The position numbers and the translations under genes were made by a program. Positions 1 to 64,000 of a stretch of DNA of 64,000 nucleotides are shown here, piece by piece. Below the pieces are notes generated by a model, which had not been told where the DNA came from, made no database searches, and was given only the letters and a program-made list of their open reading frames with translations. The DNA is from Burkholderia contaminans (lineage in GTDB: Bacteria; Pseudomonadota; Gammaproteobacteria; Burkholderiales; Burkholderiaceae): assembly GCF_029633825.1 (NCBI RefSeq), contig NZ_CP090644.1, forward strand, positions 1 to 64,000, given 5' to 3'. Position 1 is the first letter of the stretch, and each line of letters starts with the position of its first letter.

Positions 1-195
1 CACGCCGGTGACGAAAGTGGGCTGACCCAGCTTATTCATCAAGTCCGGCCGCACCCCGTGTTCGAGTGCCACCAGCGTCAATATCAGGGCTGCAAACGCC
101 AGCCAGCATGCCGCCCGCAGCGTAGGCGGCAGCAGGCGTCGAACCGGTTTTGCCTCGGCGACCAGCGATTCGATCAGATCCTGGGTAGATGTCAT
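1..195 (-). CDS. nrsF: NrsF/DUF1109 anti-sigma factor, N-terminal part (runs off left edge)
   Basis: The reverse strand from 195 encodes MTSTQDLIESLVAEAKPVRR followed by a hydrophobic stretch (CWLAFAALILTLVAL), then a short loop to the window edge. This is the usual start of NrsF (DUF1109) proteins: a short polar N-terminus, then the first of about six membrane helices. Family members are inner-membrane anti-sigma factors that hold an ECF sigma factor until an oxidative or metal stress signal. The matching sigma gene is expected just upstream; what remains of it here is decayed (197-430). About 65 residues are visible, so integrity of the rest is unknown. Confidence 0.7.
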   Translation of the reverse strand, partial: MTSTQDLIESLVAEAKPVRRLLPPTLRAACWLAFAALILTLVALEHGVRPDLMNKLGQPTFVTGV

Positions 196-196
196 G

Positions 197-430
197 CTTC
201 GCCTCCCCGCTTTCCGCTCGGCTGACGCTGATTGTGCCGCGCCCGGTGTGTCGCAGACCTTCGGCGTGGCCGTCGGGATCCCGCTGGCCACCGCAGCTTC
301 CCATGCTAACGACGCTTCGTCGCATTTCCAGTGATCCGGATCGCATCCCACTGCGCCTCCGTCACGCGCTCATCCGGTCGAAGAGCCTCCGGCACCTGCA
401 GCACTATGCAGTGCGACTCTTCTGGCTCAG
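197..430 (-). pseudogene. Decayed ECF sigma factor, region 4 remnant
   Basis: No open frame spans this stretch, but two reverse frames carry consecutive pieces of a sigma-70 region 4. One frame reads VPEALRPDERVTEAQWDAIR. After a frame change the next reads KCDEASLAWEAAVASG, followed by TATPKV. These align with LPQGQRDAIR and KLEEMSLKEAAVASG in the related copy at 2509-2991. At least one frameshift and a damaged HRG end are visible, and there is no start codon. It lies directly before the NrsF start at 195, the normal sigma/anti-sigma order. It is inferred to be a dead sigma gene tail. Confidence 0.5.
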
Positions 431-434
431 AGGG

Positions 435-656
435 CTAGTAGCCCTTCGCGCCGGAGGCGTGGTTCCCCATCCCGCTGTCTTGCTTTTTCATCATTTTCTT
501 TTGATGCTTCATCGGTGTCTTGGCCATCGTCCCGCTGGCAGCCAGCGTTTCGGACGACATCGCATTGTTACTCATCACGCCGCTCGCTTGTGCAAACGTT
601 GCACCGCCCGCCATCAATAGGCCAGCGGAACATGCAGCAATGATCAAGTTCTTCAT
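435..656 (-). CDS. Small secreted MXKDX-like peptide
   Basis: Predicted 73-residue protein starting MKNLIIAACSAGLLMAGGATFAQA, a clear Sec signal peptide. A Met/Ser/Lys-rich tail follows with loose repeats such as MSNNAMSS and KHQKKMMKKQDSGMG. An in-frame ATG exists 18 bases upstream, but the ATG at 656 has an AAGGAGCG Shine-Dalgarno directly before it, so it is preferred. It resembles the Burkholderia pentapeptide MXKDX repeat proteins, although the repeat is weak here. Such peptides often sit beside sigma/NrsF pairs, as here. The mature part could bind metal or be stress-related, but the function is unknown. Confidence 0.7.
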   Translation of the reverse strand: MKNLIIAACSAGLLMAGGATFAQASGVMSNNAMSSETLAASGTMAKTPMKHQKKMMKKQDSGMGNHASGAKGY

Positions 657-735
657 TTTGCGCTCCTTGTTCATTACTTGATTCCGACGGATCGCCGGCT
701 GCGTCGAGGGCGCCCGCTACGCGTTCCTTCGCGCC

Positions 736-1524
736 TCAGGAGCCGCCGAACCAACTGTACCCTTGGTCTTCCCAGTAACCGCCAGGGTACGTATTTGTGA
801 CGAACATCTCCATAATGTGCTTCGGGTTTTTGTAGCCGAGCTTTGTCGGCATCCGCAGCTTCATCGGAAAGCCGTATTCGGGCGGCAGCGTCTTGCCGTC
901 GTACTGAAACGTCAGCAGTGTCTGGGAGTGCAGCGCCGTCGCCATGTCGATACTTCCGTAATAGTCATCCGCACATTTGAAGCCGACATACTTTGCCGAC
1001 GTGTCCGCACCGATCCGCTGCAGGAATTCGCGGAAAGGCGTCCCGCCCCAGCGGCCAATCGCGCTCCATCCTTCCACGCAAATGTGACGCGTGATCTGTT
1101 CGGCATGCGGCAGTGCGTACAGCTCCGGTAGCGTCCAAGTGCGCTTTCCGGTCACAAGGCCGCCAATCTGCAGCCGGTAGTTCGAGCCGTCCACGTCGGG
1201 CACCTCGTCTATTCCGTAATACGCATTGAACGGAAACGGCCGCGTGATTTGCGCTTCGGTGTAAGTCGGCGCCAGCCGGGTCGGGTCGAACAGCCACGCC
1301 TGCACGCGGTCGTTCATCCGCGACACCCGCATCAGGAAGGCGTTGACCGATTGGTCGTCGGTGAGGCTGCAGCCCGTCAGCATCGCGAGGCCGCCGAGCG
1401 TCAGCGCGCGCTGGGTGAAGAGGCGCCGCGACGGCAGCGCCAGTTCGCGTTGCGCGTCTTTCAGGATCGACTTGCGATCGAGCGACGGGCTGACAGGAAA
1501 ACTGATCTTCTGCCTAATGGACAT
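736..1524 (-). CDS. Periplasmic molybdopterin-dependent oxidoreductase (sulfite oxidase/MsrP-like)
   Basis: 262 residues. The N-terminus carries a twin-arginine-like signal (SRRLFTQRALTLGGLAMLTG) ending in a Cys at about residue 52 that could be a lipobox. The rest matches the oxidoreductase molybdopterin-binding fold. HICVEGWSAIGRWGG holds the conserved Moco-ligand Cys (about residue 149), and the C-terminal part includes GFPMKLRMPTKLGYKNPKHI. The next gene downstream (1535-2119) is a membrane cytochrome b, so the pair probably forms a quinol-linked periplasmic reductase, as MsrP/MsrQ do, although the partner here is cytochrome b561-like and not MsrQ. The substrate is not determinable. Confidence 0.88.
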   Translation of the reverse strand: MSIRQKISFPVSPSLDRKSILKDAQRELALPSRRLFTQRALTLGGLAMLTGCSLTDDQSVNAFLMRVSRMNDRVQAWLFDPTRLAPTYTEAQITRPFPFNAYYGIDEVPDVDGSNYRLQIGGLVTGKRTWTLPELYALPHAEQITRHICVEGWSAIGRWGGTPFREFLQRIGADTSAKYVGFKCADDYYGSIDMATALHSQTLLTFQYDGKTLPPEYGFPMKLRMPTKLGYKNPKHIMEMFVTNTYPGGYWEDQGYSWFGGS

Positions 1525-1534
1525 CGCAATCTCC

Positions 1535-2119
1535 TCAGCGTCCGCGGATCATCGTCAGCAGCGAGCGGGGCACCACGGCGACCATCGCGACATGCACCAC
1601 GACGAACGCTACCAGCACGGCCATCGCGCAGAAATGGACGATGCGCGCGGACTCGTAACCGCCCATCAATTCCCGAAGCAGCGGGAACTGCACTGATTTC
1701 CAGAGCACTATCCCGGACAGCACCAGTACGATCAAGTCGATGATCGCAATCAGGTAGGCGAGTTTCTGCACCGCGTTGTAGTTGTGCAAATCGTCGTGAT
1801 GCAGCTTCCCAGCCAGCGCTCGCATGAGATCGCGCAGCACGGCCACCGGCGCCAGCGGAAAGAATTTACGAAAGAGGCGCCCGGTCACGAGGTTCAGCAC
1901 GAGATAGACGATGCCGTTGAAAACCAATACCCACATCGCCGCGAAATGCCATTGCAGCGCGCCGGCGAGCCACCCGCCCAGCGTAATGTCCGGCGAAAAC
2001 ATGAATCCTTTGAAGATCGGCGACGCATCATAGATGCGCCAGCCGGACAGCACCATCACGATCGCGGCGAGTGCGTTCACCCAGTGCGTGATGCGTAGCC
2101 AGATCGGATGAATCGCCAT
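1535..2119 (-). CDS. Cytochrome b/b6-domain membrane subunit (cytochrome b561-like)
   Basis: 194 residues starting MAIHPIWLRITHWVNALAAI. The open frame continues far upstream, but the ATG at 2119 with AGAGAGGCG before it is the sensible start. Four hydrophobic helices are visible, with His residues suited to bis-haem ligation (THW near residue 12, WHF near 57, VHF near 162, VHV near 176). It belongs to the family of b-type cytochromes that pass electrons between quinol and a periplasmic enzyme. It lies 10 bases from the Moco enzyme on the same strand and is inferred to be its electron donor. Confidence 0.85.
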   Translation of the reverse strand: MAIHPIWLRITHWVNALAAIVMVLSGWRIYDASPIFKGFMFSPDITLGGWLAGALQWHFAAMWVLVFNGIVYLVLNLVTGRLFRKFFPLAPVAVLRDLMRALAGKLHHDDLHNYNAVQKLAYLIAIIDLIVLVLSGIVLWKSVQFPLLRELMGGYESARIVHFCAMAVLVAFVVVHVAMVAVVPRSLLTMIRGR

Positions 2120-2508
2120 GATCGCCTCTCTTAACCGCACACCGTCAGAGCGGTCGCCTGCAGCTCGCCGCTGTCCCTTGCGCCCATGCGTGACGGTGAC
2201 GATGCCGCATGTATCAGATTGTAGATTTAGCTGGTACTGCCGACCGCGATTTTCTGGCACATTTCGACGGCTGCACGACGTGCAGCTCCGCCGCCCGTCA
2301 GCCACGAGCGTCTTGCCGCCGCTTTCGTCTGCTTGAACCGGCTGCAAGACCCGCTCGTCGCCGAAGTACCGGCACGCTCCGCGTCGACCAACACTTGAGA
2401 CCGTGTCCGACCATCCTGTTATGTCGAGATTCGACGTTGGCGTGCTTGCGAAGAAGGTTCGTGGCAATTGCGGCGTCGCAAGAAGGAGAGCGAAATCCCA
2501 TCCGCTAA
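2120..2508. other. Intergenic stretch with no recognisable gene
   Basis: Both strands carry only short open frames without convincing starts or recognisable domains. The promoter of the cytochrome b/Moco operon is presumably here on the reverse strand. Nothing else is visible. Confidence 0.4.
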
Positions 2509-2991
2509 TCACTCGCCCGCTCCGACCCAACGGAACAGCCGCGCGCCGTACGACGCGCTCGCGATCAACAGGACGATTATCAGCCCGACGTTCCACGCGA
2601 GAATCATCATCGTGGCGTCGAGCGGATGATAGAGCGATAGCGCGACCGCCGTCATCGCGGAGACGGCAACGCTTCCCGCCATGACCACGGGCACCGGCGC
2701 GAGACGTGCGGCATGGCGCAGCATGATCAGCAGTGTCAACGAAAGCGGCACACCGGTGAGCACGAGCGTGACCCCGCGATGGACCGCGACCTCCAGGGCG
2801 GCAACCGTCATGCCGCTCGCGACGGCCGCTTCCTTCAACGACATTTCCTCGAGTTTGAGCGTCCGGATCGCGTCGCGCTGGCCCTGTGGTAACCGGGAGG
2901 GCGCGTCGCGCAGCACCCGCGAATCGGCTGCCTCCTCCATAAGATTCGCTCCGTGGCCGGCCAAGGTTTCGTGGTCGGGGTCGAGCGACAT
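2509..2991 (-). pseudogene. ECF sigma factor region 4 fused in frame to NrsF C-terminal half
   Basis: This 160-residue open frame has two unrelated halves. Residues about 25-72 (LPQGQRDAIRTLKLEEMS, then KEAAVASGMTVAALEVAVHRG) are a sigma-70 region 4 helix-turn-helix. Residues about 73-160 (GVPLSLTLLIMLRHAARL and further membrane helices up to ARLFRWVG) match the end of an NrsF/DUF1109 anti-sigma factor. Sigma region 2 and the first NrsF helices are absent. The likeliest origin is an internal deletion through an adjacent sigma-nrsF pair. The product would be a membrane-anchored DNA-binding domain if made. It is treated here as a chimeric remnant. Confidence 0.6.
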
Positions 2992-3097
2992 CTCGCGTGA
3001 TGCCGCACGGCCCCGGCAACGTTGTATCAGGCAGGCAGAGGTGGCTCCGTACGTTCGGACAGTCGTTTCGCGATTTAAAGTGGAAGCCGCTGATCGT

Positions 3098-3279
3098 TAA
3101 GCTGCCGTTTTGATCGCAGGCAGCATCGCGAAGTAAGCCTCGTCCGGCGTCCGGTCGGTCAGACTGGAATGAGGCCGTTGCCGGTTGTACCACGTCATGT
3201 AAGCGGCGATCGACTCGCGGGCCTGGCTCACCGATTCATACGGTTTTAAATATACCTATTCATATTTCACACTCCGCCA
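3098..3279 (-). pseudogene. IS3-family OrfB transposase, C-terminal piece
   Basis: Reverse-strand coding for KPYESVSQARESIAAYMTWY and then NRQRPHSSLTDRTPDEAYF, ending IKTAA and TAA. This is the typical IS3-family integrase tail. Just upstream in this frame an internal TAG interrupts KYE*VYLK, where a Glu codon is expected. The rest of the gene continues beyond the IS256 insertion at 3288-4661, in the piece at 4662-4988. Confidence 0.85.
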
Positions 3280-3287
3280 TAGCCGCT

Positions 3288-4661
3288 GAACCTGTCCGCA
3301 TTTTTGTGGGCGAGGCGGTTGAACAACAGGTTATCCACGCGCCTGCGTGAATCGCTCGCCGAACAGGATAGCAAACTGGTTCATCGCTGATTTCCAGTCG
3401 AAGGCGGCCCGCACGGTCTTGGCCAGCACGTTGCGCAGCGCCAGCCAGAGCAGCTTGATCGCCGCCTCGTCATTGGGGAAGTGACCACGGGTCTTGATGA
3501 TCTTGCGCAGTTGCATGTTCAGACTTTCAATGGCATTCGTTGTGTACACGACCCGTCGAATCTCCGGCGGAAACACGAAGAACGGTATGACGTGCTCCCA
3601 GGCGCGCTGCCACGATTGCACGATGGTCGGATATTTCTCGCCCCACGGGCCGTCGGCGAAGTCCTGTAACGCCTGCCTTGCCGCCTCTTCGCTAGCGGCT
3701 GCGTAGATCGGGCGCAGGGCTGTGGCGAGCGCCTTACGGTCCTTGTAGCTGGCGTACTCGAGGCTGTTGCGGATCAGATGCACGATGCAGGTCTGAACGG
3801 TTGTCCGCGGATAGGCTGCACTGATGGCCTCGGTCAGCCCCTTCAGGCCATCGACCACGGCGATCAGGATGTCCTGGCAGCCGCGCGTCTTGAGTTCGTT
3901 GAACACCTTGAGCCAGAACTTGGCGCCCTCGGTCTGCTCGATCCAGAGGCCCAGCACGTCGCGCTGGCCGTCGGCCTGGATGCCCAAGGCCAGATAGACG
4001 GCCTTGTTGCTGACCACGCCGTCGTCGCGGATCTTGACCCGCAGCGCATCGAAGAACACCACCGGGTACATTGGCTCGAGCGGGCGGTTCTGCCAGCTCA
4101 GCGCCTCGGCCATCACCTCGTCGGTGACCGAGCTGATGAAGTCGGGCGACACTTCGGTGCCGTAGTGCTCGGCCAGAAACCCTTGAATCTCGCGCACACT
4201 CATGCCGCGGGCGTACATCGCGATGATGCGTTCGTCGAAGCCGGTGAAGCGGCGCTCGTGCTTGGGAATCAGAATCGGCTCGAAGCTGCCGTCGCGATCG
4301 CGGGGGACTTCGACCCGAACCGGGCCACGATCGGTGATGACCGTCTTGCCGCTGGCGCCGTTGCGCTCGTTGGCTTGCCCGGTAGGCTTGGACTGGCCGG
4401 ACGGGTAGCCCAAATGCAGATTCATCTCGGCGCCCATTGCGCGTTCGATGATCGCTTTGTTGAACGCCAGCATCAGATCCTGGACCTCGGTCGGCGTCAT
4501 CGGCCCCTTGACCAGTTGGTCCAGCAGTTCCTTGGGCAACTCAGGCAGCGGCCCGCGGGCCGCTGCCTGACGCGCTACGGTTTGTCTTTTCTTCTTCATC
4601 GGCATATCCATGGCTTTTACACCTCATGATATGCCCCGCCCACAAAATGACGGATAGGTCC
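3288..4661 (-). mobile_element. IS256-family insertion sequence with 8-bp target duplication
   Basis: A 1374-bp element with imperfect terminal inverted repeats. The left end begins GAACCTGTCCGCA and continues to GTGGGCGAGGC. The right end, read in reverse, begins GGACCTATCCGTC and continues to GTGGGCGGGGC. It is flanked by the direct repeat TAGCCGCT at 3280-3287 and 4662-4669, the 8-bp duplication typical of IS256 elements. Removing it restores VERLWRSVKYE in the IS3-family transposase it interrupts. The intact ends and duplication suggest a recent insertion. Confidence 0.93.
3331..4611 (-). CDS. IS256-family (Mutator-type) transposase
   Basis: 426 residues, full length for the family. It has the acidic residues and motifs of the Mutator-like DDE fold: VVFFDALRVKIRDDG, DILIAVVDGLKGLTEAI, CIVHLIRNSLEYASYKD (the Cys-x2-His signature) and YTTNAIESLN near the C-terminus. 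It is the only gene of the element at 3288-4661 and appears intact. Confidence 0.95.
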   Translation of the reverse strand: MDMPMKKKRQTVARQAAARGPLPELPKELLDQLVKGPMTPTEVQDLMLAFNKAIIERAMGAEMNLHLGYPSGQSKPTGQANERNGASGKTVITDRGPVRVEVPRDRDGSFEPILIPKHERRFTGFDERIIAMYARGMSVREIQGFLAEHYGTEVSPDFISSVTDEVMAEALSWQNRPLEPMYPVVFFDALRVKIRDDGVVSNKAVYLALGIQADGQRDVLGLWIEQTEGAKFWLKVFNELKTRGCQDILIAVVDGLKGLTEAISAAYPRTTVQTCIVHLIRNSLEYASYKDRKALATALRPIYAAASEEAARQALQDFADGPWGEKYPTIVQSWQRAWEHVIPFFVFPPEIRRVVYTTNAIESLNMQLRKIIKTRGHFPNDEAAIKLLWLALRNVLAKTVRAAFDWKSAMNQFAILFGERFTQARG

Positions 4662-4988
4662 TAGCCGCTCGACGAACACATTGTCGCGCCAACTGCCCTT
4701 GCCATCCATCGACAGCCGGACGCCTTTGCCGAGCACCATCTCAGTGAACGCGTCGCTGGTGAATTGGCTACCCTGATCGGTATTGACGATTTCCGGCTGC
4801 CCATACCTCGCGAACGCCTCTTCCAGCACGGCGACGGCATGCTCGGCTTCGAGCGTGATGGCTACCCGGTGCGCGAGCACACGGCGGCTTGCCCAGTCGA
4901 CGACTGCCGTCAGATAGACGAAGCCGCGCGCCATCGGAACGTACGTCGTGTCGAGTGCCCAGACCTTGCTTTCGATGATCGCCTTCAA
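4662..4988 (-). pseudogene. IS3-family OrfB transposase, central piece
   Basis: Encodes VWALDTTYVPMARGFVYLTA, then EIVNTDQGSQFTSDAFT and SWRDNVFVERL, two of the catalytic Asp motifs of an rve integrase core. Upstream of about 4995 the frame stops, and the N-terminal HTH part of OrfB and all of OrfA are missing. The downstream end is cut by the IS256 element and resumes at 3279. The parent IS was therefore already truncated, and carried a nonsense codon, as well as being interrupted. Confidence 0.85.
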
Positions 4989-5029
4989 GATGACTTCGCC
5001 GGAGGCTTACACTGAGACTGACTCCCCGG

Positions 5030-6016
5030 CTACACAACGTGTGCGGGAGCCAGAAGGCACGGATGCGACGGATCACCGGCCTCGATCTGAAACGTAGCGT
5101 GATTGATGGAGAAGCGCGTGCGTAGTTCCTCGCAGGCTGACTGAACAAACGCATCATCGATGCCGCCCCCGGGTCGTACCAGATGTACTGTCAACGCAGT
5201 CTCTGTCGTGCTCAGCGGCCAGATGTGGAGATCATGAACGTCCTGCACGCCAGGCATAGAAGCGAGAAAGGCCTGTACCTTCGCTGCATCTACCGCTTCC
5301 GGTACTTTATCGAGCGCCAGATTGACGCTGTCGCGCAGCAGTCCCCATGTTGAAAACAGAATCAGCGCCGCGATGCCGAGGCTGACAATCGGATCGAGCA
5401 GGGACCAACCGGTCATCATGATGACGAGTCCCGAGATCACGACTCCGGCGGAGACGGCGGCGTCCGCAGCCATATGCAGGAACGCTCCTTTGATGTTCAG
5501 ATCGCCCGCACGTCCGCGGGCAAATAACAGCGCCGTTGCGCCATTGATCAGGATGCCGATTGCAGCGACGATCATGACGGTTCTGCCGCCGACCTGGTCG
5601 TTAGCCAGCCCCGAAGTCAGTCGCCGGATCGCCTCCACGGAAATGCCGCCAACGCCGACCAGCAGTACAACCGCGTTGGTCAACGACGCGAGGATCGAGC
5701 TTCTGCTGTATCCGTAGGTGCGACTATGCGTTGGTTTTCGCCGTCCAAGCCATGCCGCGAACCAGGCCAGCAGGAGTCCAAGGACATCGCCAAGGTTGTG
5801 TGCGGCGTCTGCGAGCAAAGCGATGGAGTGCGCCGCGAGACCATATACAACCTCTGCCACCACGAAACCGGCATTGAGCGCTGAGCCGATCGCGAACGCG
5901 CTATCGAACCCGGCGGGCGGTGCGTGATTGTGGTGGTGATGCCCGTGGCTATCCTGATGATGAGCGTGCTCGCCGTGGTCGTCGTGATGATGGTCGTGTC
6001 CGCTGGGGCGTGTCAT
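5030..6016 (-). CDS. CDF-family divalent metal cation exporter (CzcD/DmeF type)
   Basis: 328 residues from the ATG at 6016, which has TAGGAGCC seven bases before it; an ATG 27 bases upstream lacks such a site. The N-terminus is His-rich (GHDHHHDDHGEHAHH), then six helices follow. The metal-site motifs LLADAAHNLGD in helix 2 and HMAADAAVSAG in helix 5 are present, as is a cytoplasmic C-terminal domain (VHDLHIWPLSTTETALT). CDF proteins export Zn, Co, Cd or Ni by proton antiport from the cytoplasm. It lies downstream of the broken cadR on the same strand and divergent from cadA, so it was probably part of one Cd/Zn regulon. Confidence 0.92.
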   Translation of the reverse strand: MTRPSGHDHHHDDHGEHAHHQDSHGHHHHNHAPPAGFDSAFAIGSALNAGFVVAEVVYGLAAHSIALLADAAHNLGDVLGLLLAWFAAWLGRRKPTHSRTYGYSRSSILASLTNAVVLLVGVGGISVEAIRRLTSGLANDQVGGRTVMIVAAIGILINGATALLFARGRAGDLNIKGAFLHMAADAAVSAGVVISGLVIMMTGWSLLDPIVSLGIAALILFSTWGLLRDSVNLALDKVPEAVDAAKVQAFLASMPGVQDVHDLHIWPLSTTETALTVHLVRPGGGIDDAFVQSACEELRTRFSINHATFQIEAGDPSHPCLLAPAHVV

Positions 6017-6104
6017 CCTGGCTCCTACGTTCTTCATGGTCATGCCAACGCGATAGCAATGTGGATGCCTTGCACTCGCGCGCCATGTCGACTTGCGGTA
6101 ATGC

Positions 6105-6527
6105 TCAGACGTGGCTGTGCGATGGGGGCGAACCAGCCATCACCGTCGTGCGAAGCTCCTGCATAATGCCGCAGTCTTCGACTGCATTCCTGGCGGCGCA
6201 CCGGCTGCGCACAGCAATTGCCCTTTCAGCGCGTTGAGTTCGTCAATCCGTTCCGCAACGTGACCAATATGTTCATCGACAAGCCCGTTTACGCCAGCAC
6301 AGTCAACGCCTGAGGCTTCGCTTGCATCCAGCAGCGTCAGGATCTCGGTGTGACTCATGCCCAGGCCCGGCAGTTTCGAAGGAAACGCAGCCTCTGAAGG
6401 TGCGTGTCGCCGTAGATCCGGTAATTGGTATCGGACCGTTCCGCAACGGGAAAAAGGCCTTCCTTCTCGTAGAACCGGACCGTATCGGCCGTGCAGCTGC
6501 CTGCATGGCCAGCTCGCTAATTTTCAT
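6105..6527 (-). pseudogene. cadR: MerR-family metal regulator (CadR/PbrR type) broken by three frameshifts
   Basis: Three reverse frames must be joined to read a MerR/CadR protein. It starts MKISELAMQA, shifts to TADTVRFYEKEGLFPVAERS, then NYRIYGDTHLQRLRFLRNCR, shifts to LGMSHTEILTLLDASEASG, and shifts again to RSRCAARNAVEDCGIMQEL, ending HSHV and TGA at 6105. Each shift fits one missing base (near 6495, 6362 and 6205). The Cys of DCGIM and the Cys of SGVDC are the usual CadR metal ligands. It sits divergent from cadA, where this family normally sits. Either the gene is dead or the assembly has three indels within 420 bp. Confidence 0.8.
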
Positions 6528-6549
6528 ACAAAATTTCCTTGCGCTGTGC

Positions 6550-6580
6550 TTGACCTTGGAGCGGCTCCAAGGTGTTTACT
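6550..6580 (+). promoter_or_regulatory. MerR-type promoter/operator of cadA
   Basis: A -35 like TTGACC (6550-6555) and a -10 like TTTACT (6575-6580) are separated by 19 bp, the long spacer used by MerR-family promoters. The spacer holds a perfect dyad CCTTGGAG-CGG-CTCCAAGG (6554-6572), the expected CadR/ZntR operator. It lies 30 bases before the cadA start and just outside the broken cadR gene. Confidence 0.85.
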
Positions 6581-6609
6581 AGACCACAACGCGCTTAAGG
6601 AATCCAGCA

Positions 6610-9003
6610 ATGTCCAAAACGACCCCTTCGTCTGGCGGAAACACCAATCTCCAGCAGGTTGGCCATCAGGATCAATCCGCTCACAGCCATGGCGGTCAGC
6701 TCGCCGCGGCAACCGACGGCTCCGCTCATGCTCACGATCGCGACCAGGAGCATTGCTGTGGCACCGCCCATTGGCATGAGCACGCTCCCGTACACAGCGA
6801 CAGCCATGATCATGGCCGTGATCACGACCACGACCACGACGGCAGCTGCTGCACTCCCGGCGCAGCAACGTTGGGTGCGCTCGCCTCGCCGACGGTGGCC
6901 AGTGACAGCGTCTGCACGCCGATCCGCATTCTGCAGATGGACTGCCCCACGGAAGAAGCCTTGATTCGCAACAAGCTCGGCGCAATGGCGTCCGTCAAGG
7001 GCATGGAGTTCAATCTGATGCAGCGGGTGCTGACTGTTACCCACGCGCCGGACGCCCTCGCGCCGGTGCTCGACGCAATCCGCTCGCTGGACTTTACTCC
7101 TGAGGTTGCCAAAGCCGGTGGGCAGCTTGCAGCGGTTCCGGAAGCGCCCGCGAAGCCGTGGTGGCCACTCGCGCTAGCCGGTTTGGCGGCGATTGCGTCG
7201 GAAGCAGCGAGCTGGTTGGGACAGCCGGGATGGGTGAGCGCCGCACTGGCCATCCTTGCTGTCCTGGCGTGCGGTCTCACGACTTACCGAAAGGGCTGGG
7301 TGGCACTCCGCAACGGCAATCTGAACATCAACGCGCTGATAAGCATCGCCGTCACCGGCGCACTGGCGCTCGGCCAGTGGCCGGAAGCCGCGATGGTGAT
7401 GGTGCTGTTCACGATTGCCGAGCTGGTTGAGGCGAAGTCGCTCGACCGCGCACGCCACGCGATTCAGGGTCTCATGCGGCTTGCCCCTGAAAAGGCCACC
7501 GTCAGGCAACCGGACGGCTCGTGGGCCGAAATCGAGGCGGGGTCGGTGATCGTTGGCTCCGTGGTGCGCGTGAAACCGGGCGAGCGTATCGGCCTCGACG
7601 GCAACATCGTGGCGGGGCGCTCGAGCATCAACCAGGCACCGATCACGGGCGAGAGCCTGCCGGTCGAAAAAGCCGAAGGTGACCTGGTGTTCGCTGGGAC
7701 GATCAACGAAGCGGGCTCGTTCGAATATCGCGTCACCGCGGCGGCGGGCAGCACGACGCTCGCCCGTATCATCCACGCGGTGGAGGAAGCGCAAGGCGCG
7801 AAGGCGCCAACTCAACGGTTCGTCGACCAGTTCGCACGAGTCTACACGCCAATCGTGTTCGCGATCGCCATGGCGGTCGCGGTCGTCCCGGCGCTGGTGA
7901 TGAACGGGAACTGGCATGACTGGATCTACAAGGCGCTCGTGCTGCTCGTCATCGCGTGCCCGTGCGCCCTTGTGATTTCGACGCCGGTCTCAATTGTCAG
8001 TGGCCTCGCCGCTGCAGCGCGCCGTGGCATCCTGATCAAGGGCGGCACCTACCTTGAACAGGGGCGAAAGCTGACCTGGCTCGCTCTCGACAAGACAGGC
8101 ACGATCACCCATGGCAAGCCGGTGCAGACTGATTTCGAACTGCGTGCGCAGGTCGACCTCGCGAACTGCTGCGCGTTGGCCGCGAGTCTTGCAAGTCGCT
8201 CCGATCATCCGGTTTCACTGGCGATCGCCAACGCCGCGGAGGTGCAGCATCTTCCGCGTCTGCCGGTCGATGACTTCGAAGCAATTCCCGGCCGCGGCGT
8301 GCGCGGCACGATCGATGGCGTGTCCTGGTCGCTCGGCAACCACCGGCTGGTCGAAGAAATGGGACGTTGTTCGCCGGACCTGGAGGCCCGTCTGGATACC
8401 CTTGAGCGACAGGGAAAGACGGTCGTCATGCTGGTCAATAATGACCGCGTCGTGGCGCTCTTTGCGGTCGCAGACACCGTGAAGGACACCAGCCGCGCAG
8501 CCATCGCGGAATTGCATCGGCTGGGGGTGCGCACCGCGATGCTCACCGGCGATAATCCGCACACGGCAGAAGCGATTGCCGGGCAGGTCGGCATTGACCA
8601 GGCGAAGGGAAACCAGTTGCCTGAAGACAAGCTCAATGCCGTCGATGCATTGGCGGCCGACGGGGCGACAGTCGGCATGGTCGGTGACGGCATCAATGAC
8701 GCGCCGGCGCTCGCGCGGGCCGATATTGGCTTCGCAATGGGCGCAATGGGAACGGACACCGCGATCGAGACGGCAGACGTCGCGCTAATGGATGACGACC
8801 TGCGAAAGATTCCTGCCTTCATCCGCCTGTCCAGAGCGACGCATTCCATCCTCGTGCAGAACATAACCGTGGCGCTTGGAATCAAGGCTGTCTTCCTGAC
8901 ACTCACGGTGGCGGGGTACGGAACCATGTGGATGGCGGTATTCGCCGACGTGGGAGCCAGTCTACTGGTGGTGGGCAACGGCCTGCGTCTGCTGCGCAAG
9001 TGA
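6610..9003 (+). CDS. cadA: Cd/Zn/Pb-exporting P1B-type ATPase (CadA/ZntA)
   Basis: 797 residues. The first 90 or so are His-rich (HEHAPVHSDSHDHGRDHDHD), followed by a metal-binding domain with MDCPTEE near residue 110 in place of the CxxC of copper pumps. Then come the actuator motif TGES (about 345), the membrane CPC motif (about 449), the phosphorylation site DKTGT (about 494), SDHPVSLAI (about 531) and the [10 protein letters not shown] hinge. CPC with a CPTEE N-domain indicates Zn/Cd/Pb export from the cytoplasm. It is driven by the MerR-type promoter at 6550-6580. Confidence 0.95.
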   Translation: MSKTTPSSGGNTNLQQVGHQDQSAHSHGGQLAAATDGSAHAHDRDQEHCCGTAHWHEHAPVHSDSHDHGRDHDHDHDGSCCTPGAATLGALASPTVASDSVCTPIRILQMDCPTEEALIRNKLGAMASVKGMEFNLMQRVLTVTHAPDALAPVLDAIRSLDFTPEVAKAGGQLAAVPEAPAKPWWPLALAGLAAIASEAASWLGQPGWVSAALAILAVLACGLTTYRKGWVALRNGNLNINALISIAVTGALALGQWPEAAMVMVLFTIAELVEAKSLDRARHAIQGLMRLAPEKATVRQPDGSWAEIEAGSVIVGSVVRVKPGERIGLDGNIVAGRSSINQAPITGESLPVEKAEGDLVFAGTINEAGSFEYRVTAAAGSTTLARIIHAVEEAQGAKAPTQRFVDQFARVYTPIVFAIAMAVAVVPALVMNGNWHDWIYKALVLLVIACPCALVISTPVSIVSGLAAAARRGILIKGGTYLEQGRKLTWLALDKTGTITHGKPVQTDFELRAQVDLANCCALAASLASRSDHPVSLAIANAAEVQHLPRLPVDDFEAIPGRGVRGTIDGVSWSLGNHRLVEEMGRCSPDLEARLDTLERQGKTVVMLVNNDRVVALFAVADTVKDTSRAAIAELHRLGVRTAMLTGDNPHTAEAIAGQVGIDQAKGNQLPEDKLNAVDALAADGATVGMVGDGINDAPALARADIGFAMGAMGTDTAIETADVALMDDDLRKIPAFIRLSRATHSILVQNITVALGIKAVFLTLTVAGYGTMWMAVFADVGASLLVVGNGLRLLRK

Positions 9004-9048
9004 ACGGCAGGCAGTGCCAGAACTGACCCGACTCTACTGGAGGTTGCG

Positions 9049-9381
9049 ATGGGGTGGTTGGAAAGAATACTTGGTGGTCATCATGGCGGCCGCGGTAGCC
9101 ACGAGGGCGGACGGGACGCACACGGCGGTGGCCACGGCTATGGTGGCGGCCACGGCTCAGGTGGTCATCATGACCAGGCTTGGGGAAGGACGGCGGCACC
9201 TCCGCAGCGTGCCACGGACGCCGTTACCTGTCCGAAATGCATGACGGCCAATGCGCAGGGCGCACGTTTCTGCAGTCAATGCGCCACGTCGCTGGGTCCA
9301 GTGGTATGCGGAAAATGCAATGTTGCGCTGGCGACCGGCGCGAGGTTCTGCAGCCAGTGCGGCAGTCCGGTCACTGGATGA
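9049..9381 (+). CDS. Small Gly/His-rich double zinc-ribbon protein
   Basis: 110 residues preceded by CTGGAGGTTGCG. Residues 1-50 are Gly/His-rich (HHGGRGSHEGGRDAHGGGH) and residues about 62-107 hold two CxxC-x(n)-CxxC ribbons: CPKCMTANAQGARFCSQC and CGKCNVALATGARFCSQC. It has no signal peptide and is probably cytoplasmic. Its place between cadA and a ZIP-like permease, with the downstream ATG overlapping its stop (ATGA at 9378), suggests a metal-handling role, perhaps buffering or sensing; this is inference. Confidence 0.75.
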   Translation: MGWLERILGGHHGGRGSHEGGRDAHGGGHGYGGGHGSGGHHDQAWGRTAAPPQRATDAVTCPKCMTANAQGARFCSQCATSLGPVVCGKCNVALATGARFCSQCGSPVTG

Positions 9382-9913
9382 CGCCCGCCGTTAAACTGGC
9401 GCTTCTTACGCTTCCGCCCCTTCTCGCAGCAGGCGCCGGGGCGCTCGTCGTATCCGTGAAGACGCCCGGTGCCCGCACAACCAGTGTCATCCAGCATTTC
9501 ACCGGCGGCATCGTGTTCGCAGCTGCGTCCCTGGGGTTACTGCTCCAGGACAGAACGCACACGACGACCCCAGTCGTCATCGGCTCCGTACTGGGCCTGT
9601 TGCTGACGCTGGCATCCGGCAGATGTGCGACCGGCTGGAGAGGTGGTTGGAAGATGCAACGCTGCCGACAGGTCTGATCATCGTCACGGCCATCGACCTC
9701 ATCGTCGATGGTCTGGTACTTGGTATCGCATTTTCGGCGGGCGAACAGACGGGCCTCATCCTCACGATAGCTCTCACGCTCGAGGTGCTTTTTCTCGCGC
9801 TGTCGGTGAGCGCCGCGCTCAACGTTGCGCGCACAAGCAGGCTGTGGACGCTCGCCGTACCGGTCGTGCTCGCCGCATTGCTGAGCATATCCGCGGTTGG
9901 CGGCCACGCGTTG
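9378..9913 (+). pseudogene. ZIP-like permease homolog, frameshifted and truncated
   Basis: Close homolog of the intact gene at 22381-23106: both read KLALLTLPP near the start, SVIQHFTGGIVFAAA, and then IIVTAIDL-VDGLVLGIAFSA followed by LTLEVLFLALSVSAAL. Here the frame changes near 9622 (LTLASG, then MCDRLERWL in another frame). At about 9911 the protein runs into an IS66 transposase tail, losing its last membrane helices. It overlaps the zinc-ribbon gene by ATGA. It is not functional as read. Confidence 0.8.
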
Positions 9914-10140
9914 TTCGCCGGCTCACTGCGCGCGGGGCAACGTGCAGCCGCGATCATGAGCCTGATCCGGTCGGCGCAGCTTAACGGCCATGATCCGTAC
10001 GCCTACCTGAAAGAGGTGCTTACCCGACTGCCCACGCATCGTGCCGACGACATCGCGGCGCTGCTTCCGCATCGCTGGACGCTCGCCGCGGCTTGATCAG
10101 CGGCACCTCACGAGTCTCGGTGCCTTTACCGGGTGCTTAC
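9911..10140 (+). mobile_element. IS66-family element remnant (end of tnpC plus terminal repeat)
   Basis: Encodes GSLRAGQRAAAIMSLIRSAQ and then NGHDPYAYLKEVLTRLPTHR to a stop at 10096, the C-terminus of IS66 TnpC. After it comes GGCACC-n-GGTGCC and an end reading GTAAGCACCCGGTAAAGG in reverse, starting with the GTAA typical of IS66 termini. The other end of the element is absent, so the IS was lost by deletion after it cut the ZIP-like gene. Confidence 0.8.
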
Positions 10141-10283
10141 CGATGTTGAGCACTATCGCTTAGCTGAACGTAACGGCTGCGATCACGACGTCTGAAAGAG
10201 ATGGCCGCGCAAATTCGGACAGTGGGATCAGTGGAACGCTCGGGGCCTGAGCCGGCGATAATGCCGACAAAGGAACCAGAAAG

Positions 10284-10396
10284 ATGACGAAGAGAACCCG
10301 ACGGACGCACTCAGCCGTGTTAAAAGCGAAAGTGGCGATGGCGGCGGTCAAGGTGAGCGGACGCTAGCCGAACTGGCGCAGCAGTTCGATGTGCAC
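10284..10396 (+). pseudogene. IS3-family OrfA fragment
   Basis: Starts ATG after AAAGGAACC and encodes MTKRTRRTHSAVLKAKVAMA, then AVK, with a one-base loss before GERTLAELAQQFDVH. This is the HTH start of an IS3-family OrfA. Similarity ends at about 10396. Confidence 0.7.
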
Positions 10397-10590
10397 CGGG
10401 CATCCGCTTGTCCATGGACGGCAAACGTGCCGAGCGACAAAAACAGCCTGGTGCTGCACGGCGATAACGGCGCGACGCTGCGTTGCGATGGCCCCGCACG
10501 TCGGCAGCAAACAGCCTCTGGCTGCATGAATCAGGCGGCAACTACATTGACGCGCGCCGATCTACCAACCTCAACACCTGTCGCGCCGGA
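10397..10590. other. Scrambled insertion-sequence debris
   Basis: No intact gene. A possible scrap of IS3 OrfB (NSLVLHGDNGATLR) is readable near 10440-10480. The remainder has no recognisable product. Confidence 0.35.
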
Positions 10591-10619
10591 CATGACGGAA
10601 TTGTCATCTTCGCCTCATG
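10591..10619 (+). promoter_or_regulatory. Putative CzcR/CopR-type box before czcC
   Basis: The half TGACGGAATTGTCAT is followed by CTTCGCCTCATG. It is identical in 26 of 29 positions to the box at 19437-19465. The repeat spacing of roughly ten bases between TGAC, GTCAT and CTCAT suits tandem binding of an OmpR-type regulator. It lies 57 bases before the czcC start. It is assigned by internal comparison only. Confidence 0.65.
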
Positions 10620-10675
10620 TTCGCACTGCGGCCGGTCCGTAGCATCGGTCGCAAACCGTTACCGCAGAACTGAAC

Positions 10676-11983
10676 ATGTTCAAGCTCAACCTCGCCGTGG
10701 CCATCGTTTTCGCGATGGCCGCGACGGCTCATGCGCAGCCATCGCTGTCGCCGGGGCCGGCCCCGGCTGCCGCCGCCGCGCCGATCGGCGCACCGCCGTC
10801 CGACGCACTTCCTGCATCGTCATTGACGCTTGCCGACGCGCTCGCGGTCGCCGCCCGAAACAACCCGGCGCTGCGCGGCGCGCGCGCGGATGTCGATGCA
10901 TCGGCCGGCGCGCTGATGCAGGCAGGCGCGCGCCCGAATCCCGAAGTGTCGTTTCTGCAGGAAGGCTTCAGCCGCGCGGAACGCACGTCGACCGCGCTGA
11001 TCAACCAGACGATCGAACTGGGCGGCAAGCGTCGCGCGCGGCTCGACGTCGCGTCGTATGGCCGCGAATCGGCCAGCGCATCGCTCGACGAGCAGGGCGC
11101 CGTCGTGCGCGCCGACGTGATCGCAGCCTTCTACGGGCTGCTCGCCGCGCAGCGCCAGCTTCAGGTGACCGAGGAGTCGGCCGCGATCGCCGCGCGCTCC
11201 GCGGATCTGGCAGCCCGTCGCGCGCAGGCCGGCAAGGTGTCGCCGGTCGAGGCGACCAAGGCCCAGGTGGCGGCGGCCGGCGTGCAGATCGAAGTCGTGA
11301 CCGCGCGTGGCCGTGTCGACGTTGCGCGCGAGAAGCTGAACGCGGTGATGGGCGAAGCGCGCAACGACCCGCTTGCGGTGCTCGGCGACCTCGAAGCCGT
11401 ACCGTCGGTCGAGCCGCTGTCCGCGCTGACTGCGCGGCTCGATGATGCGCCGCTCGCGCGAATCGCGCGTGCCGAAATGCTGCGCTCGAACGCGGCCGTG
11501 TCGTTGGAGCGCGCGCGCCGCATCCCGGACGTGACGGTCAGCGCCGGCGTGAAGCGCGTGACCACGGGCGGCGTGCCCGACAACCAGGCGGTGGTCGGTG
11601 TGTCGATCCCGATTCCGCTGTTCAACACGAACAAGGGCGCGCTGCTCGAGGCGACGCACAAGGCCGAGCGCGCGAACGCCGATCTCGACCGCGAACGCAC
11701 GCGGCTGCGGCTTGAACTGACGCAGGCATACGCCAATTTCGAGGCCGCCGAGCAGGAAGCGCAGCGGCTGAAGTCCGACATCCTGCCGGCCGCGCGCGTC
11801 GCGCTGGACGCGATGTCGCGCGGCTACGAACTCGGGAAGTTCAGCTTCCTCGACGTGCTCGACGCGCAGCGCACGCTGTTCCAGGGGCAGTCGCAATACG
11901 TCCGTGCGCTTGCCGACGCGCATACGGCCCGTGCCGATATCGGCCGGCTCGTCGGCACGCCGCTCGCGGCCGGCGCGCAATGA
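10676..11983 (+). CDS. czcC: CzcC outer-membrane factor of the Co/Zn/Cd efflux system
   Basis: 435 residues with a Sec signal peptide (MFKLNLAVAIVFAMAATAHA), a Pro/Ala-rich linker, then two repeats of the TolC-type outer membrane efflux fold: long helical segments starting SLTLADALAVAARNNPALRG and the second repeat around ERARRIPDVTVSAGVKR and GVSIPIPLFN. It forms the outer-membrane channel of the CzcCBA tripartite pump. It is the first gene of czcC-B-A-R-S and sits behind the putative regulator box. Confidence 0.93.
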   Translation: MFKLNLAVAIVFAMAATAHAQPSLSPGPAPAAAAAPIGAPPSDALPASSLTLADALAVAARNNPALRGARADVDASAGALMQAGARPNPEVSFLQEGFSRAERTSTALINQTIELGGKRRARLDVASYGRESASASLDEQGAVVRADVIAAFYGLLAAQRQLQVTEESAAIAARSADLAARRAQAGKVSPVEATKAQVAAAGVQIEVVTARGRVDVAREKLNAVMGEARNDPLAVLGDLEAVPSVEPLSALTARLDDAPLARIARAEMLRSNAAVSLERARRIPDVTVSAGVKRVTTGGVPDNQAVVGVSIPIPLFNTNKGALLEATHKAERANADLDRERTRLRLELTQAYANFEAAEQEAQRLKSDILPAARVALDAMSRGYELGKFSFLDVLDAQRTLFQGQSQYVRALADAHTARADIGRLVGTPLAAGAQ

Positions 11984-12009
11984 GCGCCCCTCTTAACTGA
12001 AGGATCATC

Positions 12010-13471
12010 ATGTCACGCAGCAGAATCTTCATCATTGCGGCGGCCGTGCTCGGCGGCGCAGGAATCGTGATCGGCGCGCTCGCCGTCACGCGGGGCGGGA
12101 GCGGCGCATCGGCGCCGACGACCGCCGAATCCGCCCAGCCGGCCGAGGGCGCCGGCGCGCACGGCGGCGTCGTGCTGAAGCGCGGCAAGCTGTCCGTCGA
12201 GATCGTGATGACGGAAAAGCCCGGCGATGCGCGGCTCGTCGTCTATCCGTTCGTCGACGGCAAGCCCGCGACCAACGGCGTGACCGTGTCCGGCACGCTG
12301 GTGCGGTACGACCGCACGCACGAGCCGTTGCGGTTCGACGCGGCCGGCCAGAAGTTCGTGTCCGCACAGTCGGTCGCGAAGCCGCACGTATTCGATGCGA
12401 CGATCGACGTGAAGGCCGGCAACGACGCCGCATCGTTCCCGTTCGCGCGCGCCGACGGCGCGGTCGCGCTGACCGACGCGCAACTGGCGACGTCGAAGAT
12501 CGCGCTCGCGAAGGCCGGCCCCGCGCAGATTGCGACGCCGTTCCAGTTGCCGGGCGAGATCAAGTTCAACGAGGATCGCACCGCGCACGTGGTGCCGCGC
12601 GTGGCCGGCATCGTCGAACAGGTATCGGTGTCGCTCGGGCAGAACGTCGCGAAAGGGCAGGTGCTCGCCGTGATCGCGAGCACCGATCTGGCGGACCGCC
12701 GCAGCGAACTGCTGACGGCCGAGCGCCGGTTGTCGGGTGCGCGCGCAACCTACGAGCGCGAACGCACGCTGTGGCAGGAGCGCATCTCGGCCGAACAGGA
12801 TTATCAGCAGGCGCAGGTGCAGTTGCGCGAGGCCGAGATCGCCGTGCAGAACGCGCGACAGAAGCTCGCCGCGCTGAACGCGCCGGCGGGCGCGGGCGCG
12901 CTGAACCGTTATGAACTGCGTGCGCCGTTCGCCGGCACGATCGTCGAGAAGCATGCGACGCCCGGCGAGGCGATCGCCGCCGATGCGAGCATGTTCGTGA
13001 TCTCCGACCTGTCGACCGTGTGGGCCGAGATGGCCGTGCCGGCGCAGCGGCTGAACGACGTGCGCGTGGGCCGCGATGCGACCGTCAGCGCGACCGCGTT
13101 CGAATCGCGTTCGAGCGGCCCGATCGCGTACGTCGGTTCGCTGCTCGGCGAACAGACGCGTACCGCGCCGGCGCGCGTCGTGCTGCCGAACCCCGACGGC
13201 GTGTGGCGCCCGGGGATGTTCGTGAACGTGTCGGTCGACGCGGGCCGGCAGGGCGTGCCGCTCGCGGTCGCGAGCGACGCGCTGCAGGACGTCGACGGCG
13301 CGCCGTCGGTGTTCGTGCGTTCGCCGAAGGGTTTCGTCGCACAGGCCGTCGAAACGGGGCGGCGCGACGAACGCGCGACCGAAGTGCTGAAGGGGCTTAA
13401 GCCGGGCCAGGAATACGCGGCGACGAACAGCTTCGTGCTGAAGGCCGAACTCGGCAAGGGGAGCGCGGAAC

Positions 13472-13479
<8 letters not shown>
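12010..13479 (+). CDS. czcB: CzcB periplasmic adaptor (membrane fusion protein)
   Basis: 489 residues, ATG after GAAGGATCATC. It has an N-terminal membrane anchor (IFIIAAAVLGGAGIVIGALA), then an extra N-terminal beta domain typical of CzcB (GGVVLKRGKLSVEIVMTEK). The barrel-sandwich part starts PRVAGIVEQVSVSLGQNVAKG, the helical hairpin contains RRSELLTAERRLSGARATYE, and the beta-barrel/MP region lies near the C-terminus (VVLPNPDGVWRPGMFVNV). It links the RND pump to CzcC. Its stop overlaps a small open frame (13472-13615) that bridges to czcA. Confidence 0.94.
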
Positions 13480-16819
<3,340 letters not shown>

Positions 16820-16820
<1 letters not shown>

Positions 16821-17503
16821 TGCGAATTCTGATTGTCGAGGATGAACCGAAGACGGGCGCGTATCTGCGCAAGGGGTTGACCGAGGCCGGCTACGTCGTC
16901 GACTGGGTCGAGGACGGCATCACGGGCCAGCATCAGGCCGAAACGGAGGAGTACGACCTGCTCGTACTCGACGTGATGCTGCCGGGGCAGGACGGCTGGA
17001 CGCTGCTGCAGAACCTGCGGCGCAGCAAGTCGACGCCCGTGCTATTCCTGACTGCGCGCGACGACGTCGGCGATCGCGTGAAGGGCCTCGAACTCGGCGC
17101 CGACGACTATCTCGCGAAGCCGTTCGACTTCGTCGAACTCACCGCGCGCATCAAGTCGATCCTGCGGCGCGGCCAGCCGCGCGATTCGAACACGCTGCGC
17201 GTGGCCGATCTCGAACTCGACCTGACGCGCCGCAAGGCCACGCGGCAGGGCGACACGATCCTGCTGACCGCGAAGGAATTCGCGCTGCTGTGGCTGCTGA
17301 TGCGCCGCGAGGGCGAGATCCTGCCGCGCGCGACGATCGCATCGCAGGTGTGGGACATGAACTTCAACAGCGACACGAACGTCGTCGATTCGGCGATCCG
17401 GCGGCTGCGCTCGAAGATCGACGACGCATACGAACCGAAGCTGATCCACACCGTGCGCGGGATGGGCTACGTGCTCGAAGCGCGCGGCGGCGCGGCCGCA
17501 TGA
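16820..17503 (+). CDS. czcR: OmpR-family heavy-metal response regulator
   Basis: 227 residues from the ATG that shares a base with the czcA stop; a GTG three bases earlier is possible. The receiver domain starts [20 protein letters not shown] with the phospho-acceptor Asp51 in [10 protein letters not shown], and Lys in AKPFDF. The C-terminal winged helix contains [20 protein letters not shown] and [20 protein letters not shown]. It belongs to the CzcR/CopR/IrlR group. It overlaps the kinase start by ATGA, so the two are translationally coupled. It is the likely activator at the TGAC-n-TTGTCAT boxes. Confidence 0.93.
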
Positions 17504-18924
17504 TCGCGCGCCTGCTGCCGCGCACGCTGCGCGGACGCCTGACCGCGCTGATCGTCCTGTCGACGTCGGTGATCCTCGCGTCGAGCGGCGTCGCGCTTTA
17601 CGAAGCGCTGAGCAACCGCGTCGAAACGACGTCGGCCGAGCAGATGGCCGGCATTTCCGCCGCATTGGGCACGCATCTGGCCGAAGCGCGCACGACGGCC
17701 GACGTCGCGCGCAACAGCGATATCTGGATCGACCAGTTGCACGGTCACCCGAACATGGACCTCGCGATCTTCGATGCCGCCGGGACGCGCATCGTCGGCA
17801 CACCCGGCTTCCGTCCGTATGCGCCGCTGCTGTCGATGAACACAGGGCGCGTCCCCGTCGGCGTCGCGCCGCCGGGCGCACGGCACCAGTACCTGCTGAC
17901 GGCCGTGCCGCTCGCCGGCGCGGGTGCGCCCGTGATGCGCGTCGCCGTGCAGTACGATCGCAGCGCCGACGTGCTGCTGTTGCGCACGCATGCTTATACG
18001 ATCGTCGTGATCGAGGTGTTCGGCGTGGTGCTCGCGGCCGCGATCGCGTACGGCATCGCCGCGCTCGGGCTGAGCCCGCTGCGGCGGTTCGCCGCGCGTG
18101 CCGAGCAGATGTCGACGAGCCAGCTCGCGCATCCGCTGCCGGAACTCGATACGTCGGGCGAGCTGAAGGAGCTCGAGCATGCGTTCAACGGGATGCTCGA
18201 ACGGCTGAACGAATCGTTCACGCGGCTGAGCCAGTTCTCGTCGAATCTCGCGCACGACATGCGCACGCCGCTCACGAACCTGCAGGCGGCCGCGCAGGTC
18301 GTGCTGTCGCAACCGCGCAGCGCGGACGAATACCGGAGCGTGATCGAGTCGAGCATCGACGAATACCAGCGGTTGTCGCGGATGATCGAGGACATGCTGT
18401 TTCTCGCGCGTTCGGAACAGGCCGGCACGTCGATCAGCGTGCGGCGGCTGAATGCGGCCGAGGAAGCGGAGCGGGTGGCCGGATACTACGAGCCGCTGGC
18501 GGAAGATGAAGGCGTGACCGTGAAGGTCGACGGCCACGCGTGGGTCGACGCGGATCTGACGCTGTACCAGCGCGCGTTGAGCAATCTGCTGTCGAATGCG
18601 CTGACCTATGCGCCGCGCGGCAGCGTCGTGACGATCGATTGCGTCGAGCAGGGTGGTGCGACGACGATCGCCGTGTCCGATACGGGGCCCGGCATTGCCG
18701 CCGAGCATGTCGGGCGGATTTTCGAGCGCTTCTATCGCGTCGATCCGTCGCGGCACAATTCGGCATCGGGCACGGGGCTCGGCCTCGCGATCGTCCGGTC
18801 GATCATGGACAACCACGGCGGCGAATGTGGCGTCGACAGCGAGCCGGGCCGCCGCACGACCTTCTGGCTGCGCTTTCCGCGACGGCCGGCCAAGTCGAAG
18901 CGGACGCCGGCCGCTAGCGCATAG
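17500..18924 (+). CDS. czcS: Heavy-metal sensor histidine kinase
   Basis: 474 residues; the ATG at 17500 overlaps the czcR stop, although the frame is open further upstream. There are two membrane helices (about 10-30 and about 165-190) around a periplasmic sensor loop, then HAMP, the H-box [14 protein letters not shown] (His about 252), the N-box [13 protein letters not shown], and ATP-binding motifs [10 protein letters not shown] and [11 protein letters not shown]. It is the CzcS/CusS type that phosphorylates the neighbouring regulator when periplasmic metal rises. Confidence 0.92.
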
Positions 18925-19006
18925 CGGCGCCAGTACGTGGGGCCGCGCGTGGGTCCCAGAGCGCTAGCGCCTGCCACGTTACCCTCGATCAGTCCTTAGC
19001 GAGATA

Positions 19007-19291
19007 TTACCGCTGGGCCAGATTATCGTGCTGGTCGGCCTGCGGGGCTTTCTCACCCGCATGCACTGAGATTCCGTGCAGTTCCTTGTTGCGCGAGACC
19101 ATGTCCTTTGTCGGCGGGTATTGCGTCTTGCCCACCGGTACGACGCCTTCATGTTGCGCCTGCTTCAGCTCCTCTATGACCTGTGCGCGGGTCTTGCCTT
19201 GCGCCTGCGTCTGTGCGTGAGCAGCTTGCACGGCCATGCCGAGCGACATCGTGGCGGTGAGGAACAGAGTAGCCAATTTTGCGGTCTTCAT
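19007..19291 (-). CDS. DUF4148 small secreted protein
   Basis: 94 residues: signal peptide MKTAKLATLFLTATMSLGMA ending near AAHA, then the DUF4148 signature GKTRAQVIEELKQAQHEGVV followed by YPPTKDMVSRNKELH. The family is common in Burkholderia as small periplasmic proteins of unknown role. A box like those before czcC lies on the reverse strand at 19370-19397, about 80 bases upstream. This makes metal-responsive expression plausible. Confidence 0.85.
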   Translation of the reverse strand: MKTAKLATLFLTATMSLGMAVQAAHAQTQAQGKTRAQVIEELKQAQHEGVVPVGKTQYPPTKDMVSRNKELHGISVHAGEKAPQADQHDNLAQR

Positions 19292-19369
19292 TGTGAATAC
19301 TCCTTGATTTGAACGAGGCCGCCGGGTGGCGAACCATGAGCCCAGTATGCAAAGACGGCCGTGCGCTAC

Positions 19370-19397
19370 CGTGATCGAAAGATGAAAAATGCGTCAG
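19370..19397 (-). promoter_or_regulatory. Weak CzcR/CopR-type box before the DUF4148 gene
   Basis: Read on the reverse strand it contains TGACGCATTTTTCATC followed by TTTCGATCACG, aligning with the boxes at 10591 and 19437 with several mismatches and one extra base. It is upstream of the gene ending at 19007. Confidence 0.4.
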
Positions 19398-19436
19398 ATT
19401 CGGGGGCGTCACGGCAATTGCGGCATATGCGTGCGG

Positions 19437-19465
19437 CATGACGAAATTGTCATGTTCGCATCATG
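19437..19465 (+). promoter_or_regulatory. CzcR/CopR-type box before the small lipoprotein gene
   Basis: TGACGAAATTGTCAT followed by GTTCGCATCATG, 26 of 29 positions identical to the box before czcC. It lies between two divergent small secreted-protein genes (19291 and 19594). Confidence 0.65.
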
Positions 19466-19593
19466 AATGCGATGCGCGGAAGGCGGAACATCGAGTCAGC
19501 CGCCTGCCGATGGCGTGGACGGCATTCGCGCCGTTCGCAAGCAGCAGGATCGAAAGCGGGCGGTCCTGCCTCGATTTCATTACAGGTCGAAAA

Positions 19594-19833
19594 TTGCATC
19601 GTCCCGCCATTCGCCTCGCCTTGATCGCAGTCCTGATCGTCTCGCTGTTCGCGGGCTGCGCGTCGACACGTTCCGGCACCACGGCCACCGCCCCTGCCGC
19701 CGCGCGCAAGCCCGCGCCGGTCGACCTGACGGCTGGCGAGCAGGTCGACTATGCCGGGCATCGCTGCGGCAATCCGAACCTGTATGTGAAAACGCATCCA
19801 TGCCTATTCCCGCAGCGCAATTCCGTGCGGTGA
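19594..19833 (+). CDS. Small lipoprotein with C-x(n)-NL-x-VKT-xx-C motif
   Basis: About 79 residues from a TTG start at 19594 with AGG seven bases before it; an open frame extends further upstream, but the signal peptide begins here. The signal sequence LALIAVLIVSLFAGC ends in a lipobox Cys. The tail RCGNPNLYVKTHPC resembles PCQNLHVKTGNC in the small lipoprotein at 39087-39281. The conserved Cys pair around NL-x-VKT suggests a metal site or disulphide; the family name is not known to me. Start codon uncertain. Confidence 0.6.
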   Translation: MHRPAIRLALIAVLIVSLFAGCASTRSGTTATAPAAARKPAPVDLTAGEQVDYAGHRCGNPNLYVKTHPCLFPQRNSVR

Positions 19834-20038
19834 TCGTCGGACACGCGTAAAGAGAAAATGGCCCGGCACTCGACGAGTCCGGGCCTAACGCGGGATCGTG
19901 CCATACGACATCGACCCGCTGCGTGGGTGTGAACGAGCGTGGCCCGTCACCGTTCCGATCGTAGCGGCGCGACGCATCGTGGACCTGATCCGAACATGAA
20001 ATTTCCGTTACGAGGCGCGCATGGTTGGCCGCCGCGAT

Positions 20039-21199
20039 TCAGAACCGGTGACGCAACCCGAGATTGACGATGCCCTGCGTGCGCGTGCCGCCATAGCCGT
20101 ACGAGCCGATCGACGCCTGCGCCGTTTGGGTGCCGCCGTCGACCGTGCGCTGTTCCCCGTTCGCACGTTGCCAGGCACCGACCGCGTAGAGATCGGTGCG
20201 CTTCGATAGCACGTAGTCGGCGCCGGCCGATACCTGATGGTAGGTCGCGCTCGTATCTCCACGGGCCTTCGTGTAGCTGTAGCCGACGCCGACGAGCAGG
20301 TTGGCCGTTGCCTGGTAGTTGAAGAACCCGCGTGCGGTGTCGTATTTCTGCGTGCTTCGGAATACCGACATCGCATCAGCCTTGTACAGCGCATTGCTGT
20401 AGTCGACACCGACCGCGAAGGGCGCGAAGTTGTAGCGCAGCGCGCCGCGCGCGATGCCGATCGATTTCGCCGAGATGTAGCCGCCGTTGACCAGCGACCC
20501 ATCGAACGTGCCGTCGGAAGTGCCGTTCCAGCCGGTGCGGATGCCGTTGGCGAGCGACGAACGGTTGGCCGCGTAGTAGTAGCCGCCCGCGACATCGACC
20601 GGGCCGTTGCTGTATGAAAGGCCGGCCGACCAAGTTTGCCCGGCACCGCTCTTGCCAGCCACGCCGCCGAGCGCATACATGCCGACGAATTGGAATCCGC
20701 CGATCGTCGGCGACGTGTACTTCACCGCGTTGTCGGTTCGCGACGACGTGTCGTAGTTATCGACGTCGCCGGGTGTTGCATACACGCTGCCGAAATAGAA
20801 GTCGCCGGTCACGGGCCACGCGACATCGGCAAGCGCGTCGTACTGGCGGCCGAGCGTCAGGGTGCCCCAGCGCGAGCTTTCCAGTCCGACGAACGCCTGC
20901 CGGCCGAACATCCGGCTGCCTTGCCCGAGCGCGCCGGTGTTCGGGTTGAAGCCGTTTTCCAGCGTGAAGATCGCCTTCAGCCCGCCGCCGAGATCCTCCG
21001 CGCCTTTCACGCCGAAGCGGTTGCCGAGCAGATTGCCGTTGCCGAGACCGACGAGATTCTTGCCGTCCGCACTGGCGTTCCATACATAGGTGAGCGACGT
21101 ATCGAACAGGCCGTAGAGCGTGACTTCCGTCGCATGGGCCACTTGGGCTGTCGTCAGCAGCGCCGCCGACATCGTCACAAGCCGAACTGGTGTTTTCAT
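20039..21199 (-). CDS. General porin (Burkholderia OpcP-like)
   Basis: 386 residues with a signal peptide (MKTPVRLVTMSAALLTTAQV) and the trimeric porin fold of beta-proteobacteria: TEVTLYGLFDTSLTYVWNAS, GLGNGNLLGNRFGVKG-ED-LGGGLKAIFTLENGF, and the final strand ending in Phe (LGLRHRF). It would be an outer-membrane channel with 16 strands. Downstream of the czc cluster it may be co-regulated with metal stress; a box-like sequence lies at 21335-21363 in the divergent region. Confidence 0.93.
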   Translation of the reverse strand: MKTPVRLVTMSAALLTTAQVAHATEVTLYGLFDTSLTYVWNASADGKNLVGLGNGNLLGNRFGVKGAEDLGGGLKAIFTLENGFNPNTGALGQGSRMFGRQAFVGLESSRWGTLTLGRQYDALADVAWPVTGDFYFGSVYATPGDVDNYDTSSRTDNAVKYTSPTIGGFQFVGMYALGGVAGKSGAGQTWSAGLSYSNGPVDVAGGYYYAANRSSLANGIRTGWNGTSDGTFDGSLVNGGYISAKSIGIARGALRYNFAPFAVGVDYSNALYKADAMSVFRSTQKYDTARGFFNYQATANLLVGVGYSYTKARGDTSATYHQVSAGADYVLSKRTDLYAVGAWQRANGEQRTVDGGTQTAQASIGSYGYGGTRTQGIVNLGLRHRF

Positions 21200-21334
21200 G
21201 GTGTGTCCCTGAAGTTCAAGATGGTCGTTCCGTGCATCGTTCGACCCCGGTGCCGAGCTTTGCGGCGGCGGGCCGGAATATCGCGATCGCGCTGGCGATT
21301 CTGGAAAGCGTTCGAATCGTGGAGGTGAGGGACA

Positions 21335-21363
21335 AATGAGAAAAATGTCATCGCCGCCTCATG
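21335..21363 (+). promoter_or_regulatory. CzcR/CopR-type box in porin/DUF4148 divergent region
   Basis: AATGAGAAAAATGTCATC followed by GCCGCCTCATG matches the box before czcC at 22 of 29 positions. It lies between the divergent porin gene (from 21199) and the DUF4148 gene (from 21515). Confidence 0.5.
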
Positions 21364-21419
21364 AGCGTCGAAACATGCGACGAATTTCATTCGCAGTGCA
21401 ATGCAGGAGATGCCGGAAC

Positions 21420-21448
21420 GGTGACGAAACCGTCATGCGGCGATCACG
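21420..21448 (+). promoter_or_regulatory. Second box-like site before the DUF4148 gene
   Basis: GTGACGAAACCGTCATGC followed by GGCGATCACG keeps the TGACGAAA and GTCATG halves of the 19437 box but differs elsewhere. It is about 70 bases before the gene start, a suitable position for activation. Confidence 0.45.
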
Positions 21449-21514
21449 TTTCCGCACCGCCACCGGATCAAAGTGAAGGCTCGAGTCACGGATTTCCAGC
21501 AAGGAGCGAACGCC

Positions 21515-21790
21515 TTGAACATGCCGCGACCGATGATAGTCATCGCCGCTGCCGCGTTATCGATTGCGGCCTTTTCGCGAGCAGCGGCCGAGCAGCAGAA
21601 GACCCGGCAAGAAGTCCGCCAGGAACCGGTGCGCGCGCGCCACGATGGCGTGATCCCAAGCCCGAAACAAGATTACCCGGCGAGCCCGGCCACCGTCGCG
21701 CGCAACCAGGAAATCCATCGTGCAACGCTGCATCGCGGCGAGGCGGCGCCGATGGTCGATGCGCACGACAACCGCTTTCCGGTTCGCTGA
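21515..21790 (+). CDS. DUF4148-type small secreted protein
   Basis: About 91 residues. AAGGAG at 21501-21506 fits a TTG start at 21515; an ATG at 21521 is the alternative (spacing 14). The signal peptide PRPMIVIAAAALSIAAF is followed by a DUF4148-like body: TRQEVRQEPVRARHDGVIPS, then DYPASPATVARNQEIH. The end (EAAPMVDAHDN) resembles the protein at 19007-19291 (KAPQADQHDN), so the two are paralogs bracketing the porin. Function unknown. Confidence 0.75.
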   Translation: MNMPRPMIVIAAAALSIAAFSRAAAEQQKTRQEVRQEPVRARHDGVIPSPKQDYPASPATVARNQEIHRATLHRGEAAPMVDAHDNRFPVR

Positions 21791-21854
21791 TCGTTCGTTC
21801 GCGGCCGACCGCCGCGGTGCCGGCCACCGCACCCCATAAGAAGAGGAGCGCGTC

Positions 21855-22358
21855 ATGCGCAATATCGCGAAAGGAATCGTGCTTGTGGCATGTCTGATGT
21901 CGACGGCCGCGATGGCGGCCGGCTGGCCGGAGCGTGCGCTGTCGCATGCGTCGGCACACGACGTCGACCAGCGAGCTAACGAGCGGATGCGTTGCGAATT
22001 CGCGGCCGTGCCGGTCGGTGCGTGGACCGCGACGTTCATGCGCGGGCAATGCGAAGTCGACAACGGTCGGCTGACGTTCGTTCCTGCCGATGTCGGCGAC
22101 GAGTCGACCGCCGCGGCGAAATGGATCGTGCTCGGCGACGTTCGCACCGCGTCGCATCAGTCACGCAAGCTGAAGGAACAGCTGCAGCTGACCACGCGCG
22201 ACGAAGTGATCGCGCTGAACGTGCTGACCGACGACGGCAGTCGCAAGTCGCGCGAGCATGCGATCGATCTGTGGACTGCGCTGCGCAACGAGGGTGTCAC
22301 GCCGGTCAACGGCACGCGGATCGTCGATACCTATCCGACCGGCGCGACGACCTGGTAG
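21855..22358 (+). CDS. Periplasmic protein of unknown function
   Basis: 167 residues, ATG after GAGGAGCGCGTC. The signal peptide MRNIAKGIVLVACLMSTAAM is cleaved near AMAA. The mature part has two Cys residues (MRCEFAAVPV and RGQCEVDNGR) and a C-terminal segment NVLTDDGSRKSREHAIDLWT. No family is recognised. It follows the DUF4148 gene by 64 bases on the same strand, so they may be co-transcribed. Confidence 0.7.
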   Translation: MRNIAKGIVLVACLMSTAAMAAGWPERALSHASAHDVDQRANERMRCEFAAVPVGAWTATFMRGQCEVDNGRLTFVPADVGDESTAAAKWIVLGDVRTASHQSRKLKEQLQLTTRDEVIALNVLTDDGSRKSREHAIDLWTALRNEGVTPVNGTRIVDTYPTGATTW

Positions 22359-22380
22359 CCGTCGCGCCGTCGCGTGCGGC

Positions 22381-23106
22381 TCATCCGGCTTTCACCGATC
22401 CTTCGATCAGGAGGAACACGATGAAGCCGATGAAGAACGAAGCCGTCGCGAACGGTGTTTCGGGCACTTCGTGGGCTTCGACCAGCAGTTCCTCGGTGAC
22501 GAGGTACAACAGCGCGACCGTGCCCAGTCCCAGCAGCGCCGCATAGATATTCGCCGGCAGCCCGGCGAACGCCACATTGCCGGCAACGGCCGCGACGCTC
22601 AACAGCGCCGCGAGCGCGACCGGCACGACGATCGACAGCAAGCGCCCGATGTCGGCCGCGGCCAGCGCCGCGCTGACCGACAGCGCGAGGAACAGCACCT
22701 CGAGCGTCAGCGCGACGGTCAGGATGATGCCGCTTTCGTCGCTTGCGGAAAAAGCGATGCCGAGCACCAGGCCGTCGACGACGAGGTCGATCGCGGTGAC
22801 GATGATCAGGCTGACCGGCAACCGCGCTGCCTCGAAGCGCGTCTCGATCGCGCCCGACAGCGCGTGGATCGCCAGCATCAGCGCAAGGCCGAGCACGAAG
22901 CCGACGACGACCGGAAACAGCGCATGCTCGCGGTCCTGTGGCAGCAGTTCGAGCGCTGCGGCCGCGAACACGATGCCGCCGGTGAAATGCTGAATCACGC
23001 TTGACGTTTTTGGCCCAGGCGCGCGCCACGCGGCCGCGAGGGCGCCGAAAAAGGCCGCCAGGATGGGCGGTAACGTGAGCAACGCAAGCTTCGCGGTCGA
23101 TGTCAT
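22381..23106 (-). CDS. ZIP-superfamily-like integral membrane permease
   Basis: 241 residues from the ATG at 23106 (GAGAGGCC upstream). About seven to eight helices are present. FTGGIVFAAAALELLPQDRE, DLVVDGLVLGIAFSASDESG and TLEVLFLALSVSAAL correspond in position to ZIP helices 2, 4 and 5, but the His-rich metal motifs (HNxPEG, HExPH) are replaced by Asp/Glu/Gln. It is therefore an atypical ZIP relative, and direction and substrate are uncertain. It has a broken homolog beside cadA (9378-9913), supporting a metal role. Confidence 0.75.
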   Translation of the reverse strand: MTSTAKLALLTLPPILAAFFGALAAAWRAPGPKTSSVIQHFTGGIVFAAAALELLPQDREHALFPVVVGFVLGLALMLAIHALSGAIETRFEAARLPVSLIIVTAIDLVVDGLVLGIAFSASDESGIILTVALTLEVLFLALSVSAALAAADIGRLLSIVVPVALAALLSVAAVAGNVAFAGLPANIYAALLGLGTVALLYLVTEELLVEAHEVPETPFATASFFIGFIVFLLIEGSVKAG

Positions 23107-23232
23107 GAGGCCTCTCAGCGGTTGGTGTGCCGCAGCGGGAGCTGCGTTGCACAATCGTACGCGCCGGGTGTCGCCTCGGCACGAACCGGGGATTGAATAG
23201 CTTGAAGCCGCTTCAGGGTCAAGCGGTTTGAT

Positions 23233-23262
23233 GCGGTCGCACCGGCAAGCCGGCGCGACCGC
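23233..23262. terminator. Strong hairpin after the metY remnant
   Basis: GCGGTCGC (23233-23240) and GCGACCGC (23255-23262) enclose an inner CCGG-caag-CCGG stem, giving a near-perfect long stem just beyond the remnant's stop at 23268. No T-run follows on either strand, so it may be an RNA-stabilising hairpin, not a simple terminator. Confidence 0.5.
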
Positions 23263-23267
23263 TCTGG

Positions 23268-23556
23268 TCAAACCCGCGCGAGGAATTGGTCGAGATCCGA
23301 GCAGGTCGTCGATATGCTCGATGCCGTTCGATAGCCGCACAGCTTCTTCTTTCACGCCGGCGTCCGCGAGTTCGGCCGGCGACAGCCCGCGGTGCGCGAT
23401 CGAGGTTGGAAGCATCGCGAGCGACTTCTATCGTCGATGTTGATGAGCTGCGTGAACGGATTCAGCACGTCGTGGAACTTCGCACTGCCGTCGCGGCCGC
23501 CTTTCATGCCGAGTGTCAGACTGCCCCGGCGCGCGGCACAGCAGGTAGATGAATTT
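23268..23556 (-). pseudogene. O-acetylhomoserine sulfhydrylase-like (MetY/MetZ) C-terminal remnant
   Basis: Joined reverse frames read SLTLGMKGGRDGSAKFHDVL, NPFTQLINIDD, a shift, KSLAMLPTSIAHRGLSPAEL, GVKEEAVRLSNGIEHIDDL, a second shift, and DLDQFLARV with TGA at 23268. This is the C-terminal end of a Cys/Met-metabolism PLP enzyme (compare THRQLS and RLSVGIEHIDD in the family). The N-terminal two thirds including the PLP lysine are missing. Two or three frameshifts are visible. It is a chromosomal-type gene scrap abutting the recombinase at 23641. Confidence 0.7.
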
Positions 23557-23640
23557 CAATTGATGAACTATCCAATATCAGATTTGGGCCGATAATTAAC
23601 ATTATCTGTCCAGCGACATTTTTGACTTAAACTGGCGTGC

Positions 23641-25311
23641 ATGAAAACGCGTGAGACCGAACCCATCGCCTTTCCTGACGATGCCGAACTGGCCGCGCTG
23701 CGTGCCTGGTACGCCGGGCTCGGCGCTCGAGCGGCAGTCGCCCGCTATCTGGGCGACCGCAAGGCGCCAGGGGCCTCCGCGCGAGGCGTACTCGGCCGCA
23801 TCCGGCGCGCGCTGGTCGCGTTCGCGACGAGCCGTCACCGGGTCGATCTGGCGGAAGCCTTCGGCGAGCGGTCCGCCGCGTCGGCCGACACCGTTGCGCG
23901 CGCGATCGAGACGTTGCGCAGCCTGCCAGCACCCGTGCCGCACATCGCCGACGAGATTGACCAATGGTTGCCGCCGCGCGCGGTGGCCGCGCTGCGGGCG
24001 CATGGCATCCGGACGCTGGCCGAGCTGACCGTGCGGATTCCGCGCCGGCGCCGCTGGTGGATCGCGATTGCAGGTCTCGGCGTCGCCAGTGCGCGCCGAG
24101 TGGAGGCGTTCTTTGCTGCCCATCCGGCGCTGACCGAACGGGCGCGGGCGCTGATCGTCGCGGCACCGGCCGGGGACATCGTGCCGTGGGAGCAGTTGCG
24201 TGTGCCGCACGAAGTCGACGGCTCGCACGGACAGTTCCGCGCACCGCGGGCCGCCTGCCTGCTCAATGCATCCAACGACTACGAGGCAGTCCAGTCCTGG
24301 CTGTCGCTACACGAATCGGCCGCCACCCAGCGCGCTTACCGCAAGGAAGCGGAGCGGCTGATCTTGTGGGCGATTGTCGAGCGCGGCCGCGCGCTGTCGT
24401 CGCTCACCACCGACGACGCGATTGCGTACCGGGCATTCCTGCGCCGCCCGACACCGCGCGAACGGTGGGTCGGGCCGTCGCGGCCGCGGCACAGTGTCGA
24501 ATGGCGACCGTTCACCGGCGCGCTCGCGCCCCGATCAGCGGCATACGCCCTGAACGTGCTGTCGGCGCTGTTTCGATGGCTGATCGAGCAGCGCTACGTG
24601 CTCGCGAATCCGTTTGCGGGAGTGAAGGTCAAGAACCATGCGCCGCGCGCCGGATTGGACGTGTCGCGCGGCTTCTCCGAGGGCGAGTGGTTGCTGATCC
24701 GCACGCTGGCCGACGGCCTGGAATGGTCGTATGGCTGGAGTGTGCCGGCCGCTCAGCGCTTGCGGTTCCTGCTGGACTTCGGCTACGCAACCGGCTTGCG
24801 CGCGAGCGAACTGGTCGGCGCGACGCTCGCCGACATTCGCCGGGACGAACACGGCGATCACTGGCTGCACGTGCTCGGTAAGGGCGGAAGACGTGGGAAG
24901 GTGACGTTGCCGGCGCTGGCCCGGACGGCGCTCGACCAGTATCTCGTGCAGCGGAGCCTGCCGGTCACGCCCGCGCGCTGGAGCCCGGCGACGCCGCTCG
25001 TCGCGAGTCTCGACGAGGACGGCGCACGCATCGAAAGCACGCGGCTTTGGCGGGTGTTGAGACGGTTCTTCGTGCTGGTCGCCGATGCGATCCAGGACGA
25101 GCGGCCCGCGACCGCGGAGAAGTTGCGCCGCGCGAGCCCGCATTGGATGCGCCACACGCACGCGTCACACGCGCTGGCGCGGGGCGCCGAGCTGATCATG
25201 GTGCGCGACAATCTACGCCACGCGTCGATCTCGACAACGTCGACCTATCTGCACAGCGATGAAGTGCAGCGGGCTCGGCAGTTCGATCAGGCTTTTGCTC
25301 CGCGGAAATGA
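23641..25311 (+). CDS. Tyrosine site-specific recombinase with DUF3701 N-terminal domain
   Basis: 556 residues. The N-terminal third (LRAWYAGLGARAAVARYLGD; later ALRAHGIRTLAELTVRIPRR) is the DUF3701-type region. A SAM-like core-binding domain (YEAVQSWLSLHESAATQRAY) and a catalytic domain follow. Catalytic residues are visible: Arg in ATGLRASEL (about 386), Lys in GKGGRRGKV, His-xx-Arg in HWMRHTHASHAL, His in LRHASISTTSTYLHS and the Tyr nucleophile (about 535). It appears intact and could move the surrounding resistance DNA. Direct repeats lie 30 bases downstream. Confidence 0.92.
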   Translation: MKTRETEPIAFPDDAELAALRAWYAGLGARAAVARYLGDRKAPGASARGVLGRIRRALVAFATSRHRVDLAEAFGERSAASADTVARAIETLRSLPAPVPHIADEIDQWLPPRAVAALRAHGIRTLAELTVRIPRRRRWWIAIAGLGVASARRVEAFFAAHPALTERARALIVAAPAGDIVPWEQLRVPHEVDGSHGQFRAPRAACLLNASNDYEAVQSWLSLHESAATQRAYRKEAERLILWAIVERGRALSSLTTDDAIAYRAFLRRPTPRERWVGPSRPRHSVEWRPFTGALAPRSAAYALNVLSALFRWLIEQRYVLANPFAGVKVKNHAPRAGLDVSRGFSEGEWLLIRTLADGLEWSYGWSVPAAQRLRFLLDFGYATGLRASELVGATLADIRRDEHGDHWLHVLGKGGRRGKVTLPALARTALDQYLVQRSLPVTPARWSPATPLVASLDEDGARIESTRLWRVLRRFFVLVADAIQDERPATAEKLRRASPHWMRHTHASHALARGAELIMVRDNLRHASISTTSTYLHSDEVQRARQFDQAFAPRK

Positions 25312-25340
25312 GCGGCGAGCCACAGAGAGCCGCGTTAAAG

Positions 25341-25441
25341 CGCCAGATTTTGCACCTGAAGGGCGCAATTCCGCGAAATCGATGGTTTCATAAGCTTATG
25401 ATTTTTAGGTGAATTTTTAGATAAACCGCCAGATTTTGCAC
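25341..25441 (+). repeat. Pair of direct repeats downstream of the recombinase
   Basis: CGCCAGATTTTGCAC occurs at 25341-25355 and again at 25427-25441. Similarity extends on both sides (AAAG/AAAC before; GAAGGGCGCAATT and AAAAGGACGATT after). The spacer is AT-rich and includes the palindrome CATAAGCTTATG. They could be recombinase core sites or the scar of a past excision. Confidence 0.55.
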
Positions 25442-25690
25442 GAAAAGGACGATTGCCCCTAATCGAGCGTGCAGGTTTCGGTATCGAGCGGATCGGTACC
25501 GGATATGCGCCAGGACCTCGATGCTTTACTTACCTTTACGAAGGCATCGCACGGAAGCCCTAAGAACAGGTAATCAGGACCGATCGAACATCGGCGTGAT
25601 ATCGGCGCCGGGCACCGTAGGTATCCGCCATCCATTGACCGCGAAACACCACCTTCCAAACTGATCACGTTCGCCGAAACGGCTGATCAT
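25442..25690. other. Stretch with no recognisable gene
   Basis: Only a 69-residue reverse open frame (25459-25668) without a clear ribosome site or similarity. Probably debris between the recombinase region and the IS5-type remnant. Confidence 0.35.
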
Positions 25691-25707
25691 CGTCACCGAA
25701 ATCCGCA

Positions 25708-26417
25708 ATGTACTTGCAGACGAAGCCGCCGATCGATCCGTCGGGCTTGAAGCGCTGGCGCAAGCGGCTGGGCGAAGCCGGCGTCGAAGAACTGCTGGCC
25801 GAGACGATCGGAGTAGCCAAACGGGCCCAAGTCGTCAAGAGCTCGAGTCCGAAGTGCGTGATCGTCGACACGACAGTGATGGAGAAGGCGATCGCGCATA
25901 CCCCCGGAAGTTGAGTGCTTGGCGAAGGGCAAGGCACGCAAACCGTATGAGTTCGGCGTGAAGGTGTCGATCACGACCACGCACAAGGAAGGTTTGGTGG
26001 TGGGCGCGCTCGATGCCAGGTAACCCGTGCGACGGACATACGCTGGCCGAAGCACTGGAACAGGCGGCAATCCTGAGCGACGTCCAACCGGAGATCGCCG
26101 TCGCCGTCCGAGGCTACAAGGGAGTCGCCATTGACGGCGTGAAGATCTATCACCCGGGTTTGCGACGAGGCATCACGCGCGGCCTGCGGGCGATGATCCG
26201 GCGCCGAAGCGCGATTGAGCCAGCCATCGGGCCCATGAAGGCCGACGGCAAGCTCGATCGAAACTAGCTCAAAGGCGCGCTTGGCGACGCGATTCACGCA
26301 GTGCTGTGCCGTGTCTGCCACAATCTGCGGATGATACTGCGCAAGCTGCGGCTATTTTACGCCCCGATTCTCCCCGCTTTGCTCAATTTCAACACTGCTA
26401 CGCTGTCGCCGGCGTGA
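25708..26417 (+). pseudogene. IS5-type transposase with internal deletion and frameshifts
   Basis: Reads DPSGLKRWRKRLGEAGVEEL, then KCVIVDTTVMEKAIAH, after which a large central part is missing. It resumes in another frame with EVECLAKGKARKPYEFGVKV. A further shift gives SMPGNPCDGHTLAEALEQA (with the start reading differently), then YHPGLRRGITRGLRAMIRRR and SAIEPAIGPMKADGKLDRN, to a stop near 26417. The active-site Asp of VIVDTTV and Glu of IEPAIG are present, but the gene is collapsed. Confidence 0.8.
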
Positions 26418-26568
26418 GCCTATCTGCGCGACAATACGATTTGTTCAGGGCCGACCACTTAGTCGACAGTGCGCGGCGGATTCTCAGATGCATCATGCAC
26501 TGGGAATCCGGTCGCGCTTTTAGGCGGGCTGTGCTCGACTCAATATTGAAATGTCCGGCCCAGACCAA

Positions 26569-27717
26569 TCAAAACACGTGCCGCATCGCAACGCGAGTAA
26601 GGACTTGATTTGCCGTCGAGGAAGAAGACGCTGCCCCCGTGATATAGGCAGTATTCAGCGGAGCGATGCTATCGGTGCCACCGGACAGATGTTGATACAT
26701 GCCCTGGACATACAAGTCAGTTCGCTTGGAAAGCTGGTAGTCCACCATCAGGCCGACCTGCTGCCATTTCGGGGATACATTTCCAGCGGTGCTGTTAAAA
26801 CGTCCGCGAGTATAGTTGTACATTCCTCCGATATATGCATTTTTCGTGAATTGATATTTCGCATTGATCTCAAAATTATCAAATTTCAGCGAATTTGCCA
26901 AGTTATCGAAGTTTCCGACATAAACCGAACTCGACGTGTTTTTGAGGTCCGTATGTGAATAGACGAAGCCGATCATCGCGTCGTTCGTAATTTGATAATT
27001 GATGCCGGCACCCCAGACACGTTGGCGACCGGCGACGAACGAGGTGTCGTCCGTTGCGAGTGATCCAATCGACGTGCCGCCGGGGTTGTTGATCTGCATG
27101 TATGCTGCGGCGATTGAAAGCGGGCCGCCTACATACTGGGCACCGACGCTGTATGCGCGATTGTTGGCAAAACCAGAGGCTTGGTTACTGAACCCGTACA
27201 GCCCCCCAAACGAGAAGCCGCCATACGTGTTGCTTGCAAATTTTACCGAATTGTTCAGCCGGAATGAATTGTCGGTGTTGTCGTTATCGAATGGATGGGA
27301 AAGGAGATAGCCACCCCAGTTCCCGTTTGCCGTCAGCGGCGCCAAGTAGTCCACTACCGAATCGTATTGACGGCCAAACGTCAATGTCCCCAAGCGATCA
27401 CTCTGCAAGCCGACGTACGCCTGTCTGCCGAACATCCGTTTCCCTTGGCCTGCAGCGCCAGAGTTGACGTCGAAACCATTTTCCAGTTGGAAGACCGCTT
27501 TTGTGCCGCCGCCGAGATCTTCGACTCCTTTGAGGCCCCAACGGCTGCCTTGAGCGAACCCGCTCTGCATCTCGAAGTTGCTGTGACCGCCTACATTGTT
27601 CGTGTAGTTGATCCCCTCGTCGATCAAACCGTACAGCGTGACGCTGGACTGCGCGTGCGAAATGTACGGAATAGCCAGTATGCCAATGGCAAGGCTCGAC
27701 TGGATTACTTTATTCAT
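26569..27717 (-). CDS. General porin
   Basis: 382 residues: signal peptide (MNKVIQSSLAIGILAIPYIS), then SSVTLYGLIDEGINYTNNVG, GLKGVEDLGGGTKAVFQLEN, MFGRQAYVGLQSDRLGTLTF and the C-terminal strand ending VAMRHVF. It is the same family as the porin at 20039-21199 but only moderately similar and visibly less GC-rich, as is the neighbouring copper region, suggesting a separate origin. It is an outer-membrane channel of unknown selectivity. Confidence 0.93.
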   Translation of the reverse strand: MNKVIQSSLAIGILAIPYISHAQSSVTLYGLIDEGINYTNNVGGHSNFEMQSGFAQGSRWGLKGVEDLGGGTKAVFQLENGFDVNSGAAGQGKRMFGRQAYVGLQSDRLGTLTFGRQYDSVVDYLAPLTANGNWGGYLLSHPFDNDNTDNSFRLNNSVKFASNTYGGFSFGGLYGFSNQASGFANNRAYSVGAQYVGGPLSIAAAYMQINNPGGTSIGSLATDDTSFVAGRQRVWGAGINYQITNDAMIGFVYSHTDLKNTSSSVYVGNFDNLANSLKFDNFEINAKYQFTKNAYIGGMYNYTRGRFNSTAGNVSPKWQQVGLMVDYQLSKRTDLYVQGMYQHLSGGTDSIAPLNTAYITGAASSSSTANQVLTRVAMRHVF

Positions 27718-27866
27718 GCATCCCCCTTTTTCTTGAAGTGTTTCAAATGGATGTGTATGGCGGATAGCCGCGGATGAGGCACGCTTCGCCTTCGTCCAGA
27801 TCCGAAGGATAAGAGTGCAAAAATTTACGGTTTTTGAAATACTGTAGTGACAGATTCGTGTTGTAG

Positions 27867-28805
27867 CTATCCTACATTACCGTTGTCGTCGGGGCGATGT
27901 TGCGCTTTGCTGGTGCCATCGCGAATGAAGTCCGTCACGAAGTCGATGAACCGGCGGACGCTGCGGGTCATGTATTTGTTGCTTGCGTACAGCATTTGCA
28001 GTTTCCGTTGACCGGTGACGACTCGGAATTGGGGTAGGACAGCCTTTAGGGTCTCTGATTCAAGGTCGCGGTGGACAAGCGCATGTGGAAGGCAAGCGAT
28101 GCCGAGTCCTGCGATCGCCGCGTGGCGAACCATTACAGTGCTCGGCGCGCTCAACGCAGGACGGAGCGACGAGCGATATGGGATACCATCAAATTGAAAC
28201 TCCCAAACGCGCTCGGTGCTGTCTGCTGCAAGGAGTGTTCGGTGGGACTCGAGATCGCTCGGATGTCGCGGCGTGCCGTGTTGTGCCAGGTAGATTGGGG
28301 ATGCGACAACCACGTCATAAACTGGTGAGAGGGCGCGGTAGATGAGAGAAGAATCTTTAAGTTGAGTATCGAATGTGAACCAGATGTCAAAGTCGTTCGT
28401 AATCAGCTCCGGAATGCGCTCGACCAGTTCGACATCAAAGCTTATGCGAGGCTCTATGAGATTGAAGGCAGCAATGAGGTCGGCAAGAGCGCTCGCGGCA
28501 AATGCTTCCGGCGCTAGGATTTTCAATGTCCCGGTTGTTTCCCGGGCGTCGGACGTGACAGTCGATTCGAGGCAATCTAACCTATATAGTAGGTCCTTGC
28601 AGCCCTGCCAATATGCATGTCCCGCATCAGTCAGCGAAACATGTCGCGTGGTTCGGTTCAATAGGCGCACCTCTAAGTGCGCCTCCAGGGCAGCGACCCC
28701 TCTTGTGACCATCGCACTTGAAACACCCAATTGCCGCGCCGCGACGCCAAAGTTGAGCGTCTCGGCAACTCGAGTGAACATTCGCATTGCGGCTATCTGA
28801 TTCAT
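27867..28805 (-). CDS. LysR-family transcriptional regulator
   Basis: 312 residues from the ATG at 28805 (a GTG two codons earlier is an alternative). The N-terminal winged helix reads MNQIAAMRMFTRVAETLNFG and VAARQLGVSSAMVTRGVAAL, followed by a periplasmic-binding-like effector domain (DARETTGTLKILAPEAFAAS to GIACLPHALVHRDLE). The fold is typical of the family. It lies divergent from the Cu ATPase gene and upstream of the porin on the same strand; either could be its target. The inducer is unknown. Confidence 0.92.
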   Translation of the reverse strand: MNQIAAMRMFTRVAETLNFGVAARQLGVSSAMVTRGVAALEAHLEVRLLNRTTRHVSLTDAGHAYWQGCKDLLYRLDCLESTVTSDARETTGTLKILAPEAFAASALADLIAAFNLIEPRISFDVELVERIPELITNDFDIWFTFDTQLKDSSLIYRALSPVYDVVVASPIYLAQHGTPRHPSDLESHRTLLAADSTERVWEFQFDGIPYRSSLRPALSAPSTVMVRHAAIAGLGIACLPHALVHRDLESETLKAVLPQFRVVTGQRKLQMLYASNKYMTRSVRRFIDFVTDFIRDGTSKAQHRPDDNGNVG

Positions 28806-28869
28806 AATCACCAGCGAGACATGAATACGTAAGCATGATGACCTAGTGGCGACAGCTGGATGGCGTGCA

Positions 28870-28896
28870 AATTACAAGATTGTCATTTTGTGCGAG
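28870..28896 (+). promoter_or_regulatory. CopR/CusR-type box before the Cu ATPase gene
   Basis: TTACAAGATTGTCATTTTG is close to the known CusR/CopR box pattern (TTACA-nn-ATTGTCAT). A partial second copy, CATGACGGAACTAATG, lies at 28918-28933. The site is about 130 bases before the GTG start at 29016. Confidence 0.5.
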
Positions 28897-29015
28897 CCGG
28901 GCCAGAATCGTCGACCACATGACGGAACTAATGTTCGTCTGGCTTCGCCACGCGAAACCGGTGGCAATTCGGTCGGTCGTCTAAGGAACGATACAAGTGG
29001 AATGAGGAGCGCACG

Positions 29016-31451
29016 GTGACAGATCAACACAGCGGAATTGGGTCGCCTCACAAACCGACATCGGATTCGCATCAGACTGATATCAATAGCGTTCCGAGTC
29101 ACGAGGCCGCAGACCAAACACATGATCCCCGTACGCACCACCACGGGCACGAACATGCTGCTCGCGCGGATGAGCATGTGGAGTCTCGAGACCCAGTGTG
29201 CGGGATGACGGTCACTGAAGACGCTCAGTTTCGCGACAGCTATAAGGGGCACCTCTACCGCTTTTGTGGCGAGCTCTGTCTGGCGAAATTTCAAGCGGCA
29301 CCGGCCAAATATGTTGTCCCGTCTGCTCCCACGACGGCGGCGGCACCAAGTGGAACACTTTACACTTGCCCAATGCATCCGGAAATACGGCAGGATCATC
29401 CAGGCCAATGCCCGAAATGCGGCATGACGCTTGAACCGGTTCTCCCGAATCTTGAGGAAGGCGAAAACCCTGAGAGGAGCGATTTCCGGCGCCGATTTTG
29501 GTGGACGCTTCCGCTGACGCTCATTGTGTTCGTGTTGGCGATGTTTGGCCATCGTCTGGATTGGATGCCAGCGACCATCCAATCGTGGATCGAACTTGCA
29601 CTGTCGGCACCCGTCGTGCTGTGGGCGGGATTTCCGTTTTTCGAGAGGTGTATCCAGTCCCTTGTCCACCGTAGTCCGAACATGTGGACGCTGATCGGCC
29701 TGGGGACGGGCGCAGCCTTTATCTACAGCGTGATCGCAACCGCTCTTCCGAGCGCCTTTCCAGCAACGTTCACTGCCCACGGCAGGATCGGCGTCTATTT
29801 CGAGGCTGCAGCTGTCATTATTTCGCTGACTCTGTTCGGCCAAATACTCGAACTTAGCGCGCGTGCGCAAACGTCCGCTGCGATCAAGGCGATATTGGGA
29901 CTGGCCCCGAAGACCGCGCGGCGTCTTCGTGCCGACGGCATGGAAGACGACGTGCCACTGTCTGATGTGCACGTGGGAGACCTACTCCGGGTTCGCCCTG
30001 GCGAAAAAGTTCCGGTAGACGGTGTCGTGACCGATGGGTCCAGCTCGCTTGACGAGTCGATGATTACAGGGGAACCCATTCCAGTCACGAAGCACGTGGG
30101 TGACCATGTCATTGGCGCGACCATGAACACTTCCGGCAGCCTTGTCATCCGATCCGAGAGGGTTGGCTCGCAAACCGTCCTTTCGCAAATTGTCCAGATG
30201 GTGGCAGAAGCGCAGCGGTCTCGAGCCCCCATGCAGCGCATGGCGGACAAAGTCGCGGGCGCATTTGTCGTCGCGGTCGTCGGTATCGCCCTGCTGACCT
30301 TCCTCGCATGGGGCATGTTCGGTCCTGCGCCAAGCTGGGTATTCGGTCTGATCAACGCGGTCGCAGTACTCATCATCGCATGCCCATGCGCTTTGGGTCT
30401 TGCGACGCCGATGTCAATCATGGTGGCTAGTGGCAAGGGCGCCTCGAATGGCGTGCTCTTTCGTGATGCCGCGGCGATCGAAAACATGCGTAAAGTTGAC
30501 GTGCTGATTGTCGACAAGACTGGCACCTTGACCGAAGGGCGGCCTGCATTCGAGTGCGCATTGGGCGTGAACGGGTATACAGACGAAAACGTCTTGAGAT
30601 TCGCTGCGAGTATCGATCAGGGAAGCGAACATCCACTCGCGTCCGCGATCGTCGCCGCCGCTCGTGCGAGAGGTCTAGCCCTGGATCGCGCCGCAGACTT
30701 CGAATCGTCGACGGGTATGGGAGTCAGAGGGAGGATTGGAGCGCATCGACTTGCACTGGGCAATACCGTGTTAATGCAGAGCGAATCGATTTCTGTTCTA
30801 CCTATTGCCGCTGAGGCAGAGCGACTGCGCACGCAGGGTGCGAGCGTCATGTATCTGGCAATCGACGGTCGCTTGGCGGGGCTCTTGTCGGTGGTAGACC
30901 CGATTAAGAGTACGACGCGTGAAGCGCTTGCAACCCTCAGGGCCGACGGTATCCGAGTTGTCATGGCGACGGGGGACGGCTTGAGAACAGCCCAGACCGT
31001 CGCTGAAAAGCTTGGAATTGAGGAGTTCCATGGCGAGGTAAAGCCAGCCGATAAGCTCGCGCTGGTGGCGCGTCTTCAGCGAGACGGGCACGTAGTGGGG
31101 ATGGCCGGGGATGGGATCAATGACGCCCCAGCATTGGCAAAAGCGGATGTTGGGGTGGCCATGGGGACGGGGACGGATGTGGCAATGAATAGCGCACAGG
31201 TCACGCTAGTAAAGGGGGACCTGCGTGGCATCGCGCGAGCCAGAGAATTGTCCGATGCAGCCATCGCGAACATGAAGCAAAACCTGGCGTTCGCGTTCGT
31301 ATATAACGCGTTGGGCGTGCCTTTGGCGGCCGGCGTGCTTTATCCTTTTACGGGGTTGCTACTATCACCGATGATCGCCGCGCTTGCCATGAGTTTGAGT
31401 TCAGCTTCAGTCATCATGAATGCGCTGCGTCTGCGTCATTCCAAGATTTAA
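29016..31451 (+). CDS. Cu(I)-exporting P1B-type ATPase with YHS and heavy-metal-binding N-terminus
   Basis: 811 residues from a GTG with AGGAGC five bases before it. A His-rich start ([14 protein letters not shown]) is followed by a YHS domain ([20 protein letters not shown], about 65-105) and a small metal-binding ribbon ([20 protein letters not shown], about 112-140), in place of the classic HMA domain. Catalytic motifs follow: TGEP, membrane CPC in [11 protein letters not shown] (about 454), DKTGT (about 499), [19 protein letters not shown]. The late helix with [15 protein letters not shown] is the copper-class signature. It pumps Cu(I) to the periplasm (CopA/CopF type). Confidence 0.95.
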
Positions 31452-31546
31452 CCGCGCAATGCACGGCTGTGCTTTGGAGGGGGGGAGTATCTATCCGACG
31501 CTGACACCATCGTCGTGCGTTATTGAATCAGAGTACAAAACTCTGG

Positions 31547-32965
31547 TTACGTTCGAGAGGTTGGGGAGTATTCGTTCGTACCCCGCGCCTTAAAGGTTAG
31601 CGTGAATGACGTTTTCCCATTTTTGCTGACCACAGTAACATCGCCGTCGTGGAGGTTCATTATAGATTTTACGATTGCAAGGCCGAGGCCAGCATTTTTT
31701 GCCGAGCCATGCCTTGCATGGTCGGCACGATAGAATCGTTCAAACACGAAATCGATATGCTCTGGGGGGATCGCTTTCCCGACGTTTTCAACGCAAATCG
31801 AAGCTGTTGACGAAGTTTCGTATGATCGAATTGAAATAACGGAATTCGGCGATGCGTGTTCGACCGCATTCGACAGAAGATTCCCAACTGCCCGACGAAA
31901 GAGAATGGCATCGGCTGAAATCGTCGCGGCCCCATTGTTCTGCAGTGTCACATCTTTCTCATCTGCCGTGTTCTGAAAGTAAGATATGATTTTCGGGAGT
32001 TCCTCGTTTGTTTTAATTTTAACGAGATTGATGTGTTGAGTAGCGTTGTCTGTCCGGGCGAGAAAGAGCATATTTTCAATCATGCGCTGTAGTCGCTCGC
32101 ATTCTTCAATATTCGACTCAATCAGTGTCTCGTATTCTTCGCTTCGGCGGGGGCGTGAAAGCGTGATTTGAGAGGAGCTGATGATATTGGCCAGCGGAGT
32201 ACGCATATCGTGCGATAAGTCTGACGAAAATTGCGAGAGGCGCGTGAATGCTCGCTCCAGTCGGTCGAGCATTTTATTAATAGACGATGAAATCTCAACA
32301 AGCTCGATCGGACCTCGATCGATGTTTAATCGATCACTCAATCGGTGGGCTTCGATATTCGATGCTTGATGTCCAATATTCTTGATCGGGCGAAGTCCGC
32401 GCCTCGTGACGATATATCCCAAAACGGCGACAGCCAAGGCGCCAATTGTTGATGCAATGAACGCATCCATTCGGTAGTCTTGCAATAAGGAATGCCGATC
32501 ATCTGCGCTCCTTGCGATGATAATAATCACCTTGATGTCGCTGAGTGATGCGGTTCCGTAAATGCATTCCGAAAAGCCAATTCCAGGTGGGAAGCATTCG
32601 AATGGCCTATTCGGTTGCTGGCCGTTGATCAGCTTCGAACTCAGACTCACCGATTTGATGTCGGAATGTTGGATCAGTGGGGCACCATCGGGACCGAATA
32701 CGCCGACAAACAAGCCGGGGTGAGATAAAAGGGTCTCGTGAAAAAAGAGTGAATTTTCCCGTACACCGTCCAGTGAGCCGGATTCTCGTGCAAATTTTGT
32801 AAATTGATCTAGTTTTCCAGCGATTTCAATATCGTCACGTTGGTTGAGTTTGGAAGATAGTGCCTGATAAAGATATGCGCCCAGCATTGAGAATATTAGT
32901 GCTGCGACGATTGCGAACGCCGCAGTCAGGCGCTTGAGTAAAGAATATTGCGCGGTGCGGCTCAT
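31547..32965 (-). CDS. copS: Copper sensor histidine kinase
   Basis: 472 residues. Helices lie at about 13-33 and 168-188, flanking a periplasmic loop that contains [16 protein letters not shown] is followed by the H-box [15 protein letters not shown] (His252), N-box [13 protein letters not shown] and ATP-lid motif [12 protein letters not shown]. Its start overlaps the regulator stop by ATGA (32962-32965). Codon usage is clearly less GC-rich than in czcS, so it is unlikely to be a recent duplicate of that gene. It presumably senses periplasmic Cu and controls the divergent copABCD. Confidence 0.92.
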
Positions 32966-33633
32966 TCCGATCTATTTTCCAGAACGTAGCCCATTCCCCG
33001 GACGGTGTGGAGCAACTTCGGTTCGAAGCAGTCAACTTTTGCTCTTAGACGCCGCATGGCCACGTCAACGACGTTCGTGTCGCTATCAAAATTCATATCC
33101 CACACTTGAGAGGTAATAAACGCACGGGTCAGAATTTCGCCTTCGCGCTCAGCGAGCAGCTGGAGGAGAGCGAATTCCTGAGCCGTGAGATCGATGCGTG
33201 TGCCAGTTCTGCGGACGCGCCGTTTGATGAGATCAATCTCTAGGTCGGCGATTTGCAAAACCTCCCGCCCGTCTTGCTGCGTCCGACGAAGCAACGATCG
33301 TATCCGCGCAAGCAATTCCGCGTAAGCGAACGGCTTCGCTAAGTGATCGTCGGCGCCAAGTTCGAGGCCCGCAACCTTGTCCTCGACACTATCGCGTGCG
33401 GTCAGGAGCAGAACAGGGGTCTTCTTTGTCTCCCGGAGCCGGCGTAACACTTCGAAGCCATCCATACATGGCAGCATGACGTCAAGGATGAGCAGGTCAA
33501 AATGCTCATTCAATGCTAGGAAGAGGCCGTCCTCCCCGTTTGTTGCGGTCGAGACGCCATAGCTTGCCTCCGTGAGACCTTTGCGGAGGTAGGAAAGCAT
33601 CTTCTCTTCGTCTTCGACAATAAGGATACGCAT
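32962..33633 (-). CDS. copR: OmpR-family copper response regulator
   Basis: 223 residues: receiver [20 protein letters not shown] with Asp51 in [13 protein letters not shown] and [13 protein letters not shown]; winged-helix output with [20 protein letters not shown] and [19 protein letters not shown]. It is strongly similar in layout to the regulator at 16820-17503. It is first in a copRS operon, divergent from copA with a box at 33746-33774 between them. Confidence 0.93.
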
Positions 33634-34082
33634 GATGGTGAGCTGTCTCGTCTCGTAATGCGGCGGTCGAAAAAATGTCTGTCGGCCGGCGCGCTTTGAC
33701 GAAAGAAGATATCGCCAAACGTGCGGAATTTCCAGACCTTACGTTCATGACAAAATGGTCATCTGGTGGCAATGTGTGTGACTACATGAGGGGGGTAGTC
33801 TCCTCATCAACGGTTTGGTAGCGTCAGAGCGCAGTGGCGGCGCAATTGTCTACTCTCAAGGTCGGTGCGCGAGGTCGCGTGTCGTCGTAACCCAAGGCCC
33901 GTCCTGCGCGTGCCGACGAGGGGCCACAATCCGATGGGCGTCGTTGAGATGGTTGAGCGAGGTCGCAGGTCGAAACGCCAGCTATGACTCTAGCGCTGAA
34001 CGTGGGGCTCGCCGCTTGTTGATTTAGAATCCGTGGCTGCCAAGTGGTGAAACTCAAACCAATATCAACTGGATACTGATAG
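33634..34082. promoter_or_regulatory. Divergent copRS/copABCD promoter region
   Basis: No convincing gene is present; the open frames at 33815-34027 and its reverse shadow look like chance. The only recognisable signal is the box at 33746-33774. Confidence 0.55.
33746..33774 (+). promoter_or_regulatory. CopR-type box between copR and copA
   Basis: CATGACAAAATGGTCATCT followed by GGTGGCAATG keeps the TGAC-n(6)-GTCATCT core of the czcC box. It lies about 110 bases upstream of copR (reverse) and about 310 bases upstream of copA (forward). Confidence 0.55.
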
Positions 34083-36113
34083 ATGCGATCGAATATCAGC
34101 AGACGAACCTTCGTGAAAGGCCTAGGCGCAGCCGGCTTGGTCGGCGGTTTGGGGATCTGGCGCCCGCAGGTCTGGGCGATGACAAGCCCGGACCAGCCTC
34201 GCGTGCAGGCGGGTAACGACTTCGATCTGTCCATCTCCGAAGCGCCGATCAATATTACCGGCCGGGCGCGAACTGCCACGATGATCAATGGGACGTTGCC
34301 CGGTCCTGTTCTGCGGTGGAAGGAAGGTGACGTCGTTACCTTACGCGTTGCGAATCGTATGTCCGATCAAACTTCGATTCACTGGCACGGGATTATCGTG
34401 CCTGCCAACATGGACGGCGTGCCAGGACTGAGTTTCAACGGAATCGACCCCGGCGAGACCTATACCTATCGCTTCAAAGTAAAGCAGCACGGAACTTACT
34501 GGTATCACAGCCACTCGTCGTTGCAAGAGCAAACCGGTGTGTATGGTCCGCTCGTGATCGATCCGAAGGATCCTGAGCCATTTAAGTACGATCGCGACTA
34601 CGTGGTCATGCTCTCGGATTGGACCGACGAGAACCCTAAGCGCGTAAAAGCCAAGCTCAAGAAGCAATCGAATTACTACAACTTCCATCAACGAACGTTC
34701 GGGGATTTCATCCGAGACGTCAAGAAGGACGGTCTGAGCGCGACCATCGCTGACCGGAAGATGTGGGCTGAAATGCGCATGAGTCCTACCGACCTCGGCG
34801 ACGTCAGCGCGTACACCTACACCTATCTCGCCAATGGGCTTGCGCCGAATGGAAACTGGACGGGAATCTTCCGTCCTGGCGAGCGAGTGCGCCTTCGTTT
34901 CATCAATGCTTCCGCGATGACCTATTTCGATGTCCGTATCCCCGGGCTGCGAATGACAGTGGTTGCCGCTGACGGCCAACCGGTCAAACCCGTCAGCGTC
35001 GACGAGTTTCGTATCGCAGTGGCCGAGACCTATGACGTCATTGTGGAGCCGACCTCCGAACCGGCGTACACCATCTTCGCGCAATCGATGGACCGGACGG
35101 GCTACGCGAGAGCGACGTTGGCTGTGCGCCAGGGCCTCTCGGCGCCGGTTCCGATGCTTGATCCTCGTCCGTTGGTTACGATGGACGATATGGGGATGGG
35201 GGGTATGGCAGGAATGGACCATGGCTCCATGGGGGGCATGACTGGAATGGACCATGGGTCGATGCAAGGTATGTCCGGAATGTCAGGCATGAGTGATGAC
35301 TCGATGCAGGGTATGAGTAGCATGTCGGGGATGGACCACGGTTCTATGCAAGGCATGAGCGGCATGTCCGGAATGGATGGCGGTGCAATGAAGGGCATGG
35401 GTGATATGTCCGGCATGGATCATGGTTCGATGCAAAGCATGTCCGGGATGGACCACGGCTCCATGCAAGGCATGAGCGGCATGTCCGGAATGGATGGCGG
35501 TGCAACGAAGGGCATGGACGATATGCAGGGAATGAGCCACGCATCCATGTCCGGCATGAATCACGGTTCAATGCAGGGCATGGGCGCAATGCAGTCCCAT
35601 CCTGCGACGGAAAATGGTAATCCGCTCGTCGATGCGCAAGCAATGAGCCCAACCCCGCGGCTTGACGATCCTGGCATCGGTTTGCGAAACAATGGTCGGC
35701 GGGTGCTGACATACTCCGATCTGCGAAGTACGTTTGCGGATCCAGACGGCCGCGAACCTGCTCGAACGATCGAATTGCATTTGACCGGCCATATGGAGAA
35801 ATTTGTCTGGTCGTTCAATGGCGTCAAGTTCGGAGATTCTCAGCCCATTCGTCTCAAGTATGGTGAGCGGGTCCGGTTGGTGTTGGTTAACGACACGATG
35901 ATGACTCATCCGATACATCTGCACGGTATGTGGAGCGATCTCGAAGACGACCAAGGTCGTTTCATGGTCCGCAAGCACACCATCGATATCGCGCCTGGCT
36001 CCAAGCGTAGCTATCGCGTCACAGCCGACGCGCTTGGTCGTTGGGCCTACCATTGCCACCTTCTTTTCCACATGGAGACTGGCATGTTCCGCGAAGTGGC
36101 TGTAGAGGAGTGA
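34083..36113 (+). CDS. copA: CopA periplasmic multicopper oxidase with Met-rich domain
   Basis: 676 residues with a Tat signal (SRRTFVKGLGAAGLVGGLG). All copper-site motifs are visible: HWHG in TSIHWHGIIVP, HSH in TYWYHSHSSL, HPIHLHG, and the type-1 motif YHCHLLFHMETGM near the C-terminus. Residues about 362-505 form a repeat region of MDHGSMQGMSGMSGM units, much longer than in many relatives and likely to bind Cu(I). It oxidises Cu(I) in the periplasm. First gene of copABCD; copB starts 8 bases downstream. Confidence 0.95.
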   Translation: MRSNISRRTFVKGLGAAGLVGGLGIWRPQVWAMTSPDQPRVQAGNDFDLSISEAPINITGRARTATMINGTLPGPVLRWKEGDVVTLRVANRMSDQTSIHWHGIIVPANMDGVPGLSFNGIDPGETYTYRFKVKQHGTYWYHSHSSLQEQTGVYGPLVIDPKDPEPFKYDRDYVVMLSDWTDENPKRVKAKLKKQSNYYNFHQRTFGDFIRDVKKDGLSATIADRKMWAEMRMSPTDLGDVSAYTYTYLANGLAPNGNWTGIFRPGERVRLRFINASAMTYFDVRIPGLRMTVVAADGQPVKPVSVDEFRIAVAETYDVIVEPTSEPAYTIFAQSMDRTGYARATLAVRQGLSAPVPMLDPRPLVTMDDMGMGGMAGMDHGSMGGMTGMDHGSMQGMSGMSGMSDDSMQGMSSMSGMDHGSMQGMSGMSGMDGGAMKGMGDMSGMDHGSMQSMSGMDHGSMQGMSGMSGMDGGATKGMDDMQGMSHASMSGMNHGSMQGMGAMQSHPATENGNPLVDAQAMSPTPRLDDPGIGLRNNGRRVLTYSDLRSTFADPDGREPARTIELHLTGHMEKFVWSFNGVKFGDSQPIRLKYGERVRLVLVNDTMMTHPIHLHGMWSDLEDDQGRFMVRKHTIDIAPGSKRSYRVTADALGRWAYHCHLLFHMETGMFREVAVEE

Positions 36114-36121
36114 GGGCTCTC

Positions 36122-36994
36122 ATGTTCGAAAAAAAGCAATATGGGAAATTTGCCGCCACGGCCGCGACCGTAATGTTTGTCACCATGGCGCCCGTATCGG
36201 CAATGGCCGAGTCCTCAGGATCGAATCAATCGGCAGGAGTGGGGGAGCCGACCATGCAACCGATGGAGTCCTCGCCGAAAAGCGTGCCATCGCCGGTACC
36301 GCCATTGACGGATGAAGACCGTAAAGCGGTCTTCACCGGCGGCCACTTGCATGATATGGGCGATAAGGAGATCAACTATCTGTTCCTGCTCGATAACCTC
36401 GAGTGGCAGAACGGCAGCGATGGCGGTGTTCTGAACTGGAATGGAACCGGGTGGGTCGGAGGTGACGTCGATCGTCTCTGGTTGCGGTCGGAAGGGAAAC
36501 GGACAACGAAGGGACTTGAAGACGCCGAAGTTCAAGCGCTTTGGGGGCACTCGATCGGCCCTTGGTGGGATGTGGTTGGAGGAGTTCGCCATAACTTCAA
36601 GCCGGGAAGGTCGCAAACGTGGGCGGCTGTTGGTATTCAGGGACTCGCGCTCTACAACTTCGAAACGCAAGCCACTGCGTTCGTCGGACAGAGTGGACAA
36701 ACGTCGATGCGCCTCGAAGGGACCTACGATTTCCTGATCACAAATCGCCTGATTCTTCAGCCGTCGCTGGAACTCAACATATATGGAAAAAGCGATGCAG
36801 CAAGAGAGCAGGGGGCTGGTTTGGCGAACAGTTCCTTGGGTTTGCGTTTGCGATATGAGGTCGATCGTCAGTTTGCGCCATACATTGGCATTACCTGGGA
36901 TCGTTCATACGGCAACACCGCGCGCTTTGTTGAGCACGAGGGCGGGCGCCGGAACGAGGTGTCGTTCGTGGCCGGCGTACGTGTGTGGTTCTGA
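36122..36994 (+). CDS. copB: CopB outer-membrane copper resistance protein
   Basis: 290 residues from the ATG at 36122; the frame is open upstream inside copA but this start fits the signal peptide (KFAATAATVMFVTMAPVSAM). The mature start is short with a few Met residues, then the CopB beta-barrel: MGDKEINYLFLLDNLEWQNG, DRLWLRSEGKRTTKGLEDAE, GGVRHNFKPG, and a C-terminal strand ending FVAGVRVWF. It is thought to sequester or export copper at the outer membrane with CopA. Confidence 0.93.
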   Translation: MFEKKQYGKFAATAATVMFVTMAPVSAMAESSGSNQSAGVGEPTMQPMESSPKSVPSPVPPLTDEDRKAVFTGGHLHDMGDKEINYLFLLDNLEWQNGSDGGVLNWNGTGWVGGDVDRLWLRSEGKRTTKGLEDAEVQALWGHSIGPWWDVVGGVRHNFKPGRSQTWAAVGIQGLALYNFETQATAFVGQSGQTSMRLEGTYDFLITNRLILQPSLELNIYGKSDAAREQGAGLANSSLGLRLRYEVDRQFAPYIGITWDRSYGNTARFVEHEGGRRNEVSFVAGVRVWF

Positions 36995-37078
36995 AACGCA
37001 GAAGCTTGCTTGCCGTACGGTGATTGAAAGTAGGGCAACAAGATAACTATCACTATTTACTTGAAAGGGAGATTTACT

Positions 37079-37465
37079 ATGTCGCTCCAACGTTTTGTTT
37101 CGAGAACTTTCGTCGCTGCTGCTGGCCTCGTAGTCGCAACGGCTGCATTTGCTCACCCGAAACTGCTCTCGTCGACGCCGCAGGACAACACTGAAGGCTC
37201 CGCACCTCAGAAGATCGAACTTCACTTTTCGGAGAATCTGATGACTCAGTTCTCCGGTGCGGGCCTTGTGATGACGAGCATGCCGGGGATGACGGACCAT
37301 TCCGCCATGAAGATCGCAGCCAAGGTTTCCGGAAGCGATGATCCCAAGACGATGGTGATTACTCCTGCTCAACCGCTCACGGCCGGTACGTATCGAGTCG
37401 ACTGGCGCGCCGTGTCGTCCGACACGCACCCGATCACCGGGAAGATCACGTTTATTGTGAAGTGA
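37079..37465 (+). CDS. copC: CopC periplasmic copper-binding protein
   Basis: 128 residues from the ATG at 37079 (AAAGGGAG upstream). The signal ends AAFA, leaving mature His-Pro-Lys (HPKLLSSTPQ), whose N-terminal His is the Cu(II) ligand of the family. The second ligand His is in DTHPITGKI. A loop MTSMPGMTDHSAM carries Met residues that could hold Cu(I). It delivers copper to CopD or CopA. The copD frame overlaps its stop if the GTG at 37462 is used. Confidence 0.93.
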   Translation: MSLQRFVSRTFVAAAGLVVATAAFAHPKLLSSTPQDNTEGSAPQKIELHFSENLMTQFSGAGLVMTSMPGMTDHSAMKIAAKVSGSDDPKTMVITPAQPLTAGTYRVDWRAVSSDTHPITGKITFIVK

Positions 37466-37470
37466 ATATT

Positions 37471-38394
37471 ATGGACAGCTGGGTAAACATCGCAATTCGG
37501 TTCATTCTTTACATGGACCTGATGCTGCTCTTTGGCCTCCCGCTTTTTGGTCTGTATGCCTTGCAGCATCACGAGCGTCGATCCCTGCACATCACGAGAC
37601 AATTTTCCGCCATCCTCGGCGGAGCGGCCGTAGTCGGGATTGTGATGTCCTTACTCAGCATGCTCGTACTGGCAAAGATGATGACGGGCGCGGAAGATTA
37701 TTTCAGCGTGAGTCGGCACGCTTTTGAGATGATTGTGTCTGGCACGGCGTTGGGCGCAGCATGGGTCCTTCGACTCGTCGCACTCAGTGTCGCCCTCGTA
37801 GTCACGCCGCTTTTGGTGCGTCGCCCGACGTACGGATTCGCGATCACCGCCAGTGCCGGATTGATCGCGTTGGCCACCTTGGCTTGGGGTGGTCATGGGG
37901 CAATGGACAGCGGTGGCAAAGGTGTGCTTCATCTGTCGGCCGACATTCTTCATCTTGCTGCCGCGGGCGGATGGGTGGGCGCCTTGACGGCCTTTGTATT
38001 GCTGCTTCGCGTAAACCATGCATCACCGAATCAACAATTCGAGCTTTTGCAAAGGACATTGGCCGGCTTTGCCGCGATTGGGACAATGATCGTTCTGACG
38101 CTCACCGCAACCGGGCTGATCAACTACGGCATGATCTCCGGACTCACACTTAGTGGTTTGACATCGACGTTGTACGGCCAGCTCTTGTTGACTAAGCTGG
38201 GGTTTTTCGCTTTGATGCTCGCGCTTGCTGGGGCGAATCGCTTTCACTTGACGCCACGTCTCGAAGAGAAAATGCGAATCGGAGATCATGTTGGTGCAAT
38301 AGCTGCTTTGCGCAAGAGCTTGTTGATCGAGTCGGGTGCGGCGACGGCGATCCTCCTGTTAGTCTCTGTACTCGGCCTCCAAAGTCCGCAATAA
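37471..38394 (+). CDS. copD: CopD inner-membrane copper transport protein
   Basis: 307 residues from ATG at 37471 (GTG at 37462 is an alternative that overlaps the copC stop). About eight hydrophobic helices are present, with the CopD-family His-rich stretches in ALQHHERRSLHI and HLSADILHLAAAGGWVGALT. Known members pair with CopC and take copper into the cytoplasm, or assist its transfer. Last gene of copABCD. Confidence 0.92.
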   Translation: MDSWVNIAIRFILYMDLMLLFGLPLFGLYALQHHERRSLHITRQFSAILGGAAVVGIVMSLLSMLVLAKMMTGAEDYFSVSRHAFEMIVSGTALGAAWVLRLVALSVALVVTPLLVRRPTYGFAITASAGLIALATLAWGGHGAMDSGGKGVLHLSADILHLAAAGGWVGALTAFVLLLRVNHASPNQQFELLQRTLAGFAAIGTMIVLTLTATGLINYGMISGLTLSGLTSTLYGQLLLTKLGFFALMLALAGANRFHLTPRLEEKMRIGDHVGAIAALRKSLLIESGAATAILLLVSVLGLQSPQ

Positions 38395-38464
38395 GGTTTT
38401 CCTCCTATTGGGCGAAGGCTCGCGAGCTCGCTCAAATTTTGCCCCCTTAATCGAATTAAAACAC

Positions 38465-38492
38465 AACGGCGTCCATATATATGAGCGCCGTT
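38465..38492. terminator. Hairpin after copABCD
   Basis: AACGGCGTCC and GAGCGCCGTT pair across ATATATAT with one mismatch. There is no clear T-run. It is a plausible end of the cop transcript, about 70 bases beyond copD. Confidence 0.45.
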
Positions 38493-38627
38493 AATCGCAT
38501 TCAAGAATTGGGGCCATGGAAACAATCCTCAATGGCGCTCAGATTTCAGAATCTTAATCTATCAGCCATGCATTCGTCGGGTGCGTTGCGTAGTATTCAT
38601 TTGTAGTTCCCTGACATGGAGGATTGT

Positions 38628-38915
38628 ATGAAAATCGCAACTATCTTGATCGCAGTCGCCAGCTTTGCGACGATTTACCCTGCGTTCGCTGATTCCGGTA
38701 TGTCACAAGACAGCGGTGTCGGATACTCGAGTGCCGCGAATAGCCAATCGGGAAACCCGGTGCGCGGAAAAACGAGGGCGGAAGTATACGCGGAGCTGAT
38801 TCAGGCCCAAAAGGACGGTCTAATCCCGAGTAGCAAATCGGATTATCCGCCGAGCGAAGCAACTATCCAGAGAAATCGCGAGCTTTATCGGTTGGGACGT
38901 TTTTCGTCAAACTAA
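38628..38915 (+). CDS. DUF4148 small secreted protein
   Basis: 95 residues from the ATG at 38628, which has ATGGAGGATTG ahead of it. A signal peptide MKIATILIAVASFATIYPAF is followed by a linker and the DUF4148 core VRGKTRAEVYAELIQAQKDG, then DYPPSEATIQRNRELY. It is the third DUF4148 member in the window, each beside a metal-efflux cluster. Confidence 0.85.
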   Translation: MKIATILIAVASFATIYPAFADSGMSQDSGVGYSSAANSQSGNPVRGKTRAEVYAELIQAQKDGLIPSSKSDYPPSEATIQRNRELYRLGRFSSN

Positions 38916-39086
38916 ATGATGCTGTAAATCCGTGGATCGGTGGTACTTGCATATGGCTATTTGGGAATTGTGGTGATACGAAAAGGCATCTCTTGCAAGT
39001 ACGCCGATCGAAGTGAATTTGCTTTTATTCCGCTCAGGTGGCTCCCAAAACGAGATTTGCGATGCAATTGAAGGCCTGGAGGAGAT

Positions 39087-39281
39087 ATGAAGACTTTTCG
39101 CCACAAGTACATGCTGTTGGCGAGCTGCATCACGTTGCTGCTTTCCGCTTGTGCAGCAAGGAGTGTGACCGCCGAATCTGGAAAGGTCAGCCAAGCCGAG
39201 GAGAGCTCGAAAATTCAGGTGCCGAAATCGTACCCTTGTCAAAATCTTCACGTCAAGACCGGAAATTGCCCGCCTCGGTAA
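39087..39281 (+). CDS. Small lipoprotein with NLHVKT-Cys motif
   Basis: 64 residues, ATG after GGAGGAGAT. A lipobox is present in ASCITLLLSACAARSV. The C-terminal PCQNLHVKTGNC matches RCGNPNLYVKTHPC of the protein at 19594-19833, so both belong to one small family placed near metal-efflux genes. Function unknown. Confidence 0.75.
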   Translation: MKTFRHKYMLLASCITLLLSACAARSVTAESGKVSQAEESSKIQVPKSYPCQNLHVKTGNCPPR

Positions 39282-39368
39282 CTCCGGATAGGGCTGATGA
39301 TGTTCGGCAGATACGTGACGTCCCGGGATGCCGCTGAACAGATTTTTTGAATCGGTATGGTGGAAGAA

Positions 39369-39575
39369 ATGAAGACTTCAAGATTGCTAGTTATGCTTGG
39401 TGTGCTTTCTATCTCGGCTGCCGCATTTGCGAATGGCATGCCGGAAAGCAAGTACAATGAACTTCAAAAGCATGTAAGGACCGAATCGACGCGAGATCCT
39501 TATCTGCGGTCACATCAGGATAGGACTCAATCGACATTTTCAAAACATGCTGTCGGTGTTTATAGGAAAAAATAA
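39369..39575 (+). CDS. Small secreted protein of unknown function
   Basis: 68 residues from the ATG at 39369 (an ATG four codons earlier is possible). A signal peptide MKTSRLLVMLGVLSISAAAF ends at FANG; the mature part is polar and basic (KYNELQKHVRTESTRDPYLR). No family is recognised. Confidence 0.6.
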   Translation: MKTSRLLVMLGVLSISAAAFANGMPESKYNELQKHVRTESTRDPYLRSHQDRTQSTFSKHAVGVYRKK

Positions 39576-39898
39576 TATGACCGACCATCCCGCGCCGTGA
39601 TCTTGCTTCTCTCCGTGCCCCTCCAACCTTTCCAGTCTTGAATCGGGTGTGCTCGTCTACTCCAAACATATCAAGGAATGTGGTAAATTTTGCGAGGTTG
39701 GATTCTATGCGGTCTTTTTTGCGGCCTCATCTGCGTTCCATCGTGTTTGCGTTGCGCTGTATGTGACAAAGATGTAATGCTGCTGCCACGCTGCAATTGG
39801 GTGAATTCCTGCATGCTTGTGACCATTGCGATCACGCGGGTTTTGATGCAGAACGGAAGGCCCTCGGATCGTTCAAGTTAATTGCCTGGGAGATTGAA
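39576..39898. other. Intergenic stretch with no gene seen
   Basis: Short frames only. The base composition is more AT-rich than the flanking DNA. No repeats or promoter motif stand out. Confidence 0.4.
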
Positions 39899-40168
39899 AT
39901 GAAAGAGATAGCAGCTTTTGTAGCCCTGACCATCGCGCTCGTTTCGAGTTTGATCGCTGCACCGGCATTCGCCGATGCGGACCACAAGTATCCGCAATTG
40001 CCGAGCGTAGCCGCGAGCGCCAACGCACAAGCAGCTGGTGCCACGGTGCGGAAGGAATATGGGCAGGACGGCTATGGCAACGACGCCACGAGCGCCGCGC
40101 AAAGCGGTGTGCGCTCGGCTTCCGAATCGTTCATGATCAACGACCGCTCGCTATACCGCAATCCGTGA
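39899..40168 (+). CDS. Small secreted protein of unknown function
   Basis: 89 residues from the ATG at 39899 (TGGGAG nine bases before). A signal peptide MKEIAAFVALTIALVSSLIA ends at AFA; the mature part reads DADHKYPQLPSVAASANAQA and ends NDRSLYRNP. It is the fourth small secreted protein after copD, and is followed by a strong terminator at 40258-40293. Confidence 0.65.
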   Translation: MKEIAAFVALTIALVSSLIAAPAFADADHKYPQLPSVAASANAQAAGATVRKEYGQDGYGNDATSAAQSGVRSASESFMINDRSLYRNP

Positions 40169-40184
40169 TCTTCACCGTCCACGC

Positions 40185-40254
40185 AGGTGAGCCATCCCAC
40201 GTCGTCCTCACCCTAGCGTCTAAGCGAGAAAGGCGCTAACCGTGTGGCTCACCT
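40185..40254. repeat. Inverted repeat before the terminator
   Basis: AGGTGAGCCA at 40185-40194 is perfectly inverted as TGGCTCACCT at 40245-40254 with a 50-base loop. It lies just ahead of the terminator hairpin and may form part of the same 3-prime structure. Confidence 0.55.
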
Positions 40255-40257
40255 TTT

Positions 40258-40293
40258 ATGCCCCGGGCAGTATTGTCCGGGGCACTTTTTTTT
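40258..40293 (+). terminator. Rho-independent terminator
   Basis: TGCCCCGG and CCGGGGCA pair across a ten-base loop and are followed by eight T residues, a textbook intrinsic terminator closing the small-protein group. Confidence 0.9.
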
Positions 40294-40421
40294 GCGAATC
40301 ATTGCGGGCTAGTGGAGCGGACGCCAACTTGTACTTCGCGACGTGCCGAAGCCTGTTCGTTTGGTAGAAAGTGCGAGTAGACTCGTGAGCCGAGTTCTCC
40401 AATTTGCCTGGTGAGTCCGGT

Positions 40422-40915
40422 ATGCAATTCATCCTTCAAGTCGCTTGTGCCGCCACTGTCGCTTTGGCAGCGACACATTCTGTCTTGGCGCAGACGTCTC
40501 AGACGATTCAACTAGAGGACTTGACCTGGACCGAACTGCGTGATCAGATCCACGCCGGCAAGACCACTATCGTCGTTCCCATCGGCGGAACTGAGCAAAG
40601 CGGGCCGTAGTCGCGCTTGGCAAGCACAACGCGCGCGTCGGGGTGCTATCTCGGCGCATCGCGGAGGGTCTCGGCAACGCGCTCGTCGCCCCCGTGATTG
40701 CCTACGTTCCAGAGGGCGGCTATGCGCCACCCACGTCCCACATGCGCTTTCCCGGTACGATTACGGTGCCTGACGACGTATTTGAAAGGACCCTAGAGTC
40801 CGCCGCTCACAGTTTCAAAATTCACGGCTTCGTGAATATCGTTTTTCTCGGGGACCATGGCGGCTATCAGGACGACATCAAATGCGTGGTAGCGCGACTT
40901 AATAGGCCCTGGACG
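40422..40915 (+). pseudogene. Secreted creatininase-family protein, 5-prime part (frameshifted, IS-interrupted)
   Basis: Starts MQFILQVACAATVALAATHS, a signal peptide, then IQLEDLTWTELRDQIHAGKT and VVPIGGTEQSGP, the creatininase N-terminal motif. A one-base loss at about 40608 puts a stop after GP; the next frame continues VALGKHNARVGVLSRRIAEG, EGGYAPPTSHMRFPGT and FLGDHGGYQDD, carrying the conserved family motifs. At 40915 it is cut by the IS4-family element, and it resumes at 44922. The gene is dead both by frameshift and by insertion. Confidence 0.85.
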
Positions 40916-40922
40916 CATGTCG

Positions 40923-41256
40923 TTATACAGAAGTGCCGGCGTCACCGTCATCGCGTAATAAGCGCATGGTTTCCGCGGCGATATGAACTTTCGTGAGTCC
41001 CTTCCAGATCGTCTCAGCGCCGGGTTCGCCGTCGCTCTTGCGAGCGAGGAATCCACCGAGACGCGCGACCAAGCGCAGCACTTCGTTGAGCTTGGGTTGC
41101 GCAGATCGAGGCGTTTTCGTAAGCAGGTACGCAGCCCGAATTTCATCGGGATCGAAGAACAGACGCGCGTCCAAATCAGGGCAGGTGCGCCCCAGCCGCA
41201 TCAGATAGGTCACGCGCCAAGCCACCACAAGGAACAGCGCCAACGCGCGCTCAAGT
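40923..41256 (-). pseudogene. IS4-family transposase, C-terminal piece
   Basis: Reads LERALALFLVVAWRVTYLMR, then LGRTCPDLDARLFFDPDE and KPKLNEVLRLVARLGGFLAR-like residues, ending GTSV and a TAA inside the terminal repeat. It joins in frame with the N-terminal piece at 43761-44784 through the duplicated CTTGAGC. Confidence 0.88.
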
Positions 41257-41281
41257 GTATGCGGTCTTTTAACGACACCCA

Positions 41282-42838
41282 TCAGAGGTTGGGAGTGGCA
41301 GGCATGCTCCATGGCATGAGGGCCGCGTAGTCGTCGGCGGTTGCAGCGAGAGGCAGCTTCGTGAACAGCCAGACGAGGTAGCGATACGGTTCGATGCCGT
41401 TCGCCTTGTACGTCTCGACGAGGGAGTACAGATTGGCGCTGGCCTGCGCGCCGGCGACAGTGTCGGAGAACAGCCAGCCTTTGCGGCCGACGACGAACGG
41501 TCTGATCGCGTTTTCACACAGGTTGTTCGAGAGTGGCCAGTTGCCGTTCTCGATGTAGCGGACCAGCTTGGGCCATTGCCCGCTCATGTATTGCAGCGCC
41601 TTGCCGAGCAGACTCGACGGCACGACGGCGGGCAGATGCTCGACCATCATGCGTTCGACGAGGGAGAGCACTCGGGCGCTGTATCGGGTACGCAATCGCT
41701 GCCGGCGTTCAGGCGTCCACTTCGCGCTTCGCGCCTCGGCCGTGAACAGCTTGCCGATCAGCTTAACGAAGCGCGTGGCCAGCAGATCCGATGAGCGTGC
41801 CGCTTTCGGCACCGACTCCTCGGCCTTGATGAAGCCGCGGCGTACATGCGCCCAGCATCCGAGATGCACGAGCTGGTGATCGTGGGCGATGCCGTTATAG
41901 AGTTCGTACCCGTCCGTCATCAGCACAGTGTCGGGCTGCACGCCGGCATAGAGCTTCTGCGCATGTTGGGCACCACGTCCCGGCGAGTACGAGAACATCC
42001 GCACGGGCGGCCCTGAGCCGTTGACCTGCGCCCACAGGTAGCTCTTTGCCTGCGGCCTTCGTCCCGGTTCCTTCAGCACCTGGAACGTTGTCTCGTCGCC
42101 GTAGATCAGGTCGGATTCGAGCAGCGCGTCACGCATCAGGTTGATCACCGGCTGCGTAGCAAGCCCCACTCGCACCACGCTAGCGGCCAGCGTGTTCGAC
42201 AAGATGTCGCCGCCGAAGCGACGCAGCAGCGTGGCCTGGCGATACAGTGGCATGCCGTATTGGTACTTGCCAGTGATGATCCACGCCAGCGCGGATTCCG
42301 TGAGCAGCCCGCGAGGGATGATGCGCGTCGGCGCTGGCGTGACCTTAATGCCGAGATCACAGCAAGGGCAGGCGTACTTGACCCGCTGGTGCTGAACGAC
42401 GCGCACTTGCTCGGGAATCACGTCGAGCTGTTCGCTCGTTTCTACGCCAATCTCGACGAGGGCGTGGCCGTCGTGCGCGCAGAATCGTTCAGCTTCTGGC
42501 AACTCGTGCCGCACGACCTCGCGCGGCAGGCTCGGATTGAGTGGTTTGCGCCCGCGCTTGCCGCGCGTGTGGGCGGCGACCGAGGTGCCGGGCACGTCTT
42601 CACGCGCGGGCGCGTCGGCAGTCGCCGCCAATGCCTCTGCTTCGTTGAACAGGCCGAGCTGGTCGGCATGGCGCGCCTCGCTCGATGCACCGAACAGTTC
42701 GTGCTTGTAGGCCCGCAGCTTCTCTTCGGCCAGATCGCGCTGGGCCGTCACGAGTCGAAGCTCACCGCGCAGCGCATCGCGTTCGGCGAGCAGTGCCTGG
42801 TATTCCTCAACACTCGGCATGACGGGGCTGTTCGGCAT
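41282..42838 (-). CDS. tnpC: IS66 transposase TnpC
   Basis: 518 residues. A leucine-zipper start (EEYQALLAERDALRGELRLV), the zinc-finger region (VVQHQRVKYACPCCDLGIKV) and the DDE core follow: SDLIYGDETTFQVL, LMTDGYELYNGIAHDHQLVH, CWAHVRRGF, and LSNNLCENAIRPFVVGRKGW with the catalytic Glu. Full length and uninterrupted. Confidence 0.95.
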   Translation of the reverse strand: MPNSPVMPSVEEYQALLAERDALRGELRLVTAQRDLAEEKLRAYKHELFGASSEARHADQLGLFNEAEALAATADAPAREDVPGTSVAAHTRGKRGRKPLNPSLPREVVRHELPEAERFCAHDGHALVEIGVETSEQLDVIPEQVRVVQHQRVKYACPCCDLGIKVTPAPTRIIPRGLLTESALAWIITGKYQYGMPLYRQATLLRRFGGDILSNTLAASVVRVGLATQPVINLMRDALLESDLIYGDETTFQVLKEPGRRPQAKSYLWAQVNGSGPPVRMFSYSPGRGAQHAQKLYAGVQPDTVLMTDGYELYNGIAHDHQLVHLGCWAHVRRGFIKAEESVPKAARSSDLLATRFVKLIGKLFTAEARSAKWTPERRQRLRTRYSARVLSLVERMMVEHLPAVVPSSLLGKALQYMSGQWPKLVRYIENGNWPLSNNLCENAIRPFVVGRKGWLFSDTVAGAQASANLYSLVETYKANGIEPYRYLVWLFTKLPLAATADDYAALMPWSMPATPNL

Positions 42839-42869
42839 GGCCGATTAGACCATGTCACCCGCGCGGTGT

Positions 42870-43220
42870 TCAGCTCATCCGCGCGTAATATCGCTGGGGA
42901 TGCTTCTGGATCACGGCCAGGTCGATGCCGTCGAGCAGCCAGTGCAATTGCTCGGCGCTGAGCGTGATTGTGTCGCCTCCGTTCGGCCAGATGAAGCGAT
43001 CGGCTTCGAGTCGCTTGAGCAGCAACCAGAAGCCGTTGCCGCCCCAGCCGAGAATCTTGATTCGATCGCGCCGGCGGTTGCCGAAGACGAACAGCGCCGA
43101 GGTCATCGGGTTCAGGCGCATCGCCTGTTCGACCAGGATCGACAGTCCGTTGATGCCCATGCGGAAGTCGACTGGATCGCGATGCAGATAAACCTTCAGC
43201 CCTTCGTCGAACCGGAACAT
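42870..43220 (-). CDS. tnpB: IS66 accessory protein TnpB
   Basis: 116 residues: VYLHRDPVDFRMGINGLSIL and then ALFVFGNRRRDRIKILGWGG and GFWLLLKRLEADRF are the standard IS66 Orf2 motifs. It overlaps the end of tnpA, as usual in these elements, and is required for transposition in studied members. Confidence 0.94.
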   Translation of the reverse strand: MFRFDEGLKVYLHRDPVDFRMGINGLSILVEQAMRLNPMTSALFVFGNRRRDRIKILGWGGNGFWLLLKRLEADRFIWPNGGDTITLSAEQLHWLLDGIDLAVIQKHPQRYYARMS

Positions 43221-43699
43221 GGCAGCCTCCCGAGCATTTGCACAACGGCCGTCAGTTCATCGAAGTTCGCCGGGCCCAATTCTAAGGAAACGCCGTTTGG
43301 CAGGTGCACATTCAGTGAGAATGCCGCAGCCAATTTAGTCGGAGTGGGAGCAACCGCGGAGGTGACGACCTGCATAAAGGCTGATTCCTCATGCACGGAA
43401 GCCGCCGGCAGCTCGACGCGAGCCTCTCGTGACGGCTCCGTCACGGAGCTGACTATCTCGCCCGCGGCTTGTTCGCGCTGATACTTGGAAATCCACGTCC
43501 GAACGAGGTTTGGATTGACGTCGTGCTCCATGGCCGTCCGCGCGATCGACACCCCGGGCTTCAGACACGCCTGTATCAATTCGCGCTTTGCATCCTCGTC
43601 GTACTTACGCCGTCCGTCTCGCTTGCGATCGACCACCAATCGGCTCTGCAAACCTCCGCGTTGCTCGTTCATGCACACCTGTCCACGCTCATTGAACAT
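43196..43699 (-). CDS. tnpA: IS66 accessory protein TnpA
   Basis: 167 residues from the ATG at 43699 (a GTG two codons earlier and an ATG nine codons later are alternatives). Helix-turn-helix of the transposase-8 type: RRKYDEDAKRELIQACLKPG and then MEHDVNPNLVRTWISKYQ. The C-terminus overlaps tnpB. Regulatory or DNA-binding partner in IS66 transposition. Confidence 0.88.
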   Translation of the reverse strand: MFNERGQVCMNEQRGGLQSRLVVDRKRDGRRKYDEDAKRELIQACLKPGVSIARTAMEHDVNPNLVRTWISKYQREQAAGEIVSSVTEPSREARVELPAASVHEESAFMQVVTSAVAPTPTKLAAAFSLNVHLPNGVSLELGPANFDELTAVVQMLGRLPCSGSTKG

Positions 43700-43760
43700 G
43701 GACACGTAGCCTCGGTGAATCAGCCTCGCCGTGCAATGGCGTCAATCAAAGAGCGCTTAC

Positions 43761-44784
43761 GCTCAAGTCGCTCAATCGTGCCCAACTGCAGTTCTTCGAC
43801 CTGACAGCCGTTCTTCAGAACGTTGAACAGGATTTCGATTTCCCATCTGGCCCGATACCACTCGATCAATTCCGTCGCTTCATCCAGCGTGGTCGCCGTA
43901 CGGTTAGTCAGCAAGCGCCATTCGATCGGCTTCACACCGGCTGGTGCGTCAAACTCGCGCGCGACCAGGCACGTTGCAGCGACGCTTTTGCCCTTGCTCG
44001 CAGGCAACTGCACGCGCCGCAGCCACAGGCGCTGGCGCACCGTGCGCGCTTTCACACCTTGGCGCGCGGCCATCGGGAAGGCGATTTCGCCCACCGCTTC
44101 GTCGTGCGTGGCGTACTCCCACAACTTATCGCCTTCGGGCAGGCTGCGGTTATGCGCGGCACGTACCAGCCAGTCGGCCGGGTTGCCCAACGCGTCGGCG
44201 CGCTCCATCAACGCCATCAAATCCGCTTCGCGGTCGGCCACATACAGCAGACGGGTCGAGGACATATCCGGCGCCATCTCGGCGATGCGCTCGTAGCCTT
44301 CGATCCAACGCAAACTTTCCTTCGGGCCACCACGTCGGCCCGAGTCGTCCTTCTTCTCGCGGGCCCACATCCATACGTCAAGGATGCCCAACGGCTCGCG
44401 CTGCGGCGTCACCGCATAGGTCGGATGAACAAACATCCCGCGCTGCGCCTCATACGTCAGCGGCCCCAATCCGAGCGCATCCTGACCATTGAAATCAAGC
44501 TCGGTGGTGTCTTGAAGACAGAGCACAACCTGATGCGTTTGCATCCGCTTTTGCGTCTGCTGCCAATGCGGCTCCAGAATCGCATGCCACTGGACCTTCT
44601 CGTTATCGAAGAAGCGGTACGCCGCTATCGTTTCGCCCCAACCGTGACATGCCTGCGGCACGCTGGCCGTCGGGTCCGCCGCCATCCTTTCCATCAAAAG
44701 CCTCGCTCGCTTGTTCAGGCGCGCGTCGCCAAGGTCCAGTTGCTCGAATTCCGTTTGTGTCCAGGGCGTCGATTCGGTGACCAA
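43761..44784 (-). pseudogene. IS4-family transposase, N-terminal piece
   Basis: Reads MVTESTPWTQTEFEQLDLGD, ACHGWGETIAAYRFFDNEKV, CLQDTTELDFNGQ (first Asp), LYVADREADLMALM (second Asp) and YRARWEIEILFNVLKNGCQV, the Y-(2)R-(3)E-(6)K signature of IS4 transposases with the catalytic Glu. The frame is cut by the IS66 element after ERLER and continues at 41256. Confidence 0.92.
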
Positions 44785-44912
44785 GGCATCCGCTCAAAAG
44801 CGGAGAGTAGACGCGATCCGCCGACAGTTTACAAGCGCCGCTCTATGTCATTGAAAGTAAACGGGCTTCGTCGCCGTCGCCGAACAACGAGGACGTTGTG
44901 TATAACGACATG

Positions 44913-45269
44913 CCCTGGACGGGGTCACGCGCGCGTGCGTTCGTCCCATCAGAATATTATGCGTCGAGTTTTGACGGCTACGCGCAGATTTTGCGCGAGC
45001 GTCGCGTGCGAAGCGACGAGATCGGTACGCACGCCGGACTCGCGGACACATCATTGCAACTGGCGGTTGTTCCGCAAATGGTGCGTGTCGAAGAACTGCG
45101 CAACGCGGCTAAACCCGGGGTTGCGGATGGAGTCTATGGCGGCGACCCGCGTCACGCAAGCTCGGAGTTCGGGCAGCTCGGCGTTGAAGCAATTGTCGCC
45201 CACACCGTCAAGGCGATCAACACCCAACCTGGGCGCTACTCCCTTGGGGACACTGGTAATATCCGCTAA
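44913..45269 (+). pseudogene. Creatininase-family protein, 3-prime part
   Basis: Beyond the IS4-family element the frame continues PWTGSRARAFVPSEYYASSF, EIGTHAGLADTSLQLAV, ending SLGDTGNIR. EIGTHAGLADTS holds the metal-binding and active-site residues of the family. A chance ATG at the IS boundary could start a truncated product without the signal peptide, which is unlikely to be functional. Confidence 0.85.
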
Positions 45270-45370
45270 TGCCATGCAACAGTACAGTACGCTCAATACT
45301 TGGCAAGTTGATCATGTCCGGTACTGGATAGTTTCCGCCGATATACCCATTCAATTAAGGAGGAGTTTGT

Positions 45371-45859
45371 ATGAAAAAGCCTTTGAAGGTCGGATCGATT
45401 TCACACGCAAGGCGATCAGTCGTGGCCGGGTTGGCACTTTTGCCCGTCATAGCGTTTTCGCAGGAGACTGCTGGCAAGCCTGTCGTGCAAGTATGGAAGA
45501 CACCAACCTGCGGTTGCTGCGAAGACTGGGTATCACATCTCAAGAACAACGGCTTCAAGGTGGCCGTGCAAAATGTCGACGATACAGTCGAGGCAAGACG
45601 TAAAGCAGGCATGCCTGATCGCTACGCTTCGTGCCATACGGGTATCGTGCAGGGATATGCTATCGAAGGACATGTTCCGGCTCGTGAAATCAAGCGCCTT
45701 CTGCGCGAGCGACCGAAAGCAATCGGATTGGCTGTACCTTCCATGCCGATTGGGGCTCCTGGTATGGACGGGCCGGCATATAACGGACGCCACTTGCCGT
45801 ACAACGTCATGTTGGTGAGTCGCGATGGACAAACCAGCATATTCCAATCGTACAGATGA
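45371..45859 (+). CDS. DUF411 periplasmic metal-binding protein (CopG-like)
   Basis: 162 residues, ATG after AAGGAGGAG. N-terminal export signal (RRSVVAGLALLPVIAFSQET; two Arg, possibly Tat). DUF411 core: VWKTPTCGCCEDWVSHLKNN with the CGCC copper site, then YASCHTGIVQGYAIEGHVPA with Cys-His, and GMPIG-type residues near SMPIGAPGMDGP. CopG proteins in this family bind Cu in the periplasm. It is separated from copABCD by the creatininase/IS block but is probably part of the same copper region. Confidence 0.88.
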   Translation: MKKPLKVGSISHARRSVVAGLALLPVIAFSQETAGKPVVQVWKTPTCGCCEDWVSHLKNNGFKVAVQNVDDTVEARRKAGMPDRYASCHTGIVQGYAIEGHVPAREIKRLLRERPKAIGLAVPSMPIGAPGMDGPAYNGRHLPYNVMLVSRDGQTSIFQSYR

Positions 45860-46212
45860 GATGCCGTGCCTCTGCGGCCGCGGATGCTATCACTGGTGGA
45901 ATCGATTCGCCTGATTGATAGTCGATGGCGGTAAAATCCGCGCTTTTCGGGCGGCCCCAAGGTGTAGCGATGCGGCTTGGTGATTAGTGTGATCGCAACT
46001 AATCGTTCGTCGCGATCCGATTAAGTTTTGGGGCGAGCACGTAGAAAACCATCGGATAGATTAGTACGAGCCGTCGATCGCGCGCTCAGAGAATAGCGAA
46101 GCGCCCACTCTCGAAGCGGTGCGCAACGGCGATCGTGACGCGCGATGCCGTCACGGACGAATCCCGAGCCGAGGCCTTTGGCGCGGCAACGCAGCCGGCG
46201 ACTGCCTGAACG
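45860..46212. other. Intergenic stretch with no gene seen
   Basis: Only chance frames. Possibly the upstream remains of the recombinase fragment that starts at 46213, but no similarity is readable. Confidence 0.4.
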
Positions 46213-46634
46213 ATGGCCGACCGTTCCCTGCAGCAGCTGGCACAGATGCCGTTGCGCAGCTACAGCCGTACCGAATTCACAGCTTTGCGCGCGCGCGTTC
46301 AAGGCCTGGCGATCGAGATGATCGAGCGGCTGTCCTTCGATCGCGATGCGGATGAGCGGGCCGACGTCGCGCAGCGCTGCGTACGATGCGCGACGACTTG
46401 GTCGCGGCTGCGCTGCGCGACGGTTCGCCGGTGCTGAAGTCGCAGCTGCAGGCGACGATAGAGAAATGCGGTGAGGCGCGCCTGACGCTGATGTCGCTGC
46501 AGATGATCGAGCAGGTGGCCGGAACGCATTCCGACGTCGAGGTACAGGAGCGTCGACTTCATGCCGAAAGCCCGCACCAGGCAACGGCCGCCTTCAGGCG
46601 GTCGTTGGTATCTGGCGCGCGATCTGGTGAATAA
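46213..46634 (+). pseudogene. Tyrosine-recombinase N-terminal fragment (DUF3701-type integrase relative), frameshifted
   Basis: First frame: MADRSLQQLAQMPLRSYSRT and EFTALRARVQGLAIEMIERL. After a shift near 46375 the second frame reads ALRTMRDDLVAAALRDGSPV and then QATIEKCGEARLTLMSLQMI. From memory this pattern is the N-terminal region of large phage-integrase-family proteins that also carry DUF3701. No catalytic domain follows. The assignment is tentative; a hypothetical pseudogene is the safe reading. Confidence 0.45.
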
Positions 46635-46785
46635 GTATGGCGGGTGGCCGACAGTATGGGACGTTTCCGGGACTGAAGCCGAAGTTCTCGACGCGCTTGA
46701 GCGTTACCTTAAAATGTGCAAAATGTCGACGTTAGTATCTGTTATGTAAAATCATTCGGATTGCTATCAAATAAGGTGAGCGCCA

Positions 46786-46983
46786 ATGGAATTGGAACCT
46801 CGGAGCATTCTCGCGCCCGGAACAGGTCTGCTAGAGATCTTGGGATGCGGGATTGCTTGGATCGCCGTTGTCGCAGCACTTATCTATCTTTTCGGAAGGT
46901 TGAATAAGACTGCGGGGGTAACTGCGGGGATTGTCGGTATGGTCGGCGGCTGCGCGATACTGATCCTGCACTTCATACAGTGA
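46786..46983 (+). CDS. Small two-helix membrane protein
   Basis: 65 residues: a short polar start (MELEPRSILAPGTGLLE), helix ILGCGIAWIAVVAALIYLFG, loop RLNKTAG, helix VTAGIVGMVGGCAILILHFI. AAGGTGAGC precedes the ATG. No family is recognised. Confidence 0.55.
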   Translation: MELEPRSILAPGTGLLEILGCGIAWIAVVAALIYLFGRLNKTAGVTAGIVGMVGGCAILILHFIQ

Positions 46984-47085
46984 TACGTTGAGAATCGCGC
47001 AACGTCCAATATGCTGTATTACCCGCCGGACGCAGCAAGCAACCGCTTTTTGCTTCCGACGGCCGTTGAATAGGGAGCACTGACG

Positions 47086-47436
47086 ATGTCGTTACTAGCC
47101 GGATGGTTTTTCGAGGGAGCGATGCTGCGCCACACGCCGTCGCTCACGGACCTTGCTGTTTGGGAAATCGCGTCCGGGGGAAGTTCGAAATCGCCGGCAA
47201 CGCGCGAGCAACCAGACGGGCTCCAAATGACAAGGAGGCGCACGCTCGCAGTTGCTGTCAATGGTCGGAACATGATCCTCCGAGGTGACCTCGATCGTCT
47301 CCCCGGGCAGGGGGAGTCCGTCCGCATGCTGGGCCTCCTCTATGCACGCCCGGACAGCGCGGCGGCCGAATTCGGAGGAACGAGGTGGTACGAGATCCGC
47401 CGTGACGGCGATTCGTACCGTGCTACCCCGACTTAA
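47086..47436 (+). CDS. Hypothetical protein
   Basis: 116 residues, ATG after TAGGGAGCACTGACG. No signal peptide. The C-terminal half reads like a compact beta fold (LAVAVNGRNMILRGDLDRLP to GGTRWYEIRRDGDSYRA). No family is recognised. A moderately convincing gene on ribosome-site grounds. Confidence 0.5.
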   Translation: MSLLAGWFFEGAMLRHTPSLTDLAVWEIASGGSSKSPATREQPDGLQMTRRRTLAVAVNGRNMILRGDLDRLPGQGESVRMLGLLYARPDSAAAEFGGTRWYEIRRDGDSYRATPT

Positions 47437-47784
47437 GACGCAGGCGACTTGGCCTCTAGAGTTGCAGTACCGTTCGTCGCACAACTACTGACGGACGCTC
47501 ACCAGCGCCCCCTAATCCGCCCTATCGATGTCCACGCCGGCTACGTTAGAGTCGGCTTCGACCACGAGCTCCCGATGAAGGCCTCCCCTTGATTTTCGTG
47601 CGCTTTACCGGTGTTGCGCGCGGTAGGCCTGGTAAGGGTCTGCGGCCAGGCCCTTAAATAATGTTCAGCGAATTCAAGGGCTTCCTGATCGTCGCTTCAT
47701 CTATTCTCCAGAGGGCTCCGTCCACGACTCTGGGTGCGCCGCTGGCTCTGGAGATCAGCAAGCGGACGAAATTCTTGCCTCTAA
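47437..47784. other. Stretch without a recognised gene upstream of the ars operon
   Basis: Contains a hairpin pairing GGCCTGG with CCAGGCC near 47626-47652. No gene is supported. Confidence 0.4.
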
Positions 47785-47808
47785 TTCGATATTTCGACTA
47801 ATATGGAA
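47785..47808 (+). promoter_or_regulatory. arsR: Putative ArsR operator
   Basis: Imperfect dyad TTCGATAT - eight bases - ATATGGAA, two bases before the arsR start codon. ArsR-family repressors bind such AT-rich dyads overlapping their own promoter. Assigned from symmetry and position. Confidence 0.55.
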
Positions 47809-47810
47809 TC

Positions 47811-48146
47811 ATGGAAACGAACCAAACTATTGCCGCCCTTGCGGCGCTTGCCCACGAGTCCCGGCTCGCCGTCTTCCGCGCCCTCGTACAGGCCGGGCCG
47901 GAAGGCATGCCGGCCGGGCAGATTGCAACACTGCTGGACGTGCCGCCGTCGTCGCTCTCCTTTCATCTGAAGGAGCTGGCGCATGCACAGCTTGTCACCA
48001 GCCGGCAGGAAGGTCGCTTCGTTTTCTATTGCGCGAACTTCGCCACGATGAACAGCCTGCTGGCCTATCTCACGGAGAACTGTTGCGGCGGCAATCCCTG
48101 CTCGCCAGTTGGTGCATGTTCTCCATCCAAGGAGCAACAATCATGA
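47811..48146 (+). CDS. arsR: ArsR-family arsenite-responsive repressor
   Basis: 111 residues with a winged helix (GQIATLLDVPPSSLSFHLKE). The classic helix-3 CxC site is absent. Instead Cys residues cluster at the C-terminus (ENCCGGNPCSPVGAC, Cys91, 92, 97, 103), as in the Acidithiobacillus-type ArsR that senses As(III) through C-terminal cysteines. It overlaps arsI by ATGA and should repress the whole operon. Confidence 0.92.
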   Translation: METNQTIAALAALAHESRLAVFRALVQAGPEGMPAGQIATLLDVPPSSLSFHLKELAHAQLVTSRQEGRFVFYCANFATMNSLLAYLTENCCGGNPCSPVGACSPSKEQQS

Positions 48147-48622
48147 AGCGCTTTCACGTGCACCTCAGCGTGCCGAATCTCGCTGACAGCATCCATTTCT
48201 ATTCGGCGCTGTTCGCCGCCGAACCGACCGTCGTCAAGACCGACTATGCGAAGTGGATGCTCGACGATCCCCGTGTCAACTTTGCGATCTCGCAGCGCGG
48301 CGCTGCGGCCGGCCTCGATCACCTCGGCGTACAGGTCGAAAACGATGCCGAGCTGGCCGAAATGCACGAGCGTCTCAGCGACGCCGCACTGCCCCTCGAC
48401 GAACAAACGGGTACGACGTGTTGCTACGCGCGCTCCGACAAGTACTGGACGGTGGACCCGCAAGGCATTGCATGGGAGACGTACCAGACGCTCGGGAACG
48501 TCCCGACCTATGGCGAATCCCGTAATGCGCAGCCGGCCGAATCGAATGCCGACACTGCCGCTTGCTGTACTCCTGCGCGCGGCAATCCGACCGGCGCGGC
48601 CGTGAAATCTGCCTGCTGCTGA
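48143..48622 (+). CDS. arsI: ArsI/CadI-family VOC metalloenzyme (C-As lyase type)
   Basis: 159 residues. Vicinal oxygen chelate fold: MKRFHVHLSVPNLADSIHFY start, LDHLGVQV (His60), WETYQ (Glu112) as metal ligands, and the vicinal Cys pair in TGTTCCYARSDK (Cys93-94) that ArsI enzymes use to bind trivalent organoarsenicals. The tail has more Cys pairs (AACCTPARG, SACC). ArsI cleaves the C-As bond of methylarsenite with Fe(II) and O2. The older name CadI is also applied to such proteins. Confidence 0.88.
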   Translation: MKRFHVHLSVPNLADSIHFYSALFAAEPTVVKTDYAKWMLDDPRVNFAISQRGAAAGLDHLGVQVENDAELAEMHERLSDAALPLDEQTGTTCCYARSDKYWTVDPQGIAWETYQTLGNVPTYGESRNAQPAESNADTAACCTPARGNPTGAAVKSACC

Positions 48623-48631
48623 GGTCCAACC

Positions 48632-49126
48632 ATGAGCGACAAGCGCTACAACGTGCTGTTCATCTGCACCGGCAATTCCGCACGATCGATCCTGTCGGAG
48701 GGGCTACTGAACCAGCTCGGCGACGGGCGTTTCGTTGCCTACTCCGCCGGCAGTCATCCGAAAGGCGAGGTGAACCCGTTCGCACTGCGCGAGCTGGCAC
48801 GGTGGCACTTGTCGACCGAAGGGTATCGAAGCAAGAGCTGGGACGAATTCGCCGCGCCAGACGCGCCCGCGCTCGACTTCGTTTTCACTGTGTGCGACAA
48901 GGCCGCCGGCGAAGTCTGCCCGATCTGGCCCGGTCAACCGGTTACCGCACATTGGGGCGTGCCCGACCCGGCCGATGTCGAGGGCTCCGATGAACAGAAG
49001 CAGCAGGCCATGCACGACGCCGCGCTGACGCTGAAGCGTCGGATCGACCTGCTGCTGTCATTGCCGCTCACCAAACTCGATAACGTCGCACTGGAGAAAT
49101 CGGTGCGCGATATCGGCCAACAGTAA
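48632..49126 (+). CDS. arsC: Arsenate reductase, low-molecular-weight phosphatase (thioredoxin-coupled) class
   Basis: 164 residues. P-loop CTGNSARS with catalytic Cys12; redox Cys in FTVCDKAAGEVCPIWPG (Cys88, Cys96). GYRSKSWDEF and the DPAD segment are family hallmarks. Reduces As(V) to As(III) for export by Acr3. First of two adjacent reductases of this class. Confidence 0.93.
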   Translation: MSDKRYNVLFICTGNSARSILSEGLLNQLGDGRFVAYSAGSHPKGEVNPFALRELARWHLSTEGYRSKSWDEFAAPDAPALDFVFTVCDKAAGEVCPIWPGQPVTAHWGVPDPADVEGSDEQKQQAMHDAALTLKRRIDLLLSLPLTKLDNVALEKSVRDIGQQ

Positions 49127-49142
49127 ATCCGGATGTTTTGAC

Positions 49143-49637
49143 ATGACTACGAACGTACTGATCCTCTGCACCCACAACTCGGCGCGCAGCGTGCTGTCGG
49201 AAGGGATGCTCAATCATTGGGCCGCGAAGCTCGGCAAGGATGTACGCGCGTACAGCGCAGGTAGCGCGCCGAGCGGTCGCCTCAATCCGTTCGCGCTGGA
49301 AGCGCTGACGAACGCCGGCGTCGACGTCGACGGCTATCGCAGCAAAAGCTGGGACGAATTCGTCGGCGACGGCGTACCGGAAATGCGCGTCGTCATCACC
49401 GTGTGCGACAGCGCGGCGGCGGAAACCTGCCCATACTGGCCCGGCAGCCCGGTCAAAGTCCATTGGGGCTACGCCGATCCGTCGAATGCGACGGGCGGTG
49501 ACGAAGGCAAGCGCCTCGCGTTCGAACTCACACGTCAGGCGATCGGCTACCGCATGCTGCAGTTGCTGGCGCTACCGCTTGACCGCATGAGCAATGCCGA
49601 ACTCCAGACGGCGTTGACTGAGATCTCGCAAACCTGA
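49143..49637 (+). CDS. arsC: Second arsenate reductase, low-molecular-weight phosphatase class
   Basis: 164 residues, P-loop CTHNSARS (Cys9), redox Cys in ITVCDSAAAETCPYWPG. It is clearly related to but divergent from the preceding gene (16 bases upstream). CTHNSARS is typical of a separate subgroup, so the two are not a recent duplication. Confidence 0.93.
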   Translation: MTTNVLILCTHNSARSVLSEGMLNHWAAKLGKDVRAYSAGSAPSGRLNPFALEALTNAGVDVDGYRSKSWDEFVGDGVPEMRVVITVCDSAAAETCPYWPGSPVKVHWGYADPSNATGGDEGKRLAFELTRQAIGYRMLQLLALPLDRMSNAELQTALTEISQT

Positions 49638-49701
49638 TCATTCGCGCGGCGGTCTGCCGAAACTAGCGGCCGCCAACGACTTCGAGACTGAACCCTGTCC
49701 A

Positions 49702-50775
49702 ATGAACACGTCCAACATCGCCCCGCCCGGCAAGGCCGTCGCAAAGCCCTCCATCAACTTCTTCGAACGGTACCTGACCGTCTGGGTCGCGCTGTGTATC
49801 GTCGCCGGCATCGCGCTCGGCCAGGTGCTTCCCGGCCTGTTCCAGCAGATCGGCCGGATGGAGTACGCGCAGGTGAACCTCCCGGTCGGACTGCTGATCT
49901 GGGTGATGATCATCCCGATGCTGGTCAAGGTCGACTTCGGCGCATTGCACGAAGTGCGTCAGCACGTCAAAGGCATCGGCGTCACGCTCATCGTAAACTG
50001 GCTGGTCAAGCCGTTCTCGATGGCATTCCTCGGCTGGCTGTTCATCCGCCACCTGTTCGCGCCGATGCTGCCGGCGGATCAGCTCGACAGCTACATCGCC
50101 GGCCTGATCCTGCTCGCTGCGGCGCCGTGCACGGCGATGGTGTTCGTATGGAGCCGGCTGACCGGCGGTGATCCGCTGTTCACGCTGTCCCAAGTTGCTT
50201 TGAACGACAGCATCATGGTGATCGCGTTCGCGCCGCTGGTAGGGCTGCTGCTCGGCATGTCCGCGATCACGGTGCCGTGGGCGACGCTGCTTACGTCGGT
50301 CGTGCTCTACATCGTCATTCCGGTGATCCTCGCGCAGGTCTGGCGCAAGGTGTTGCTCGCGAAAGGACAGGCGGCGTTCGATGCCGCGATGGCGAAGATC
50401 GGCCCGTGGTCGATCTCCGCACTGCTGGCCACGCTGGTGCTGCTGTTCGCGTTCCAGGGCGAAGCGATCCTGAAGCAACCGCTGGTGATCGCGCTGCTCG
50501 CTGTGCCGATCCTGATTCAGGTGTTCTTCAATTCGGCGCTCGCGTACTGGCTCAATCGTGCGATCGGCGAAAAGCACAACATTGCATGCCCGTCGGCGCT
50601 GATCGGCGCGTCGAACTTCTTCGAGCTGGCGGTCGCGGCCGCGATCAGCCTGTTCGGTTTCCATTCCGGTGCGGCGCTGGCCACCGTCGTCGGTGTGCTG
50701 ATCGAAGTACCGGTCATGCTTCTGGTGGTGCGCATCGTGAACCAGTCGAAGGGCTGGTACGAGTGCCGGACCTGA
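49702..50775 (+). CDS. acr3: Acr3-family arsenite efflux permease
   Basis: 357 residues and ten helices: NFFERYLTVWVALCIVAGIA, LAAAPCTAMVFVWSRLTGGD with the essential Cys, and ALIGASNFFELAVAAAISLF. Acr3 pumps arsenite out by proton motive force. It is not related to the ArsB family, although it is often labelled arsB. Confidence 0.94.
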   Translation: MNTSNIAPPGKAVAKPSINFFERYLTVWVALCIVAGIALGQVLPGLFQQIGRMEYAQVNLPVGLLIWVMIIPMLVKVDFGALHEVRQHVKGIGVTLIVNWLVKPFSMAFLGWLFIRHLFAPMLPADQLDSYIAGLILLAAAPCTAMVFVWSRLTGGDPLFTLSQVALNDSIMVIAFAPLVGLLLGMSAITVPWATLLTSVVLYIVIPVILAQVWRKVLLAKGQAAFDAAMAKIGPWSISALLATLVLLFAFQGEAILKQPLVIALLAVPILIQVFFNSALAYWLNRAIGEKHNIACPSALIGASNFFELAVAAAISLFGFHSGAALATVVGVLIEVPVMLLVVRIVNQSKGWYECRT

Positions 50776-50776
50776 C

Positions 50777-52009
50777 ATGTCCAACAGGACGCCCCGTCCG
50801 CGCGCTTGGCTGACGCCCTCGCTCGGGCTGACGCAGATCATCGGGTGGGGTTCGATGTTCTACGCGTACGGCGTCCTGATGCAGCCTATGCAGGACGAGC
50901 TGGGGCTGTCGAAACCGATTGTCGTTGGTGCTTACTCGGTGGCGCTACTGATCTCCGGGCTGTGCTCCACGTCGGCTGGCGCCATCATCGATCGCATGGG
51001 TGGGCGCTTGCTGATGGCAACCGGATCGCTACTTGCGGCGCTCATGCTTGCTTGCCTGTCACGCGTGCATGGCGTTGTAGGGCTGTATCTCGCATGGGCC
51101 GGCATTGGCGTCGCAATGAGCGCGACGCTGTATCAGCCCGCGTTCGCGGTCATTACGCAGGCGTTCGGCACCAACTATCGCCGGGCCATCACGCATCTGA
51201 CCTTGTTCGGCGGCTTCGCCAGCGCGGTTTTCTGGCCGCTGACGCAAACCCTGTTGCAGCATGCCGGGTGGCGAGAGACATGGCTTCTCTATGCCGTGGC
51301 GAACCTGCTGGTCTGCCTACCCATTCACGCCACCTTACCGAAGCGCGGCAAGGCAACGCACGGGGTTGCAGCGGCGCGCACGGAAGATCCGGCTACCAAC
51401 CTCATCGCTGTCCTGCGCGAGCCGGCTTTCTATCTGGTGACGGCAGCGGTCACGCTCAATGCGCTGGTGTTCGCCGCGATGTCGCTGCACATGATCCCGG
51501 TCTTGCAGGCACACGGCATTTCCGCCGCGAACGCGGCATGGGTGGGTGCGTTGGTTGGGCCGATGCAGGTTCTTGGTCGCGTGCTCGAGACGACGATCGG
51601 CAAACGCGCCAGCACGCGCCACGTCGGCATGGCAGCGATCTCCCTGTTGCCGTTGTCGTTGATCCTGCTCTTTGCATCGGGTGACTGGCTACCGTTGTAC
51701 GTCGTATTCGCCGCACTGTATGGCATCAGCAACGGCATCATGACCATCGTCCGCGGAGCGCTGCCGGCGGAACTGTACGGGCGAGCTGCGTACGGGGCGA
51801 TCAGCGGGGCAATGGCGACCCCGGTACAGATCGCTATCGCAGCAGGCCCGTTCGTCGCGTCACTTCTGTATGCCGCCGGGAACGGCTATCCCGGCACGCT
51901 ATTGGCCTTGGCCGGTATTGGCTCGGCGGGCGCGATTCTGTTCCGCTTCGCGATCGCGCAAATCCGGCAGCAAGCCATCGACCTATCAAACAAAGGAACC
52001 TCTACATGA
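50777..52009 (+). CDS. MFS transporter in the ars operon
   Basis: 410 residues, twelve helices of the major facilitator fold (SLGLTQIIGWGSMFYAYGVL, the loop-2/3 motif DRMGGRLLM). It starts one base after the acr3 stop and its stop overlaps the next arsC. Its substrate may be an organoarsenical or another arsenic species; the sequence does not tell. Confidence 0.85.
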   Translation: MSNRTPRPRAWLTPSLGLTQIIGWGSMFYAYGVLMQPMQDELGLSKPIVVGAYSVALLISGLCSTSAGAIIDRMGGRLLMATGSLLAALMLACLSRVHGVVGLYLAWAGIGVAMSATLYQPAFAVITQAFGTNYRRAITHLTLFGGFASAVFWPLTQTLLQHAGWRETWLLYAVANLLVCLPIHATLPKRGKATHGVAAARTEDPATNLIAVLREPAFYLVTAAVTLNALVFAAMSLHMIPVLQAHGISAANAAWVGALVGPMQVLGRVLETTIGKRASTRHVGMAAISLLPLSLILLFASGDWLPLYVVFAALYGISNGIMTIVRGALPAELYGRAAYGAISGAMATPVQIAIAAGPFVASLLYAAGNGYPGTLLALAGIGSAGAILFRFAIAQIRQQAIDLSNKGTST

Positions 52010-52428
52010 GCGACATCACGATTTACCACAACCCCGACTGCGGCACGTCGCGTAACACGCTGGCCCTGATCCGCAACAGCGGCGAGGAGCCCGTCGTGAT
52101 CGAGTACCTCAAGACGCCGCCGTCGCGGGAAACGTTGATCAAGCTGCTGGCCGACGCGGGCCTGACCGTGCGCGAGGTGCTGCGCGAGAAGGGCACGCCT
52201 TATGCGGAACTCGGCCTTGGCGATCCGAAGTGGACCGATGAGGAGTTGCTCGATTTCATCGGGCAGAATCCGATTTTGATGAACCGGGCCATCGTGGTCA
52301 CGCCGATTGGCACGAAGCTTTGCCGGCCGTCGGAAGCCGTCCTAGACATTCTGCCGAACCCGCAGAAGGGACCGTTCACCAAGGAAGACGGAGAGGTCGT
52401 GATCGATGCGGAGGGCAAGCGTGTCTGA
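52006..52428 (+). CDS. arsC: Arsenate reductase, glutaredoxin-coupled class
   Basis: 140 residues: [20 protein letters not shown] with Cys12 and the ArsC/Spx fold, [13 protein letters not shown], and RPIV-like [18 protein letters not shown] with the arsenate-binding Arg residues. It overlaps the MFS stop by ATGA and arsH by eight bases. It is the third arsenate reductase of the operon, using glutathione/glutaredoxin instead of thioredoxin. Confidence 0.94.
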
Positions 52429-53143
52429 GCATCTGAATGACCTGCCGCAGCTCGACGCTACACTGTTTCGCGTGCCGGACGCCGCTCAACTTCGGCCGGC
52501 GACGCCGTCGACTCATCCGCCCCGGCTCTTGCTTTTATACGGCTCGTTTCGCGAGCGTTCGTTCAGCCGCCTGCTGGTCGAGGAAGCCGAGCGCTTGCTC
52601 ACCGCGATGGGTGCCGAGGTCCACGTGTTCAATCCGAGCGGCCTGCCGCTGCCCGATGATGCGCCCGAGAGCCACCCGAAGGTGGTCGAGCTGCGCGAGC
52701 TGGTGATGTGGGCGGAAGGGATGGTCTGGTGCTCGCCGGAACGGCACGGCGCGATGACCGGGATCATGAAGTCGCAGATCGACTGGATTCCGCTGTCGGT
52801 CGGCGCCGTGCGGCCGACGCAGGGCAAAACGCTCGCGGTGATGCAGGTCAGCGGCGGCTCGCAGTCGTTCAACGCGGTGAATCAGATGCGCGTGCTGGGC
52901 CGCTGGATGCGCATGCTGACCATCCCGAACCAGTCGTCGGTCGCGAAGGCGTTTGCTGAATTCGACGAGGCTGGGCGGATGAAGCCTTCGGCGTATTACG
53001 ATCGGGTTGTCGACGTGATGGAGGAACTGGTCAAATTAACCTTGCTCACGCGCGACGTCGGTCCCTACCTGGTCGATCGGTACAGCGAACGCAAGGAAAG
53101 CGCCGAGGAACTGTCTAAGCGCGTGAATCAACGCAGTATCTGA
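52421..53143 (+). CDS. arsH: ArsH NADPH-dependent FMN oxidoreductase
   Basis: 240 residues from a GTG at 52421 overlapping arsC; the frame is open a little further upstream. The FMN/phosphate loop is [35 protein letters not shown] and [20 protein letters not shown] complete the flavodoxin-like motifs. ArsH oxidises trivalent organoarsenicals to less toxic forms. The last gene of the tightly packed ars operon. Confidence 0.94.
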
Positions 53144-53269
53144 CATGCCAAAATGCCGTGACCGCGGGAATTCGCCGCGGCTTGCCGGCCGCATGAACGT
53201 CGTTAGAGCCCGAAGCATTGTCAATCGCATCCGAACACCCGATGCCGTCACCACCTGAGGACCGACACC

Positions 53270-53698
53270 ATGCAACTTCGTGCAGCCGCCGTATCCGATC
53301 TGGTCTCAATCGAGACACTCCTGCGCGTGTCCAACTTGCCGACCGCCGGCGCGGCGGAACACCTAACGAACTTCGTTGTGGTGGTGAATTCCCAGGGCCT
53401 TGTCGCATGCGGCGGCATCGAATTCCACGGCAACTTCGCGCTGATCCGTTCAATCGCGGTCGCGGAACAGGCGCGAGGAGCCGGTGTGGGAAAGGCGATT
53501 GTTTCGCGATTGCTCGCGCAATGCCGCAGCCGTGCAGTCGAAGCGGTTGCCTTGCTCACGACGACGGCCGAGGACTACTTCGCAAAGGAAGGTTTCATGC
53601 GCGTCGCGCGCAACGACGTGCCTCATCTCTTGCTGGCATCCAGCCAGTTCCAGGGCGTGTGTCCGGGATCTGCTACGGTCATGTTGAAAGTGCTCTAA
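53270..53698 (+). CDS. arsN: ArsN-type GNAT N-acetyltransferase
   Basis: 142 residues of the GNAT fold with acetyl-CoA motif AVAEQARGAGVGKAIVSRLL and a conserved ALLTTTAEDYFAKEGFMRVA. The start LRAAAVSDLVSIETLLRVSN and the overall look match the ArsN2 group found in ars operons; ArsN enzymes can acetylate As(III)-containing antimetabolites. It lies 126 bases past arsH. Confidence 0.82.
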   Translation: MQLRAAAVSDLVSIETLLRVSNLPTAGAAEHLTNFVVVVNSQGLVACGGIEFHGNFALIRSIAVAEQARGAGVGKAIVSRLLAQCRSRAVEAVALLTTTAEDYFAKEGFMRVARNDVPHLLLASSQFQGVCPGSATVMLKVL

Positions 53699-53875
53699 CC
53701 CCCAATAAATACTCTTGACCTTCCGATCGTGGGAACCTCCATCACAAGAAGCGATGGAGCTGCGCTTCGCTCAGGTTCGCTTCTCTGAACATCTTGCACG
53801 ATTGTCATATTTCGGTTTGCGATTGCCCGCCGAATAATTTCTCGCTACGCTGCACAGTCCGTTTTTCGCGCGGGA

Positions 53876-54097
53876 GTGCGGGCGATGGACCACGGACAGT
53901 TGGCGTATCTCGGCATGCGGCATTTCCCGCAAGAGCTCTCTGAGTTCGAGCTCAACATATTCTTCACGTTCTCCGCTCGCGAGCGAGCGCTGATCGATGG
54001 GCGCCGCTCGCATCTCTACCGGCTGGCAGTTGCCTTGCATCTGGGTTTCGTGCGGATGACGGGGCGCACCCTCGACGCCTACAAGCAGGTGCCCTAG
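53876..54097 (+). pseudogene. Tn3-family transposase N-terminal stub (DUF4158)
   Basis: Reads AMDHGQLAYLGMRHFPQELS, EFELNIFFTFSARERALIDG, HLGFVRMTGRTLDAYKQVP and a stop. This is the start of the DUF4158 domain of Tn3-type transposases, which should run to about 970 residues. It is broken at the right end of the ars region, perhaps a boundary scar. Confidence 0.8.
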
Positions 54098-54336
54098 CGG
54101 GGCGATCATGCTTGACTCCGAGGGACGCGGACTAGGTTCCCGCGCGCGGTGGCCAGCTTGTAGTCGCCGATGCAGCCAGACCGTCCAGGGAGCGCACTGC
54201 GATCTCTCGAACGTCGATCACTCGAATCAGATTGTCCGTCCCACCTTCTCGCGCGCGGCGGCCGGTGCCGCCGAAACACTGTATATACATCAGGGGGCTG
54301 GGGCGAGCGCAACATCCGGTCGAAATTGCAGCGGTG

Positions 54337-54548
54337 TCAGCCGAGCCTGGATCCGGTGGCAAGGTGCCGCGCGGGCGGCCGGCCGTACGATCGACCCTCC
54401 CGCATCCGCTCAAGTCGCTCGAGCGCCTCGACGAACACCGCCAGCGGCTCGCGCCCAACTGGTCCCCGTGCCACGTGATCAGCGCGGCGACGACCTCGTC
54501 TGCTCGATCCTCAATGGACCTTGGTCGTCTTACTGAAGGCGCGGGCAA
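54337..54548 (-). pseudogene. Possible frameshifted small backbone gene
   Basis: One reverse frame reads RSIEDRADEVVAALITWHGD. A shifted frame continues VGREPLAVFVEALERLERMR and EGRSYGRPPARHL, with a stop at 54337. Together they look like one amphipathic-helical protein. It would be the third gene in the minus-strand run from 55148. Weak evidence. Confidence 0.3.
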
Positions 54549-54687
54549 GCCGCGCGATCCAGCGTCGCCATCCCGGCAAATGCGCGATCTGAGCTTCTGC
54601 CCGGCGTGTCGGGATTCGCGTGCGCCCGCTGTCTTTGACGATACGGTGTGGACGCATGGGTCGAATTCTCGCGTGGAACGTGTTCAT
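54511..54687 (-). CDS. Small basic protein, coupled to upstream gene
   Basis: 58 residues starting MNTFHARIRPMRPHRIVKDS, rich in Arg/Lys. Its ATG overlaps the stop of the gene at 54684-55148 (ATGA), suggesting translational coupling. No family is recognised. Confidence 0.55.
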   Translation of the reverse strand: MNTFHARIRPMRPHRIVKDSGRTRIPTRRAEAQIAHLPGWRRWIARLARAFSKTTKVH

Positions 54688-55148
54688 TGTTCGGCCAGCT
54701 GCTCGAGCTCGTCGCATTCGCCGAAGAAATCTTGCTGTCCGGGAAGCGGCGCCGGCGGCCGGCGCACAGCGCGCGGCCGCGGATGGCCGGAACGCTTCAG
54801 TGTACGCGCGATCGCCTGCAGCTGCGCCCAGACACGGTCTGCCTCGGCGGCCGACATGGTGTCGGCCGCGACTTCGAGTGCACCGACGAGCGATTCCAGT
54901 TGCGCAGGCGCCGAGGCCAGCATCGCACGCGCCTCCGTGCGCGCCTGGCCTTCCCGGTAGACCGAGAGCCAGCGTGCGAGCCCTTCGCGTTCGTCGGGAG
55001 TTAGTGCCGCGAGCAGCTCGGGCGGTATCGGCTCGTCGGCGCGAAACGTGCCGAGCACATGTTCGCGCCGACGTCCCCTTGCACGCGGTTGCTTGGGAGG
55101 CTCGACGCGCAGCACCTTGATGAGGTTTCCCTGTTCTCGAATGAGCAT
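54684..55148 (-). CDS. Backbone protein of unknown function
   Basis: 154 residues: MLIREQGNLIKVLRVEPPKQ, a basic patch RARGRRREHVLGTF, a helical middle EPIPPELLAALTPDEREGLA to AADTMSAAEADRVWAQLQAI, and a Pro-rich tail ending GQQDFFGECDELEQLAEQ. I recall similar proteins from Burkholderia integrative elements but no assigned function. It is divergent from the DUF932 gene. Confidence 0.65.
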   Translation of the reverse strand: MLIREQGNLIKVLRVEPPKQPRARGRRREHVLGTFRADEPIPPELLAALTPDEREGLARWLSVYREGQARTEARAMLASAPAQLESLVGALEVAADTMSAAEADRVWAQLQAIARTLKRSGHPRPRAVRRPPAPLPGQQDFFGECDELEQLAEQ

Positions 55149-55305
55149 CGACTCGTCTTAGATTTCACACGATCACGCCGAAGGATAGCGCAACCGCGTG
55201 TCGCGAACGACCGCGACACGCGGCACACACCTCACCAGTCTTGCGGCCGCGGCCGCAAGACGGGGCGCTCGCCGCGCGGCGAGCCGGTGCCGTCTCAACT
55301 ATCCG

Positions 55306-55514
55306 CATTCCGCCAGTCCCCTGAGCTCGCCGTCCCAAACGCGACCGTAGCCCACCGTCGTTCGCATTCAAGGGTCCGCTCCGCCGGCCGCAGCACCCGT
55401 TCGGTGCTCGCCCTTCGGGCTGCGCTCCGCGTGCGGCTTTGCGACCGCCCTTGAACACGCCCGCCGGCAGGCTCCTTCAGTCGCGGGACGACGAACTCAG
55501 GGGACTGGCGGCAG
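55306..55514. repeat. Long palindromic leader element A
   Basis: Outer arms CCGCCAGTCCCCTGAG (55310-55325) and CTCAGGGGACTGGCGG (55496-55511) are perfect over 16 bp, and imperfect pairing extends about 20 bp inward (TCG-CGTCCC-CGAC). A nested pair TTCAAGGG/CCCTTGAA and inner hairpins AGCACCCGTTCGGTGCT and GCCCTTCGGGC lie inside. The core CACCCGTTCGGTGCTCG recurs in element C (63786-63802). It is non-coding. Confidence 0.75.
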
Positions 55515-55621
55515 CAGTTCTGCCGAAGTCCAGGCAGCACCGGCACAACCCCTACGTGGGGACTCGGAATCTTGGGTCCCGGTCGGCCTGAAGAGCAAAC
55601 CAACCGCAGATGGAGGTCACG

Positions 55622-55753
55622 ATGGAAACGAACCGATTGCACCATTGGATAGGAGTCCTGCACTGTGCGTACATGGAATACACGTACACGCCCTGGGATG
55701 GACGGAACTACTACCGGCGCACCGTCGCTTACGACCACGTCGTCTGGTGTTGA
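55622..55753 (+). CDS. 43-residue open frame before the DUF932 gene
   Basis: ATG after TGGAGGTCACG encodes METNRLHHWIGVLHCAYMEY and YTPWDGRNYYRRTVAYDHVV with a stop at 55753. It is rich in aromatic residues and sits 60 bases ahead of DUF932. Ribosome site and position support translation; function unknown, and it could be a leader peptide. Confidence 0.45.
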   Translation: METNRLHHWIGVLHCAYMEYTYTPWDGRNYYRRTVAYDHVVWC

Positions 55754-55813
55754 CGGACGCCAGCGAATTCCTGAACGACTCGCATCGAACCTGAATCTTC
55801 ACTGGAGAAAACC

Positions 55814-56641
55814 ATGCAACTCGCAACCAAGTTTGGCAGTAACGCCCCGATCCTTCGCTCGAACACGCCGCTCTCCGATGACCAGATTCGTGAGGTCGCG
55901 CCGTCGATTTTCGCCGGGGACAAGCACGACTCACGGTCGGACCGATACACGTACATTCCGACCATCGAGATCCTCACGAAGCTTCGCGCAGAAGGGTTCC
56001 AGCCCTTCATGGTTTGTCAGACCCGCGTGCGCGTCGCCGCGAAGCGCGAGCATACGAAGCACATGCTCCGACTGCGGCACGCGTCGCAGGTCGCGTCGCC
56101 GGAAACCCCGGAAATCATCCTCCTCAACAGCCACGATGGGTCGAGCAGCTACCAGATGCTGGCCGGTTACTTCCGGTTCGTCTGCCAGAACGGTCTCGTA
56201 TTCGGCGACACGACGCACGACATCCGGGTGCCGCACAAAGGCGACGTCGTCGACCACGTCGTCGACGGCGCGCACGAGGTGCTCGACGGGTTCGACCTGA
56301 TCCGCGAATGCAAGAGCGAGATGGAAGCCGCGCAGCTTGATGAAGGCGAGCAACAGGCGTTCGCGCGGTCGGTGCTGGCTCTCCGGTACGACGTGACCGA
56401 AGCGCCCGCGCCGATCACCGAGGATCAGCTGCTTCGCGCGCGTCGTACCGAAGACAACCGCCCCGACCTCTGGACCACGTTCCAGCGCGTGCAGGAGAAC
56501 GTGATCAAGGGCGGGGTGCGTGGTCGCTCGGCCACCGGCCGTCGGATGTCGACACGCGGTGTGACCGGTATCGATCAGGATCTCCGCCTGAATCGCGCCA
56601 TGTGGGTGCTCGCCGAAGAGATGCGCAAGTTGAAGGGCTAA
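55814..56641 (+). CDS. DUF932 (YfjQ-like) plasmid/integrative-element protein
   Basis: 275 residues: IREVAPSIFAGDKHDSRSDR, YIPTIEILTKLRAEGFQPF, and RHASQVASPETPEIILLNSH with DGSSSYQMLAGYFRFVCQNG are the DUF932 hallmarks. Members are widespread on plasmids, phages and integrative elements; the exact role is unknown, although links to conjugation have been proposed. It follows the palindromic element A. Confidence 0.88.
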   Translation: MQLATKFGSNAPILRSNTPLSDDQIREVAPSIFAGDKHDSRSDRYTYIPTIEILTKLRAEGFQPFMVCQTRVRVAAKREHTKHMLRLRHASQVASPETPEIILLNSHDGSSSYQMLAGYFRFVCQNGLVFGDTTHDIRVPHKGDVVDHVVDGAHEVLDGFDLIRECKSEMEAAQLDEGEQQAFARSVLALRYDVTEAPAPITEDQLLRARRTEDNRPDLWTTFQRVQENVIKGGVRGRSATGRRMSTRGVTGIDQDLRLNRAMWVLAEEMRKLKG

Positions 56642-56648
56642 CCCGAAC

Positions 56649-56671
56649 GCGCCGGCGGCCGCCGCCGGCGC
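56649..56671. repeat. GC hairpin after DUF932 gene
   Basis: GCGCCGGCG-GCCGC-CGCCGGCGC, a perfect nine-base stem eight bases past the stop codon. Confidence 0.6.
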
Positions 56672-56714
56672 CCTCGCCTCACGTTGTCCCGTACACCATC
56701 ATTCGAGGTTCAAC

Positions 56715-57380
56715 ATGTTCCATCACATTGCAGATCGCCGTACCCAAATCTCCGAGTCCGTCCGCGCGCGGGGCAGCCGGGATTCCGCAACCGCGCCCGC
56801 GGTGCTGGCCGACGTGCTGACGCTTGTCGAGACCGCGCAGTTGGTGCAGACCGTGTTGCGTGAAGGTTTCCCCGCGACGTCGTTCGCAGTGCGCGTCGCA
56901 AAGAACGAACGCGGCACGCAGCTGACCATCGACTGGACCGATGGCCCGCGAGACGTCCAGGTCGCGCGCCTTGTGATGCCGCTGCAGGCCACCCGTCTGG
57001 CCGACGGCGGCAGGCTCGAGCGGGTCGAACACTTCATGTTGACGTCCAGCGGCCGGCGGACGGTCCGCCTCGCCGCAGATCGGATCGCGCTGTCGCGACA
57101 ATTCAGCGATCGCGCGGTTGAGCGTGTGCTCACGCGGCTCGCGTCGCGCTACGGCGATCGGCTGGCGCCGGACGTGCGCGCCTCGATGACGGTCGACGGA
57201 TATCGCGCGGGCGACCTGCAGCTGCTCGAGGTGATCGGCGTGCATCGGGCGGGCAGCGTTCGCTCGGGATCTAACGTGCAGATGGACGTCGCCGCAATGC
57301 TTGCCGAGACGTCCGACGTGCATGGCTTTCCCCGTTCGGCCACGGCCGCGCGTCTATTCGTGCGCCGCGATGTCCACTGA
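56715..57380 (+). CDS. LPD29-like backbone protein
   Basis: 221 residues. The middle, VETAQLVQTVLREGFPATSF to VRVAKNERGTQLTIDWTDGP, fits the LPD29 domain pattern (Large polyvalent-protein-associated; FP-x-F-x-V-R and WTDGP). The C-terminal part (DGYRAGDLQLLEVIGVHRAG) may contact nucleic acid or protein. Such domains are common in conjugative element cargo. Assigned from motif memory. Confidence 0.6.
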   Translation: MFHHIADRRTQISESVRARGSRDSATAPAVLADVLTLVETAQLVQTVLREGFPATSFAVRVAKNERGTQLTIDWTDGPRDVQVARLVMPLQATRLADGGRLERVEHFMLTSSGRRTVRLAADRIALSRQFSDRAVERVLTRLASRYGDRLAPDVRASMTVDGYRAGDLQLLEVIGVHRAGSVRSGSNVQMDVAAMLAETSDVHGFPRSATAARLFVRRDVH

Positions 57381-57403
57381 CCGGAGTGACCAAGGAGCGA
57401 AAC

Positions 57404-57685
57404 ATGACAGCGATCGAAACTGCAGCAATTGAAGCGGCCCGCGCGTATGGCCTTCAGCTGCGCACCGTACCGGATTGGAACGACGAGGACGGGAGCGAGT
57501 GGGCTCGTGCGCGCAAGGCTGGCCGCGAGCAGCTCCTGACGGCCTTGGCCGCCCTGAGCGACGCAGATGCATTGCACGTCATTCTGGAGAACCCTGGCAT
57601 CGAGCCAGACGGCGAGACCCCGTTCGAGCTCATGAAAGTTTACGAGGTGCAGGCGTGGCGGGAGCGTCCCGACAGTTCCCGATGA
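57404..57685 (+). CDS. Small acidic backbone protein
   Basis: 93 residues, ATG after AAGGAGCGAAAC. Helical and acidic: AIEAARAYGLQLRTVPDWND, EWARARKAGREQLLTALAAL, ending AWRERPDSSR. No family is recognised. It follows the LPD29-like gene by 23 bases and is probably co-transcribed. Confidence 0.65.
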   Translation: MTAIETAAIEAARAYGLQLRTVPDWNDEDGSEWARARKAGREQLLTALAALSDADALHVILENPGIEPDGETPFELMKVYEVQAWRERPDSSR

Positions 57686-57796
57686 GCTGACGCCGATCGT
57701 CGCGCACATGGTGATGATGGATGGTGCGCGATCTCACATTTTGCGGGCAGCCAGCCGCCGTGGTTCGGCTGCCTCGAGCACGACCAGGACGACCCA

Positions 57797-58258
57797 ATGA
57801 ATCAACTTTTCCTGAAGATGCCCAATCTGCATCGCGTCATCGACCGTGCGCACGCCGATCTGATTGCGCGCGGCGCGGCGATCGCCGCTGAATGTGGTCT
57901 AGCGCCTTGCGGGCCAGCGGGCTGGTCCAACGGCCTGCGCGACGCCGATCGTATCGCTCTGGTCGTATACCAGCCGAGGCACGGCGGCGGAGAACGGTAT
58001 GGCGTGACACGATTCTTTGACGGCCAGTACGCGTCGGCCGACTGCGTGCTGCCCGAGCATGCCACGCGTGCCCTTTTGGCCGCTACGCGTGCAGAATTCG
58101 AGCGCATCTGTGCGGCCGACGCCACGCGACGTGCGGACATTCGGCTCGACGCGAGCGTTGAAGACCCGGATGGTGCATCGATCGAGCTGCTCGCGAGCGA
58201 CGTCGACGTGCAGCGTCGAGATGTGCGCCTCGAGGCGCAGCAACTGGCGCTGTTCTGA
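57797..58258 (+). CDS. Backbone protein of unknown function
   Basis: 153 residues: MNQLFLKMPNLHRVIDRAHA, ALVVYQPRHGGGERYGVTRF, HATRALLAATRAEFERICAA, ending RRDVRLEAQQLALF. No family is recognised. Two small hairpins (GTGCGCGATC pairing and GGCAGCC/GGCTGCC) lie in the 110-base gap before it. Confidence 0.65.
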   Translation: MNQLFLKMPNLHRVIDRAHADLIARGAAIAAECGLAPCGPAGWSNGLRDADRIALVVYQPRHGGGERYGVTRFFDGQYASADCVLPEHATRALLAATRAEFERICAADATRRADIRLDASVEDPDGASIELLASDVDVQRRDVRLEAQQLALF

Positions 58259-58718
58259 CGCTGCCGTACCTTAACCTGCTCGGCCGTCGTACGGGCAAGT
58301 TTGCGCGGCGGCCGCTCTCGCGGCCGCGCTGACGGAATCGCGATCGCGCCGCGCGATCGGAGATCGCCGCGGCGCTCATGACCGGGACGCAGCACCGTCG
58401 GTCCGCTACGTCCTGCAGGTCCATCCCCTTCCGTCGGCATTCCACAGCCGTCGACCTTTCAACCCGGAGCCCACGTTCGCCCGCCGTGTCCTGGCGGACG
58501 GACCGCTGCGCCGTGCGCGACGAATGTCGCACGGCGCCCCGCTCCTGCAAGGGGCTTTCGCGGCATATCCTCGCGCGCTTCGCGCACTCCGGTATTCCAC
58601 GGTCCCCTTGCCCGCCATTCCCCTGCGGGCGCTCGCCAGCTCCGGGTAGCACGGTTTGCGAGCCAGATCGTTCTGGCTGTGCTCCGGCTGCCCCTATCTC
58701 AACTCTATGGAGCTGACC
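58259..58718. other. Structured non-coding region before the methyltransferase gene
   Basis: No supported gene. Hairpins: GCGGCCGC-tctc-GCGGCCGC (58308-58327), GCGCCGTGCG pairing with CGCACGGCGC around GAAT (58508-58537), and AGCCAG-atcgtt-CTGGCT nested in AGCAC/GTGCT (58648-58683) just ahead of the methyltransferase. Confidence 0.6.
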
Positions 58719-59372
58719 GTGAGCTATTTGTACAACGGCGACTGCCTGGTCGCCATGCCCAAACTCGCCCCCGAATCCGTCGACTGTATCGTGACGGACC
58801 CGCCTTACCTCGTGAATTTCCGCGATCGGAGCGGTCGCTCGATCGCGAACGACGTGAACGGCGACTGGCTGGCGCCGGCGTTCGCCGAAATGTTCCGCGT
58901 CCTGAAACGCGATGCCGTGTGCATTTCGTTCTACGGCTGGAACAAGGTCGACCTGTTTTTCGACGCCTGGAAGGCCGCCGGCTTTCGCGTGGCCGGCCAC
59001 TTCGTCTTCACGAAATCCTACGCGTCCAAGGCCGGCCTGGTGAAGTACCAACACGAATCCGCCTACCTGCTCGCCAAGGGGCGGCCCGTGGCGCCGGCGG
59101 CGCCGATCGCCGACGTCATGCCGTTTCCGTACAGCGGCAATCGCCACCATCCGACCGAAAAGCCGGTCGCCGCGCTGCGCACACTCATTTCCGCTTTTAC
59201 GCAGCCCGGCGACGTCGTACTGGATCCGTTCGCCGGCTCCGGCTCGACGTGCGTTGCCGCCCGCGAGCTCGGGCGCCGGTATATCGGCATCGAACTGGAC
59301 GCGACCTACTTTGCGGCCGCCAAGGCGCGCCTGACGGCGCCCGTCGCCGGCGCCGCGTTGGCCGCCGCCTAA
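58719..59372 (+). CDS. Orphan beta-class DNA methyltransferase (N4-cytosine/N6-adenine)
   Basis: 217 residues from a GTG at 58719 with TGGAG six bases before; an ATG 12 bases upstream lacks a site. Motif IV DPPYLVNF is near the N-terminus and motif I DPFAGSGSTCVAARELGR near the C-terminus, the beta-class order, with HPTEKPVAALRTL between them. No restriction enzyme gene is adjacent. It may protect the element against host restriction or mark its replication. Confidence 0.9.
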   Translation: MSYLYNGDCLVAMPKLAPESVDCIVTDPPYLVNFRDRSGRSIANDVNGDWLAPAFAEMFRVLKRDAVCISFYGWNKVDLFFDAWKAAGFRVAGHFVFTKSYASKAGLVKYQHESAYLLAKGRPVAPAAPIADVMPFPYSGNRHHPTEKPVAALRTLISAFTQPGDVVLDPFAGSGSTCVAARELGRRYIGIELDATYFAAAKARLTAPVAGAALAAA

Positions 59373-59395
59373 GACCCGAACAGAGGACATTCATC

Positions 59396-59902
59396 ATGCA
59401 ACTGATCGTTTCAGCCTATTCCGGTCTCGAGCAGCTCGACCATCCCCGCACGAACGAAAACGGCGACCCTGTCGACGTGTTTTGCGTCCGCCTCGACGCC
59501 GCGGCGCGGTTCCCGCACCGCGCCAGCGACCTGGACATGGCGCGTATCTACCGCTACCGGAATTCGTTCGAGTTCAGCGCCGGCACCTACGTCATGCACG
59601 ACATCTTCCGCGAGCGCCTGGCCGAGCTCGCCGATTACCCGGCGATCTCGATCGGCGCCGCGCGGATCTGCCATACGAACGGCGCCATCGCGGCAAAGGA
59701 CGGCCCGTTCAAGGAACTGATCGATTTCTCGATCACGTCGGGAACGATCGGCACTCGGACTTCCGCAAAGCTGGCCGACGATTTCAGTCAGTTCCTTGGG
59801 GCAATCGACGCCGATTGCGATCACCTGTTCGCCGAACTGTACCGAAATTGGTATTTCGCCTTCTGCCTGGCCGAGAACTGCGGCGCTGTGCAGCTTTCTT
59901 GA
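59396..59902 (+). CDS. Backbone protein of unknown function
   Basis: 168 residues from the ATG at 59396 (AGAGGACA upstream). Reads MQLIVSAYSGLEQLDHPRTN, VDVFCVRLDAAARFPHRASD, ELIDFSITSGTIGTRTSAKL and ends with aromatic residues (ELYRNWYFAFCLAENCGAVQ). No family is recognised. Confidence 0.65.
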   Translation: MQLIVSAYSGLEQLDHPRTNENGDPVDVFCVRLDAAARFPHRASDLDMARIYRYRNSFEFSAGTYVMHDIFRERLAELADYPAISIGAARICHTNGAIAAKDGPFKELIDFSITSGTIGTRTSAKLADDFSQFLGAIDADCDHLFAELYRNWYFAFCLAENCGAVQLS

Positions 59903-59910
59903 CCACACGA

Positions 59911-59937
59911 GCGCCGGCCGCGCGCTGCGGCCGGCGC
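59911..59937. repeat. GC hairpin between backbone genes
   Basis: GCGCCGGCCGC-gcgct-GCGGCCGGCGC: a perfect 11-base stem immediately after the stop at 59902, with no T-run. Confidence 0.7.
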
Positions 59938-59951
59938 AACTGGAGAACAGC

Positions 59952-60119
59952 ATGCCCCGATATTTGATTGATGCAATTTTGGCCGCGATCGCTGCAAACG
60001 CCTTCGGTCCCGAGATCTCGGACGTATGGGATTCCGATACGGAAATCGAAGTCCTGCCGACGTCGTTGCGTTACGCGATGCTGGAAGCGTTCCAGGCCGG
60101 CCAGTGCGCGCGGCGATAA
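59952..60119 (+). CDS. Small backbone protein
   Basis: 55 residues, ATG after CTGGAGAACAGC: MPRYLIDAILAAIAANAFGP, DSDTEIEVLPTSLRYAMLEA, ending GQCARR. Acidic middle. No family is recognised. Confidence 0.55.
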   Translation: MPRYLIDAILAAIAANAFGPEISDVWDSDTEIEVLPTSLRYAMLEAFQAGQCARR

Positions 60120-60128
60120 ATCCACTCG

Positions 60129-60154
60129 CCGGCCCCGGCTTTGCCCGGGGCCGG
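60129..60154. terminator. Hairpin before the DUF6900-like gene
   Basis: CCGGCCCCGG-ctttgc-CCGGGGCCGG, a perfect ten-base stem, followed by CCTTTCC. It could be a terminator or a processing hairpin between the two small genes. Confidence 0.5.
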
Positions 60155-60171
60155 CCTTTCCAGAGAAACCC

Positions 60172-60360
60172 ATGAACAAAGGCGAATTCGAAATGTTGCT
60201 GTTTGCGATCGCGCGTATCCATCTGAACATCGACACGCTTGAAACGCGTTACAGCGACCGGCTGGATTTCCACGATTGTGCCGTCTGGTGTATCCGTGCC
60301 GCATTGACCGCGGCGTACGACGCTGGCGTTATTGACGGGCGCCGAAACGCTTCGAAGTGA
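60172..60360 (+). CDS. DUF6900-like small protein
   Basis: 62 residues from the ATG at 60172: GEFEMLLFAIARIHLNIDTL, ETRYSDRLDFHDCAVWCIR, then ALTAAYDAGVIDG. The LETR-xSD-LDFHD core fits DUF6900 as I recall it. Function unknown; common on mobile elements. Confidence 0.6.
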   Translation: MNKGEFEMLLFAIARIHLNIDTLETRYSDRLDFHDCAVWCIRAALTAAYDAGVIDGRRNASK

Positions 60361-60843
60361 CTCGCGGCGGCCGGCGCGCGCCTGGCGCCGGCGGTGTTCG
60401 CCGCTCGACCATGTTCCACCGCCGGCGTGGGCCCGCGGGCCCGGCCGGCGCCTGGAACGCGGAAAGCCGATTCCGTACCGCGAGATGTTCCACTGATCCG
60501 GGGCGGCCCACCCCGCCCGCATCGAGCGGCCGGCGCGGGCGGGGACTGCTCGCCCCAGCTGGCCGCGGTGGATCTTCACCGTTCCCAATATCCAGCCGGC
60601 GCGCGGCACCTTGCGCGCCCGGCTGCGCCAGCACGCAAGCCGCAGGCACCCGCGCGCCAGAGAAACGGGCTGTCCGCTCACGGGGCTCGGCCGCCACCGG
60701 CGTCCGGCCCCGGCGCTGGCCGCCCGTCAGCCACGCGGCGAGCCGCGCGGAGTTCGCGCTCGGGCCGCGCGTGCGGCTCCGCGCCGGCGATGTCCGGGTC
60801 TCGGCAGCCGTCCCCGCGTTCCAGCCTCTCCCGTCGGCGCATC
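60361..60843. other. GC-rich region with no supported gene
   Basis: Both strands have long open frames simply because the DNA is very GC-rich; none has a good start or a recognisable domain. The following element B begins at 60844. Confidence 0.45.
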
Positions 60844-61028
60844 AGCTGCCATCGGGCCGCCTCATCCCGACGCATAGTGCGGCCCGCCGTCACCGCAAGG
60901 GTTCGCGTTGCCGCGCGCGGCGCCCGGTCGCCGGGCCTGGCGGCCGCGGCGCTGCGGCCTTGCTCGCGCCCTTGCAGTGCCTGCGCGTCCGCACTCCCCA
61001 TGCGTCGAGGCGGCTCCGAATGGCAGCT
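60844..61028. repeat. Long palindromic leader element B, upstream of parB-like gene
   Basis: Left arm starts AGCTGCCATCGGGCCGCC, right arm ends GGCGGCTCCGAATGGCAGCT; inner pairings GACGCAT/ATGCGTC, TGCGG/CCGCA and GCAAGGG/CCCTTGC follow in order. A hairpin CGCCCGG/CCGGGC lies in the centre. It ends 29 bases before the ParB-like start. It is close in sequence to element C. Confidence 0.75.
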
Positions 61029-61057
61029 TTTTCCACCCCGACGTAAAGGAGGCTTTT

Positions 61058-63187
61058 ATGAACGCAGTGACCACCGAGATCCCGGCCCTCGCCCACGATG
61101 CGGGCGTTCCCCCCGCACCCCCCGAGGCTCACCGAACGGCAGACGAGCTGCGCGACATTCCGCTTAAACGGCTCGTCGCGTCCCCCTACAACGTGCGGCG
61201 CGTGCCGCCCACCGGCATCAAGGAACTCGCCCTCAATATCTGGAAAGTCGGTCTGCTCCAGAACCTGATCGTCCATCCAATGAAGGTCGGCGCGCGGAGG
61301 GCGCAGACGTTCGGCGCGGCCGCTGGCGAACGCCGCCGCCTCGCGCTCATCTACCTGTTCGAACACGACTACATCCCCGCCGACCACCCGGTGCGCTGCC
61401 GGGTCGTGCCGGTCGAGGACGCAGTGCTGCTGTCGGCAACCGAGAACGAAATGCGCGAGCCGATGCACCCGGCCGACGCATGCGACGCTTACCGGATTCT
61501 GGTCGAATCCGGTCGATCGATCGAGGAAATCGCGGACCTGTACGGCGTGCATCCGAAAACTGTGCAGCGCCGCCTCAAGCTCGCACGCGTCTCTCCGAAG
61601 CTGGTCGACCTGTTCCGCACCGGTGAAATCAAGCTCGATCAAATGCAGGCGCTCGCGCTGTCGGACAGTCACGACGAGCAAGAGGCCGCGTGGTTCGACG
61701 CCGAGCCGTACAACCGCGACGCGCACGCGATCCGCCGCCGCTTCGTGCGCGACGAACAGTCGTTCGTGAGCAACCGCGTCGCGAAATTCGTAGGCGTCGA
61801 GGCGTTCGAAGCGGCTGGCGGTGCCGTGCGACGCGACCTGTTCTCCGCAGCCGAGGATGCGTGGTATCGCGATCATGCGCTGATGCTGCGCCTCGCGACC
61901 GAGCAACTGGAAGCGCTCGGCGCGTCGGTGCTGGCCGAAGGCTGGGCGTGGGTGAAAGCCATGCCGGAACGCGACCATGCCACCCGGTCGCAGTTCCGCC
62001 CGGTGCTGCCGCGTCGAACGGAACCCACCGATGAGGTGGAGAAAGAACTGACAGCGATCGATCAGCGGCTGGCCGAACTCGCCCAATTTTGGGATGCCGA
62101 CGAGAGAGACGACGAAGTCGCCGAGCGCGTCGAGGCGGAAGAAGAAGCGTTGACCGTGCGTCGTGACGAAATCGAAGAGTCCCTGCTCGTCTACCATCCC
62201 GACGACATGGCGCAGGCTGGGGCGCTTCTCTCGCTCGATGCTGACGGCGAGCCCGTGATCGAGCGCGGACTCGTTACGCGTGAGCCGGTTGCAGCCGCGA
62301 CGACCGAAAGTGGCGAGAATGGTGACGACGATGACGACGACTCGTCAGATGGTCAGCCCGCGCGCGTCGCCGTGTCGGCTGTGAAGCCCGTGAAGGGGCC
62401 GCACTCCGAACGGCTGGCGCTGCGTCTGAACGCGCATCGCACGGCGGCCGTTGCCGCCGCCCTCGCGCAGCAGCCGCACGTCGCGCTCGCCGCGCTCGTG
62501 CACCGGCTGCTGGCGGGCGAGTACGGCCACAGTACCGAAGGCAGCGCGCTGGACGTGACGTTCCGCGACCACTCCCACACCCTGACGAAGCATGCGCCGG
62601 AACTGGACGACGACCTTGCGTTCACCATGCGCCGAGAGCAACGCCGGGTTTGGGGAGGCGTAATCCCCCACGACAGCGACGCGCTGCTGCGCTGGCTGAT
62701 CGAGCAGACCGACGAGCGCCTGCAGCTGATCCTCGCGCAGTACGTCGCGGCGAGCGTGGACAGCGTGCGCCCGGACGAGCGGCCGCACGCGATCAACGCG
62801 CTGATCCCGGCGCTCGGGCTGAATCTCGCGGATGCGTGGCAACCGACGAAGGCGGGATATTTCGACCATGTTTCGAAGGATCGGATCGTGGACGTCGTGA
62901 GCGCGGCCGTGTCGCCTTCCGATGCGATGCGCGTGGCGAAGCTCAAGAAGGGGGACGCGGCGACAGAGGCCGAACGGCTGATCGGGGGGCGCGGCTGGTT
63001 GCCTGAGCATTTCGCGAAGGCCGAAGTCGTGCGGGTGAAGCTGTGGGACGTTCCGGCGAAGGCGTCGGATGCCGAGGCGAGCGCTGAGGAAGCGGAGCCC
63101 GACGCCCGTGCTCTGGCCGTGTCGGCCGACGACGTGCGCGACGATGCCGCTGTAGCGGAAGGCAAAGGCATGCCGCCGCGAGATTGA
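61058..63187 (+). CDS. Large ParB/RepB/Spo0J-family protein
   Basis: 709 residues from the ATG at 61058, preceded by AAAGGAGGC; the frame is open upstream but that part is the palindrome. The N-terminal ParB nuclease-like domain has DIPLKRLVASPYNVRR, LQNLIVHP, AGERRRLAL and ENEMREPMHPADACDAY. The helix-turn-helix SIEEIADLYGVHPKTVQRRL follows. The long C-terminus has an acidic run (GENGDDDDDDSSDG, about 418-431). It is much longer than chromosomal ParB, typical of plasmid or integrative-element versions. No ParA is adjacent in the window. Confidence 0.85.
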   Translation: MNAVTTEIPALAHDAGVPPAPPEAHRTADELRDIPLKRLVASPYNVRRVPPTGIKELALNIWKVGLLQNLIVHPMKVGARRAQTFGAAAGERRRLALIYLFEHDYIPADHPVRCRVVPVEDAVLLSATENEMREPMHPADACDAYRILVESGRSIEEIADLYGVHPKTVQRRLKLARVSPKLVDLFRTGEIKLDQMQALALSDSHDEQEAAWFDAEPYNRDAHAIRRRFVRDEQSFVSNRVAKFVGVEAFEAAGGAVRRDLFSAAEDAWYRDHALMLRLATEQLEALGASVLAEGWAWVKAMPERDHATRSQFRPVLPRRTEPTDEVEKELTAIDQRLAELAQFWDADERDDEVAERVEAEEEALTVRRDEIEESLLVYHPDDMAQAGALLSLDADGEPVIERGLVTREPVAAATTESGENGDDDDDDSSDGQPARVAVSAVKPVKGPHSERLALRLNAHRTAAVAAALAQQPHVALAALVHRLLAGEYGHSTEGSALDVTFRDHSHTLTKHAPELDDDLAFTMRREQRRVWGGVIPHDSDALLRWLIEQTDERLQLILAQYVAASVDSVRPDERPHAINALIPALGLNLADAWQPTKAGYFDHVSKDRIVDVVSAAVSPSDAMRVAKLKKGDAATEAERLIGGRGWLPEHFAKAEVVRVKLWDVPAKASDAEASAEEAEPDARALAVSADDVRDDAAVAEGKGMPPRD

Positions 63188-63196
63188 CCGGATCGA

Positions 63197-63225
63197 CGCC
63201 AGCGGGTGCGTTACGCCCGCTGGCG
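63197..63225 (+). terminator. Hairpin after the parB-like gene
   Basis: CGCCAGCGGG and CCCGCTGGCG form a perfect ten-base stem with a nine-base loop, ten bases beyond the stop codon. No T-run follows. Confidence 0.55.
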
Positions 63226-63671
63226 CAGTGTGCCGGTCAGTGTCCTTCGGCGGGCCGTCCGCAGCATGATGATCTACTCCCGAAAGTTCTCACTTTTCGA
63301 TTCTCTGCCGCTCCCGTAAAGGATCACCTTTCCGATGCTGCGCATGCGCGCCCGTCGCTGTGGCGCATGCGCTGGCGGCACTTTCCTGACTCGCTGCTGG
63401 GGCGTCTCCCTCCGCTTCGCTCCGGGCCGGGCTTTCGCGCTGCGCGTCGAGCCCCGCTGCGCGTGTCTCGCCCCTGACGGGCTTCAATCCCTGACGTCTG
63501 CGCGCCGTGCCGGCGCTGCGCGCTTCGCTTGCTCGTGGAGTACGCGCCCGCTACGCGCGGGCGGACAGCAGGTCTAGCGGCCGGCTACGCCGGCCGAGGG
63601 GGCGCGGGGCCGGCTGCCCCGCGCCGTGTGCGCGATCCGGTCGGGGAAACCGCGTGGTTGCGCTCCATCCT
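63226..63671. other. GC-rich non-coding stretch with small hairpins
   Basis: No gene is supported. Hairpins include GGCCGGC-tac-GCCGGCC near 63581-63597 and GGCGCGGGG/CCCCGCGCC near 63600-63625. It contains CTCCGCTTCGCTCCGGG-type sequence like the centres of the palindromic elements. Confidence 0.45.
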
Positions 63672-63916
63672 TTTGCGCCGGGTTAAGCGCGTGGATCTGC
63701 CATTGGGAGCCGCCCCTTTTCGACGCATAGCGCGGGCGGGCACGGGCGCAAGGGTAAAGCCTGCGCTTCGCTCCGCCCACGTCCTCACCCGTTCGGTGCT
63801 CGGCTACGCCTGCGCTCCGCATGCGGCCTCCGGGCGCGCCCTTGCACCCGTGCCCGCCCGCGCTAAACCCGCGTCGAGGCGGCTCCCAATGGCAGATCCA
63901 CAACCCGACACAAAAG
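63672..63916. repeat. Long palindromic leader element C
   Basis: Arms of 24 bp are perfect: 63691-63714 (starting GTGGATCTGCCATTGGG) and 63878-63901. Pairing extends outward (TTTTGCGCCGGGTT against AACCCGACACAAAA) and inward (CGACGC, CGCGGGCGGGCACGGG, GCAAGGG). The centre has the CACCCGTTCGGTGCTCG core of element A. It ends ten bases before the next gene. Confidence 0.85.
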
Positions 63917-63925
63917 GACGAAATC

Positions 63926-64000
63926 GTGAGCACAACCACCCCCGACCGAATCACGCACACACGCGCGGGCGTTCCCCCCGCACCCCCCGAGGCTCACCGC
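63926..64000 (+). CDS. Second ParB-like gene, first 25 codons (runs off right edge)
   Basis: GTG at 63926 after AAAAGGACG encodes MSTTTPDRITHTRAGVPPAP, then PEAHR, to the window end. The last 35 bases of coding (63965-63999) are identical to 61100-61134 in the preceding ParB-like gene, which reads AGVPPAPPEAHR. It is probably a paralog with the same leader. Confidence 0.6.
   Translation, partial: MSTTTPDRITHTRAGVPPAPPEAHR

Follow-up and report, generated by a model that had tools for sequence, protein, structure and literature searches.

Three long palindromes, A, B and C, each precede a gene in the window (the first 64,000 of the 199,797 bp of contig C5 in a 9.44-Mb Burkholderia contaminans genome; Table 1), which raises the question of what these structures do there. 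A preliminary description had viewed them as a family located upstream of backbone genes, with homologous arms in B and C, a core common to A and C, and a fold conserved beyond exact sequence. Structured RNA leaders, cruciforms bound by a ParB-like protein, single-strand origins and a small mobile palindrome were put forward as possible functions, and no named element was thought to match.

A gapped hairpin scan of the window gave its top scores to C (44), B (34) and A (30, tied with a coding-region repeat at 15968-16184), all above the best hairpins of five shuffled windows (20-24). The bottom-strand DNA folds of A (z -8.59), B (60844-61028; z -7.65) and C (z -13.02) were in each case reached by 0/200 shuffles. 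The arms of A (55310-55336 with 55485-55511) are 93% complementary, while in C the outer arms (63691-63714 with 63878-63901) display 100% and the inner arms (63728-63754 with 63839-63865) 96% complementarity. B and C have arms in common (80% identity over 45 nt and 72% over 47 nt), and A and C share an apical core (82% over 34 nt). BLAST searches of 72,556 plasmid records matched 244 records with C, 108 with B and 229 with A plus its flank, many of the matches of A and C being to the apical core only; elements like A, B and C recur before genes on related plasmids. These data uphold the proposed family and its shared arms and core, and the bounds originally assigned were close, being slightly off for A and C. 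On other plasmids the core common to A and C (CACCCGTTCGGTGCTCG...CTGCGCTCCGC) also turns up lacking the promoter arms, with copies in both orientations on pUSA011-1; such copies are possibly a separate single-strand site or a mobile palindrome. A candidate fourth hairpin at 58430-58700 contains an inserted inner stem-loop and, by eye, has a module in common with C-type elements of pBCJ2315 and B. ubonensis; its -10 box is not clear.

Table 1. Positions of the hairpins, predicted promoter features and genes (window numbering unless contig C5 or another locus is named)
Feature	Position	Strand	Remarks
Element A hairpin	55304-55516	bottom (-), putative transferred strand	folding and mismatch counts
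Element B hairpin	60843-61027; extended fold 60787-61092	bottom (-)	folding and mismatch counts
Element C hairpin	63668-63918	bottom (-)	strongest hairpin of the 64-kb window
Candidate fourth hairpin	58430-58700	(-)	upstream of methyltransferase gene; -85.6 (bottom) versus -73.2 (top) kcal/mol
A non-template arm	55344-55371	(-)	-35 TTGAAT 55366-55371, 16 nt, -10 TACGGT 55344-55349
A template arm	55451-55486	(+)	TTGAAC 55451-55456; TCCTTC at -10 place 55473-55478
A predicted start	about 55484-55486	(+)	predicted from spacing
B non-template arm	60871-60898	(-)	-35 TTGCGG 60893-60898, 16 nt, -10 TATGCG 60871-60876
B template arm	60972-61007	(+)	TTGCAG 60972-60977; TCCCC(A) at -10 place
B predicted start	about 61005-61007	(+)	predicted
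C non-template arm	63724-63751	(-)	-35 TTGCGC 63746-63751, 16 nt, -10 TATGCG 63724-63729
C template arm	63842-63877	(+)	TTGCAC 63842-63847; TAAACC at -10 place 63864-63869
C predicted start	about 63875-63877	(+)	predicted
43-aa ORF	55622-55753	+	first ORF after A; annotated in HI2424 plasmid
DUF932 protein	55814-56641	+	PF06067 E 2e-51; 56% identical to F DUF932 protein
DNA methyltransferase	58719-59372	+	PF01555 E 1.7e-35; 61% identical to F leading-region methylase
ParB-like protein, after B	61058-63187	+	TIGR00180, below its cut-off
Gene after C	63926-64000, past window end	+	start GTG; no Pfam family
Coupling protein	C5 68821-70887	+	right of window
TrwC relaxase	C5 70894-73788	+	~7 kb right of window
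Arm-less apical core copies	L012:876, 2828(-), 13577, 17143(-), 20432, 27809(-)		
Arm-less apical core copies	L013 (four copies); L014:794; L015:35680; L016:40026(-)		

The stretch from 60780 to 64000 is 100% identical to two B. contaminans plasmids and 92-98% identical to other cepacia-complex plasmids, and gave no match in a phage collection. Two related plasmids, pBCJ2315 and that of HI2424, belong to the MOBF and MPF_F types. To the right of the window, a small NikA-like protein is encoded on the + strand in addition to the coupling protein and the TrwC relaxase, and the genes behind A, B and C point toward the relaxase. The order of relaxase and coupling protein, in the plasmid itself and in its relatives, places the three elements in the leading region of a conjugative plasmid. 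The R388 nic sequence has an exact match in R7K, with the same layout, while a search of the Burkholderia plasmids for this motif yielded nothing convincing. A functional oriT of pBCJ2315 was mapped to 65,490-66,438, with ptwABC on one side and the leading genes on the other (PMC4853378). From the position of the relaxase and coupling protein, and by analogy with R388, the bottom strand is expected to be the first to reach the recipient, carrying in the genes behind C, B and A in that order.

The conservation of the fold is evident from covariation, with changes on both sides in 19/42 pairs of the B/C-type elements (12 sequences) and in 20/40 pairs of the A-type (14 sequences). In the B/C alignment 95.4% of cells are paired and 59 are double-change cells, compared with 18.1 in shuffles; 0/500 shuffles reached any of five measures, and in slid controls the double-change cells dropped to 6-11. 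Which strand is kept folded can be read from the arms, as a mutation in one arm produces a G.T mismatch on one strand and an A.C mismatch on the other. On the bottom strand the G.T:A.C ratio is 8:0 in A, 5:0 in B and 6:0 in C (19:0 in total), and the bottom strand has a lower fold energy than the top in A (-80.9 versus -66.2 kcal/mol) and in the extended fold of B (-119.0 versus -101.0 kcal/mol).

The same bias was displayed by 35 chosen elements, which form 18 clusters and were selected with the help of transferred-strand folds. Their predicted transferred strand carries 201 G.T versus 24 A.C mismatches and folds better in 35/35 elements, by a mean of 14.7 kcal/mol (DNA parameters); after shuffle correction the preference is retained in 33/35 and absent in 2/35. 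Left out of this set were the three HI2424 elements (L009), which are near-copies of A, B and C, L012:42357 (a copy of 9218), L001:32489 (-81.7), which overlaps a gene start, and weak rows of the detector described below (dG above -80), except that L013:14203 was kept. The relaxase is in view for 29 of the 35 elements, and each of these is on the same strand as, and upstream of, the relaxase, with the predicted transferred strand as the template of the next gene; the other six comprise one element in F and five with the relaxase outside the view. Only A, B and C, together with the 17 distinct elements found when 84,980 genomes were scanned for a sequence pattern, are free of fold-selection bias. 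The scan pattern included TATGCG and the CCTTG/CAAGG of the -35, leaving the +-strand -10 place free. These 17 elements contain 48 G.T versus 5 A.C mismatches, and the predicted transferred strand folds better in 17/17. Other hairpins of the same plasmids, used as a control, gave 386 G.T versus 364 A.C, compared with 246 versus 83 when the elements were rescored by this cruder control method. The strand-biased mismatches thus indicate that A/B/C-type elements are selected as single-stranded DNA rather than as mRNA leaders or double-stranded dyads.

These data bear directly on two of the functions proposed at the outset. If the elements were structured 5' leaders of mRNAs (riboregulators), made from promoters farther upstream, they would likewise precede genes, and covariation alone is blind to strand; however, the G.T mismatches and the conserved fold are on the strand opposite the mRNA, the mRNA-sense strand folds worse in every element of both sets, and no Rfam family matched the window at the gathering score (weak matches at relaxed thresholds did not overlap A, B or C), making such leaders very improbable. 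The view that the elements are double-stranded operators, cruciforms or attachment sites for the ParB-like or another protein draws on the large dyads adjoining the ParB-like gene. It is just as hard to sustain, as a double-stranded dyad would give no strand bias and the sequence of the paired spacer drifts freely.

On the folded bottom strand the arms rebuild -35 and -10 boxes, which are weak with respect to the consensus; TATGCG matches 3/6 bases of the -10 consensus, without the last T. In individual minimum-energy folds of the B/C-type, TATGCG is paired (f10 1.0), with bulges beside it and no clean open bubble. The B/C alignment shows no variation in the -35 pairs, TATGCGTCG or GAGGCGG, whereas the spacer between the boxes pairs via compensatory changes, as is required of a duplex promoter spacer. 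Both types contain a slipped helix at the -10 box (GCGTCG/CGACGC or GTCGCG/CGCGAC), flanked by a bulge of the template arm and, on the opposite side, by one of the non-template arm. A simple scan of 54500-64000 returned no ordinary sigma-70-like promoter. The C-type hairpins also present TTGCAC-16-TAAACC on the other strand; in the 17 scan elements the +-strand -10 place is never TATGCG. A terminator reading was rejected: five T residues follow the right arm of B only, and the scan listed no terminator at A, B or C.

A fold-based detector of such arms, which caught B where an ungapped version had missed it, returned 58 rows from 22 loci, 47 of them strong (dG below -80 kcal/mol). The strong rows are on the leading-gene strand in 39/47 cases, with a spacer of 16 nt in 38 and 15 nt in one, and the eight in the opposite sense are all within hairpins also detected in the right sense. 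Shuffled loci yielded 4 strong rows in 4.52 Mb, compared with 47 in about 1.55 Mb of real sequence. The element before ardA of ColIb-P9, a positive control, was detected (TTGCAT-15-TAAGAT). Eight of the 22 loci lack a strong row (L002, L003, L013, L014, L015, L016, L028 and L030); R7K is among the loci without one, although both R7K and Denitratisoma carry the apical module. In the 199.8-kb plasmid itself, scanned in pieces that left out a few hundred bases at two junctions, the strong rows correspond to A, B and C, to the mirror of C and to a site at 196,580. The genome encodes a second TrwC relaxase on another contig (C7:54444-55271), and 15001-64000 of this second TrwC plasmid contained two weak rows and no strong element. 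Many TATGCG-type elements can occur on a single replicon, as a 72.7-kb Aquabacterium contig (L046, L047, L051 and L056) gave seven pattern matches, some of which may overlap, all on the + strand as stored. The proposal that the elements are a mobile palindrome (REP/MITE-like) that landed before genes could invoke the several copies per plasmid and the apical module alone on other plasmids. It is the least credible of the readings considered here, since C as a query found only five matches in the genome, all in C, A and B on C5, and the strong rows point in one sense apart from the mirrors.

A, B and C are very probably single-stranded-DNA promoters of the Frpo/ssi type that serve the leading region of a conjugative plasmid of the MOBF class, and the best explanation of their structure is a divergent branch of these promoters in which the helix at the -10 box is slipped. 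In conjugation, transfer of the bottom strand into the recipient would begin at an oriT located rightward of the window, and each element would fold back so that its arms form a duplex on the entering strand. The RNA polymerase holoenzyme of the host could then read this duplex as a promoter whose -35 and -10 boxes are separated by 16 nt, with the 3' arm serving as the non-template and the 5' arm as the template strand. The RNA would start in the right arm and run into the next gene, toward oriT, before the complementary strand is made. In the double-stranded plasmid the hairpin would be gone, leaving the +-strand right arm as a poorer -10 sequence, and expression would be expected to stop. 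The genes concerned look like the first to enter a new cell, switched on while the plasmid is still single-stranded.

The identity of these genes is consistent with such early expression. As the preliminary description had stated, the elements precede backbone genes: A is followed by the 43-aa ORF, which is unannotated in the plasmid itself, and then the DUF932 gene, B by the gene for the ParB-like protein, and C by an ORF starting with GTG, whose counterpart at L019:927-1217 encodes 96 aa. The ParB-like protein and its counterpart in the leading region of F share 32% identity in an alignment of 628 positions. In F a DUF932 gene is located behind Frpo1 and a ParB-like gene in the Frpo2 operon, and deletion of Frpo1 or Frpo2 abolishes early expression of the downstream genes tested (PMC9849209); the DUF932 gene behind Frpo1 is taken, by position, to be ygeB. 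Methyltransferases related to the one encoded in the window are reported to be silent in laboratory growth (PMC7736820). In feature tables inspected by eye, every one of the 35 elements is followed, at a distance of up to about 300 nt, by a gene that starts on the predicted strand, the genes including those for DUF932, DUF3560, ParB-like, antirestriction and unknown proteins. The predicted RNA starts are ~50 nt 5' of the start codons behind B and C, and in 16/17 scan elements the arm is followed, 25-40 nt farther on, by the beginning of a Shine-Dalgarno-like motif with a start codon. This close coupling to start codons argues against the view that the hairpins chiefly prime complementary-strand synthesis, as single-strand initiation sites, with expression of the next gene being secondary. 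Such sites would be on the same strand and in the same place as A, B and C, the apical module does occur without promoter arms and, on some plasmids, in both orientations, and Frpo performs both priming and promoter functions (PMC7736820). Priming as the main role is unlikely, though less so than the other alternatives. Of the functions originally proposed, the single-strand option came closest to the promoter interpretation favoured here, and the other three were unsupported.

The ORFs after B and C have in common a stretch of 35 bases (61100-61134 and 63965-63999) that is identical in sequence and reading frame and encodes AGVPPAPPEAHR. This start segment is in frame in 12 of the 17 scan elements (five being Burkholderia records close to the window), represented by its end only in two, frameshifted in one and absent from two; it opens unrelated early ORFs after TATGCG-type elements, also in other genera. 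A Cupriavidus gilardii plasmid contains four nearly identical TATGCG-type elements (L023:9489, 11404, 14226 and 16042), one directly before an antirestriction gene, and the four ORFs that follow have their own common start peptide, MSTSNTQQTNSALA, which differs from AGVPPAPPEAHR. It is conceivable, if speculative, that conjugative plasmids of Burkholderiales and their relatives contain an uncharted branch of single-stranded-DNA promoters in the form of a portable cassette. This would comprise a hairpin with an interchangeable apical module, a slipped -10 helix that presets the transcription bubble, a Shine-Dalgarno site and a common N-terminal peptide (around AG[V/F]PPAP[P/S]EAHQ) fused to early proteins that are otherwise unrelated. 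The peptide might serve as a mark for the translation, delivery or turnover of these proteins while the plasmid enters the cell.

Frpo/ssi promoters form an established class (PMC9849209, PMC11541004, PMC8744291, PMC7736820, PMC10104558, PMC12826799), although those tested so far are mainly on plasmids of gut bacteria, F and IncI plasmids such as ColIb-P9. Surveys have searched by BLAST from F/IncI sequences and a few candidates (PMC11541004, PMC12826799), an approach that would miss a branch as diverged as this one; the word 'Burkholderia' is absent from the text of both articles, and searches of article texts in an open-access library returned no description of them from Burkholderiales plasmids. 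If the promoter interpretation is correct, early expression from single-stranded DNA would be of ancient origin and common to many plasmids of beta- and gammaproteobacteria. The arms would then provide a sequence-independent search signature, G.T on one strand only, pointing to leading regions and unknown early proteins, and their natural variants could help to work out how RNA polymerase opens the hairpin.

A, B and C were also compared with elements of characterized plasmids. R7K (IncW) contains the A/C apical module before ardC and another leading gene, on the predicted strand, although its -10 is weak (TAGGGC, 15-nt spacer) and farther from the genes than in A, B and C. PardC, Porf7 and Pssb of R388 are double-stranded promoters repressed by ArdK or StbA (PMC3937220). 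IncN plasmids also have repeats before leading-region genes. These CUP repeats were rejected as counterparts: in R46 they are long direct repeats of up to 655 nt with no detector match, their transferred-strand fold is not better, and matches to the elements extend to only 15-23 nt. Frpo1 and Frpo2 of F, like A, B and C, are transferred-strand stem-loops in the leading region with the same gene families downstream, but they are missed by the detector that finds A, B and C, and Frpo2 as a query gave no match in the window at E <= 1. Contrary to the early impression that no named element matches, Frpo/ssi promoters fit in architecture, place and kinds of gene, the sequence similarity being short only; elements of some relatives have 38-54-nt apical matches to F/ColIb elements (best E 9e-8). 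In ColIb-P9 the elements before ardA and before an antirestriction gene, both detected with TTGCAT-15-TAAGAT, are 98% identical to an F element that also precedes an antirestriction gene; this F copy has no G.T excess (0:3), unlike A, B and C. The ColIb-P9 ssi before ardA differs in its spacer (15 versus 16 nt) and in having a 3x3 mismatch at the -10 instead of a slipped helix. As in A, B and C, however, it is a hairpin on the transferred strand facing an early gene, with TTG-N15-TAAGAT on the 3' arm and a transferred strand that folds better (-74.3 versus -63.4), and a 38-nt piece of the A element of pBCJ2315 matches it with 84% identity (E 0.001).
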